Below are positions 1 through 64,000 of a stretch of 64,000 nt of DNA, piece by piece (within the stretch, counting starts at the first letter, position 1; every line of letters begins with the position of its first letter). The position numbers were made by a program, and so were the translations under genes. The DNA is from Scatophagus argus (taxonomy: Eukaryota; Chordata; Actinopteri; Scatophagidae): assembly GCF_020382885.2 (NCBI RefSeq), contig NC_058515.1:11515223-11579222 (forward strand). Reading direction: 5' to 3'. The notes under the pieces were generated by a model. The model ran no database searches. It was not told the DNA's origin and was given only the letters and a program-made list of their open reading frames with translations.

Positions 1-632
1 TTCTAATGTAATGCACTGGCTGTGCACTACTAAATTGAGAAATAAATTACAAAAATAAATTGAAATAAATTACAAAAGTTTAAAAAAAGAGCGTAGTCCT
101 TCAGTGCCTCATCCTCACCACAGGATGGCAACTGAAACAAAGAAGCTTCAAAAGCCTTCCCAGCCTCTCTGAAGCAGTCATCTCACGCCACATCTTCACT
201 CTTTAACTCTATACTTCGGCAGTACACGTGTCGTTTGAACGTGACAGTCTTGAGGTTGATTTGGGGCCAGGAGCCCGGCTGGATAGACAGATAGTCTTCA
301 TGCTAAACATACTGTTAAATTGTATTTACTGTTTGTCAACCGTACACAACATTATTGACTTTGAATCTTGCTTGCATAACATCAGCTTTCTGGCTAACAG
401 CCGAGTGGACTGTAAATATCTCCTGTTGCAAAGTTGTAACTAAAGTTAATCCTATAAACTGTAATAGTAAACAATGTTTCCATTGCATAGGAACCTTATG
501 GGATGGGAGTGATTGTTCCAGGTATTAGTCAAACCCTCAGGTGTTTCCCTGGAAACAGCTTCTGACTGTAACTTCAACTTTAATTAAAAATTTCAAGTAA
601 TTTAAAATGTATTAAAATATATATTAATGATC
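1..632. other. Gene-free, AT-rich stretch
   Basis: I see no supported gene here. A 71-codon ORF at 228-443 has no recognisable composition, signal peptide or splice context. The sequence is AT-rich, with scattered short A/T runs. Confidence 0.5.
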
Positions 633-824
633 TTATGTTTTTTTTTCTTTCATGGTGTAAGTGGGGTAGTGCCCTTCCAGGGGTCCATAATCATAATCGG
701 TAATGGATACCTCGTCGTCTCTTATGGCGTCGTCTCTTATGTAACATACAGCGTGTAGTTGGATGTCAGAGTCAGTAGTGAGATTTACAACCAGTTCTAG
801 ATGCACTAAGACAAGTAACAGCAA
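633..824 (-). other. Short minus-strand ORF, possible inverted relic of the acidic-repeat family
   Basis: This is a 63-codon minus-strand ORF with no family I recognise. Its middle holds two copies of a five-residue unit (IRDDA then IRDDE), followed by a Tyr/Asp-rich stretch (DYDYGPLEGHYPTY). The DNA of the second unit (plus-strand 711-731) matches the decapeptide unit of the plus-strand gene at 6408-6428 at 17 of 21 positions. The N-terminus is hydrophobic but is not a clean signal peptide. I see no matching promoter, 5' UTR exon or intron around it. It may be a degenerate inverted member of the family at 2-7 kb, or simply chance. Confidence 0.2.
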
Positions 825-1973
825 AAGTTTTTAATTAGAGTTGTTTAGTTTATTATGTTCACCTGTAGAGTTTAATACATTACAATACGATACAATGGCC
901 AGTAAATGGCAATAAATACCATTTTCAAAGTTTAGAAGTGTTGTTACACTTCTAAAAACAAGAGACAATTGAGGCCAGTCTTGGTGTGTCCAAGAGGAAT
1001 TGCTCCCCAAGTTAGTGTATAAAAAAAAAGTACTTTTGGCTGTTAAATACTTGATCATCCATATTGTTCCCGTGTATGGAAGTGAAGGCACACAGCGACA
1101 GATGCCTTGGAGCATTGTTTGTTAATTGACTTCCAAATGTGCTGTAATCCAAACACAAACACAGTGCAAATATACATAGCAGAAACAAAAACCAAATGCT
1201 TTCTGAGTGACACATCAGTCAATTTTCCATACCCTCAGGCCGCAAAGAAAAACTGACGGTTGAAAAACAAATATTTTAAAAACAAGGTGAAAAGCTACAC
1301 TTTGAGTGTCTAAAGGTCAGAACACTTGTCTTGTTGAGATTATGTCACTATAGATCAACATTAATTCAGAAAGGTGGTGGGCAAGCAAGTACATAAGTGA
1401 ATTATATACATGAAAACGTGTTTGACTTTGTGTCGACAATATGGACACATACTCCTGCAATGCCACCCACATGGTCCCAGACATGCCATGGCTCCACCAG
1501 TAAACCTGCAAAGGTAATGAGCAGGCCAAAATATGCTTTGCTCCACCTGAATCTTAGGTTCAGCAGTCATTTCTAGCCTCTATTGCAGTCTTGCCCACAA
1601 CAGCCTTACATTGGCACATGAGAGAGTACTCATCCTAAAAGTCTATTTTTGTGGAAGAAATAAGTCAGGGTGAAAAAGCAGTTAGATCTTATACCTCTTT
1701 CCCTATCATATACGTCAGATGAGGCCCCCCCAACTCTACCATGCATCAGATAATTAGTGCTGTACTTCCATGCAGCTTTAGCGTCATTTTCTTAGCCTGA
1801 CATTTGTAGCCATAAAATTCATATTTAAGACCTACTTTTAAATAAAATTTGCAAGTTGTAATCAACAGTCTGCTTTTGTCCATCTGAAATCAAACCTCAA
1901 ACCTTATCAGTATTGTGCCATGCCAGAGCAGTACCTTACAGTCATAGTGGCAGTATCTAAGGAGGAAAGTCAG
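825..1973. other. Intergenic; one fragment resembling the family's upstream region
   Basis: No gene is supported. A fragment around 1102-1126 (TGCCTTGGAGCATTGTTTG) is almost the same as 2888-2906, which lies about 90 bp upstream of the TATA box of the intact gene at 3 kb. This suggests that upstream sequence of the broken copy survives here. The expected first two exons do not follow it. Confidence 0.4.
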
Positions 1974-2230
1974 ATTTCACCAAAAACGAAGAGGATAAAG
2001 CTGATGGCTCTATAGTGAAAGAGATTCAAGTTGGTGAAGATGGAGAATTTGCTGCCTCCAAAGCTGAAGAGCTGGAATCTTTGGAAGATGAAGAGTCAGA
2101 GACGGACATTTCTGAAGAGCAAGTGCCAGAGGTGGACAATTCTGAAGCAGAAGAGGTTCTGGAAGATGGAGATGATCTGCAGCTTAGAAAATATCATAGA
2201 ATTTCCATTTCCCTTCTTCTCTTCTTTTGA
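1974..2230 (+). pseudogene. Broken copy of the acidic-repeat secreted protein gene (last exon only)
   Basis: This is homologous to the third exon of the two intact genes downstream. It begins after an AG, in the same phase, with a near-identical start (DFTKNEEDK against DSTKNEEVK). It then has an acidic stretch containing ELESLEDEE and one recognisable decapeptide (VPEVDNSEAE). The end (DDLQL) matches the downstream gene at 6 kb, but the normal stop context is displaced by about 40 bases of unrelated pyrimidine-rich sequence, so the frame runs on to a later TGA. No exon 1 or signal-peptide exon is found upstream, and the preceding 240 bases do not resemble intron 2 of the other copies. The acceptor has a poor pyrimidine tract. 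A live gene with rearranged 5' exons cannot be excluded. Confidence 0.6.
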
Positions 2231-2482
2231 TTAAGCTGAGGAGGTTGAATCCCCCATGAAGTCCTGGTGGTATGTCACAGATATACTCAACTTCTTCTCA
2301 TGTTTTTCAAATAATTTACCTGTGAGAAAACCCTGCATAGTGACTCCAAGCCACAACATTTATTTAAAAAGATATTTGGGGACAGGTACATAACATGGTG
2401 CATATGTGTCATCTTCTATCCAGTGATAATAGGCTTTGTCTTGTCTAAGAAACATCTGTTTATGTGCTCAAATGTTATTGAA
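2231..2482 (+). other. 3'-UTR homology of the broken copy
   Basis: This stretch aligns with the 3' UTRs of both intact genes, for example the shared GATAATAGGCT and TGTGCTCAAATGTTA blocks and the AACAGAATTAGT block. The homology stops abruptly where the SINE at 2483 begins, so the polyadenylation region of this copy has been replaced or displaced. Confidence 0.65.
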
Positions 2483-2685
2483 AACAGAATTAGTGGTCCC
2501 ACACACACAATCTTTTCAATGCTCAGCCACTCACTCACACACTAATGGAGCAACCATTGGTTCGATTGAATTGAATTAGGATTGAGTATCTTGCCCAGTA
2601 ACCAGAGACCAACGAACCTTCTGATTAGTGGACAACCTGCTCTACCTCCAAAGCCACAGTCACACCTTTGCTAGCGAGTCACTCA
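2483..2685 (-). mobile_element. tRNA-derived SINE (old, minus strand)
   Basis: Read on the minus strand, this shows the order typical of fish tRNA-headed SINEs. A GGAGGTAGAGCAGGTTGTCC head comes first, then AATCAGAAGGTTCG (degenerate box B), then GGGCAAGATACTCAATCC, then a GTGTGTGAGTG stretch. It interrupts the 3'-UTR homology of the broken acidic-repeat gene. The copy is diverged, and its ends are approximate. Confidence 0.7.
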
Positions 2686-2980
2686 GTTCATCAGCAAATT
2701 TGCCCAAGCCTCAGGGCATGGGTCAAAACAGAATGATTTTAACTGCTTTAAGGTGTTGAATTTTGTAATATGATAGTAATTGCGGTCTAAAAATCGTGTT
2801 GAATGTTGATTTACTTGAAAACCGATTACTTTTTCCGCTTGCCCCAGGAACAGTGTGTCTCTGCGTTGAAATTGCCCTATATCATCTGCCTTGGAGCATT
2901 GTTTTTCAAACAACAAAATGTGTGGAAACTTCTCATTGGTTGAGCTTTGTAACTGAACAAATATTCTTCCCTCAAAAGAG

Positions 2981-2988
2981 TATATATT
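2981..2988 (+). promoter_or_regulatory. TATA box of acidic-repeat gene A
   Basis: TATATATT lies about 30 bases upstream of a block (CATCAGTTAGAAAGTCAGAA) that is conserved word for word upstream of the second gene at 5.8 kb. This places transcription start near 3010. Confidence 0.6.
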
Positions 2989-3180
2989 TGAAGTCCATCA
3001 GTTAGAAAGTCAGAATCCTCCTGGTTCGAGTTGAAGCCCTTTGTTCCACAGAGCTACCACAAGCTGAAGGTGAGTACAGTACTTTTGTTTGACTCACCAG
3101 ACCCCACAGAATCAGGAGCTAAATATTCACAAGACCATTTGGTTGCATTTTTTCAAAGTTTTTCTGATTTCTTTCAGAAA

Positions 3181-4080
3181 ATGAAGATCCAGATTGTGCT
3201 TCTGGCCCTTGCTTTTTTGGCTGTGATCAGTGCTGCGCCAGCACCAAACAAAGGTAATAGATGATAAAATCTGATGTTGTATGTAGTTTTTATAATATTT
3301 GAAGTTTCGTGGTATGTACAGCTGATGTGCCTCATGTATTGATGCAGTGTCTTAACATGTTAGGTCATCAATACTTCCAATAATTTTTATGTAGGACCAC
3401 AAAACCTGCCGAGTACTTTGTCTAAATGGACAATTGTTTGAGTACATATTCTTTATTAAAGGATGCAATTATATGTCCTTCTAACTCCCATGATTTCAGA
3501 TTCCACCAAAAATGAAGAGGTTAAAGTTGAAGAGTTGCCCTCTTCCCTAGAAAAAGAGCTAGAATCTTTGGAAGTGCCAGAGATGGATGTTTCTGAAGAG
3601 GATGTGCCAGAGCTGGACATTTCCGAAGAGGATGTGCCAGAGCTGGACGTTTCCGAAAAGGATGTGCCAGAGCTGGAAATTCCCGAAGAGGATGTGCCAG
3701 AGCTGGACGTCTCCGAAGAGGATGTGCCAGAGCTGGACGTTTCTGAAGAAGACTTGCCAGAGGTGGACGTTTCCGAAGATGATGTGCCAGAGCTGGACGT
3801 TTCTGAAGAAGACTTGCCAGAGGTGGACGTTTCCGAAGATGATGTGCCAGAGCTGGACGTTTCTGAAGAAGACTTGCCAGAGGTGGACGTTTCCGAAGAG
3901 GATGTGCCAGAGCTGGACGTTTCTGAAGAAGACTTGCCAGAGGTGGACGTTTCTGAAGAAGACTTGCCAGAGGTGGATGTTTCCGAAAAGGATTTGCCAG
4001 AGCTGGACGTTTCCGAAGATGATGTGCCAGAGGTGGACGGTGTTGAAGATAGTATCACTCTTGAAGTTGAGAGCCTGTAA
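3181..4080 (+). CDS. Putative secreted acidic decapeptide-repeat protein A (217 aa, 3 exons)
   Basis: I do not recognise a named family. The model is a non-coding exon about 3010-3069, exon 2 at 3178-3253 (coding from 3181) and exon 3 at 3500-4080, with GT-AG introns; the coding intron is phase 1. Residues 1-18 (MKIQIVLLALAFLAVISA) form a clear signal peptide, with cleavage likely before AAPAP. After a Lys/Glu linker, about 16 tandem copies of a 10-residue unit (consensus VPELDVSEED, alternating with LPEVDVSEDD) fill nearly all of exon 3. The mature protein is extremely acidic with no cysteine, which suggests an extracellular, disordered, cation-binding protein; Ser in SEE/SED contexts could be Fam20C-type phosphosites. 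Identical 60-base rows near 3721-3900 point to recent repeat expansion. The leader-exon layout resembles SCPP genes, but SCPP introns are phase 0. Confidence 0.7.
3590..4042 (+). repeat. Coding minisatellite, 30-bp unit
   Basis: About 15 tandem 30-base units (GATGTGCCAGAGCTGGACGT plus ten more) lie inside exon 3 of gene A. Units pair into a 60-base higher-order repeat that is identical at 3721-3780 and 3781-3840 and nearly identical in the next two rows. Because the period is a multiple of three, the other frames and the opposite strand also stay open. Confidence 0.95.
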
Positions 4081-4506
4081 GATACGTTTTCAAAGAAGAA
4101 TAGATTATGGAAGTCTTCTCATATTTTTCAAATAATTAATTTGTGAAAAAAAGCCTGCATAGTGACTCAAGCCACAACATTTATTCAAAAAGATTTTAGT
4201 ATATACAATGTGACCCTACCCTACCTTATGTTACAGTGAGTGTCATATTCTGTCAATATTCTGGAGTGATAATAGGCTCTTGTCCTGTTTGAGCAGCATA
4301 TGTTTGTGGGCTCAAATGTTAAAGAAGACAGAATTAGTAGCTAAAGCCACTGTATCTGACTGACCATCTCACAGAAAATCTCAGAAAATAAAAATGTAAG
4401 GCAACATTTAAGCTTATATGTTGTTTATATTGTCGTCTGTATCTTTGTATCTGTATCTGCTCTTCCTCTCTAGCTCTCCTGCTGACATGATCATGATACT
4501 GTATAC

Positions 4507-4512
4507 AATAAA
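4507..4512 (+). terminator. Polyadenylation signal of acidic-repeat gene A
   Basis: AATAAA lies 427 bases after the stop codon. The same position relative to the stop (GCATGCAATAAA) is used in the sister gene, which supports both. Confidence 0.65.
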
Positions 4513-4534
4513 TAGTGTTTTGGCATCCAAACCA

Positions 4535-5012
4535 GCTGGGTTGTTGTTTTGCAATGATCAGATCAAGTAAAAGCTTTTGACAGCATAAGAATAGGCAGTC
4601 TTAGTGTAGCATACCCTCCGAAAGATGGTAAGAGACTCGACTGATGGTTTTAAGGTTTATTGCTGATCCATAAACCAGCTCTATGAACCAACGTGAGAAC
4701 TGACAAAACAAACAAAAAACAAAACGATCACATCTCCGTTTCCACCTCTGTCCACAATAAACGGCTAACAATCACAGTACTTGTCAATCAGAGAGTTTAC
4801 ATATTTAGTGTATATACATGCATAACAAATGATCAATTAATTCAGTAATAATTATAAGTACAACGCACACCAACCTTGTGCCTCCACGGGGGGTTGCCAT
4901 AATCGTTTGCCATTAATTCCTTCCTATCCAAGCGGCCTTTTGGTTTCCCCAGCAACGCAACACAAGGAGCCAGTGCGCATCAGTGAATTTCAAAATAAAA
5001 TCTCTCTATTCA
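4535..5012. other. Intergenic between tandem copies
   Basis: I see no gene. The sequence is AT-rich and includes A-rich tracts near 4705-4720. Confidence 0.5.
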
Positions 5013-5272
5013 GTCGTGGATCAGCAGTTAGGGTGTCGGACCCGTAACCGGTGGATCGCTGGTTCGATTCCCCGTACCGGTGTCCATGGCTGAGGTACCC
5101 TTGAGCAAGGTACCTAACCCCCACTGCTCCCCGGGCGCTGCACGCGGTCGCCCACTGCCCCGGGTTTGCTGTGTGTGTGTGCACGTCACTTGGGTGGGTT
5201 AAATGCAGAGCACAAATTTCGTTGGAGTGAGTTCCCTCCAATGACAAAATATGTCACTTTCATCTTTCATCT
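5013..5272 (+). mobile_element. tRNA-derived SINE (well preserved)
   Basis: The element has a tRNA-like head with a box A-like CAGCAGTTAGGGTGTCGG and an intact box B GGTTCGATTCC at 5061-5071. The conserved fish SINE body follows (CCTTGAGCAAGGTACCTAAC, then CACTGCTCCCCGGGCGCTGC). The tail is a short repeat (TTTCATC twice). It sits between the two intact acidic-repeat genes, so it inserted after, or separately from, the duplication. I do not assign a subfamily. Confidence 0.85.
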
Positions 5273-5828
5273 TATTTACAAAATGGAACCATTAATGCAT
5301 TAACGGGCGTAACATATCATTACATTTATTACATACAGTTTTTATTATTAAAAGAAACCCAACTCATCAAATTTATACATGTAAGGATATCATGTTAAAA
5401 GCATATAAAGCAGATATTTCATTTTGGGATTAACCTATCAACAATGCACACACCTTCTGGTGGACAAAACAAGAAACAGCAAATACAAAACAAAAGAAAT
5501 GGGTTTGCTATACTTAGCATTTTTAGGTTTTTTTACTCTTTGTGTGTTTTGAATGTTTATTATCCTGACAGCATGTGGTTTCTGTCACCAGAGTAAAAAC
5601 AAAACCTTCACCCAACTTCAGTATTTATTCACAGGATCTCACTTAGAAATCAGGAGATATTCCGTTTACACTGAAAACAAGTCCAACTAGAATTTGGATT
5701 TAAATATGATTATTACACTTGGCCAGATCTTCTGTTTTCATTGTGCTTCAGAGTGTTTTTCCACTGAATACCAAGCCGTGGAACGTTTTCATTGGATGAG
5801 CTTTGTTGGTGAACGTGCCCCTAATAAA
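5273..5828. other. Upstream region of acidic-repeat gene B
   Basis: No gene is seen. From about 5740 the sequence begins to resemble the upstream region of gene A (for example the CATTGG-TGAGCTTTGT block just before the TATA box in both). Confidence 0.45.
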
Positions 5829-5834
5829 TATAAA
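5829..5834 (+). promoter_or_regulatory. TATA box of acidic-repeat gene B
   Basis: TATAAA lies in the same position as the TATA element of gene A, followed by the conserved GGTCCATCAGTTAGAAAGTC block. Transcription start is expected near 5855. Confidence 0.65.
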
Positions 5835-6020
5835 TTTGAGGTCCATCAGTTAGAAAGTCAGAATCCTCCTGGTTCGAGTTGAAGCCCTTTGTTCCACAGA
5901 GCTACCACAAGTTGAAGGTGAGTACAGTATTTTTGTTTGACTCACCAGACCCCACAGAATCAGGGGCTGAATATTCACAAGACCATTTGATTGTGAAGTT
6001 TTTCCGATTTGTTTTAGAAA

Positions 6021-6560
6021 ATGAAGATCCAGATTGTGCTGTTGCTCTTTGGTTTTGTGGCTGTGATCAGTGCCAGACGAAGCTCAGACGATGATGTGGG
6101 AGTCAATGGTAATAGATGATAAAATCTGATGTTGGATGTGGTTTTTATGATATTTGAAGTTTCATGGTATGTGCTGCAGATGTGCCTCATGTATTGATGC
6201 AGTGTCTTAACATGTTAGGTCATCAATGCTTCCAATATTTTTTATGTAGGACCACAAAACCTGCCGAGTTCTTTGTCTAAATGGACGATTGTTTGAGTAC
6301 ACATTCTTTATTAAAGGATGCAATTACATGTCCTTCTTACTCCCACAGACGCTAACGCTGATGACACAAATTATGAGGATACTGAAGATGAAGAAGACCC
6401 TGAAATGGACGCCTTCAGAGATGATGAGCCGCAAATGGACGCCTTCAGAGATGATGAGACGCAAATGGACGCCTTCAGAGATGATGGTCAGCTTATGGAC
6501 AGGTCTGGAGAGGAACATCCAGGGATGCACGATGATGATCTGCAGCTTGATGCTGAATAA
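6021..6560 (+). CDS. Putative secreted acidic decapeptide-repeat protein B (99 aa, 3 exons)
   Basis: This is a tandem sister of gene A. The non-coding exon ends at 5917, exon 2 is 6018-6108 (coding from 6021) and exon 3 is 6349-6560, again with a phase-1 coding intron. The signal peptide starts with the same eight residues (MKIQIVLL) and ends near VISA. The mature part starts RRSSDDDVG, is very acidic, and has three to four 10-residue units of the type PQMDAFRDDE. These align with the units of gene A as P-[EQ]-[LM]-D-x-x-x-[ED]-D. The C-terminus is DDDLQLDAE, shared with the broken copy. The protein is less than half the length of A because it has far fewer repeats. Introns and UTRs are nearly identical to A, while exon 3 is not. 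The function is unknown; an extracellular cation- or mineral-binding role is only inferred from composition. Confidence 0.7.
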
Positions 6561-6978
6561 GCTGAGGAGGCTGAATCCCTCATGAAGTCCTGCCAGTATG
6601 TCACAAATATACTTAACTTCTTCTCATATTTTTCAAATAATTAATTTGTGAAAAAAAGCCTGCACACTATCTCCAAGCCACAACATTTATTCAAAAAGAT
6701 GTTTGGGGACAGGTACATCATGGTACATCAGTGAGCCATATGTGTCATATTCTCTCCAGTGATAATAGGCTCTTGTCCTGTCTGAGCAACATCTGTTTAT
6801 GTGCTCAAATGTTAATGAAAACAGAATTAGTAGCTAAAGCCACTGTATCTGACTGACCATCCCACAGAGACCATCCCACAGAGAAAACGTAATTCAACAT
6901 TTAAGCTCATATGTTGTCATCTGGATCTTCACTTGTATCTGTAACTGCTCTTCCTCTAATGCTCTTGTTACTGCATGC

Positions 6979-6984
6979 AATAAA
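6979..6984 (+). terminator. Polyadenylation signal of acidic-repeat gene B
   Basis: AATAAA lies 419 bases after the stop, in a context (GCATGCAATAAACC) matching that of gene A. Confidence 0.65.
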
Positions 6985-6999
6985 CCACAATTCAGCATC

Positions 7000-7640
7000 A
7001 AAACCAACTGAGTCATTTTATTACTTTTATTTTATTATAGTATGTGGTTTCTTTGCTAGAGGCCCCTCAGTTAAACCACACGTAAGTCGTGTGGGATCAT
7101 ACGAGCCGTTACCTTTATCGTTTAACAGCTTCATGTTGAAAACTTCCTTCCTCAATCTCTAGCTCTCCTTCAAGTTACAACCACAGACAAACAATTAAAA
7201 ACAACAACAACAACAAAAAAGCAAAGCAAACTAAGAAATATCTTCATCAATTGGACAACACTTGTGCAGCATTTGGGAAACACACTGTAAACACACACAA
7301 CGCAGCACATCCCAGAAAAGCAATGCAAGTGTTGGGTTTGCTTGTTGCTACAGTTTGTGACTCATGAAGTTACTGAAGAAGAGCTTTCTTTTTTTTTACT
7401 TTTAAAAATTTTTTTTTCTTTATTGACATTAACTAAGAACATGAGATCATCATGAGTGTTACGGTTAAGATCGAAGTATTTTTATACGCATGTTTACGTC
7501 ATGGTACAATGTCATGCCATTCACAGTGCATACACAATCCATTTTTCCCAGCGATCAGTACATTTCTCCAACCAAAGTCTTAAAACAAACGTAAGTCTCC
7601 ATACAGTAACTTCCTTGGATGATCCCGTGCCACTGGACCA
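7000..7640. other. Gene-free stretch
   Basis: No gene is seen. The stretch includes a small inverted repeat (CCACACGTAAGTCGTGTGG near 7076), an (AAC)n patch near 7200 and T-rich runs near 7390-7420. Confidence 0.5.
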
Positions 7641-8970
7641 ATGTTGGAGGATCTAGTTATGACCATTTCCTATCGCCCCATAGCCCTCACATCTGTGGTG
7701 ATGAAATGTTTTGAGAAGCTGGTCAAAACATTCATCACCCCTCTGCCCCCCACCCTGAATCCCCTACAGTTTGCATACCGCCCAGACAGATCCACAGACG
7801 ACGCCATAACCTTCCTGCTGCACAAGACACTTTCCCACGCAGACACTAGGATGGGGAACTATGTGAGAGTGCTGTTTGTGGACTACAGCTTAGCATTCAA
7901 TACCATGGTCCCCTCCAGGCTGCTCACTAAGCTGTGTGATCTTGGACTGAACTCCTCCCTGTGCAGGTGGATCCACAGCTTCCTTACTAGCAGACAACAG
8001 GTGGTACGTGTGGGCCCCTATAGCTCATCCCCCCCTCACCCTCAACACGTGTGCTGAGTCCCCTGCTGTACTCCCTGTACACACATGACTGTGTCCACAT
8101 CAGACAGCAACATCATAAAGTTTGCTGACGACACAGCCATCGTGGGGTTAATCTCCCACAACAAGGAGGAGGCCTGCAGGAAGGAGGTCACCCACCTGGA
8201 GAGCTGGTGCCAGGAGAATAACCTCCTGCTGAACGTCAGCAAAACCAAGGAGCTGATTGTGGACTACAGGAGGAAGCAGCAACTGAAGGACATCCGTCCA
8301 CTCTGCATCGGCGGGTCTGAGGTGAAGAGGGTGGACAGTCTTAAATACCTCGGTGTGACCATCACACGGGACCTGTCCTGGTCACTGCACATTAACAGGA
8401 CTGTTAAGAAGGCCAGGCAGCGCCTGTTCCACCTCAGACGCCTCAGAGACTTCAGGCTCCCCCTCAAGGTGCTCAGGAACTTTTACACCTGCACCACTGA
8501 GAGCATCTTGAGTAGGAGCATCACCACATGGATGGGCAGCTGCACAAAGCAGGACCTCTCGGCCTTTAGGAGGGTAGTCAATCAGAACAACTCTACCCGA
8601 CCTGCAGGACATTTACATCAAACGACGCAGGTCGAGAGCTGAGAAGATCCTCAGGCAGCCCCATCACCCCGGACACTCACTCTTCTCCCTGTTGCCATCA
8701 GGCCGTCGGTTCCGCTGCCTGAGAACCAACACGGAGAGGATGAGGAAAAGCTTCTTCCCCCCTGTCTGCTCAACAGTGAGCGTTAATCTGGACAATCCTA
8801 CTCACACCTGCACTACATGTAAATACTATTCATGTAAATACTGCACATTTTCACTTTTTTAATTTTATTTTTTTTTTATAAGCGTTTGAAAAAAGCGTTT
8901 GGTAGCAGGGACATAAAGAATTTCACTGCACATTGTACAGTGTATGATTGTGTGTGTGACAAATAAACCC
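7641..8970 (+). mobile_element. 5'-truncated L2-clade non-LTR retrotransposon (reverse transcriptase part)
   Basis: Two ORF pieces (7641-8057 and 8085-8642) cover the middle and end of a LINE reverse transcriptase. Visible motifs are [19 protein letters not shown], the [15 protein letters not shown] block, [12 protein letters not shown] and the catalytic FADDTA near 8130, followed by the thumb region (LLLNVSKTKELIVDYR and SLKYLGVTITRDLSW). The frame shifts between the pieces and again near 8590, so the element is dead. The endonuclease domain is missing. The 3' UTR runs to about 8970 (CAAATAAACCCATCTTGTATC). This order and the short 3' tail fit the L2/Maui type common in fish. Confidence 0.9.
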
Positions 8971-11925
8971 ATCTTGTATCTTGTTATAGCTTTTCTACTA
9001 CTTGCCAAGAGTATCTTCAGTAAGTATTTATCCTTCCGTAGGACTGTTTCTGGTATTTTACCAAGATATAAAGTAACAAAAGAGAAATCTAAATTCACAC
9101 CTATTATTTTATTGAAGAACTTTCTGAATGATACTGAAATTAACTGCAAAGGTTTCTGGCACTGTCAAATTAAACTTAACAAGAGACATATGATTTTATA
9201 GATTCAGTGTGTTCATGTTCCTGTGAAGGCGGTCACATTTGTATGTTCCTGAACTAAAACTTGTGCATACTGGCTTTTTTTAAGGGCAACAAGTGATTCT
9301 GCATCTAACTCAGTGTTGTTTGAGTCATTTTTCCGTCTTTGTTGAGCATATTTAAATTGTTTTCTCCTGAGCCACACAGTAAGTAAACAAACTTAGTCAA
9401 CCCTTTGGGATGTTTTCCGAAAAACCAGTCCCTTCTGTTTGGAAATAAATAGGATGTTGAGCTGCAGGTTGTTTCTGTCTTAAAGATAATGTCTGCCCCA
9501 GCATCCCCAAAAAACACTGAGTAATAACAAAGTAACGGAGAACCTCCCACTGAGATGACTTGGTGTTGTAGTGGTTGGCTTGGAAAGTAGATGTACAAAA
9601 TAAAGTCACTTTATACAAATATGACATTTAATTAATTCCTTCTGATTAAATATCTGTGCAGACACCTGTAGTGCACTGATGCATAATCATACAACAAGGC
9701 TGAAATATTAATAAATTAATATTAAAATTGTTCAAATTGCCTCATTCCAAACATCTCATGACCTCTTTTCTTCCCTGAGTCCCGGGACGTCTTTTCTGCT
9801 GCGCTGGTCAGGTGTTTTCCAAGATTGTCGTGTCATGAGTAATTTATGTTGGCCCAGCAAAAAATATACAAATGTATAATTAATGCATTATCATGTATAT
9901 CACTTATTCATGGTGCCCTGCTAACGCTGGCGAACTCTCCAGCCTCCTGCTGTTGCTGCGGCCGCCCACTAACCACATCACCGCTATACAGCTGCAGGTT
10001 AGAGATGCCCTGAATAACCACTGAAAGATTTTATGCTGTTTTTCACATTCTCATATCTCCCACATGGAGTTGCAGCTGTTATGCGTTACGAGCGTAAAAG
10101 CGAAGATCATCTGCACTTCATTGGCTTTTTAAAGAAGTATCAGTACCAGAAGTACCAGAATATTCAGTGTGTTTGTACTCATGTTCATGTCCTCCACGTG
10201 AAGCTATTACACAAACGATTACTCTTTTGACCAGTTCGAGTACAAAACATTCTTGCAAAAGGTACTTAATAAACTTTTAGCTTATCTGAGTGTAACAAAA
10301 CAAATAAAACATTAACTCGTATAATTTTCCTTACCACTAAAGAGAAGCTGAGGGGAAAGGGAATGTCATTAGTTTTGCAGGTTAGAGTTAAGTTTGATGA
10401 CACTATTGTCACTTCTGTTTAACTGTCTACCATCACATTGTTGTGCAAGGCAGAGACAGGATAAAGCAAATTACTGTCACCTAAATATTTAGCTTGAATC
10501 ATTAGATGAATGGTTTGAGGTACATGAGCTAAAAACCCCAGAGTCATGAATAGACTGTTCAAATTTGTTCAGATTTGCATAAAAAAGGTTTAAATAGCTA
10601 GCCTTTCCACTCAGACTTTACCCAAACCACATAGCTTAATTATGAATGTGCATTTTTCAAGCTCATCCTGGCTGTGGCGCCTTCTGGTTTGCTAAATAAG
10701 TCCAACGACTGAGTGAGATAAGCAAACTTTAGATGAAAGGACAGATGAAGTATGAAGGATTTAGCTCGCTTTGCCCCCTGCCAGAGACTTTCAAACAGCT
10801 GGAACGATTCAGTCAGCTTTTCCAGGAGCAGATAAAAGACAAGTTGAAAGGCTTCTGTGCAGAGAACAAACCAGTGAATGAGTGGGAGAGGGAGTGAGGA
10901 GGCAAGTGGGAGTTGCTTGACAACGAGGATTTTACAGAGTGACTCGGTGTGTACTTCCCTGCATGTTCAAACCTCTCAGTCGCTCCTCTGAATAAAAGTC
11001 TGCTAGTTTAAGGCCGCCTCAGTATTTCACCCCCTCTGCATCTCCATCCGTGGGAGAAGAGTGTGGAGAGTGCTGCATCACTGCGACACTGCTGGCTTCT
11101 TGCCTTTACCTACAGCGCCATCTACTGGTGAAAGTGGGTGTATTGCATTTTTTCTCATTATGTTGTAAATAATGCGTATAGGGGAGGAGATAAGGTCAGT
11201 AAACACAGCAGGACCCTCGTAACATCACCTCTTTTACTGGTAGCACACATACACACACACACACACAATCATGCAGGGTTGAGGCTCTGCAGACTGCTGC
11301 GATAACAGAGGGAGTACGTGTTGTTGTGATTCAAGGTGTTGTCTTAGGTCATCAGTGTTAGATTAATTGTAAAGCACAGTATAAATGTTAACAGACTGCT
11401 ATAACTCTCAAACTTGACAACAACTACATCTACATTTTTACTGTTTTGTGACGCTATGGCGTTTCTGTGATCGATTCATCTTTCAGGCTTGATGAATGGA
11501 TGAATTGTTTAGTCTTAAATGTCAGAGGTAGACAGACAGGTAGGTAGACAGGCCTCTGCTGAGATGGCATCTTCAAATCTTTGGTTTTGGTTTGATTTTC
11601 CACTTAGGCAGCTATTCTTCCTCTTTGAGAACCAGAATATGTTTGCCGTTTTTTGCTTAAAAAACTACTTAGGTGATTGGCTTGTTGTCGAAATTTGTGG
11701 TGCTTAATTTCCCGTCCATCTGGTAATTGATTCAGCACTAAACGCAGCATGAGACCGGGTTATCTTTTTCAATGGTCACTTAAATGTGAAGATTCGTTTG
11801 ATCGATCGATTAGCTCACAGAACTCACTCTCTCAGCTGTGAGTGAAAGTCAGAGCAACGAATGAAAGAAATACAGAATCCACTAGTTGGAGATGGTAATA
11901 AAAGCAGTAAAGATCATCCACTGAA
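8971..11925. other. Intergenic stretch
   Basis: I find no supported gene on either strand. The longest ORFs (97 codons or fewer) lack splice context or family resemblance. A short CA microsatellite lies near 11250-11268. Upstream-type GC content is absent. Confidence 0.5.
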
Positions 11926-11931
11926 TTTATT
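11926..11931 (-). terminator. Candidate polyadenylation signal of nicol1
   Basis: On the minus strand this reads AATAAA, about 1 kb beyond the nicol1 stop codon. I noticed no closer canonical signal, but variant signals could be used. Confidence 0.35.
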
Positions 11932-12932
11932 GTTAAGTACATCATTAAGACGATAAATGGGGCATCTGGTGACATAATGCTAACAAAGTACACTGTTCAT
12001 AAACAAGCAACATTAAGACAGTTAATATTATTCCATCTGTCTGTCTCCTGCTGCAGCTGACCCTCCTCCCTGCCCTGACGACACGACAGCTCATTTGACA
12101 CTACATTGCTCGTCACTATTCTTGCATACATCTTTGTCAGACAGAGACAACAAAGTCTGTGGACACCTCCCTTACACGTACCCATTTACATATACAGAAT
12201 CTATACATACAATCTATCTTAACAGTAGATTGACAAAAAAAAGTGCTGTGTCATGCTACAGTGCTGTGCTAAATCAAGACCTACGAGTATGCTTTTTTTT
12301 CCACCTAAATAAACAAGTCTTAAAATATTCTTGTTGGACTTCTGGTAAAACGTCACATTTTCTATCAGCCGAAATTTTTCTTTCTATACAAAAAAAAAAA
12401 AATACTAAGTTACCCAACCTTTTTTAATCAGTGATGTTTAACCTCATCCTAAAGACAGCTAGTTAGTTAACTAGTTAAAACTGTTAACAGTTAAATAAAT
12501 GTCACATGATGCTACAGTTTAACGTGTACAATCATCGCAAACGTTGATCACACACAACACATTCAACGAGTAACTTTGACATTTTACTGTACATTATACA
12601 GTCAAATACTAAAAAGTACAAAAAATAGTTTATGCTTCATTAGGAGATGAATGAGAACTGACCATCTAATTTCACAGGCATGTGTTTCACCATGTAAAAC
12701 ATCAGTGATATAAAAGTCGTCCCGAATAAGCCACTTCCCTTGCGATGTATGGTTTCAAACGAAAAGCTTCACTCAACGGTGATATGAAAGAAAAGAAAAT
12801 AAAGTGCCTGTCGTGTGAGTTGGGATGGAGATCGCTGTGCATGAGCAGAGGTTGTAGAACAGGGTTGTTTTCAGTGTGTCGGCAGACGGACGCGTCCTCA
12901 GGTGTCCTCAGGTGTCCTCAGGTGAGCGGAGT

Positions 12933-14716
12933 TCAGCGCAGTGAGTTAGTGGGCATACAGTCACACAGGGCCCTCCTCTCCGCCCTCAGCACCAGCGTCT
13001 CTGTCTGCGATGGACAAGACAACGCATCACTGCAAACAAACCTCAGCTGAACTCAGGGGCTTGGTTTTACATTTTTAGTTTAATTAATTAGCTAAAAGTC
13101 CCCCCTTTTTTTTTTTTGCCCGTCGGTCAACATCCGAGCTGCTCTATCTTCTAAAATTGTTGGGGGTGTATGCAGCTTATTAGGAACGTGGCAGAGACTA
13201 GTCAGGGCTGAAAAAAGTCCTCCAACCCCTCTGCTCTTTGGGCTAAAGAGATAATTAAACTGTTTATTAACAGATAATTCTTCTAAGGGTGCTGCAACTA
13301 ATCGTCAGTCAATAGTAATGCAGTAAAAGACGTATCTCTTTGTCTTTTTCTAGAAATCTTTATTTAAAGGCATTCTAAAGCTTTGATCTTTTTCACAAAG
13401 TTCTTATAATAGTAATATTTACATATAATATATAATATTTTTCCCGACAGTTTCATAAATAAATCATACTGAAACCTCCATAAGAAAGAACACATTAAAC
13501 ATGAAATGATAGCATATCATAAACCCTCCAGTTCAGCCTCCGGCTATCGTCATGGATTCCGATATTCAAAGACAAAGTCACCGTGGTCATACACTAACTG
13601 TTATATCAAAGACTCATCAGCTGGTGAATCATGAGCCTTTAACACTTGGGGAGCAGGGGACAAGAAGGATTTGTCAAACAAAATCATTTGAAAAAAGGAG
13701 GAAACAACAGGGCTGACAGGGATTTTCTCAGACTTCACCTACCCTGGCATCAAGGTTAAACGCGGTCTTCTTTAGATCTTGCAGTGCCCTCTGCATGAAC
13801 TCAAATGCGTGACAATCCACACATGGACGACCTGGAAATAAAAGGGCAGAATTCATACACTGGTTGTTGTCTCATAAGGATGTAACTATCTCCTGAATTA
13901 TTTTTGTACCTGGAATTCATTTTAAACTAGGCTGGGGCCACAAGTAAACATCACAGGGCAATGGTAGACATTAGACATGATGTGCAGCAGAGGCACAACC
14001 TGACTGATGCCAGTTAGCTGCATGGCAACATTTACTTCAGGTGTGATAACATCAGCTAACATTAGCCACCACAAACCACCGCTGACACCAGAACAAGCAG
14101 GGCTGCAGCAGCAACACTGCAGAGCGTGTTTGTGACACAAAGCCTGTTGTATTCCATTTAAAATGTACAGAATCCTTCTTTAAGGTGCGGAATTAGTTAT
14201 GTTGATTTCACTCATTTTGTTCTCATGTAGGGCTAATTTTACCTCTTGGGGTAAACGCTATTTTAGAAGCTTTTCCATGACCCCCATGTTTATTTTAAAG
14301 CAAACGGGCAAATTTCCAATTATCTCCACAAGCGGCGGGCAAAATAAACGGCATCAGACTTCTACAGGGTTTAATCCAAGTCGAGATGATAAATTGGGTC
14401 TGAAAGTAGCAGCGCAGGTCCATTTTTCATATTGGGATGTACACATAAAATTGGGTGACCTACAAATTCCCATTAAGAAAACCTTTGGGAGGACCTGCTA
14501 TTATTAGTCTATGACTATCTCTGAGACAGGCTGCTTTCCACCTCACAAACATCTAAGTGTACTGAACAGGCATGAAAATCCCAGTCTCATGTAAAGCCAC
14601 CTACTTTCGGCAGGGATGACAGTACCAGCCTCCTGGTCCGCATCAGCTACACCGAGACCGAGAAGCTGGACCGCCAGAAGGAGCACCGCTGCCTGCAGAT
14701 ATCCACTGGATGCCAT
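12933..14716 (-). CDS. nicol1: NELL2-interacting cell ontogeny regulator 1 (C4orf48/NICOL orthologue), 90 aa, 3 coding exons
   Basis: Minus-strand exons are 14716-14605 (signal peptide), 13831-13743 and 13004-12933, with GT-AG introns of phase 1 and phase 0. Residues 1 to about 24 are a hydrophobic signal peptide. The mature part holds the highly conserved block SRPCVDCHAFEFMQRALQDL at 38-57, then TETLVLRAERRALCDC at 68-83. Four cysteines (41, 44, 81, 83) match the human protein, which is 95 residues. Known role: a small secreted protein that partners NELL2 in lumicrine epididymal signalling and was first noted as a brain neuropeptide-like factor. It lies head to head with nelfa, 1.1 kb apart, the same neighbour as in human 4p16.3. 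Each exon is too short to give a notable ORF. The start is the only Met in exon 1 before the signal peptide. Confidence 0.93.
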
Positions 14717-15841
14717 ATTGGTGATGTCGATCAGTCACCTTTGAAATTAGAAATAAAATTCACACTAGTATTTCTCGCAGAAACACAACTGGAAATTTCC
14801 TACACGGCCGTCAATTAAATGACAAAATCTGACAGGCTTTGTTTCGAGCATAGTCCAGTTTTCATCGGGAAATATTTGAAAATACAGTCTGCAAAGAAGA
14901 ATTACTGTTAATTTAGCAAACCGCACGCTGACCTACCGCAAATCAGTCGATGGTATTTTGCAGAAACCCAGATCAATGTAAGATGCCGACCTAGAATTGT
15001 TTTATGTAGATTTGGGGAACGCGCATGCGTGTGCCTCATAAAATTTGCTTTCGAGCACTAGAATCAAGACTTCCGGTGTTAACATTCAAAATAAATGCCT
15101 TAAAACACGACGACTGTAGAGACTTACATACATTTATATATACATTATTTAAGCCATGGATCTATTATCAGTGATGTAATGTAAACGACAACATTTTAAA
15201 ATAATTTTCAGGTTCCTTGTAGAAGTATTTTCATTTGCTGTAATTACGCTACATTAGTAGGTAAAATTAGCCCCATCTCAATCAGCTTACAAGATAATGC
15301 AAAAATAAGAATAATCAGTTCATATAATAATATAATATATGTTAAAGCACAGCCGTTCTACTTTTACTTTAATTACATCTGGCTGATAATTTTTCTGCTG
15401 TGAAGTAAAAGTGAGTAGGCTAATATTTGGTGTATTTACAGTGATTTAGGTAGTTATTGGTTGATCCTATACAACACAATACCTTGTGCATATAATGTTT
15501 CATTAAAGATCATTGGTTACTCCATTATTTAAAAAAACAATTAAGTTAGCCAAATTTAAATACTTCCACCTTTTTGTCATTAACACTCATGCAGAATTAC
15601 ATTTTGGTGAAATAACATGTGCTTTTTAAGCTTTATTAATAACACATACAACCCCTCGACAAATAAAAATGATTCCACAAAAAGCAGAACATATAGTCAA
15701 AGTATAAAAGCTGAAATACATCAGTTTTATTATGGGTCATGTTGATCCATGCACACCACTCTACTAGCGGTGTGGGCGGGGTCCTGACTGTTTTAGGTAG
15801 CCCGTTAAAATGCCCGAACTCATAGCACTTCTTTTTCCAAG
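14717..15841. promoter_or_regulatory. Shared upstream region of nicol1 and nelfa
   Basis: This is the 1.1-kb divergent interval between the two start codons. It contains a GC box (GGGCGGGG, 15774-15781) near nelfa and an ETS-type ACTTCCGG around 15068 near nicol1. No TATA box is placed convincingly for either gene. The middle (15100-15700) is AT-rich and has no visible gene. Confidence 0.45.
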
Positions 15842-15847
15842 ATGGCG
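15839..15847 (+). promoter_or_regulatory. YY1-type element overlapping the nelfa start codon
   Basis: AAGATGGCG matches the core of the YY1 site that often sits at the start codon or TSS of TATA-less vertebrate genes. It follows a pyrimidine-rich CTTCTTTTTCC tract, so the 5' UTR is probably very short. Confidence 0.4.
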
Positions 15848-18800
15848 TCGATGAAGGACAGCGACACCGGCCTGTGGCTTCACAACAAACTGGGATCTAC
15901 GGACGAGCTCTGGACGCCACCGAGCATCGCCTCTCTCCTCACAGTGTCAGTAATTGACAACATACGGTTGTGCTTTTCGAGCTTATCCCCGCCAGTGAAG
16001 CTGAAACTCCTGCTCGGGATGCTGCATCTTCCCAGGCGGACCGTTGACGAGGTGAGCTGCTGTGCGTTAGCTCGCTGCTAGCCAGTGAAGTAAAGTAAGC
16101 TATAAAATTCGATGCACGGCCAAAAGGGAGCCCCGTCTCCAATACATGGAAACGCAGCTTTTCCTGTGTGTGTTTCAGACTTTCTGTTAAACGTCTAACC
16201 ATGCTGTTGACCTATTTAGTTAGCATTAGCTTGCTATCTTTAACAATTGCCGACGTTAGCTAACGTAAGAAACAGCAAGTTGATGTTATTCCCGCGACTG
16301 ATCCTGTAGCTTTAACCTCCATTTCCAGAGAACAACGCTTATACGCATTTTCGTCAGCTACAGGCAGCTGCACGACTAACTTGACGTTGACACATATTTG
16401 CGTATTTTCAGCAGTCGTTTACCAGCTACAACGGGAAACATTAGCCTAGCGGTTCGCGGACAGACATTATGGTGGGATGGGCTCAAGAGAGCTATTAGAC
16501 TGCGCTGGAGGGCGGTACCAGCATCTAGCCTGACATCACTTGTTTCGCCGCTCAAACGTTAGGTACCCGTCATCAGTATGGCTTGTCGGGTAGTTTGTTA
16601 AGTAGACATATTTAAATGTTTAAGTAGCTTAATGTAAACATGCAACAATACAAGTAAAGGTTATACAAGTTTTAACAACACAATAAATGTTATCGACGTG
16701 TATCCGCTAGACCTCCTTCTTTCCATTATCCATTAACCTGCAAATTATTTTCTCAATCATTCTGTCTGTTAAATTTCAGCGAAAAAGAATGAATGAAAAA
16801 TAAAACTTTAATAATACAAAGTTACTGAACTCCAGCTCTGGTTTCAGTTCTGTCTTGCCAATAGCAATAAGTTATAGGAAAATGCTCGCCCATCACTCAA
16901 GAGTGTCTCTTGTATTTTGTGAAGTATATGAAGTGTTTCTCACAGCCAGCAGGTGGCTCTCATGTACTTTTACAAGTCAGTACTATTTGCGGTGGCTGTG
17001 GCTCATGAGGTAGAGCAAGCCAGATGCTGATCCGGGGTGCAAAATTAACCTTTGTGTCTTCCTGTTCATGTTTGTACTTTTTGAAGCAGTAATCAGTTAT
17101 TAAGTGATCATGAACTTTTCAGGTGTCCAGGCCTTACTAACAGTGCCTTTCTCTTTTTCCAGATGAAGGAGGCCCTGTCTGAGATCATACAGCTGGCCAC
17201 AGTGGATTCAGAGCCCTGGGTGCTGATGGTTGCTGACATCCTCAAGTCTTTCCCAGAAACCGGCTCTCTCAATTTGGACTTGGAGGAGCAGAATCCAAAT
17301 GTGCAGGATATTCTTGGAGAACTCAGGGAGAAAGGTATGGAGAGTGTGATGTGTTTTATTTTTCACATCATTTCGCTGTGGTGTCCTCTCACTGACTGCC
17401 ACTGGAAAATTGACTCTACAGGTTAAAAAAAAGCAAATATAACAACACAACATTGTTGACCGTTACATGTATTTACACCAGAGTTGATTTCAAACTATGA
17501 TTGAATTTATCAAATTAGAACTTCTTCTAAATTGCGTATGAGTGAATTGGATGTTTAAAGAAGCCACAGAAGGAAATGTACACATATCTATCCCGTGGGG
17601 AATTGCCAGTGAATCTCCTCTGATCGTCTCTTTCGCAGTGAGTGAGTGCGAGGCCTCTGCCATGCTCCCTCTGGAGTGCCAGTACCTGAACAAGAGTGCG
17701 TTAACCACTCTGGTGGGACCTCTTACACCCCCCGTTAAACATTTCCAGCTGAAGAGGAAGCCCAAGAGTGCAACCCTGAGAGCAGAGCTGCTACAGAAAT
17801 GTAGGTTCCTTCAGACATCAGCAAATACTCACTGCCTTTCTCTGCACCAGGTATCACTAGCTGCCCTTCCATTAATTTATTCTGATGAGCACTTTGAAGT
17901 GTCACATTAGAAAAGGTTCATGGAAACAAAGACACACCTTCAAGTATGGTAGCGCAGTTGTGATGGAAATGCAATTCCCTGCTGTGCTGGGCTGACATGC
18001 TGATTCAGACCGAGCCAAGCCAGCGCATGTGTAGAGAAACGTTTACTGTTTTTATCTTCTGGGCCTTGCTTGGCTTGTATGTTTGTTATACACAGGATGC
18101 AGTTGTATATGAGATCCTAGAAATGTTTTTGTTGATCATTTGCTTTTTGGTTTTACTGTCCCAGACTGTCTGACTCATGGGATAAAGTACACCAAACTTC
18201 AACTTCAACTTGTGCATTTTGTTTTGTTTTTGAAATTCGTTTGTAAATTCGTTTCTGTTCCAGCCACGGAGACAGCCCAACAGCTGAAAAAGACAGCCGG
18301 AGTGCCTTTTCACGCCAAAGGGAGAGGATTGGTCAAAAAGATTGACACTACTAGTGAGTTTAATTTACCCCCCACATGCTCTGCTCTTTCTGGGTTGATA
18401 CTTTACTTTCATGATTGATCACTTCATAGTGTTAGAATATTGCCAATCAGGGTCTTAAGTTTTAACAAATAACGATCCTAACATTCATTTTTATCAGTCA
18501 AAAAGTTGAGAAATTAAAGTTTTGCTTATTCCAAATGAAACTTTCTCTTATGTTGCTTATTCATGTATTAATATTTGCAGCGCCTCTCAAGGGGATTCCC
18601 AAGGCACCGTTCCGCAGTCCCACTGCCCCCAGCATGTTCAGCCCCCCCAGTAATCGCACACCTATTGCCCCTGCACGGACACCCCTGCGTAAGGAGAGGG
18701 GGGTCAAGGTAACGTAGGGTTTCCAAAGATGCTGCTGGAAAATTTAAGTTTGTGTGATTGTCCTTTACTGTCATAAATTTGTGTTTTGAGAGTTCGATTT

Positions 18801-20572
18801 TTTCCCCCACATTTTTTCACATTTGTTCTCCTTTTCAGCTGTTAGATATTTCAGAGCTGGATATGGTCGGAGCTGGACGAGAAGCTAAGAGGAGAAGAAA
18901 GACTTTGGGTAATTATATTTTCAGCACTCTGTCAGTAATAAGTTTTACATCCACACCTCAACTTATTAGTCAAGAAAATGTGTGATTGTATAGATGCTTA
19001 CATCATGTTTTCTTCTGCAGAAACGGAAACTGGAGAAAAGGCAGCCAAAGAAGAAGCAGTGGTTGAAAACACCACACCCGACTACGCTGCCGGCCTTGTC
19101 TCTACACAGGTGCTTATGGCCACATCACTGAAATGTTCTTGATTTCTCCCGTTTTGTCTCATATTACCCCCTCCATTTTCTTTCACTTAGCTCTTCTGTC
19201 ACTATCTTAACAAAATATGTTTTGTTGTTTTGTCAGAAACTGGGGGCGTTGAATGAGAATCCTCTGCCGTCAACCAGCTACCTACCAGCCACACCCAGCA
19301 TGGTTCCCTCCTCCTCTTACATTCCCAGTTCCGAGGCACAGCCAGGTTAGACACACAGCATTGTGATGCTAACTCAAAGGGCTCAATACAGAGCTGTCAT
19401 ACACTTACTTGTTTGAGGAGGCAAATACAACTTCCCTGCAGGCATCATGCAGCAACTTCATGTCAAACTAACTATTTCTTGTTCTTCCCCAACCTCCCTC
19501 AAAGCAAATGCTGGTGGTTCGGGACGGGACACGTTGCAGTCGGCTCGCCAACCGGAGGAGTCAGCAACAGCAGGCGCTGGCGCCGCTGCCACCTTACCAG
19601 GCCAGTACAAACAGAGAACGCCCATGTACAATGCAAGCAACACAGCAAATCCAGCCACTCCCACATCCCCCAGCACGCCGGTCTCCACCCCTGCCAGCAA
19701 CGGACCCCCGGCAGCTGCGACTGCCAGCCAGCCAGAGACCCCCACCCAGACACCCAGCACACCTCAGACGCCAACCCCAACACCAACCCCTACGCCACCA
19801 CAGCCCCAGCCCAAAAAGAATCTGTCGCTCACGGTAAGGTGGAGATGTAGAGCGTAGAGTCATTGAAAGACACATAAACATCCTCTTTCGAAGACTTTCT
19901 GTCAGCTCCGTGTTCTCCTTAGCCAACTAAATTCTGTGCCACATGTTTCTGTTCCTTAGAGAGACCAGATGTACGCTGCCCAGGAGATGTTCAAGACGGC
20001 CAACAAGGTCACCAGACCAGAGAAGGCCCTCATCCTGGGCTTCATGGCTGGATCCAGAGGTACAGCAGTAATTTTACATTTTCTAACACTTAAATAGTTC
20101 TTAATTTTTTGGAAAACAAAACCAGATTTTTCCAAAGCTTTTCAGGACATGCAAGGATCTGAATTCTCATTATTTAATCTTAGTGGTGAGGGTAAGGTTG
20201 CAAATCAGTCAGGTGTGGTGTGATGATGTTTTCTGTGGAGTTCATCCACAGAATTTAAATGGAAAACAGTGGAATAATTGGACTGTACGTATTACAGGAA
20301 GTGTCCCAGTCAATTCCTAAACGCCAACACACAGAAATCTTGTAGGACCAATAATAACCTGGGTGCGTCCTCCTCTTCGTCTTGCAGAGAACCCGTGCCC
20401 GGAGCAGGGGGACATCATCCAGATCAAGCTGAGCGAACACACGGAGGTCCTCCCAAAAGCCGACGGCACCGGCAGCACCACCATGCTGGTGGACACAGTC
20501 TTCGAAATGAACTACTCCACAGGGCAGTGGACCCGCCTCAAGAAATACAAACCCATCACCAATACTTCCTGA
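15842..20572 (+). CDS. nelfa: Negative elongation factor complex member A (NELF-A), 547 aa, 11 exons
   Basis: Exons: 15842-16051, 17163-17334, 17639-17800, 18264-18353, 18581-18708, 18839-18908, 19021-19109, 19237-19345, 19505-19833, 19960-20059, 20388-20572. All are GT-AG and in phase. The protein follows human NELFA end to end. The N-terminal helical domain (SDTGLWLHNKLG, VIDNIRLCF, DILGELREK) contacts NELF-C. A central basic/phospho region contains the arginine-rich AKRRRKTL. A Pro/Thr/Ala-rich low-complexity tentacle (about residues 345-445, with a TPTPTPTPTPPQPQP run) follows, then the conserved C-terminal RNA-polymerase region (EMFKTANKVTRPEKALILGF to KKYKPITNTS). It is a nuclear subunit of NELF, which with DSIF holds Pol II at promoter-proximal pauses. 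It is slightly longer than human (528 aa), mostly through the tentacle. Confidence 0.97.
16990..17045 (+). mobile_element. SINE head fragment in nelfa intron 1
   Basis: GGTGGCTGTGGCTCATGAGG followed by TAGAGCAAGC resembles the tRNA-derived head of fish SINEs. It is truncated and diverged; no body or tail follows. Confidence 0.55.
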
Positions 20573-22956
20573 GACGCTTTGCTCGGTTGAAATCACACAC
20601 CCAAATTTTTTTATCCACAAAAGAAAGAAAGAAAGAAAACACGTTTACACATACACAAGTATTTGCATACACATTTGGGCCAAATCAAGCATTGGGTGGG
20701 TGAGAGATCGTCAAGGAGAGAAAGGTCCTCCCTTTTCCTGCGCCGCCAAGATGCAGGACTCTTCGAAGAACATTTCTGTACTTTTTGTTTGGTCATCTTC
20801 CCTCAGCCGTTTTATTGTTTCTGTTTTTAAAAGTCCCCTCCGGTTCCTGAATGGCGCCGTGGTCAGGAGGAGTGAGAAGAGTTGATTTAAGAGTCTGAGC
20901 AGAAGATTTACTCTCACGGCAGGCACCTCTCAACACTTGTACTCTGAGGTGCAAGCATGTCATCGTGGCTAGAGCAAAGAAAAGACGAGCTGCCCTTATT
21001 TTTTCTGTATGAACGGGACATTCACAGGTGATCTTTGACCTCTGAGAACAAAATTATGATTTGTGACAAAAAAAAAAAGAGATTACAATAATGACAGTCA
21101 TCATACAGTAGTGATGACCAAAACATGAGTGGTGAAAAGTTCTCAATGTGTCTCAAGTTGTTGGGAGACCTCTGATAAATGTTTAATAATTTTTCATCCT
21201 TTTTCCATAAGAAGGGAAGAAAATAAAGTGACGGCAGACTCCAAGGAGGTCTTACTCACTTTTTTTTTTAATTTGCTTTTATTCAGGGTTTCCTGTTTAG
21301 GCTTTTTGTCTTTGTTTCCCCTCTCCCCCTTCACTGCTGTCTAATAATCGCATGTCACCCAGTCTATTTTAGGAGGGTTTCTGTAATTCCTGTGCATTAA
21401 CATGAAGCAGGACTTTTGAGCAGGTTTTCAGCATTTTGGTCCAAAATGAGACTTGACTCAACCCTGTAGAGATGCACAAGATAGAGTGTGTTAATTAGTG
21501 AACCTTTCAAGCACTAGTAGGTGGATTTGTTATCTGTGGACAGAACCAAGATAGTGACTTCCTGTTTTCAGTCTTTGTGCTGAGTTAATCAACTGCTGGC
21601 TGTAGCTTCTTATTTACCTCACAAACCTGAGGCGTTTCAATCTGCTTGTCTAAGCCTTTGTCAGAAAGCTAACAAGTGTAATTCCCAAAATGTTAAACTA
21701 TTCCTAAGTTTTGAAAACGTATAATGTCCAACTAATGTTAAATGGTTTGCACTCAGTTACTTTCTTTTGTCAGTGAGTGAACCATTTCATCTTTAGTTTG
21801 TGATTAACTATTACCAGGTTGATTATTCAAGTACGAACTGGTGACCTGGCTCTAACAACAGGACTAGAGTAAGTCACGGACTTAGTTATAAGAAGTTGGA
21901 ATTCAGAGGAAAAGTTTTTTTTTAATTTTTTTTAATTAAATGAAACAATTCAGTTGCAGCATAAAACAGGCACCACAATCATTAACTGTAGTTACGCAAC
22001 ATTCACATTACCGCGCAGCTAAGGTTGTGTGTATTTTTGGTCAGTGTGGTGAAACATTTTCTGGATGTCCAGTTCAGACCTGGTAATGAGTGCACCAACG
22101 CTATACATTTACAGCACAGATCTACCAAAGTGTTTCATTATTCTGACTGTGTGGGTGTGAGTGTGTCCCTGACCACACTCAACTGTCATCTGTGTAGATT
22201 AGCTGCACCTTTCCATGCAGGTCAAGTTCCACCTTTATGATTCTTTAATGTATGAGGGGGTCCGGTGACGACAAACTCCCAGCTCAGCTCCACCGTATGT
22301 GAATGTGAACAAGAGTTTTAATTAGTCAGAACAACAGAAAAGACCCCTATGGGGACACTTAAAAACATTTTAAAATCCTGAACCTGTTGTTACTGAGCCT
22401 GTTTTTAAAAGGTATTTTAGAGCATTTGAGCAGGCGAAGGTCATCAGTTGAATCCCAGCTGGAGATGCTGCATTATGTGGCATCATCTATAACCACTCTG
22501 CTACCAAGGCGCTCTGTGTACTGAGCTTTGGAGATTTAATTTAGCAACGGAAACTCTGCTTTTAGGAATGCGCACGTCATTGTGCAAGTCCAAAAACGAG
22601 GTGGAATTAATTGTACAAGTGCTGTAAAAAACGTGGGTATGAACAGCACTAAAGCCTTGTTTTGTGTGATAATGTGAGTGCTTCATTTAAGATATTTCCT
22701 CTAATCTAACAAAAAAACCAATCCTTTTTAAAGCTTGTGCTCATGATGTAACAGTCACTGAACAGGACAAAAGTCATCACTTGTGCACGAGGTCACCTGA
22801 TTCCTGCATTAGTTCAAAAATCAAACTCTTCCACTTGAACATTCAATGATCTAAAGATTGTACCTCTTGGTATTTGTGTACAACAGCAAGCAGCGAGGCC
22901 ATCTGTCAGTCTGACAGTCTCTAAGCTGACAGAAAAGGCTGTTAGCTTATGAGGTT
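20573..22956. other. nelfa 3' UTR and convergent nelfa/faah2 interval
   Basis: A candidate nelfa polyadenylation signal AATAAA is at 21222-21227, about 650 bases after the stop. The rest, to the faah2 stop on the other strand, shows no gene. The two genes are tail to tail. Confidence 0.5.
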
Positions 22957-25900
22957 TTATTTGGCTCCAGGGTCCCTCCAGCCTCCAAAGGCCTTCTCCA
23001 GGTAAAGAGCCACCTCGAGGGTAAGGTGGTCCTGCAGCTTCCCAGCACCGACCTGCACGCCCAAGGGCAGGCCTTCCTCGTTCAGACCCAGAGGGCACTG
23101 GGTGACCGGCAGTCCGAGAATGTTGATTACACCTGGAGAGTGGAAGCGGATATTAAAACAAGTCTGGAGCAATTTTTGTCAACTTCAGTGAAGATCAAGA
23201 GATGTCCTGGAACTGGAAATATTGTATAGCGTGAAGAAGCCTTAATTATCCTTGTGTTTTAGATCAGGTCACAGATCGTAGGATCCACATCCTGCCATCA
23301 CGTGGGATGTTGGTTTAAATAATATCAGATGTTAAATTAGTAATATTCTTCCAGAATTGACTGGACATTGCTAAATAATGTGCTAAAACTGCAGATAAGT
23401 AAACTCTTAAGGCATCTTTATGAAGCTGCCTGTAGCGGCAACTTAGGAGGAATTCTGCTTCTTAAACCCTGCAAACTCATGCAAATGAGTCAAGTTGCAG
23501 CATGTAGAAAATGTTCATGCCTTGCGTTCTTCTACAAAGTATGACTGGCTGTGGTTGTCTAACCTGTGTAGGCAAAGTCAAAGGGTCTGAAGAGTGGGTG
23601 GTGGTGTTTGGGAGCCACTCTGGGGTACGACGGGTAAAGAAACACGCCGTCGGTCCCCAGCAGCTCCTCCAACTCCTTCTGCAGCTTCTCTTTCTGCTGG
23701 ATGATGAAGTTTGACGGCTTGGATGGGTTGAACTCCTCAAACAGTCCCAGACCTGAAAACACGCACACATGATTATTTCTCAATGTCTTTTTCCCCCTTT
23801 ATTTAATCCTTTTTTTTAAAAAAAAAAAAAAACAGTTAAGATAAACGATAATAAATGTCTTCTCTCTTACCAATTACAGCTATGGTGTGATCAGATTTTC
23901 CAACCATCCATTTCAGCAGCTCCCACAGAGGCCAGGCCGGTTGTCCTGGTTCCCCCATCAGCTCTCCAAAAGGCTGAGGAGGCTAAGAGAGGAAAACATT
24001 TTTCATTTGTTTCTGAAGAAACAAAGCAAACCAAGTGTGTGTGTTATGTTTCAGTGACCACCCTGCTTTGCTGTTCCCATGCAGTTTGCTTCCTGTTGTC
24101 ACCAGACACCTCACTGTCATGCTGGTAACACTAACCTGTGTTAGTGGCCTTACAACACTATGAGTGTGTTATACCAACACCCGGTTTTCATTTTAAAAAA
24201 GGATGTAAATGATTTATTAGTGATTAAGTTACCCGCACAGGCCCCAAGAAACACATGCTGTCTTTGTGAAATGGTGTGCAGTCTTTAGTTTTAAAATCCA
24301 CTTGAGTCACTAAAGAGAGAGAGAGTGTGTGTGTGTGTGTGGTATGCTGTGCCATGGCAGTTAAACAGATTAGTGAACCATTTCTGAGCAGCAGACCACA
24401 ATAGGTGCTGTGACTAAGACCCTGCCTGCTCTCTGTCACTGTGTAACATTATTAGACGCAGTTTATCTTCATTATGCTTCCAGGAACACTTGGACCCACT
24501 TTGCCCTCCTTGTCGGGAAGACCCATGTAGGTGTCCCAGATCTGGAAGCCATAACGGAGTTCGGGGAGACGCACTTCTTGGACTTTGACTCCCAGGTCGG
24601 CCTCCAGACGCTCCACCACCTGGAGGACGTAATGCCATTTTAATTTTAAAACATTCCCAGTAGTCATTTTGCAGTCATTTGCAGACAATCTGAGCGACGT
24701 TTTCAACACACCTTTCTCTGAATCTCGATGAGCTCTTTGCTGACGGGGTACGTCACAACAGACTCACCGTTGTGGGGGATAGTGAAAAACCGCAGCTTCT
24801 TTAAATCAACCTTTGTGTCTAAGGACAACCTGGAAGGAATTAGACAAAACCGACCTGACTCTTGGTCATGTAACACGCTCTGGTTCAATTTCTGCCTGTT
24901 ACGGGACACGGTTAACTAGAACTGGGACTAGAAGAGCTCTTACATCTGAGCGTTGGGTCCCACCATGATCTTGAGCATGGGCAGCAGGTCCTCGGCGTAG
25001 CGGCACATGGGACCATTGCTGAGGTACTCTTCCTGTCTGCCAGAGCAGGGAGGATACTCGTTCTCAATGGATATGACACCTGCAGAAACACATCTTAGTT
25101 ACAGTGAAGTCTGGCATATGAATGTGTTCTTTGTACCTGCAACAACAGCGGAAACAAACTGTGAACTGATGTTATTAACCTTTTAACTTTACATGGCAAC
25201 TTAATTTGCACTTTCAGCAGTCACACATCGACCTTACCATTCATTTGGAACTGTGTTTGTGTCCATCTGATGAATATAAGTCTAACATCAATGCTCTTCT
25301 AGCTCTATTTTTGGTCTCCACCAACTCCTGAAGGGAATACCTGCCCCCCTAGCTGCTAAATGCTCCACTGTGTTCACCATCTAGTTGCTAACTCTGCTTC
25401 AGTTGGTGCATATTCTGTATTTAAGTTCAACAGATATTGCAGAATTAATATATATTAACGTTTATTTTCTCTTACCAGGAGTGGTTTTATGGCCAAATAT
25501 TCCGTTGAAGAAACAGGGCATACGGATGCTGCCTCCGATGTCTGAGCCGATGCCGATAACCGCGCCCGCTGCTGCCAGTATACTAGCCTCCCCTCCTGAG
25601 AGGACAGGGGAGACAAACAGAGACAGCTGAGCCAGTTGATCCGGCAGGTCTGCTTCATTCACAGTCAGTCTCGTTTAATGCAACATTACGTAAGAATTGG
25701 CATACTTGTGATTCAGCACTTCTCTCTTCTCAACGGTTTTCACGTCTGCAGTGGCACTACCCAAGACCTGTAAACAGACTTCCCTTTGCCTGAGTTCCCC
25801 TTTAAGAAACTAAGACTGCAGCCTGAAAGTGTGTGTGTGTGTGTGTGTATGTCTGCAGTGTAATATGATTATCAGGCAAAACCAGGGCTCTGTTCCTCGA

Positions 25901-28146
25901 GACAAAGACACTCCAACACTAAGCACTTTTTGCGACCGCTTGACTCTGAACCTCAATTCAACAACAGCATCCGGTTCAACCCGCCAAGCTTAAGTCAAGC
26001 CAACAGTCTCTAACCTGAACTTCCTCCTGCTATCCTCTCCAGGTCGTAGGGGTTGTTGGTGATGCCGTAGAGGTGGTTGTGGGACTCTAACCACATGCAC
26101 AGCTCAGGGGTGTTGGTGACGCCCAGCGGGATGGCGCCCGCTCTCTTCAGCAGGGCCACAGGCGGCGCGTCGACAGTGGACACGATTCCTCGCCGGGAGA
26201 CCACACCTGTAGTGAAGGGCATGCCTGGAAGAGGGAAATGTGTCAAATGCTCAGCTGCAGCATGGAAAGCACAAAAGTAAAGACATCTTTCATCAAAGTC
26301 ATTCCCATTTGCAAAGTCATGATTATTTCTGGTTATCTTGAGCCCAACAAAACACATTGGGAAGATGAAGGTGTCCACTAAACAGTAACTGGGTGCGGGT
26401 GGATACAAGTTACGGGTATCAAATGTTGACTCAAGCTCTTGTTATTTGATGTATGTATTCAACCTAAAGTGCCTGGTTTCAGGTGACTGACAGGAGATTG
26501 GATTCCTGGACTTTACCTTGGAGGGCGAAGGACTCTTTGACGGAGAGCGGCACTCCGAGTAAAGGGAGTCGGTCCTCCAGCACCTCCTCTCCACCATTTT
26601 CCTCCTCAATTAACTTGTCGGCCTGGGCGGCCTCCTGGAGGGCAGCTTCAAACCTGGACGAGGAGAAAGAAATAAAGTATTTGACCCAAATCTGTTAAAA
26701 TCCCTGATTAGAACGGTTGGATTTTAAGGTAATGCATCACAGTTGAAACGAGTGACGACTTTCACATTTTCTGTTTCAGTTTGTAAAACATGTGATCAAA
26801 TACACCAGGATACTGTATGTTTTGTACAAAAGTAAGGTCAAAACCCCAAAGATATTCAGTTCACTTTGTTCTGCAACACAGAAATGCATTTTATTATCAC
26901 ACCTAAGATGCTATCAGCTTCGAAAAAAATTGTGAAACGATTCGGATTAATTCTCTGACCTCCCAATCGGTTGCAGCTCTGGAGCACAATAAACATAAAA
27001 TAAGATAAAAGCAAAAGCGTCTGATGAGGAGAAATGATTTTGTTGTCCTTGCCTGTCTTTTACAACAGCGTTAAGAAGAGGGTTGACCTCCTGGATCCTG
27101 TCAATGTAAGCCTGCACCACCTCCACACTCGACACCTGCAGAAACCCAACATTTTGACTGCATATTATTACACACCACACAAATGTGCAAAGACCAGAAA
27201 AACAAGTCAGACGTTCAGGTTCATTAGAAGACAGTCTTGTCCTAAAAATGGTGAGGGGGACGAAGCAAAAATAAATAAATAAAAAAACTTACTCTTAAAG
27301 GATGTGTAAATATATTCTGAATGTTTTCTCAGGTCACCTGTTAATCATTCACTTTTATAACATGGAAGAAAGGGTGTTCTGGCTGACATCCTCAAATGAT
27401 TATCTGTCATATAAGTGTGAGAAAACCTGAAGATACTCACAAACTGATGCATGTCTTGCTGGAAAATAAAATAAATCTTCACTAACCAATGAATCGATCA
27501 GACACACAGTAAAATGCAATGCAATAGTCCCTACATTAAATGCAATGTCTTTGAGAAGCTATAGTAATGCTGTAAAACACACACCTGTCTCATTCTGACT
27601 TAATAACATGACTACTGCATGTCACATAAAAGGCTGTGAAAGGGACCTTCTTCTACAGAGTCCACTTTATGTTAACACAGGTGTCGGGTTGTTATTCCAC
27701 AGGTGCACCTGTCTTATTGCAGAAACCTGCGGGGAAAAGACCCGCTGAGAGTGGACTGTTGTGACTGCAAAAAGTTGTTAAGAAAACAAAAAGGATTTCA
27801 CAGCTAATGAAAGACAATAAACTACCTGCTTATATAACTTTTGTGATCCTAAACAAACAAACAACCTATAAACAGGTGAGAAGTGACGATTAGTCTGAGA
27901 GGTAAAGGAGCCGAAGTTCGGCCGTCAGCTCTGCTCTTGGCTTCGCCGGGCACTCACCTCCTTTCTCCGGATCTTCTTGGCCAGCTGCATCGCTGACATG
28001 ACCAGCAGCGGGTTGCTGACGGGCGGGAGCTTCTTCCCGGACACGGCGGATCTCCGAGGAGACAAGAGCCGGAAAAGCGCAAAGAGAGCTCCTGTGAGCG
28101 CCTTGAACAGCCACACCTGAAGCTTTTCCACAGGGCTCAGTGCCAT
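22957..28146 (-). CDS. faah2: Fatty-acid amide hydrolase 2, 529 aa, 11 exons
   Basis: Minus-strand exons: 28146-27958, 27135-27053, 26653-26517, 26224-26015, 25595-25476, 25079-24944, 24829-24712, 24619-24500, 23982-23871, 23752-23564, 23132-22957. All phases join. A single N-terminal membrane segment (about residues 9-28) precedes an amidase-signature domain. The catalytic triad is visible: Lys130 in VPLSVKESF, Ser205 in AGGSSGG and the nucleophile Ser229 in GSDIGGSIRMP. The C-terminus (LPVTQCPLGLNEEGLPLGVQ to AFGGWRDPG) matches human FAAH2 (532 aa). It hydrolyses primary fatty-acid amides and N-acylethanolamines such as anandamide, at membranes or lipid droplets. Intron 2 uses a GC donor (AAAGACAG|GCAAGG). 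Teleosts can carry two faah2 paralogues; I cannot say which this is. Confidence 0.95.
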
Positions 28147-28730
28147 GTTTGTGCCGCGGAGGGAGGACGGAGGGTCGGCACTGTAAGGCACCTGACATAC
28201 AGCAACTGGATCCGGATTCTATACGTGAGTGTGATAAATCAGAGAGCACAGGTTAGTGAGGCTGACCGGAAGTTTAATGTTTACCTTCAAAATAAAATCA
28301 TTAACTAGGCCGCGTTTAGAAAAAATTAATATCAGACTCAGTACAGCTATTGCCAGTGGTTGAAGTATAATTCGAATATATTTTTACGTTATTTGAGGTT
28401 TTCCGCTGTCTAAATTTAAGATGTTAATTTTGATTTTATTTTTTTTTCACTTAAAATTTACCGTGGAACGGATGGCGGTGACCTCACGACCAATCGACAA
28501 GCGCAAACGACGTATTATGAAGCTCACTGTCACTTCCTGCGTGTCCACTGCGTGACGCTGAGAGCGCTCAGTCGTTGTACTGTATCTAAGGTTCAAGTGC
28601 GAACGCACCATGAATGTCACACAAGGCTCACTTCCGGTTGCCCCAGTGACCACTAGAAACATCAAAAGTCTCCTTGCCGATATGTCCCCGTCATTCAAAG
28701 GCTGAAACTTTAACAACCTGTCATTATCAA
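28147..28730. promoter_or_regulatory. Upstream region of faah2
   Basis: This region flanks the faah2 start codon. A GC-richer, CpG-containing block at 28460-28690 includes an ETS-type CACTTCCGG (about 28629-28637) and could be a TATA-less promoter. A 31-codon plus-strand ORF starting near 28610 is too short to call. Confidence 0.3.
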
Positions 28731-31248
28731 AGTCTTAAGATCTCTGAGCATCAGCCCCGGTCAAAGTTTCACCAGTGATTTTAACATACTGCAATTGGTT
28801 TATGGTCCGTGCTACACTTGAATTTGAATTGGAAATTGAGGGCTAACATTAAAACCATTCACAGTTTGAAAACATTTGCCTGCACAGAGAGGACACCTGA
28901 GCATATAGTCACTGCATAAACAGGCACTGCGACAGAGATGAAGATACTTTTAGGGACTAAACTTTAAAAATACAAGTGGTTCTACAATGAAAAGGAATAC
29001 TGCACGCTGAGACATCCTGAGTTAAGAGACATCCATTATAATAAGATAATGATCCTGTTATTAAGGCTTGATTACTGCGGAATGTATGTTTTTACATGTG
29101 CAGTTAAATACAGTTAATGTGCAGTTAAGTACAGTTAAATAAGCTTTCGAGAAATATCTCACTACAAACCCAACACAAACAGGTTTTTTATAGCCAGGAT
29201 TTTAGGAATACTACATTATATAATATTTATCATCATATGTTTTCTTCTGATGGTTTGAATCCATTGTAAAAGTAGCCAACAACATTTACTCAAGTCTTAT
29301 ATTTGTACTTTACTTGGTTATTTCCATTTTATCCTATTTTATATTTCACCTGCGTTGCACACTGGAGGGAATTTATTTAACATTTTCAATTGTTTACTTT
29401 TTTACATAAGAAATTACATGATGCGATACAGTACTATTGTACTAATCTGCTCTGTAGTATCCAAACCATTGATAAACTACAGCATTAAAATGCTCTTTTA
29501 TGTGTTTGTTAGTAATCAAATCAGAAACATATCCATTTCTGTGAGAGTATAACACAATATAACACTGTGAAAGGAGACCATTTTGAATTCTAAACCTTCA
29601 CTTGATTGTATAAAGTAATTAAAATTAACTCCACCTTCACCAGCTGCAGCATTAAAATGATGTTCACATTATCGTAATGCACATTAGTTTGTGTCAGAAG
29701 AAAAACTCCGTAATTTTTCCCACTGAAGTAACCGTCAGTAAACACTAGGTGGCAGCATTGCTGATGTTTTTAATTTGTAATTGAGAATACAGAGCACGTA
29801 GCATAAAGAGGGGAAAAAAGCCTCTGCAATGCAGGTCAGTGGGTTAGTGGAGAATCCATACTGTCTGTTAGAGTCAGCTCGTATGGCTCCTCCACACATC
29901 ATGTTGTTTAAGCTTTGGACTGCTCATGAGTGTGTGATGGATGAAACTTCTCATGACATCAGCGTTAGTGCTGTTAATCGCATTCCTGTAAAGTAACTGA
30001 GTACATTACTTCAGTACATCACATCTCGCTCTAATACATTTATCTGACAGCTGTAGTTTCTGTTACAATAATCAAATTATAAGCTATTTTGTGTTGCTGC
30101 AATAAATCCTAAAAATATATAGCAATACAACACCCTCAGGAGTTCTTTTCCTGCATGATGGATGCTTTTTTTCCCGACACTTTAAGAACATTATGATAAG
30201 GGGGTCTGTGCTTCCACCGTACCAACTGAGATGTCATATTAGGGCCTGAACGCAGGAGTAAAAGAAATGTGAAATCAATCAGATGCACAGGATGGCAGCA
30301 AAACCCCTGCTGCCGCTTTGAGATGACACTCCGAGGCAGGAAATATTCAGTTTACTTGAAGCGCTGCAGACTGAAGGAAGTGGATGTTTTGCACGCTCTG
30401 AGGTGCTGCAACCTCTTGCACGCAGACGTTGACCTCCAACCTGTTAACCCATTAACACATAGCTGAGAGGCAATACGTCACCTTGAGCAAATAAACTGCA
30501 TTTTCTGTTGTCAAAATGAAGCGACAGAATTAAAAGACAAACACTCTGTCAGAAAGGGGAGCAATACAAAAGGTATCACGATGCGAGCAGAGCGGAGGAA
30601 AAACAGATCATTCCTTACCTGTAAGGTGAAACCTGAAGCTCAGAAAACCGCCGGGCGTGTAGAGACAAGAGGGAAAACCAGGGAAAACACAAGTGACAGT
30701 GTCTGTATTCCTGTGTGAAGCTGCAGGAGAAGCTGTCTGGGAAAGTGCAGAAAGCAGATGTAACTGCAATTAACTGCCGGTTATTTTGAGATTATGTAGT
30801 GTCTTTATGGGAAACTTCATGCAAAGCCTTCGTGAACGGAGGCCTTCAGGGTAAAACGATACGGGGTCAGCGAACAACAGAGGACAGCTCAGGGCAACTT
30901 TTGTATAGATTTCCATCTTCTTTCTTGTTGTCACGGGATATACTCCACACGCCATCCACCTACAGCTCATTAGCTTGACTCCCAAAATGCACTGCTCTTC
31001 CCTGGAAACGCTCAAAACCAAGAGGAGTTACCCAGTTGTCCCGGCAATTTAATTCTCCTAATGAAGTAACAGACGACCCCCCCCTCACCCCGTCTGGTTC
31101 CAGTCATCTCTGAGTGGATATTAATTTACTTTACTGCTCCCTTTGGATGGAGCAGCACTTCACTCTCATCCACTTTCCAGCACCTCCTCTCGGCCCTGGA
31201 GACCCATGCAGGCTGATATGTCTGCCCCTCAGGGTTAAAAAGCTGCCT

Positions 31249-31295
<47 letters not shown>

Positions 31296-34200
31296 CAAGT
31301 GACCTTTTCCATTGCTTAAAATCACAAGGACTCAGTGTGTTAGTCAGATTGTTGTTCACAGGGTGGGGAAGCCTTTAAGACATCCTGGGATTTTCCACTA
31401 AAATCACATTTAATTAAGTTTTTTAGTTTATCGTTTAGCTGCTTTGTGAAACAAACACTTGGAAACAGATGAAAACTGCAGTAGTTTCATTTAATTGATC
31501 TTAACTTTCTGATTCACACAAACAATCAAAACGCTGCCCTTTGTTGCCAAAATAATCGACCTTTTTAACCTGCCGGAAAATGAATAAAAGAAAATCTCAG
31601 CTGTGTTTCACGTGGAGATTTGTGGGTTTTCTTTTTCATATGTAAACATGAAAATTTTCACTTCCCTCTGGATGTGAAAGTGACACTTTGACCTTTGAAT
31701 TTTTCTCCTTTCAAGTTAAATTCAGTTTTCACCAGAAAAATAAGTTTTGTTAATATATGAAATGAGGTCTGACTCTGAAACTGGGACATGAAAAACATTG
31801 TTTACTGACAGCCTGAAGACAAACCAAACAATTTCTGTAATTTCGATGTCCCCACTTGATTTCATTGCACAGACATTTAAGAAATTATTGCATCTTATTG
31901 CTTTAAAAATTATGAATGTACTTTCCCTATGTTTTTATGTATTTATTTCTTTTACTTTATGTTAATTATGTTTGATTGTAAAGTAAGAGAATATCATAAG
32001 GAGACAAGCACGAGAGGTGAAGTTGGAAACAGCTTTTCACACGTGCCTGATTTATTGATTATTGGGGTCTCTTTTGTCCATCTTTTAAAGAAGAAACCAC
32101 ATGCTGTATTATTATTCTCATATTATGTGTTATATTCTTGTCACATGTGGCTTCCCCCAGCAGCAGCAGCTCCGCTCGTCTATTCGTCTGCTTGTCAGCA
32201 GTCTTTTCATCCAGCTTGGGAGGAGGAGGAGGAGGGGGGGAGAGTGTGAAGAGGGAGGCGGGGGAGCTCCCCTCTGTTCCTCCTTTGGGGACTGCCGTGC
32301 GGGCACATGAAACAGCTGGTGTGCTCCAAAAACCAATTATAGAGGCCCCTGGCCCCCCGCCTGGCTGCCCGTAAGGCCGGGCAGGGGACAGTGTGATCAT
32401 TAGCGCCCCGCAGATGACTCTTAACGACAGGCCACCGCCGGCACGGTCAGATGGGCGTCACAGCAGGCTCAGGTTATAGATTTGTCCACTCCTGCCCAGG
32501 ATGCATGGGAGGAAATTGGAATTTCAGGTCCAGAAGAGGCTTGTACTTAATGTTTTATTTACATGGTGCAGCTTATTGAGAGCAGCAGTCCTGTGTGCTG
32601 TGGACGGGAGGGGGAGGGGGGGTCCTCCAGGTGTGAGATGCAGACATGTTAAAGAAACGCTTTCTGTTTCACAGATTCTTTTTCCGTATAGAAAATAAAT
32701 AAAAACTAGGGATTAAGCGAGACAGACTTAGTGCAGATGTAGTGAACAAGCTTCCTTTCAATTACGTCTAAAATCCTGCTGATCAGTTTGAGTCCTGCGT
32801 TTCCTAATGTGCTCTGTTGACTGATTTGTCTCGTGAAGGGCACGTGAGCAGCTCAGGTGTTGGAAGGTTGAATGCAGCAGCACTGAGCTATTGATCCCCT
32901 TCCTACTGACTGTTGTTAAAACTTTTCAGCAGGCTATCTGAGAACAAACCCCATGAGCCACCCTCATTAAAATACAATTTTTGTCCCTCGTGAGACCATA
33001 AGAAAGACGGAGTCTCATTGATTGGAGGCCCAGTATGTAGTCTTACTACACTGAAGAAAAGGATAGAGGATTTTGTAGTTAGGATTGACAGCTACTGGTT
33101 GCCTGGGACTACTGGCTTAAATTAAATAATCATATCTTAGGTTTAAACAGGTTTAAACAAATTAAAAGAGATAAAACTAGAAGACAGACAAAACAAAACA
33201 GACTGAAACTCGCATTCTGCAAGTAGCAGACAAACTGGACTGTTAGACTCATTCATTGACTTGTGTCTGTCAATAATATGAATTGGTTTTTGTGAGGGTT
33301 TTTGGTTTTGTTTGACCACATTTTCATGTATTGATTAGCTGCAGTGTGTCAGTGAGTCCATCATTGGTGTCATTTATCAACATGAAGACGGCCGTTCAGC
33401 GATGATTTAGCATTGCAGCGGAGCCAGAGAAATCGTCTTTCTTTACTCCTCACACTCACATTTGTTGTCAAAACCTGCTGCTTACATTTCCCACAATGCA
33501 ACTCGATCACAGCTTCAGGTGTGTTGCAGCTAATGTTGCCTGGAGACACAAGCCTCAAGCCTTCACGTCCAAACAAGTGTTCCACTTTGAATACTCTGTA
33601 GTGCCTGTGAACAGGAAGCAGGCTCCACTTTCAGAAATAAGACAAGACAAAGAGTCAGCAGCCGGGCTGGCAGCTCTGTGAGGCCGTTCACATTTCAAAA
33701 TAAAAGTCTGACCTGCTTAAAGATGGCCTTAAAGCTGAAAAGTTATTATTATCCATCTCTAGGTGATAAGATAACTCTGAGACGGGTCTGAAAGGTCGGC
33801 GGGGGTCAACACAATCCCCAGTCACACACACACACATGCTTGAATGCTTGCACATAATCCCCACACACACACTCGCACAGACCCAAAACAGCCAGCGTGA
33901 TGAATTAGTGATCAGCAGCACTAAATAATAAATAGTACACATTATAATCGGTGACAATGATGTGACTTCAGTGTTTCTTTCCTCTGGCTTTGGAGCCAAT
34001 AAGTTGAGCGATAAATAATGCAGAGAGAGGCCACAGATCTGCTCAGCAGCTCCGGCTGGACGTGTTAACGGTGTGTCAGTATGTGGCTGCGAGGTGTGAG
34101 CGCCCTCCACGCTGTATGACACACTTCTTTTAATGGCTTTTTTTTGGCTCCCAGGCACAAGAGCGTTAATATCAGTCAGAGCCAGGAGGGCTCCTTAAAT

Positions 34201-35189
34201 CTCTCCTCAAGAAAACATCATCTTACCTCAGGGGCTTGTGTGAATTGTCTTTATTTCTTTTTTTTTATTGTTATTGGAATTGGTTTGAGTTATTTTAATG
34301 TGGTCCATTTTTTAAACTCTGTTTGAATTAAATATATTATAGAGGCAGAATTGCAGATGAGGCCAGTTTGGACTAATTCCAGCCAACACAGCTCAGCTGG
34401 ACTTGGCATTTCTTTGTTATGCCCTCAAATAATAAGCACTTAAATATTTCCCATCTGGATAATTTAACTGTCCACTCAGCAGGTTTATAGACAGTCAGGT
34501 GGTGAGTAGGAGCCTTTAATTGTGTTTTTGGACTACATTTGGTTGCAAAAAATCATGTAGATTTCTAGGCGAAATCTTTTTCTTTAATATTTTTTTTATT
34601 TAATTCATCATGTACATCATCCAGTGATTTCTCTGGGACTGAAGATGTATTTTTAAAGCAAAACTGAGCATGTCGACAGGGACTCAATGACAAATCTTTG
34701 TCACCCAGAAACATCATTTACCTCCTCCTGATCCAGCCGAGATTTTAACATAATCACAGATTAGATCCAATCTTGATTAGGACATGATGAGGTGCTCTAA
34801 AAGAGTGGTTTTATAAATAAGACATGTTTTTCCAACTTAAATACACACTTTTGGCCCTTTGCATTGGGAGGGTTTGGATCCTGCAGCACAATCAGACACA
34901 CAGGTGAGAGCTGGGTCCGTACAAGCGCCCCCACAGGTGAATTTTTGCGGTGATCACATGTGAACCCGCCCCGCCTCGACGCCTTCATTAAAGCAAAGCA
35001 AAAGTCAGCGCTCCTCTTCCCTCGTGCGACCAAACCCACAGCGAGGAAGGCGCAGATGAGCGGCGGCGGCTGAAGGGGACGTAAAACGAAACCACGGAAG
35101 CCTGTGTGTGTGTGTGTGTGAAGGCGGTTCGCGCTGGCGCAAAAACCCCCCAAAGATGATTAATTAGTAAAATAAAGCTCTCGGTAACT
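28731..35189. other. Large gene-free interval
   Basis: About 6.5 kb without a supported exon on either strand. It holds a (GT)n tract at 31251-31293, a GC-rich block at 32330-32480 and a patch near 33400-33620 that shares a motif with another place in the window (near 43690). Most of it is AT-rich with short, frame-broken ORFs. Confidence 0.5.
31251..31293 (+). repeat. (GT)n microsatellite
   Basis: An uninterrupted GT dinucleotide run of about 21 units. ORFs reading Val-Cys or Thr-His repeats across it are artefacts. Confidence 0.97.
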
Positions 35190-35270
35190 GGACGCCGCAG
35201 CGGATCTGGGCTCGGGGATCTTCAGAGGACACCGGTGCATGTGGAGGTTATGTTTTACAGGAAGGCCAGG
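35190..35270 (+). other. Exon-like sequence with a strong donor upstream of tesk1
   Basis: A GC-rich stretch ends in GGAAGGCCAG|GTAAGTCATG, a near-perfect 5' splice site, and contains ATGs in two frames. It lies in a CpG-rich region 1.3 kb upstream of the tesk1 start codon. It could be an alternative 5' exon of tesk1 or the first exon of an unrecognised transcript. No partner exon was identified. Confidence 0.25.
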
Positions 35271-36582
35271 TAAGTCATGTCCTGCCCGGCAGGCAAACAC
35301 GCGTCCTTCCAGCTCGTTCTCGGCGTGGTTGTGCGTCAGCGTTTTTCCGTTTGAATCACGATATTAGTGCGTGTGAGTGTCTGTGTGCGTTTGCGTATCC
35401 GGAGGAGACCTGAGCCCGTGACAGACGAGCTCACAAACTCAGCTCAGTTTGGCATCCATAATTTACAAGCCGCAGTCAAGCTGTGCGGGGATCCGCGACA
35501 CGCAGATCCCCGCAGAGCACGAGGACGCTCCTACGGACCCTCAGTGTGACCGATGCGACCATCACTTGCACCCATGATTGCCGTCCGAGTGATTGGATCA
35601 GTTTCAAACAGCGCCTGTGTGTGCAAAGTGCACGCATGAACAATGAGGGGCGATATCTCACCGCGTCCACGGCTGTTATCACAGGAGAGCAGATTACACG
35701 CAAACAGCCGAGTTTACAGTCGGCACCAATGGATCTGCTTAATGACATTAGTGTTTTTATGGTGCCCTCGTTAGTTTGGTGCCGTCTGTCCTCGCGGTAA
35801 CGCACATAAAACGTGAAATTTGGGAGACGCGATCGGGTTTAATCGAAGCCTCGCGCGCAGTTTGTGTGATTTGTAATAAATTGCCACAGTGACCAGACTG
35901 TGAGATGTCCACTCGGACTTCTAAACTGCTTAGATTAAGTCCATGTAAGTTCCAGCTGCAGATCAGACACATCAGACACACACTCTTTATGATTCAGTGG
36001 CATTAACGCCCATGTTTCCGCCCCTCTCTTCACTCTCCCTCTTCAGTTTTAATAGGCTGCAGCGTCGGTGAGGCATCAGTGTGCGCACTGGAAATCCGGG
36101 ATTCAATTGGTAGAACCAGGAGGGGAGCCCCGGCCTTTTCTACAGCAGGAGGAGCAGAGTTAAGGAAACCGAAAGAGCCGCCGCTGCCAAGACAGCAGCA
36201 GCAGCAGCAGAAGCCTGCGCAGTTTCGAAAACGGCACAGCCTCCTCTGCTGCACGGCATGAGGGACTTCACCCAAACTGCACTCTGACTCTGCAGGATGC
36301 AACGCTGCAGCTGCGTAGTTTGTTAGACACAGACAGACCCACGCGTGTCCCGGACCTGTGCAGGAATCTGTCAGAGGAATTAGGCCTAACTGCTCGCTGA
36401 CCACAGCTGCGACATTTGGTTTGATCACGCCTCCCCTCCCCTCCGGAGAGCCCTGCGCTGTGGCCTTGTAGCGGACATGGGAAATGTAAACAGTTAGTCG
36501 GGCTGGATTTTAAACTGCGCACACGTCCCACGTCCTCCTCCTCCCGCCGCCGCCGCCTCCTCCTCCACCCGGGGCGTCCGAG
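35271..36582 (+). promoter_or_regulatory. CpG-rich 5' flank and 5' UTR of tesk1
   Basis: CpG density rises from about 35170 to the start codon, in contrast to the AT-rich sequence before it. It includes a (CAG)n/(GCA)n patch near 36193-36210 and a CCTCC/CCGCCG tract just before the ATG. I see no TATA box at a convincing place. A seven-codon upstream ORF (36477-36500, ATGGGAAATGTAAACAGTTAG) precedes the main start. Confidence 0.5.
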
Positions 36583-39500
36583 ATGGAGATGGAGACGGTT
36601 GGGGTCGAGTCGGAGCAGAGGGGAGACGCAGAGCCGCCCATGCACAGCGTCCACGGAACCAACCGGATCAGACCGTCCTCCTACCGGGCGCTGCGCAGCG
36701 CCGTGTCCAGCCTGGCCCGCCTAGACGACTTCAGCTGCGAGAAAATCGGCGCAGGCTTCTTCTCCGAGGTGTTCAAGGTGAGAGAAAGTGTGCGTGTGTG
36801 GTCTGAGCAGCCCGGCTCCATGAGTCCTCTTCTCACTAAGTTATGCACAAGTTGGCGTGTGGACAGGCTCGTGTTTAATGGTCTCATTAGGATAATTGGA
36901 CAGAGTGAGCTCAACTCAAGTGAGTTGTTGACTTCTGTTAACTTGATGGCCCTTCGCCATCAAGTGGCAACAAATGCATCCTAAACCTAAACAAACAAGA
37001 AGAAAAGATGCCGGGGCGGTTGAAGATTATGTTTTCACTGTGACGCTTCCACCTCACTGTCCCATCTACTGGTCCTCTGCTGTCCACCCACATGTTGTGT
37101 AAAGTGGACACAGTGTGTTTTGGTGTGTAAGTGGATACGCACTCAGGCAGATCAGGTAGATTTGGCACACGTGCAGGTAACCCTACACCCCTCACCTGGC
37201 ACGCTGCTGCTCACTTGCATAGAGACTACTTCTGCCACACTGCAGCCCAGTGTGATGCAGTGAGAGATGGGACAATACAAAGAGCTGCTGGCCAGGGAGC
37301 CAATTGCAAGAGTTTTTGGGAGGCGAACATGTGTTATATGTTATGATTTTATTTTATTTTTTTTTTTAAGTGGTCATTTAATGAAAAATAATTTAATTTC
37401 TGTGTCCTGTCTGGGATGCGTCTGAGGATGAAAGAGCTCGACATGCTTTATCTTGAGCGTTGTTGGCCTGCAGAAAATAGTGAAAAAGGACATGATTTCA
37501 CTTGGTCGACTCCTTCAGATGTCTTGTTTTGTCCGACCCACAGTTCAACATCCAGAGACACACAGTTTCACAAAGAAAGCACCTTTGGGGAGGGAAGAAG
37601 TGGAGAACAATTGGGAATTTTTGCTTTGACTCGCATTATTAAAAATAATTAAAAACCAGTTTCTTATTAAGCTGATGGACTGATCTGCTCATCACTGCAG
37701 CTCCATAGGGCGTCTTTGACTGGAAGTGTAAACCAGTGAAGCAGATTGAGACTCGCAGTTTGAACAACATGCAGACCTGCTGAATACGAAGCAGGCAGCA
37801 CGTTTCCTAATGGGATGAACCCCGGGACGTAATGAATTTCTCTCTGATCATGAGTTATCAAGCCGTACTTTGATAAACTGTGGTAGTTTAGATAAAGATG
37901 TGATTTTATAGCTCTGCCTCCCTCTTGTTGCTGGAACGTAGTCGTGTGATTCTGTAAATTTGTAACGCTTTAATAATTTTTGGATTTGGCGCTCATCAAA
38001 CTTGCACGTACATAAATGTTGTTTTTCAGTAATGAAGGCAGAACCGCTGAACGTCACGGACATGTATCAACAGTTTGATGATCGGTTAATTGCAAAATCA
38101 TTTGGCAGGGACAAATGCTAAACATTCATCATTTCCTGCTTCTCATCATGAACTGACTAGGCAACACAAAACATGTTTTTGTCTTCTGTCTTTTTTGGCC
38201 CCAACTCAAGAATTCTTGTAGTAATTTGAGTGTAATTTCAAAATGTCCCGCAGGGTAAAATGAAGTGATGACCCAAATGGTGGAAGGCCAACTTTGACCT
38301 TCTGTGCTGCTCGGTTGGAGGTGCATCCACCTTTTAGAACTTGTAGCTTCTCCGCCTTGTATTTTTCTCCTCACTCCTGCTGGAACCTGAGCTGGCAGTG
38401 TGTTCAGTGAGAAGGTCTTTTTTGGGACTCTTAGACCGCCACAAAAACCAGGTTTTTAATTCCAAAGTGAACGCTTCACGTGAGAGGTTGGTTTAATTCC
38501 ATATTAAAACCAAAGTCCATCTGTCTTGGTTCACTTTTCTCAGTTGCTTGCATTGTTGTTGGAGCGATCGTTCCCGTAAGTGGGCAGAATTTTTGCGTTC
38601 GGGCTGAAAGGAAGCCTCACCCCTCACGTTCAACAATGAAGTCCAAATGAAACAAAATGAGGAGGTGCCTGCGATAATGCTGTGTGGTTAATGAGAGATT
38701 ATCAGGAGCTCTTTCGTACTGATGTGGGAGTGCTGCCAGCACACTCTGGAGTAGAAGTATGTGTTCACCTTTCCTGTTTCCTCTTTCTGTGTGCTTGTGT
38801 GGTCTTTGGCTCTGAATGCATGATGTTGGTACATGTGACCCCCCCAAAAAAACAGGTGGGAAACGAGAGGAAAAAGTCATTTATCAGGATAAAAATTTGG
38901 CTTCTAGTTTAACATGTTGTGCAGAAACATGTGATATTTGTACACGTAATACTGTGATTTCTGTGGATTAATCAACTGACAGCTTTGATAGTTGATGGTT
39001 TGGCATATGAAATGTCTGAAAATAGTGAAATGTGTCCTTTGCAACTTTTGTTATGTCCAAACTGAGCTAAAATCTGGCTAAATATTAATTTTATTACAAT
39101 ATAAAACATGGGATCACAGGAATATTTCATATTTTAGTGTTTAATTACGCCTAAACTTTAAGTTATCTGATGTTTTACCAATGGCTAAATTGACTAATTG
39201 TTTCAGCTCTGCTTTGTACATGACAAGAAGATGTCTTGTTTTTTGAAACATCGCCGTGTCTTTTAATCCCGTCTTGGGGGAGCCAAACGTTTGTCATGAC
39301 GCGCAAAACTGGCGGCAGTGTGGGGTCAAAGTTCTCAGACGACAGCAGTGACTCATTCTTCCACATTTAAGCCTTGTAAGTAGCAAGAGCTGAAATGAAA
39401 AGCTCACCTGAGATTTTGACATCTGAACAATCCGGTCCTAAAAACACCCGGGCCAAGTCGACCCTCAGCTCGCTGGATAAAACTCTTTGTGTTGTGACTT

Positions 39501-39863
39501 CACTCCTCCCTCAGCTGTGCCCTTTCGATTAGCCAATGAGCATGCAAATGTCACCGTGTTTATTGCCGGCTTGTCAAACTGGCACTTCAGTTTGGATCGG
39601 CTTGGCCTTTTGATTGTGTCATATAAATGCAAAATTGTTACTGCAGCTATCAGGCGCAGTTTTAAAAAGTCTGCTGACACGGTCGGCTGAACGGCGCTTT
39701 TAGTTCAGGGGGAAGAAAGGCCCAACTGTTCTGCAGAAAAGATTCTCTCAGGTGTTTTTGTTTATTAAGTTTAACTGGCATTAAAATGTATGCGGTGCGT
39801 TTACTTACATTCAGGCTTTTGAATGGATGTCCTGCTCCTGCCTTCAATGGCTTTGGTTGCCTG

Positions 39864-39906
<43 letters not shown>

Positions 39907-42900
39907 TTTAAGCTTCAGTCCTCAGTGCAGATCAATGGAGGCTCGCAGCAGGCAGACAGGCAGCCATTCACCTCTCCGGTGTGCAATTGTTCAACCTGGA
40001 AAAAAAAAACAACAAAAAGACAAAAAAATAAAAGGGGGAGAAAGCAAGGGAGCACATGTGTCGACAAATCCTTCAGGTGCCGTTTTTCATCTTCCCTTCT
40101 AATGTTCTTCAAAGGAACGTTCTCACTCTCTGTGTGTGTGTCTCGCCACCTTTGGCCTTGTGCTCAAACTCAAGCTGAAAATCCGAAGACTCAAAAGGAA
40201 TAAATCGCCTCAATTGCGAATAAATTGCACCTTCACCTTCCAAAGCTGCATTTTTTAAAAATTTAATTTGAATTGACTTCTAATGAGTGTATTGTGTTAG
40301 TCCTCCATTTTGCATCCGATTCTGTGCTGATAATAATTTTGTCCATTTGCTAGTGCTGATAAACGCTGCTGTCTAAGAAAGAGGAAACTCAGACCAGGCT
40401 TCTTATCAGATTTGGTTGTCATTTGGCCCGTTTCAGTAATTTACATGAGACATGGAAATCTCATGGCATTGTTTTCAGGAGCTTCTGCAGCATCCGCAGT
40501 CTGTTTGAAAGCGACTCCATTGCTTACATTTCCTGGAGAAGTCAAACAGGCAGCTGGTAGTCAGCACTAACTGCTTATGTTTTACCACTTTCATGTCTGG
40601 TCGCTTAGCCAAAATACAACCAATTAATAAATGATATCTCATTTGCTTAATTTGTACTAAAACTGTTGTGATTTTTTTTTTTTCTTTTTTTTTTGTTTTT
40701 TTACAGGTTATGTGTCAGATGTTGTTAGCATAGCCAGCCTGAGTCGGGCTAACTGTGAACTAACAGCTGCAAACTGTAGCTTCATATTTACTGTACGGAG
40801 GGCAAAGGCAAGTGGTGAATATTTAATGAGTGCAAACTGTCGTTCATCCAAGTGAGCAAATGTGAGACCCATTTGTTGTTGTGATTAGTAAAAGTTTTCT
40901 GTCAGAAAAGGCTTCAGGAAGTCAGGTGACGTAGCCCAAAGAGCAAATAAAGTCCAAACAGGTGATGATGGAAGGATGAAACCGGGCTTTGTGTCCTGTG
41001 TGAAAGTTATCCTCATATTTTGTGAAGCTTTTTGACTTAGTTGACTTGATATTTTTGGTTTTTAAAAATCAGTTTTCTGTCGCTGTTGGGTTGGCTTTAA
41101 GCAACAAACCTGCTTGGTTGGGTTTAGGACAAGGTTATGGTTTGGGTTGAAAGTAGACCCCCTCACAAAGTCCTGTTGCTCTGGAATCTTGATCATTTCG
41201 GCGCTCGTTCAGATGTTTGTCTTGGTGATTGTTGCGCAAGTGGGAGGTAAAACTGAAATTCAAATGTATTTCAGTGACTCACGTGGTGTGAATTTTGCTG
41301 TAACAAAACTAGTCATCATGATAATGATCGTACTGACTGTGATTTAGCTCGATTAAGAGTCTAGTGATGGAGGCGTGTGGTTGTGAAGGCTCGTTATGTG
41401 CTCACTCTTGAGATATGATGATGATGATGATGATATGCTGAAGGAGAGTAATTAGATAACAAGGGGATGTACAACAGCCTGGAGTCTCTGAAGGACAAAC
41501 ACTGAGCTTGAATGAGGGGTTGATGACTGTATGTGTCTGTGCATACTGTGTGTGTGTGTGTGTGTGTGTGGCAGGTGCTTGTGACAGCGATAATGTGAAG
41601 AAAATGGGTTGACAAACACTGCTGTGGTGCCTCTGCTTGTGTGTGAGATGATACGATATGTCACAGTACGAGAAGCGCCAAATTTCCACCAACAGATTGA
41701 TGATTTAAACCGCACAGACGCCACAAAACGGGTCGTTTTTGACTTTCCGTTTTACGTGTGTGGGGAGTTTTGTCTATAACGCCTAGCATGAGTTATTCTA
41801 TTGCACTTGCCATCATCTAATCGTTTCAGCTCTTGTGCATGGATATCAGAAAAATGATCTCATTGATCCCCTGTTGACTTCTAACATTCAACCCAGTCCT
41901 AACTTTAACTCTTTTAGCTCAAAAATAATCTGTGGATTAGTTCAACAAAGAACATTTAATCCACAGCAGGTGTGAAAATGGATGAAAGTTTGATTAAGCA
42001 AAAGCAAGTTTGATCGCTGCTCTTCTTAGTTTCTATGTCCGTGTAATCTGAATATTTTTTTAGTTTTGGACTGTTGTGTTTATGCTGAAGTGAGGCAGAG
42101 CTGGGACTGATGCCACAGACAAACCGGTACCTGGTCTGTACCTCAAACCGTGGACCATCGAGGTATCATTTCACTAAACACCTGACTGCTTCATTGTAAA
42201 AATAATAATGACGAGAGAGATCTTCCTTTGGTTATCGCAGACCTGATCTTTCTGAAGAGTCTTGTCTTCTTCTTGTTGCATTTGGGTTCACTTCAGTCGC
42301 GACTCTTCCTGAAAAAGAGAGATGATAATTGTGGGACTCCCCCCTCGCCGCCCCGTCAGGACGTGTTGGGATGTGACCAGTTCTTAGGAAATCCTAGCTG
42401 GAAGGTTCAAAGGAAACAAAGGAGCAAAAAGAGTCGAGCGCGCACACAAACCAGGATCCGTCATCAGCTGTCATCTGTGTGCTTGTGATCAGTTTCAGTG
42501 TTTGGTGTTAGGAGGGGGTATGTGTGTGCGGGTGCACGCGTTGCCATTGGACGGTGCTGTTGGTATGGGAGAGCCAGTGCAGACTTGAACATCAGGCAGC
42601 TTAGTGTGGCACTTTTCCCCTCATTATTCCTCTCCTCCCTCGCTCCAGTCGGGACCTGCTCCGCCGACTCTCGCTGCACAACTATTTAGCTTTTGTTTAT
42701 GTTCTGCACAGCCACACAAACACGAAAGCGCTGAGCATGTGATATGCCTGTCTTCACTTGAACCGCCGTGTTTATAACTCGCTGTGTTTAAACTGGACCA
42801 GAGAGAAGTGTTGGGCAAGAGTTGCACAATTATCTATTTCCAGATCCCCCCGCCTTTGGGCCTTTGGTTAGGAGTGTTTGTATAAATTCAATTCGAGAGG

Positions 42901-45900
42901 CAGTCTGTGTGTGTTTACATGGGAGCACAATGGGTGTTTCCTCCCATCCACTTGTTAGCGTTGCTGTAGTCTTCAGCTAAACCTGGAGGAAGGCCACTCC
43001 CCTGCAGGAAGGTAAACAAATGGCCGTGTTTGCATGTAAAGTCGGTATCACAGAAATGGTGAAATGTTTTTGTGGTGCTCTGCTGCACCACAAAAACATT
43101 TTAGTTTTTTATTATTATTTTTTTTTATTTTTATTTTCACTTGACATAACAAAACATGCTCTCTTATCTCTGGTTGTATGAGGTCACACAAGGTCTATTT
43201 TCTTTTTCCTCAGCTTTTTAGATATCTGTCTCTTAAATCTCGGACTCGTCCCTGAGCCAGCAGGAGTGAAAAGAATGAATTTTTTTTGTGAAATGTCATT
43301 TTAAAGATTGATCAGGACCACCAGGACCTTCTCCTCCCAGAAACCGCATGCCTGTTCCTCTGGATCATTCAGCCTGCACACATCGAAAGTTTTTACTGCA
43401 ACTCCTTTCTACCAAAGTCATGTTCTCTGTTAAATCCGTTCAGAGTTGGCAGAAGATTAAAGGGGCACTCCAACATTTTAGCATTGCACTTAAGTTATGG
43501 AAGGTCAGTGATTCGAGCTCCAGCTGCGTGTCCAAGTGTCTGATGGCTGTGAACGACTGAAGACGGACATCTCATGCAGCACAGTACGACTCCTGCTGAG
43601 AGAACTCGCTGAGACACTTTGTAAATATAAGTTATAAATATAAATTTGTCATTCATTTGCCATTGAGTTTTAACGCTGTATCCCACGTTTCCCAAAATGC
43701 AACTCAATGTACTCCCCGATTACAACAATTACAAATTTGGCTCACAATGGCATCATCAGTTATTTTCTCAACTTTTTCCTCTCCCAACGTGGATTCCTCC
43801 CTCAGATGGAGCCCTGATCCGATGCCAGTGCCTCATACCTCCCTGCTTTTTAATTAACATGACTCGGTCTCATGCAGAGTAAAATGGAGTCAGGTAGGCA
43901 AAACCTGAAACACCAGAGTTACGTTGATTTGATTTATCGTGGTACAGTCATGTTATGGTCAACATCTGACCCCCCAGTATCAGCCCTTCAGAAGATGTTA
44001 AACTGTGGTTCTCCCCAAGAAGAGTAAAATGATATTCATCACTACCCTTCATCCTTTACTTTTCCTTTCATTTTTAAAAGCAATGACAGAACAGACCGTT
44101 AATGAGCATCAGGCCAGTGGTCTTTATATGTGTGTGCACCAGGCTGAGTGAACGTCTGTGTGTCGGCTTGTCTGCTGTCTGCTTATTGCCCTCCTGCATC
44201 AGGTTGTGTTTCTGAGCTTGGCTCAGCGGGTGGGGGTGGCCTCCCCGCTCGCTCCCTGACGGACCAGGCTTGGCTGGGTGCCTCGTTCCAGTCGCCTGCA
44301 CGCATGCATCCTCGCTCTGGCGCTCAAACGCTTTTACTTTGCTCCATTTCTGAGAGCAGAGCCTCAGGCGACAGCTTGAGCGTCAAGTTGTTTTGTGGGA
44401 GAAGCTAATGTTTTTTTGTTTGTTTGTTTGTTATTCTCCTACGCACATTCAGGGTGAGTGGAGTCCACCCGCTCTGGGATTTTTAATCCACGGTCCCTTC
44501 ACACTTTAGCTCAAAGCTCACTTGTCAAATTTGGTTGAAGCTTTCCTGTTTTTGTCTTGACGTGATGGGTGGAAATGCTGATTCCAATCCAAATTTTGCT
44601 TTGTCTGTTCTTCTTCTCTAAAAATCTGCAGCAGTTACAAATTTCATGATGATCATACTTTTTTTTGACGAGCAGATTCTGTTTATGTGCCAGCTACAGA
44701 CCGGTAAGGCTGAAAGGAGTCCTGAAATCCACAAGGGATAAGAGGCCTTTAGACCTGAGCTGATGTCCACAGGCAGGCATTCAGCCGTGTGTGTGTGTGT
44801 ATATAGTCAGTCGTGTGCTCACACTCCTCCAGCGACACTCCACCTCTGCAACATGTCATTTATTCCCACACGAGTTTTCTCTCTTCACTTACAGTCAGAA
44901 TAAGCACTACATGGTGGACACGCTGAAAACTAGTTGTGGCCTGGCAGTGCAGACAGAATAATCAGAGTGGAACATGCTGGACTGTGGCTACTAAGCTCAG
45001 GCCTTCAGTGTTGTTTCAGTGTTTTAACCTCCTGATAGGGAGTTTATATTTCTACTAAAGCCTGCTTCTGATATTATAAAACAAGCATGAAAATAGCAGG
45101 AATTTGGTGTTTCTCCACCAGAAATTTGTCAGAAATGCTTTTAGAGCAGCATTTAAGATGAAATGAGCCAAGATAAACATTTAAGCAGTTAGATTGTAGG
45201 AAATGTGTAATGAATTCCCTTTAAACTGCTTTTAAACACATTTTCCTGCACTTTCTCTCCTATTGCTGTCTTCATATTCTCTAAGAAGCTTTAACTTTTA
45301 AAGCTGTCACACATCTCTCTTGCCGTTGTGTGCATCCTCCATCTGCAGTCTCTGACACATCCTCCTCCTCTTCCTCCTCCTCCTCCTCTCCGTCTCACTG
45401 TGCATCAGCCTGCCCTGTCGGGCCGCTGGCTAATGACAGACATCGCTGCACATGTTGGCTGCACGGAGCGAGAGCTGTGCCCGTGACCTTTCCTCTGCCG
45501 ACAGCAGCACTGTACAAGGCTGAGTGTGTTTTTGGACAGCTTTAGGGTGTGTCAGGGTGCGTGCATGTAAGTAGATGTCTGTTGTGGGTGTGTGTGTGTC
45601 TGCTTTAATTGTGTGAGAGTGTGTGTGTGTATATATAATTGCTCCATATTATGTAGTAATCTTGATGTAGGCGTAGAACTGCATTCCAGTTGCAGGTCCA
45701 TGGAGATGACCAGTAAAGTGGCACGAACCATTTGGGGAAAAAAATGCCACACATACCTCGTAGTGGTTTTTATAGGGTTAAGCTTCTCACAGACACACAC
45801 ACCTGAGAAAATGTTTACCCTGTGGTGAGTCAGCCTGTAATGATGATGAGTGAGAGGTTGTTTATTTGGAGGCTTAAAAACTGTCGGGACAAAATAGTCA

Positions 45901-48900
45901 AGCAGCGTTGCAGTTCCAACCACTGCTGCATCAGCAGTTGGCTCACGTTTGCACTGTAACCTGCCTGTGTGAGTCAGAGTGTGTGTGTGTGTGTGTGTTT
46001 GTGTTTGTCCGCACTGCCTGTTAGTCACAGCGTGCCAGACGAGCATGTAAGAATTTCTTCATATAAGTGAGAAGGCAGATGTGTGCAGGGAAAGAGAGGA
46101 CAAGTGTGATGTAAAGCTACAGCCATGCAGAAGCCCCACAGCCGTGCTTGCCAGACAAATCTGTGCTAATGGAAGGAGGAGGAGGAGGAGGAGGAGGGGG
46201 AGGAGGCGGCTGCTGTCTGTAAAGAAACCTCCTGAAGAGTCTACCTCATCCTCGGAGTGCCATAAATATAAAGAGAGGGAGGGATCAGCCGTGCACTCCC
46301 TCCACACTCCTGCTGCATGTTTAAATTTCTGCTCCGATTTGCTTTCTGCAGACGAGGAAGCAGCTGCTGCACACAACTTTACATGTGTGTGATTTACATG
46401 TGTGCATGTCCTCAAGTGGCTCTGGAGGAAGGATTTAGTGTGGCGGAGATCGACTCTCGCTGACTGGCTGTGAAGATGAAGAGGGCAGCCTTAGCCGTGT
46501 GTGTGTGTATTAATAGCATTACTCGCTGCACTTCAGTCTGGTCTTTAATAAGCTTTGTGGTTTTTCCATCACCACTCTGATCCAGAGACCAGCTGAGATC
46601 CAGGCTATAGTGTCTCACCGACTTCAGCTCTGGACTTTGACCGCTCACACACTCCTCTCCTCCCTTCCCCTCTGTCTTTCATCACACACTCATGTTGCTC
46701 ATGAACACACAACCTGAAGTCCTCCCTCGCCAGTTCAACTTTATTATTAGCTCAAAGGAAGTCTGGTTTACAGTCAGATGTTAAAAAACTTGTGTTAAGT
46801 TCAAATTAACAAATGTTAGGTAACGTGCTAAGCTAAGGTGGCTAACATGGCTGTTTTATAGGAAAGCATTACATTTAATGTCAGTGTGAGCTGATGTTAG
46901 CATTTAGCTTAGCGTCACAGTAGAGCCTCACTGAGCTGCTGGCATGACCGTAGACTTTAGTGTTCAGTTTTTGGATATTACAGCCCAAAAAGTACTGACA
47001 TATAATACTCAGCTGTACTTGTAATGCATATAGTAGCCCCACACAACATGTAGATAAAAATTAAATGTTTACTTAACACCGTACAAGGTTCGTTTAAAGC
47101 ATTATTGGTTGCAAACAGGCCTGTAATTTCACTTGCGGTCTTAAATTGTTTCTCACCAGAAAGGCAGCAGCAATGATAAACGTAAAAGAATAAAATATGA
47201 ATAGATTTTATGGTATCAGACGGCGTTTGGTGCTCGTCTGCAGCTCGTGTGCATTTCTTTGGGAGGTCAGGTCTGAGCAGATCTGCACTAACATGTAGCC
47301 TGAGGGAGGGGAGCGCGTCACATCACCGTGATTACCATACCAGTCACAGCCACTGCCATGGCAGCCTGCTGCGTCAGGGCGGCAGCCAAAACAAATGAAG
47401 AAACTTCAGGTGATCTGCTAACGTTTCATGGCCAGTTTCCAAGAGCACTCAAGTGTTAGTATGACTCAGCAAAACGTAGTCGTGCTCTGTTTAGCTACAG
47501 ATATGTGAAGTGTTCAATACTTCCAACTGCCACTTTGAGAAGTGAAACAAGCATTAGTCTGCCCAGCCACATTTTGTGTTTCCTCCGTTGTTAATTTGCA
47601 TAATTTCTGTGGCTTTCTCGTTCATACACAGACTGTTTGAGAATAATTTTGGTGTAAGTGGTTGAAAATAAAAGCATTTTGTGTGTGTGCGTTTTGATCC
47701 AGGTGCAGCATCGCGTGTCGGGTCAGATCATGGCTCTGAAGATGAACATCCTGGCCAGTAACAGAGCCAACATGCTCAGGGAGGTCCAGCTCATGAACCG
47801 ACTATCGCACCCCAACATACTCAGGTAAATGAAACCTTTGTCTCTCAATATGATGTTTTTGTTTTTCTTCTCCCTGGTGTACACTGGCCCACACCTTGCA
47901 CCTGGATCCTGGTTTATCTTGGTGCTGGATCTGCTTTGTGTGGTCCGAGCCTGACATATTTTGTCGCTGAGAAACGGTTGTTCCCCTTCTGTTGCTGACA
48001 GTTGTGTGTTTGTCTGCTCTGCCTCCAGGTTTATAGGAGTGTGTGTCCACGAGGGGCAGCTCCACGCTCTCACGGAGGTAAGACGCTAATTAACCCGCCG
48101 CTGAGCCAGAAGAGCACTTCAGCCTTTTGAAGCGTCAGAGTCACTTTGCTCCCCAAGAGCAGGACATCAGGCGCACGTAGTGTCGTGATTCAACAGATGA
48201 CTTCATGCTGTGCAAACAATAATAATCAGTTAAATCAGTTATTTCTGCTTGAGGTCATTTCCTCTCTCAGTTCTGTTTCTTTTTTAAACCAGTTTCTTGG
48301 ACATTTTAGCAAGTTTGGAGCTAAAATTGCACTTCGTTCCTCATCTGGCTGTTACATTAGTCATACTAGCCAGCTGACAAAACCTACTAAACTTTTCCCC
48401 TCCTATTTCATGTTAAGACACACTAAAGGACTGCTTTTCCATGAGTAGATGGTTCATCCCTTCTTTATACCGTAAACCGAGAATAAACCCAAACTGATGA
48501 TTGAATTCAGATGAAGCTGCTCTTCCTAAACATTCAGTGGGATAAACATGAGCTAACATTTGTCTGTCATTTCTCAGCACCTTTGCTCTCAAATTTGGGA
48601 CGGGACGTTTTGCACGGAGAAAAGCAGTTTTCATAATACAAACACATGACAAGTGAAAGCACCTCCAACCTGTGAGGCCCCAGCTGACTGCATTACACAG
48701 ACTGAGGTCACGCAGTTCATGACATTTCACCTGTTTCTTACGTGTGACGGGCGTACCTGACGTTGCCGTGGTAACTGAGCTGCTCAACAGTGAGAAGAAA
48801 GGGGGGGAAAAAAGAAATGAAGGTCAGGGGTGGATTAGAGAGGATTTGGTGCTCTGACGTGTGTAACAGTACTGTGACATGTCAATATGTTGTATTGATC

Positions 48901-51900
48901 GATAAGGTCAGTGGGTTGTAGACTCACACATTTTAAGAATATGATTTTTAAATACTGAACAGGTGATAAATGGGCTGTTAGGTTTAATGATGACCATAAC
49001 TTAAGGTGACATCTTCTGCGTGTTGCTTGCTTCGTCCCAGCAGCTCTCCAACACACTGAGATATTCAGTTTACAGAGAAAAGCAGTAGATCTGCACATTT
49101 TAGAAGCTGCAACCAACAAATGTTTAGCACTGACTGACTAACCACTTCAGTGTCAGGTGACTGGATCGTGTATTTGTGTGGTACTTTTCAAAGCAAAGTG
49201 GAAAAGTCGTTCAGGAAGAGCAGTAGAATAAACTTTGAACTGATCAATGAAACGGGGCAATAAAGAAGAGAAAAAACCAACTCTCACAGCCTTACTGATA
49301 ACAAGCTAAATATTTATTGATTTAATGTGTAATGTAAAGACTGGTCGCAATATTCACCAGGTTTAACAGGCACAACGTCCCAAAATGATAAAGAAATCAG
49401 CTTTCATGTTGAAATCCAGGCTATTTCAAAATGTGACTTTGATTTGTTGTTAACTCCTTTTTGTTGCTTGTCGATCCAGTACATCAACGGCGGTAACTTG
49501 GAGCAGCTGTTGGGCAGCGACATGTACCTGTCGTGGAGTGTGCGGCTCAGCCTGGCCCTGGACATCGCCCGGGGACTGCAGTACCTGCACAGCAAAGGCA
49601 TCTTCCACAGGGACCTCACCTCCAAGGTGACGACAGACACAAACACACACGCGTCAGTGCTCACGTACAGCACACTCATCAGCATGAGCACAGACAGGGT
49701 GACCTGAGGTAACAACACAAGTGTAGTACATGTTCCATAAACTACTGTTAACGTATGCACATAATATAGACTAAAGTATTGGGACAAGGCTGTTTCTCAG
49801 GGTTTGGGCTCAGCCCCTGACTTCCAATGAAGAGAAATCTTAACACTTCAGCATAACAAGACATTTTGGACAATGCTTTGGTCCGACATCAGTGTGTGAC
49901 CTCACAAATGCTCTACTGCATGAATAGGCTCAAATTCCCACAGAAACACTCCAACATGTTGTGGAAAGCCTTCACAGAAGAGTGGAAGCTGTTAGAGCTG
50001 CAAAGCTCTCTGTGTGTTAAGAATGAGAGATCATTAAAGCCCATGTTGGTGTAATGATCAGATGCCCCAATACTTTTGTCTATATAGTGTATGTTCCATG
50101 AGAAAAAGAAATAAAAGAAAATAGTTGTTCAAACAGAAGAGTCATGTAACCACAGACATTTGATGTTTTTAATGTAGATTTTGGAATCAGTAAAAGATTC
50201 AGATGGAGATTAAGAGGCTTTGCAGGTGTGTCGCAGATCCTGCAACCTGGAAAGAATCTGTGGGAAATATTGAGCTTTGGACGTAGATCAGCTTAGTAAA
50301 GTCTTAGATGAATATGTAAGAACCTGCATCAGAAGGGACAAGGTGAAATAATCAGTCAAAATCAGCTGTTTCTGTTCACTTTGGGCCAGATGGCCAAAAT
50401 GTAATCTTGTTAACAACAGCAGTTCTCAGCTGCTGTGGCTCCAGAGATTCAGACTTTTACGTGGTGACCTAAAAAAAACAAAACAAAAATCCCTTATATA
50501 ACGAACGAAGAGCTCTGCACAATAAAATCTTACATCACACACACACACGCGCAGGACACTTAACAGCTGTAATCGTGACGTGTGTGTGTGACCTTTGACC
50601 CCTCTGTGCAGAACTGCCTGGTGCGCTGGGAAGGCAGCGTGTGCTCAGCTGTCGTGGGAGACTTTGGTCTGGCAGAGAAAATTCCAGATTACAGGTTGGT
50701 CCCATAACAGTCCATTCATCAAAACTTCTATCAACGCTTTGTGATTAGATAAGTCACACTCAATAAATTACGTTCCTCCACTTCTCTCTTTGTCCTGTTT
50801 ATCTCTCATGCCGAGCAAACGCCTTCTCTTCACCACATCTTCTTTTCTCTCGTCTCGGAGACGAAATGAGCCCGTTACTCACCCCAAAGCCCGGTCGGGT
50901 CGTTGTGGTCAATCCCCCAGTACATACTGCGTCAAGTTCAGGGTGCCAAAAACATCAAGATGTCCCTCTTGTGTTCGCTTGCGTTTTGCCGGCGTGCTTT
51001 TCAGGTTATCCTGACCCACAATCCTCTGCGCTGTGTGAGGTTTGTCACATTGACTGAGCTGCCGAGAGAGCACAGATGGATGACAGGATGGATGTATGAG
51101 CGAGAGGGGTCAAAGTGCAGTGTTGTGGTGATGCAGCACGCGGCCTCACAACGATGGTTTCCGCGTTTAAATCTGAGACCTGCTGCTGTCGTTAATTCCT
51201 CCTCTGTGTTCACAGCTGTGTAGTTTTTAATATGCAGTGACATTTATGCAGCATAATTTATTCACTGCCATAAATTGTAGTGAGCATAAATGACCAGCAA
51301 AGTTATGGCTGTGCAGTTTTATTTTCTTCAGCTGCTTCTCCAGTGACGACACATGATAGAAGTAGTAATTCCACAGTGCGGGAGTATAAGGTGAAAGTGT
51401 TAGCTGTGAAACAATGCCAGGCATAAAAAGTTACAGTACTCGTTTTAACTGTTGTGAATTGAAAATCTCCAAAATTCGTAATGAATTTTGGGAAATGATA
51501 AAGAAACTGACAGTTTATGAGCTACATCTCAGGTGAGAAACTGTTTTGTTTAAACTCTCCTTGAAGTGCTGAAATCCATGAAAACCTTTAAAACCCGAAT
51601 CTGCACAGTCAGAACTAACAGGCATTAGATCAATACAGCTGTGTAAAAAAATATTAAAGGATTAGTTTGTCTTATCTGGAAACACACCTTTGATTGCTTT
51701 CTTGCAAAAGCAGTAACCCTGCAAAGATCCACAGCACTCTTATTCAGCACTTTAGACTTTATACACTTACTACTACTGATATATACTATACGTACTGATC
51801 AAATATGCTTATTAAGTACTTGAGTAATTGTACTTTGTCTTTGTCTTTCCCTTGTCCCAAGACTTGGCGTCGCTTCTCTAGACGTCCGTTTAATCCACGA

Positions 51901-54900
51901 CTGAAATTAGATCATTTGTCCTCCATCAAGACTATCGTTTCTCCCTAAACAGTCAGTCAGTGAACTGATAAGGATAAAAGGCATCAGCTGGACTGTTGGG
52001 AGTGGGATCTGGAGGCTGAAGGAGGGAGCAGTCAGCATGTCAGGCTCACACTGGAGTCCCATTAGCTCCTCATCCTCCCCTGCTCGCTCCGTCTGCAGTC
52101 ATTTAGCAAACATTCGACTCTTGCTGAGATGACACAGCTGCCACTGTAACCTGTCCTGGCCTTTTCTGCGTGTGGTGTGTGTTTCCGCTGGCTCTGTTTG
52201 TGCCCTGTCACTTTTTGTGTTTACCCGCGGGGAGGGGAGGGGTGGGGGGTGTAACTTGCAACTTTGGTGGTTTTCATGCGTTTTGGCTCAGCTTTGTTCT
52301 AACTTTAACCTAACCATCGAATGAGCTGAAAAATACGTGTCCATGTGGATCATAACAGGTTGATATTTTACACGAGCGTGGCCTCCACCTGAATGCGTCA
52401 TTGTGTGTTTTTTGCATACCTGCCACTATCGGACATGCAGCCTCTGTTTGCTCCAGCCTCTGATTCAATAGCAGCTGGTGAACTGCAATTGTGTCATTTT
52501 TCAAGGGCATGTTTGCTTTATATTCGAGTCAGACACCGTTGTATCCTGTGGTGGAGCACTACCAGAGAATGGACCCTTCTCGAGTGTGTGTGTGTGTGTG
52601 TGTGTGTTTGTGTTGGAGTGCTACCACTGTGCTTGTGGCATGACGGAGGAGGAGGAGGAGGGGAGGATGCGTGGATGGAGGGAAGGAGCGGAGATGGAGG
52701 GGGGTTTGGTAAAAGCACTCCAAATAAGGTCAAACTATTCCAGTCCTCCTCCGTTTGCTCTCACTGCCTTACTGGATGTCTGCTGCCCCTCATGACAAGT
52801 CGCTCTTGTCCTTTACTCCCCCACCATCCCTCTGGTTTGGCTACTTAACTCTGTCTCTTCATTTATGAGCTGCTCTCTGTTTTCCAATTCCTGTCGGCTC
52901 ACTTCCCCAAATGCCGTTAATGTTGGGGAGTCACAGCCGTCCCTGCTCCTCGTTTCTACCTCTGCCATGACTTCCCTCACTGTATATTTTGCACTATCAT
53001 AGCCACAGTAGCAGATGGAAATAGCACAGAGAGGAAGTATCTGCCAGCAGCGTGTGTGTGTGAGTGAGCACGTTGTCCTTGCACATGCATGTGTTCCTTC
53101 CTTTTTTTACTCAGCCAAAATTGCACAACGATATCTCAACATAACTGAAAAACACTGCAGTTTCTTAGATACGGAGGAAGTGCGCATAAACACAAGCGCA
53201 ACGCCAGGTTTCACCCCATAAAACCCCTCTTGATTGGGTTCTGCGTTAATGAAATGAAGCGTGATGCCTGCTTGCTTGTCTGCCACATTCCCCGAATGGA
53301 AAAAAATATGTTTTCATAATTTCTCATGCATCATTGTTGGGACTTTACTCTGTGAACAGGCATCATTTTATCAAATGCACACACACATCTGTGTATCTGA
53401 TGATGATGTGACTTTTTACTGCAAACTACTGATTTAGTTATTTCTTAATTTACTGATTACTTTGTAATTTTATAAAAAAAAAAAAAAAAAAACATGGCCA
53501 TCAAAGTTACCTAAAGCACAGGTTGAAATTTTCACATTGCTTGTTGTGTTTAAATGTCAAATGTCAAATCAAAAATCAAATGTTTTACACACAAGAAAGG
53601 CCTTTATAATTAGACACATTTCACCCAAAATTTAATCAAACAACAAAGTCGTTAAAGTCCTTTAAACTTGGGTGTTGTGAAATGAAATTAAGTGGTTTTT
53701 AGTGTTTATCTGAAGCTTCTGTCTCTCTTCTTCTCTATGTTTATCCCTTCCTCTTCCCTCTGCAGTGAGGAAGAGAACCAGGAGCCTCTGGCTGTCGTCG
53801 GCTCCCCCTACTGGATGGCCCCTGAGGTTCTGCGAGGAGAGGTGTATAATGAGAAGGTACTGACTGATCCCTGCACTTGTTACCCGTCAGCTGCAGATTG
53901 TAGAGTTCAAGGTCCACAGTGGGTGTAATGAAGGCCAGTTAAATAAACCAAGGCAGTGATGCAAAGGCATAAATATTTCATAAATCAGTTGTGTCAAAGG
54001 CAAGTGGGTATTTGGTTATGTAAGAGGTTGTTCTTCTTGGCCAGGGTAATCAGATTTTCAGACCTTTGTGTCTACGATAAAATAAGTGACTACATAAGTT
54101 GGTTATAAGGCATATGCAGTTGTAACCTACGAGAGTTCTGAATTAGTAGCCCGTCTTGTCCTGTTATCCAAGTTTGTTATCCAGCTAGAAAACATATAAA
54201 TGAGAAAATAATTCCAATTTTTAATATGAATATGAGTGTTTTGTCAAGTCATTTCATTAAAAAGGAACAATAACTTTATATAGTTTGGTTAAATAAAAGT
54301 CGATAAACCCAATTACCTGAGCAGCCCAGAAAGTATGGACACTAGTAAGATATAAACTGCATGTGGTAATGCTCACATTTTTCTTTTTTTTTTGTTTTCT
54401 TAAAAATTTCTCTCTGCAGGTGGACGTGTTTGCATACGGGATCATCCTGTGTGAGATTATAGCGAGGATACAGGCCGACCCCGACATCCTGCCGCGCACT
54501 GAGGTACCAAAGACATTTTCATCGCACACTCATGAATCACATCTCAGATCACCTCTATATTTGAGAGAACTGTGGAGGGGGGGAAATGTTCATGTTAAAA
54601 TATTATTTATAATATGATGGCTTCTGGGGCAGGTTAGGTAACTCCGTCAGCATTTCAAAAGTGCCTCCAGCTCATGACTGTTGGGCAAGAAGCAATGTCA
54701 AAATGACTCTTTAAGCAACAGTTTCATTAGGCCAGAGATGATTTAGAAAAATATGGTGAATATCTCAGCTTGAATCAAACTGCTGACTGTAATGTTGGAC
54801 AGGAAGCTGGTTTTCTTAACTTCATAGAAGATTGCATGTCCCCAAAACTGCTGTTGCTAAAGGGCTCGAAATAACAAACAAAATACATGCAAGAATTGCT

Positions 54901-57289
54901 TCAATGACTTCAGTGCCTTTAGGATGTGTGTGCATGTGCTTTGTGAATCTCCTGCTCACCACAGAGACCAGGATCATTACCCCTATTCTACATTACATAC
55001 ATATTCTAAACTGGTTTTGAGTATGCTATGTGTTCAAACTGGAAAAGCAGCAAAAGAAAGTATCTTCAGAGCAGTCAAGGTCAGAATCTGTCAGTTTTGT
55101 CTTGTTTCTTGTTGCCAAAAAACAGTTAAAATTATTATAATAACAGCACACCTATAATGAAATACACTACATACATGTATTCATATTAATTCACATGTGC
55201 GTGAATTTAGGACACAGCATTGGTGTTTAACCCATGCGGACAGCCTTTGAAGAGAGCAGTACTCCCCCTTGTGGCCGTTTAACAGTACAGCAGTTGAAGC
55301 CATTTAACTGACCAGATCAAGCCATTTAAAAGGCTCTTACAATAAATATATATATTTTTTTTTTTAAAAAAGTCTGTTTGTCCAGAGGGAAAATCAATGC
55401 ACAGGCACAAATGTAATGAGTAATTTCATTTGTGTTTTTGTACAGGACTTTGGTCTGGATGTGGAGACCTTTCAGCACATGGTGGAAGACTGTCCTCCTG
55501 ACTTCCTGGAACTGGCCATCGCCTGCTGTAATGTAAGAAACACTCATCTGACTCACACACATGCTCAGTTCTTGGTTTAATTTGCTTTCTTTCCTCCCTG
55601 CCTCCCCTGTTTAGTCTGCAGTTCTCTCTCGGGGTCACTTTAACCTATTTTGATGATAGGGATGCAACCATCCACTTTTTTCCTTTTCCTTTCCTATCCG
55701 GCTCCTGAATTTGGATATTCGGTGATACAAAGTACTGACCTGACACCAGTGTTTAATAAGCTGTATGCATCACTGTGTAGAAGAGAGAGGGATCACTCTT
55801 TCATGTGTAAGGCATGCCAGAAATGTGTGATGAATAAGTTGGGAAGTATCCATCAACCTTCTGAAATCCAAGCCAGTTTTCTACCTGCTGTGCTTTGTTT
55901 GAGTTTGTGGATGACCAAATCGATCTTTCCTTCATTTCTTCTCTTTTAATCTGATGTTATTTGATTTCTCTCTCCTGCCAGATGAATGCAAAAGTCCGTC
56001 CATCCTTTTCCCAAATCGTAATGGAGCTGGAGAGGAGACAGGAGAGGAAGCAGAAGGACAAGCCAGCAGTGAAAGGTGAGTCATCAAACGCTCTGTCATC
56101 AGACCTGTTTGTTCCTGTACATTCATATCAAGCACCTTTCACTCTTCTTTTTTTTCTTTTCTTTAAAGCCATCTGTCCAGAGATTGACTTTCTCCGAAGG
56201 CGATCCCTCGGCTTCCCTTCCGATCCTCGCCTCTCCCGCAGCAAATCCGACATGCTCCACCCCCCAGACACGCCCCCCTCTGTTACCTTGGCAACTCCTG
56301 CTCGGGTCAACCCCTTCTCGCTGAGGGAGGACCTCAAGGGTGGCAAGATCAAGCTGTTCGACACTCCCAGCAAGTCTGTCATCTCCCTGACCTTCACCCT
56401 GCCTCCTCCACCGGACTGCGACGACCCCTCTGCATGCGACACGGACGCCGCTGACCAACCCAGGAGGCACAGGCGCTGCCACTCGCTGCCGTGTACACCT
56501 CCTCCACACCTCACATCAGCACCGAACACTGTCCTTACCGAGGAGGACTCCCCGTCTGATGTAGACACTGTAAATGATGAAACAAATGGAATGAATGAAA
56601 AAGAGAGACTCTTGGGAGAGGAAAAGGAGACCAGGGACGGGAGTGATTCAGGTCTTCCTCTGTCCCTTGAACCCCTGTCGCTGGACCTGCTGGACCAAGA
56701 GAAGGAGCATGAGGAAGAGGAAGGGGGGGAGGAGGAGCCCATGGACTGCACCAGCTCCCCGGACACACAAGACAGCACTTCATCTCCCTGCTCCAAACTC
56801 TCCCCTCCTCCGTCTCAGTCGTCAACTCCCCTCCAGTCTCCCACCCCATCCTTCTCAAACGGTTGGGGCTCGGCCATCTCCAACGGGCCCCCGTCCCTTC
56901 CTCCTCTCTCTCATTTGGACAACAAAAATGTGGTCGTGAGCCGACCCTTGGGGTGGAGCACAGCTCCCACCACAACCAACAACAACGGCTACCACTCCCC
57001 TCCCGGCGACCCTGCCGGTTCGTCCCCGTTCGGCTCCGGCAGCGGACACTCTCTGGATCAGGAGGAGGTGATCTCCTGTCCTGGCTGTTGCCTTGCTGGC
57101 CTTCGCTTCCCCTCGGTGTGTCTCAGAGCTCCACCACGCAGGAACCCCTATAAGAACCTGAACGGAGATCATGCAGCCTCACGTGGCCTGCTTTGTCCGG
57201 GACCCAAGGGCCTGCCTCCCTCTCCTACCCCCACAACTACGACCACCAGCCTGGAGCCGGGACTGTCCTTGCCGGGGGCGCAGACATAA
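36583..57289 (+). CDS. tesk1: Testis-specific (dual-specificity) protein kinase 1, 690 aa, 10 exons
   Basis: Exons: 36583-36777, 47703-47824, 48029-48077, 49480-49626, 50612-50694, 53766-53856, 54420-54503, 55446-55532, 55982-56075, 56169-57289; all phases join. The kinase domain has the P-loop GAGFFSEVF, Lys78 in MALKM, HRDLTSKN with Asp167, DFGLAEK with Asp188, activation-loop Ser212 in VVGSPYW, and [16 protein letters not shown] is typical of the LIMK/TESK group, which phosphorylates cofilin and controls actin. The long last exon carries [20 protein letters not shown], an acidic stretch, and a C-terminal cysteine motif ([11 protein letters not shown], ending LPGAQT). The end matches TESK1 (CPGCCLG to LPGARS in human) and is absent from TESK2. 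It is longer than human TESK1 (626 aa), mostly in the Ser/Pro/Glu-rich tail. Confidence 0.93.
36778..47702 (+). other. tesk1 intron 1 (10.9 kb)
   Basis: I found no supported gene in this intron on either strand. It contains (GT)n tracts at 39866-39902 and about 41549-41570, a (GAT)n patch near 41414-41434, (TCC)n near 45360-45390 and (GGA)n near 46171-46206. A unit around 43680-43700 shares a motif with 33488-33506. Such a long first intron commonly holds enhancers, but none can be identified by eye. Confidence 0.6.
39866..39902 (+). repeat. (GT)n microsatellite in tesk1 intron 1
   Basis: An uninterrupted GT run of about 18 units. Confidence 0.95.
49764..50090. mobile_element. Non-autonomous DNA transposon (MITE-like) in tesk1 intron 4
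   Basis: The ends are imperfect inverted repeats. The left end is ATATAGACTAAAGTATTGGG; the right end, read on the minus strand, is CTATATAGACAAAAGTATTG. The interior (GTGTGACCTCACAAATGCTC, GTTGTGGAAAGCCTTCACAG) belongs to a very common teleost repeat with these ends. The element is about 330 bp and has no coding capacity. I do not assign the superfamily with confidence. Confidence 0.75.
52580..52608 (+). repeat. (GT)n microsatellite in tesk1 intron 5
   Basis: A GT run of about 12 units, slightly interrupted at its 3' end. It lies near GGA-rich and GGGG-rich sequence. Confidence 0.85.
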
Positions 57290-57878
57290 ACTACCACTTC
57301 TCAACACCAAATACTCACAGAAAAGACACGTGGAAGCTCTTCACCAAAAGCTGTTTGCCGGAAATTAAGTGGGTCTTCTTAGAATTTGCACAGATTTTAA
57401 TTTAGCAATACCCTGCTTATTTTCCACACGTATGTTTTGGTGCTGAGCCGCTTCTGAGTGTCCCGATTGGTTGACTGAAATGCACACCAGGTTGACTTCG
57501 TCCCTGAAAGCTGTGGGACAACAAACTGGTGTCTTTGCTGGTGACTTGTGGCTTGTCGCTCTCTGCTGGGCTGAGGGTGACACAGTTTGGTGTTAGCAGT
57601 GCCTGCGTGGATCTGACTGATGATCTGCAGCGTCCAGAACTGTTCAGCATGAAAACACTCCAGTTTGCTGCCCCGTTGGTTAGATCTTGTATATTCTCAG
57701 CTGTAAAGATTCTCATGACTGATGATATTGATGATGATGATGATGCTGAAACGAGGAATGTTAAGCTTAGTATTATTACTGCTGCAATGATTTTTGATGT
57801 TTGGTGCTGTTTCTGAATGAACAGACAGTTTTGCTTTAATGTCTTCAATTATCAAGAGGTGTATGGTGCAGTGCAGGG

Positions 57879-57880
<2 letters not shown>

Positions 57881-57928
<48 letters not shown>

Positions 57929-57979
57929 TGGATTCAGTGTGAGAGGCTGGATGTGTGTGTGTGTGTGTGTGTGTGTGTG
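57881..57979 (+). repeat. Two (GT)n tracts in the tesk1 3' UTR
   Basis: GT runs at 57881-57927 and 57952-57979 are separated by a short unique spacer. They fall inside the predicted 3' UTR of tesk1, so the transcript would carry long GU runs. Confidence 0.95.
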
Positions 57980-58173
57980 GTCAAAGCATGGGCTGTACAC
58001 CGTTCTTTTGTTGCTGTATGATCTCTATTGGCTCTTCTGGTTGCCTGGTTTAAGCACTTCAACTGTATTACTGTTAATAAGGAAGCTATTGATGTCATTA
58101 TTACTTTTGGGAATGAATGGTCAAAGACCTCCTTAAGAGATGTACAGATTCTTATTATTTAAAGATGCCGTTG

Positions 58174-58179
58174 AATAAA
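58174..58179 (+). terminator. Polyadenylation signal of tesk1
   Basis: AATAAA lies 885 bases after the tesk1 stop. It is followed within about 35 bases by a GT-rich and then T-rich stretch (TGCTCCTGGTGGTATTATTT), the usual downstream element. Confidence 0.6.
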
Positions 58180-58229
58180 AATATAGAATGCAGAGATGTG
58201 CTCCTGGTGGTATTATTTGCTTTTTTTTT

Positions 58230-58901
58230 TTTTTTAATTAGCCACAGAAAATGAGGGATGATGTTGACTTTCGGTTCACCACTTTGATTTCATCTATCAG
58301 ATTGATTTTCATAAAACCAGATGTCATGGTGCATGGGGGGAATAAGATCCCATTACTTTTCCTCAACACGAGGTCGACATTTATGGTCATGATGATGGTT
58401 TTCATAACTTTGGCGACTCCTTAACTTCTCATTTAGTTCCATCGGTCATCTCTGCGTTTTAATTTGCTTAGTGCTTTTGTTTTATTCCTTCCATGCAACT
58501 TCATGAAATGAATTTATTTACCTATCTGTTGTTAATGTCAGCGATGATGATGCACATTTTCTGATCATCGGTTTTATATCGTTTTCATCAAACAGGTTAA
58601 TATTCTGCCTGCGTCTCAGTCTCTCAAACTTCTCATCCTCCTCCTAAGCAGATTACAGCCTTTCCTCTCTCTTACAAAATCACTGGCCTTCAATTAAATC
58701 CTTATCTCTCCACCCCTTTCATGCTCCCGCTGACTCCAGTCTGTCGTTCTCCCCTGCAGCGTATGCCATCTCCTCCTCAGGGTGTCTCTACGGGTGCATT
58801 TGTCTTGCTTTAAAAGGGAGTCGGTCACCTCCCGTACGGTACAGGCTGCAGTTAAGACGATCTCAGTCTCGCTGGTTTGATCCAGAGGTCACCAAGTTCC
58901 C
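58230..58901. promoter_or_regulatory. Interval between tesk1 and the cytokine receptor; likely promoter
   Basis: No gene is seen. A TATA-like TTTAAAA at 58809-58815 lies about 90 bases before the proposed receptor start codon and could drive it. Confidence 0.35.
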
Positions 58902-61781
58902 ATGGAGACGTCAGGTGTAAGTGTGAGTCAGTTGATGGAGGTGTGTTTCACAGTCACTCTGATTATTAAAGGTAAGTACTGAAGTTAATTTCAGAGTTTT
59001 TATTTGTGTTTTTTCTTTCTTTTATTGTATTTTTCAGTAGCCATTTCCTGTGTCTCAGTAAGCCATCCTGTCCTCAGTGGAAGCTCATGCTTGCAAGTGT
59101 TTAGAAAGTTGTGACAGTCAGACTTAAGGGGTCAATAAGCATCTGTGTGACTGTGCTATTTTGGTGTACGGGATTCGTGTGAACTTCCCAGGGTCGACTG
59201 GTTTAGTCTGCTACACTGCAGTGGAATCACTGGATTTAGGCTGCCTCCTGCAGTGGGATTGTCCCCATGCCAGTCCTAATACCACCTACACTGTGCAGAC
59301 AAAGACTCAGGGGTAAGTCCTACTGTCTGTGTCTGGGTCTGACAGTGTGTGTGTGTATGTGTGTGTGTGTGTGTGTTGTGCTGTAACTTCACACTCTATT
59401 TTTGCTGCAATAACTTATTATCTGCAGACATGGGACATTTTATCCTTTCACGTGCAACTTTTGTGTTCAATGTTATTGCAGCTTTCTTGCTTCTTCTTCT
59501 TCATTTGTGGTGGTTTGTTGCTTAATACATATGCTTACTGGTATTTTCTCATGGTATTTTTTGAGCATTTCACACTTTCTCAGCCTTTTGTTTCCCCTGC
59601 CCTAACTTGTTTAAAAATGTGCTGCTGGCATCAAATTCAGGATAAACGTATATTTACAAAAGTCACTGGTGTTGATGAGGGAAAGCATGGAATAACTTAC
59701 ATAATTTCAGTTTTCTGAAGGCTTTCAGTTGCTGAGGCATGATTTTGTCAGTGAAAAGCCTGTAATTTGAAGATATTCCTAAATTCCTACCGTCTGTTTT
59801 TGCTCATGCACATGCTGTGCCATACTGTGACTGTGTAATGTTGCAGGGACCCCTGGCAGGACGTGCCGTGGTGTGTCTGGGTCTCGTCCCGCAGCTGTGA
59901 CGTCTCTCAGATCTTTTGGAACTTTGAACTGTACAACATGATCCGTCTTGGTGTCCACCTCAGCCCCAGCTCCACCGTGTGGAACGAACCACGCAAGTTC
60001 GACTACAGTGACCTCAGTCAGTGACAGTCTGCAGTCCCTGTAATACACCACCTTTAAAAAAACAAAACAAAACTGTGATTCAGATCGCCCGCAGGTTTTC
60101 CTGTGTCTAGGTTCAGGAGTGCTGATTAGGAAAAACAACCGTAATGATCTTGGCTCAATGCTGCATTTGTTTTGAAGCCTTTAAAAGTACAACAACCTGC
60201 CTTAAAGTGTAATACGTAAGAATAACTAACATAACTAATGACTGTTCCTCTGCTCACTCCAGCCTTCAGCCCTCCCACTGTGTCAGTCTCTTTGCAAGAC
60301 GATCAGCTGTTGGTGAAGGTGCAGTTCCCATGTGCTGCCAACAGGAGGTGCTCTCTGGAGAGGTGCTGTCCCATCTCTGAGCTGATTGACCCCTGGACTA
60401 CAGTGACTGTATACAACAGGCTCAATCACTCTGAATATCAGGTCTGGAATATGTTTTCCCCTGTTTTTTGTGTTTATATATAAAACTAGATGGAAAGAAG
60501 GAAACTTTATTTAAAATTGGTTATCCATTATACGCTTGAAGTGTTTTTCCCTGCAAAAGTCTCATTGAGTAAACAAATGTTGAGTAAACTTGAATGTGGC
60601 TCAGTGCATCCAGTGACTACTCCAGTAGAACAGTGAAAGCTAATTCAGATGTTTCCATCCAGATTAAAACTGAAGTTTAACGCTGTGCAAAATAATGCAA
60701 CTTCAAGTCCGAGAGCATAAAATCGTAATCCACTTTTTTGCTTGTTAAAATCAGTGTCAGTTATTAAAATTTGTCCATGTCGGCTAACTGTTTCAGTGCT
60801 TTTAATTTGAAACTGCCACTGTAGAGCCGTACAGTTTGGAGCCAGGAAGTGGTGACCTATGTGGCCTTCCCTGGCTTGGCTCCAGGTCAGAACTACTGTG
60901 CTGTGGCCAACTTCTCCTTCCCTACCTTTTCCATGGCTGCTTCTTTGAAATCTGCCCCTCAGTGTGTTGAAACTGTTCCCAGATCAGGTGAGAGGAAGAC
61001 TGAAGATATGTCAAACATTAACTTTTTCAGCTACAGGCCGTTAAATCATGCCATGACCTTTAGAGTTTATTGTTAGGCAATAAGGTTGGGAGGCTGGGGT
61101 TAAAAGCTTTTGTCCCAGTTCAAAGGTGAATTTGATGCTAAGAAACTTTCAGGAATTTGCACAGACTCTTTTTGTTTACCTTAATCTATTCTACATTGTC
61201 CATGAAATTATACAGTTTGTCTGTTTGCTGGGGCCGTGATTTGTTTAACCCGTGTGTTCTCTCCTCAGGGCTGCTGCCCTTGATTTCTTTGGGAATTGGG
61301 CTGACTTTTATGCTCCTCGCTCCACTTCTCGCCATGTTTCTGCGAAGACCAAGACGAGCCGCGCCAACCGCTGAAAGTGAACCCAAGACGCCGGTACTTT
61401 TCCTTCACTTTATTTCTCTGCCTTTTTTTTCAGTATTCACACATAGACAATTGAACCCGTATTTCTTTCATTAAGGTGTCTGTTCACGATCCCGTCTCTT
61501 TGGTACCTCTGTCCCTGGTACCTGTCGATCCTGGTGACATCCATGTGGAGATCGCCGATGATCAAATCTCCATCGACTCCTCCTCCAGTCTTCCCTCCAA
61601 CCAGGACCAGACCTCGACCCTGGGAAACTCCAGTGGTCCTCTCTCCAGCTCAGGTGTGGCGCATTGGGACAGCGGTGGGATGGAGTTGGAGCGAGGCCTG
61701 GGCTCTGGAATCAGCATCCTGTCTGCATCTCACTCAGCTGACGAGACATGTGGGACAAAGGGAGACTGCATCTCACTGTGA
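58902..61781 (+). CDS. Class II cytokine receptor family protein (CRFB-type), about 367 aa, 7 exons
   Basis: Proposed exons: 58902-58971, 59222-59312 (or from 59192), 59847-60016, 60263-60441, 60825-60987, 61269-61393, 61476-61781. Intron phases are 1, 2, 1, 0, 1, 0; the first five match the class II (interferon/IL-10) receptor pattern. Two fibronectin-III-like domains follow a weak leader. D1 has LLQWDCP, NTTYTVQ and SCDVSQ; D2 has FPGLAPGQNYCAVANFSF and a closing SAPQCVE. A transmembrane helix (LISLGIGLTFMLLAPLLAMF) is followed by RRPRR and a roughly 115-residue tail. The tail is Ser/Asp-rich and contains no tyrosine, so it lacks STAT-docking tyrosines, which suggests an accessory (JAK-carrying) chain. 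There is no WSXWS, so it is not class I. I cannot name the orthologue. Exon 1 and the exon 2 acceptor are the least certain parts. Confidence 0.8.
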
Positions 61782-62329
61782 GTGTTGCTCTATAAAGACT
61801 GATGTCAGCAGGGGTCTGTAGGGCCAAGCTTCACATCATCAGTGTGCTGCAGTGGTTCTGTTCTAGGATTACTCAATACGTACTTGAAATACGGTACAGA
61901 AATACCAATACCATGTTTGCAATACTTTAGAAGCAAGAGCCATTACTTAAAATGTAAAACAGCCCAAATATATCTTAGACATAACGAGCATATTTTTAAA
62001 TTGCCAAAATTAAGATCTTGTTCTTATCAAAATCATTTGTTTACACGATTCATTTATGCAAGAAACTGACAAATGTGAATATATTGTTAGCAGCTCAAGC
62101 TGGAAATGAGTTTTCTTTGCGCTGAAAGGAGCCAGTTGGGAGGGTTCAGGCAGATAATTCAAATGCTTCTCGTTTGCCTCCCTAAAGAATGATGGAGCAC
62201 TGCCCGATTTTAATGAAGGTATACCGTAATTAAATTCAACCAGCACCTGCTGAATCTGGTCTGCATGACGTGCTTGTTTACTTTACTTTTATTCTTGTCT
62301 TTCCATTTGGTTTTCAAACCAGAGTGGGA

Positions 62330-62335
62330 AATAAA
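62330..62335 (+). terminator. Candidate polyadenylation signal of the cytokine receptor gene
   Basis: AATAAA lies about 550 bases after the stop. A second AATAAA at 62687-62692 is an alternative. Confidence 0.4.
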
Positions 62336-62699
62336 TTCATAATGACTGCTGTGCGAGGTCTGAAGTTATATGAAGTTGGCCAGCTGTCTTATGTGACAGA
62401 AAATGTAATATCTTTGTGTTTTGGACTGTTTGAAGACTTGGGTTTTTGGAAACTGTAGCAACATTTGCTCGATTATTTGAGAAGATAATCTGCAGCCTAA
62501 TCGATAATTATAAATAATGACTAAAGGTCAATAAGCTATAATGTATTGCAGGGAGGTTCAAACTCCATGACAGCAATGTGTGCTGAAATCTCTCTGAGAA
62601 AGATCTCTGACCTCTGACTGTCATTTCTCCAAGACCTTGGACTTGAATGGAGTCCATTATTAGGAAGATGAATGAAAACAATGTGCAATAAAGGTCACG

Positions 62700-64000
62700 C
62701 AAAATTGAATTCCGTATTGGAGGCCATCAGATGACGTCTAACGTGTAAATCTGTCATCAAGTGTTGGAAATGTGATAAACATGTAAGCACATTCGTCTGG
62801 CTCTGCTTGTCAGTCTGATATGAGTCGGAGATCTGCTTGAAGAGGGAGAATCGCCGGTGAAGCAGAAATAGTTTATCCTACGAGTCCAAACTGAGCTGTT
62901 TTCTGTGTGTGTGTGTGTGTGTGTGCCACCGATTCAGTGAAAAATCTAAACCTGGTTGTAGCTCTTCCCCCTCTGCCTTTTTGTGCTGAGGTCCAGTGAC
63001 GGTCAAGACTTCAGTCCAAACCATAAGCTTCATAAGAAAGAAAACATCTGACCCCCCACCTACATGCAGCCAGCAGCGCCGTCATCCTGCATTTTTTTCT
63101 ACCCGAAAATGATAACACAGGGTAGTTTTTGCTTTCACTCATTGCTCTGACTCACAGTTGCCCCATCGCTGCCTTTTCCCCGTGACTGACGCCTCTTTTT
63201 GCCTCTTGCATGAAAACAAGGAACATCTTGACATTTCGCTTTTCTGCCTTCTGTTTTGCTGGTGTTGCATTCTTTCCGCAACATTGGGGAGCCTTGGGGG
63301 TTTGGCCGTCCAGCATTGTTTGTTTCCTTTTCTACCTTTTCCAGAGTCAGCAGTGACATGGGGGGGCTGTTGAACCCTCCATATACAAGCTCTGTGCAAG
63401 GCTTTTATTAACAAGCACAGTGCTCACATTGTGAAGCAATAAGCTGGCTCGTGCGAATGAGCACCTGACAACACAACAGTCGGGCTGCTGTTCTCTCCAG
63501 TGTGCAGAAGTGGCAGACCTACACATGACCCTTTTTTGTTTTTAATATTCTGCTATTTGCAGTAATTTTTCTGAAAATATCCTCTGGTTGTGTGTGTGTT
63601 TTGGCATGTGCTGTCTTGTGGCTTTGGCTCACCGACTCCTGCGGTGACCTTGTTATGCTCGTTTCTCATTTTAATTTCTGTTTTGATTCTCTCGGATCAC
63701 ATTTGTGCACTTAAAACTCACTGATGATTGGGAGGAGGAGGAGGAGGAGGAGGAGGAGGGGGTCTACTCCAATGTTCTGTGTAACTACTAACTTCAAAGC
63801 TGATAACCAATCATGTATAAAACCAAAACCTCATTATCTCACTACAGAATTGTAAGAGTGCAAAGTTAGCAAACCCTGCTGACCTAGTCACAGTAACTTG
63901 CCTACATATTTTGTCAGCTTTGAACTATAATCTGTATATGACTTCCCAGCTTCTGTCTTACTGTTTTTCCTGTGTGGTTATCACATCCAGACTAAAACTA
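62700..64000. other. Gene-free end of the window
   Basis: No supported exon on either strand. It contains a short (GT)n run near 62906-62925 and a (GGA)n run at 63731-63759. Confidence 0.5.
63731..63759 (+). repeat. (GGA)n microsatellite
   Basis: About nine GGA units in a row, ending in a G-run. Confidence 0.9.

Follow-up and report, generated by a model that had tools for sequence, protein, structure and literature searches.

Starmaker of zebrafish, Stm-l of medaka and OMM-64 of rainbow trout are described as very acidic, disordered proteins with little or no sequence conservation (PMC4260845, PMC9496343), and Stm and Stm-l furthermore as Ser-rich, with many phosphorylation sites (PMC4260845, PMC9496343). 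Phosphorylation is reported to raise the activity of Starmaker, and Fam20C to be detected in fish otoliths (PMC9496343). The acidic SCPP/SIBLING genes (SPP1, DMP1, DSPP, SCPP1) are described as having an untranslated exon 1, a signal-peptide exon 2 and a large acidic last exon (PMC3250972), and in the acidic SCPP class Glu, Asp and phospho-Ser together are said to exceed 25% of residues (PMC5713400).

Here we consider a gene cluster on the + strand of a 64,000-nucleotide stretch of Scatophagus argus DNA (the window), the predicted products of which recall known mineral proteins of ear stones and bone without a clear fit to that gene family. Likened by description to Starmaker, Stm-l and OMM-64, they are also very acidic; unlike those proteins they are short (199 and 81 aa in predicted mature form for genes A and B, respectively), carry regular 10-residue units, and belong to a tandem cluster of three. 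As far as sequence can tell, this cluster of genes for putatively secreted acidic repeat proteins is confirmed as a real feature.

Layout of the cluster

Copy C (1974-2230) is followed by gene A (approximately 2992-4512) and gene B (approximately 5840-6984). A GNAT (NAT8L-like) gene flanks the cluster on one side and a C4orf48/NICOL1-type gene on the other, with NELFA lying downstream. Because a gene of the C4orf48/NICOL1 type is present separately nearby, descent of the cluster from such a gene was judged unlikely. No copies beyond A, B and C were recognised across the 570.7-Mb genome, making three in all. An 18-base element, TGCCTTGGAGCATTGTTT, at 1103-1120 (+ strand) recurs ahead of gene A at 2887-2904, and these are its only two occurrences in the 570.7-Mb genome, in which the reverse strand and a reversed-pattern control each gave 0 matches. 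The exact match sits within a 39-column alignment (E 3e-4), and the element is absent upstream of gene B.

Gene A has a TATA box (TATATAT) at 2981-2987 and a predicted non-coding exon 1 at 2992-3069, its start likewise predicted, which lies inside a conserved 5' block and is followed by the donor GTGAGT at 3070. Exon 2 (3178-3253, ATG at 3181) encodes the predicted signal peptide MKIQIVLLALAFLAVISA and ends in phase 1; the coding part of exon 3 (3500-4080) holds 16 decapeptide units of the VPELDVSEED type, and the 3' UTR (4081-4512) carries AATAAA at 4507. The units, 30 bases each, run in frame from 3574, the last of them degenerate and none breaking the frame (TRF: 3570-4039, period 30, 15.7 copies). 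The predicted mature protein contains 44% Asp+Glu, 10% Ser and 10.6% Leu, has a net charge of -82, and is devoid of Cys, Trp, Tyr and Phe; 11 S-x-E (Fam20C-type) and 15 S-x-x-D/E sites were counted in gene A.

Gene B is laid out in the same manner, with a TATA-like box, ATAAATATAAA, at 5824-5834, a predicted non-coding exon 1 at 5840-5917 inside the conserved 5' block, exon 2 at 6018-6108 (ATG at 6021, predicted signal peptide MKIQIVLLLFGFVAVISA, phase 1 end), a coding exon 3 at 6349-6560, and a 3' UTR at 6561-6984 with AATAAA at 6979. It holds only 3-4 decapeptide units, of the PQMDAFRDDE type (TRF: 6403-6486, period 30, 2.8 copies), and a single S-x-E site. The predicted mature protein has 41% Asp+Glu and a net charge of -27; it is rich in Asp, Glu, Arg, Ala and Met, with 3.7% Ser, 2.5% Val and 3.7% Pro. 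In both genes exon 2 starts three bases ahead of the ATG.

The original prediction of a TATA box in each intact gene, and of splice sites joining 3253 to 3500 and 6108 to 6349, agrees with this sequence: the joins are flanked by GT..AG sites, interrupt the frame in phase 1, and give open frames of 217 aa (A) and 99 aa (B). The proteins are also predicted to be secreted, acidic and cysteine-free, as had been proposed. The composition first ascribed to them (Asp, Glu, Ser, Val and Pro) describes A in part, as A is also 10.6% Leu, and fails for B.

Relatedness and divergence of the copies

The third exons of the three copies are related when judged against codon shuffles, in which 0/1000 reached the observed score for A-B (34, mean 12.3), A-C (50, mean 14.3) or B-C (31, mean 13.0). 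The claim of a tandem gene family is borne out, and the alignment drawn between the two unit types proves real, the A-B score exceeding all 1000 shuffles.

Copy C had been called broken beside two intact genes. A and B are indeed intact, and copy C is broken through its missing exons 1-2 and polyA signal, its frame being uninterrupted. The exon-3 remnant (1974-2230) has a phase-1 acceptor (TCAG|AT) and 85 open codons; it starts like A and ends like B (DDLQL), and near its end carries approximately 37 bases that gene B lacks. Its 3' UTR (2231-2494) loses likeness before the polyA part, the stretch 2228-2494 being 86% identical to 6554-6831 of gene B, and neither AATAAA nor ATTAAA was found between 1842 and 3454. 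No exons 1-2, including the signal-peptide exon, could be recognised. Separately, a signal-peptide-like exon was noticed at L003:3933-4005, 6 kb upstream of copy C exon 3, which has in common with gene A exon 2 a 73-nt length, its phase and a GTAATA donor; a filter set post hoc passed 5 such exons over both strands of 122 kb, including those of A and B. Its sequence shows no relationship with exon 2 of gene A (937/5000 shuffles reached its score as protein and 3787/5000 as DNA), nor do the flanks stand out (105/500 and 465/500), and it was retained only as a lead and not assigned to copy C.

Divergence between A and B is mosaic. Exon 1 is identical at 76/78 bases and intron 2 is 94% identical (14/240 aligned sites differ), whereas exon 3 and the portion of exon 2 that encodes mature protein barely align. 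A reproductive or mucosal secretion that evolves fast (egg coat, ovarian or seminal fluid, skin mucus) would be expected to have coding exons that diversify between introns and UTRs that remain similar. In semenogelin-type seminal-vesicle genes, a repetitive coding exon that changes fast is surrounded by conserved non-coding parts and a conserved signal peptide; likened by description, the cluster has similar conserved surroundings and a changing repeat exon, with a different exon layout and composition. Zebrafish Stm itself is reported on the chorion and as involved in the fertilization envelope (PMC8812434). However, the promoters (17/69 aligned sites) and 3' UTRs (42/351) of A and B differ more than their 5' halves do, and the latter therefore look like the product of gene conversion rather than of young duplication; furthermore, the divergence of the signal peptide (7/53) does not differ significantly from that of intron 2 (14/240, p 0.075). 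We accordingly regard a reproductive or mucosal secretion as unlikely.

Pairwise comparison of the gene A units gave a pN/pS of 0.49, and because this is not far under the 0.62 of the +1 frame control, it gives weak support to purifying selection acting on them. That result, together with a copy C that has neither recognisable exons 1-2 nor a polyA part and a count of three recognised copies in all, would suit decaying leftovers of an older family from which protein function has gone. We consider this quite improbable, in that A and B retain TATA-like boxes, splice sites, signal peptide, frame and AATAAA, and A retains its 16 units without a frame break.

Comparison with the SCPP genes

In sequence, A and B display the SCPP arrangement of an untranslated exon 1 and a signal-peptide exon 2, followed by a large acidic last exon with S-x-E sites, and their Asp+Glu content lies above the 25% of the acidic class. 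A very diverged true member of the SCPP/SIBLING/Starmaker lineage, relocated from the SPARCL1 cluster, would have such features, and the SIBLING gene layout is comparable (PMC3250972). Medaka Stm-l and zebrafish Stm are themselves described as without sequence similarity, so that acidic members may diverge past recognition (PMC4260845). However, most SCPP genes are reported to have phase-0 introns only (PMC5118209), and intron 2 is in phase 1 in both A and B. In addition, 0/12 PF10591 SPARC-domain matches lie on the cluster's contig (the matches being exon rows, possibly several per gene, with SPARCL1 not told apart). As such, SCPP membership is not supported. The location test is not decisive, because SPP1, apart from the SPARCL1 cluster in fishes, is an accepted SCPP exception (PMC5713400). 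Neither RGD, the SIBLING integrin-binding tripeptide, nor N-x-S/T occurs in mature A, mature B or C exon 3, and, unlike the acidic SCPP/SIBLING genes, the cluster gives no Pfam match above cut-off. An osteopontin model matched nothing in the genome or in the controls and was therefore powerless. On balance a relocated member of this lineage seems improbable. Slightly better, though still doubtful, are the prospects of an independent acidic calcium-binding phosphoprotein family: a phase-1 decapeptide-repeat cluster would have originated in fishes in the nat8l-nicol1 interval, with no kinship to the SCPPs derived from SPARCL1, and would have reached their gene layout, chemistry and Fam20C-type sites by convergence.

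Candidate calcium-binding polyanions

The expectation that no described family would match held against Pfam and NCBIfam (0 matches above cut-off in each). Sequence comparison with the PDB returned 6 rows for A, led by Internalin-J at E 2e-6, and 2 for B, designed SAKe proteins with a lowest E of 3.2e-4; these, along with NCBIfam pentapeptide models scoring far under their cut-offs, were judged artefacts of repeats and composition. A 22-base match to exon 1 turned up in a viral contig and was put down to chance, the stretch around it being foreign, GC-rich (66%) and otherwise dissimilar to the window; when 69 residues of A were scanned against viral sequence, 70 stretches fitted a pattern and 0 were confirmed. 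Six peptide strings from the cluster had no literature match, nor did starmaker with faah2, and starmaker with the neighbour-gene names appeared in none of the matches listed. The papers searched likewise yielded no gene neighbourhood for Starmaker, Stm-l or OMM-64.

The extracellular, disordered, cation-binding character originally proposed is fair from composition; the structural model of A sits less easily with disorder. Single-sequence AlphaFold2 of A exon 3 gave 16 short strands, approximately one per unit (mean pLDDT 62.4, pTM 0.55), and Foldseek of this model against the PDB returned 0 matches at E<=0.001 (best 0.16). As AF2 is reported to tend towards beta-solenoids on perfect repeats (PMC11795689), this low-confidence row of strands was not counted as a real fold. 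The B exon 3 model showed two weak helices (mean pLDDT 59.0, pTM 0.15).

We put at about even chances the reading that these genes form a tandem family of small secreted, disordered Ca2+-binding polyanions, similar in action to Starmaker, OMM-64 and the acidic SCPPs. It draws support from the reported role of phosphorylation in Starmaker activity and the Fam20C of fish otoliths (PMC9496343), from the open frames with their splice sites, the TATA and polyA signals, the acidity, the exon-3 homology of the three copies, the 16 A units without a frame break, and the internal exon-3 gaps of 39 and 6 bases between A (3500-3634) and C (1974-2151), although gap sizes are aligner-dependent, blastn giving 6, 3 and 6 and then also 1 and 5. 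When the 3' UTRs and introns 1 are compared, by contrast, seven of the 10 internal gaps have lengths not divisible by 3. Besides the dependence on the aligner, the single S-x-E site of B, the weak selection signal on the A units, and an AF2 model of A that is not plain disorder (repeat-biased as it is) count against it.

Fam20C prefers S-x-E. If A and B are expressed, their chains would remain disordered within the secretory pathway, where Fam20C could phosphorylate Ser of the S-E-E units in A and thereby add negative charge. Each chain would be a weak binder of numerous Ca2+ ions and would adsorb onto calcium mineral or a calcium-rich extracellular gel, and deposition of CaCO3 or Ca-phosphate might be nucleated, shaped or inhibited, as by Starmaker, Stm-l and OMM-64. 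Charge, and with it the capacity to bind, would be set by unit number, in keeping with the tandem expansion of A; B would be a shorter, hardly phosphorylated partner. The cluster proteins probably bind calcium; polyanionic composition alone does not fix ligand or tissue.

Acidic mineral-binding proteins outrun sequence search, and more of them may still be unnamed. With its defined neighbourhood, compact genes and unambiguous exon junctions, this cluster offers a direct way to look for relatives by synteny and to put them to the test. If the family is truly non-SCPP, the SCPP-like design of a signal exon joined to an acidic repeat exon would have been invented more than once in vertebrates.

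Two genes built on a 30-base unit

The original prediction of two intact genes proves correct in its core, in that both genes, their splice joins, TATA-like boxes, AATAAA signals and 30-base units were all found. The coding part of gene A runs from an ATG over 3181-3253 and 3500-4080 on the + strand (a 217 aa frame), and that of gene B, also + and from an ATG, over 6021-6108 and 6349-6560 (99 aa). In both genes a phase 1 GT..AG intron joins the coding parts, a TATA-like box lies directly 5' of a first-exon block that is common to the two and contains no ATG, and an AATAAA is present downstream of the coding part. The 30-base units number 16 in A and three to four in B. As several frames are open on both strands across this repeat, the openness of a frame is by itself little proof of either gene; what makes the case is an exon coding for a signal peptide, together with splice sites and the signals for promoter and polyA. 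Among the 16 A units pN/pS is 0.49, vs 0.62 in the +1 frame, which weakly supports constraint on these units.

With cleavage assumed after residue 18, mature A would be a protein of 199 aa and net charge -82 (26.6% Glu, 17.6% Asp, 16.6% Val, 10.6% Leu, 10.1% Pro and 10.1% Ser), with 11 sites of the form S-x-E, the preference of Fam20C, and 15 S-x-x-D/E sites. Mature B would comprise 81 aa with a net charge of -27 (28.4% Asp, 12.3% Glu, 7.4% Arg, 7.4% Ala and 6.2% Met) and 1 S-x-E site. Cysteine is absent from both, as had been claimed, and so are RGD and N-x-S/T.

Kinship and divergence of the copies

Local alignment of the third exons, including that of the remnant copy C (1974-2230, + strand), gave scores of 34 for A-B, 50 for A-C and 31 for B-C, vs codon-shuffled means of 12.3, 14.3 and 13.0, and 0/1000 shuffles reached the observed score for any pair; judged by these alignments, the three exons are related. 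C is the bridge between the other two: its exon 3 starts like that of A (D-F-T-K-N-E-E, later ELESLE), whereas its end, with DDLQL and the beginning of the 3' UTR, resembles B.

Copy C is a remnant through loss of parts, with a frame still open over 85 codons. Searches of the window 5' of C and of 58 kb upstream found nothing related to exon 1, exon 2 or intron 2. The upstream search returned five rows at E 0.1 or below, all of them weak (E between 0.010 and 0.088): queries taken from genes A and B and from exon 3 of C matched over 18-27 bases, and the query from upstream of C over 57 bases. Similarity in the 3' UTR ends at 2494, and neither AATAAA nor ATTAAA follows before 3455. An 18-base element 5' of the gene A TATA box recurs upstream of C, starting 871 bases before C exon 3 vs 613 before gene A exon 3, and the genome contains no third exact occurrence; it therefore seems that C, too, formerly possessed the compact gene layout. 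The stretch between the element and C exon 3 (1142-1969) occupies one place in the genome, and therefore no repeat insertion was recognised there.

Near the coding end of C (2186-2230) there are approximately 37 extra bases relative to B, a pyrimidine-rich stretch that yields a hydrophobic tail (KYHRISISLLLFF). Approximately 4.0 kb before the window start, in the upstream piece L003 (3933-4005 in its own coordinates), is a signal-peptide-like exon (MKDALMTFAVMGVVSAPIKDEKKS) of 73 coding bases and phase 1 that has an acceptor-like tract and a GTAATA donor; its sequence is unrelated to that of exon 2 in gene A, but it could be a 5' exon of copy C or of another gene.

Genes A and B are alike from just 3' of the TATA box through the end of intron 2, with 2/78 aligned sites differing in exon 1, 9/101 in intron 1 and 14/240 in intron 2. 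The flanks are more divergent: 17/69 sites differ in the promoter (p 3e-5 vs intron 2), 42/351 in the 3' UTR (p 0.015 vs intron 2) and 32/89 past the polyA signal, which is the pattern that gene conversion across the 5' half would leave. The outlier within the alike stretch is the coding part of exon 2. Here the signal peptide differs at 7/53 sites (p 0.075 vs intron 2, not significant), five of the seven differences as counted from the alignment altering the protein, and the mature tail is hardly alignable (11 matches, 3 mismatches and 27 gap columns). The mature protein may be under diversifying selection.

Copy number and genomic setting

The genome searched comprises 570.7 Mb in 48 contigs, the window being C23:11515223-11579222. 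DNA searches, which pass over very common words, placed the 5' region of the cluster at two sites and the 3' UTR at three. A 69-residue protein query returned 8 rows, all within gene A, and is insensitive, since even gene B exon 2 was missed. As such, the claim extends to recognisably close copies, of which no other was found in the 570.7 Mb.

Upstream, 8 ORFs were chosen by eye out of 140 and 2/8 matched Pfam. These are a GNAT acetyltransferase exon, NAT8L-like, and a DNA polymerase A exon below the Pfam cut-off (30.2 vs 34.3 bits), POLN-like. Next to the cluster on its downstream side, at 12948-13835 on the minus strand, is a Neuropep_like secreted-peptide gene (two stretches, E 3e-18 and 1.2e-5) of C4orf48/NICOL1 type, and among 10 downstream ORFs chosen by eye Pfam identified a FAAH2-like amidase, a TESK-like kinase and, at 17.1 kb, NELF-A. 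The acidic cluster thus sits between the NAT8L-like and C4orf48-type genes, in a POLN-NAT8L-C4orf48-NELFA order that is also that of human 4p16.3. Just 3' of gene B (7623-8862, + strand) lies a broken reverse transcriptase fragment of a non-LTR retrotransposon (RVT_1 on 7623-8057, E 4.5e-12), and the sequence between A and B at approximately 5003-5265 has, to our eye, the look of a tRNA-derived fish SINE.

Family membership and likeness to mineral proteins

Nothing on the cluster was found in searches of open-licence papers. In public annotation, genes of this kind may have received automatic labels along the lines of 'dentin sialophosphoprotein-like'. Passages of PMC4895719 and PMC8515026 hold nothing decisive on it. 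The secretory calcium-binding phosphoproteins (SCPP) are the natural suspect, because the exon layout of A and B matches that described for the SIBLING subfamily (PMC3250972). However, passages of PMC5118209 give phase-0 introns throughout for most SCPP genes, whereas both A and B are phase 1. Given these introns, the placement of 0/12 genome matches to the SPARC family on the cluster's contig, the absence of RGD, and no Pfam family above cut-off for the cluster proteins, we do not file A and B as SCPP; 'most' allows for an exception, and membership is accordingly only made less likely.

In fish otoliths, CaCO3 is described as controlled by acidic, disordered, phosphorylated secreted proteins, namely Starmaker, Stm-l and OMM-64 (PMC4260845, PMC9496343), and the predicted A protein has the same chemistry, being acidic with S-x-E sites. 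Starmaker is made stronger by phosphorylation, and Fam20C has been found in otoliths (passages of PMC9496343). Starmaker is also an egg-coat protein (PMC8812434), and acidic proteins are described in the organic matrix of fish gut carbonate (PMC5046086), so that otolith, egg coat and gut are all candidate tissues for A and B. A and B probably function like acidic SCPP.
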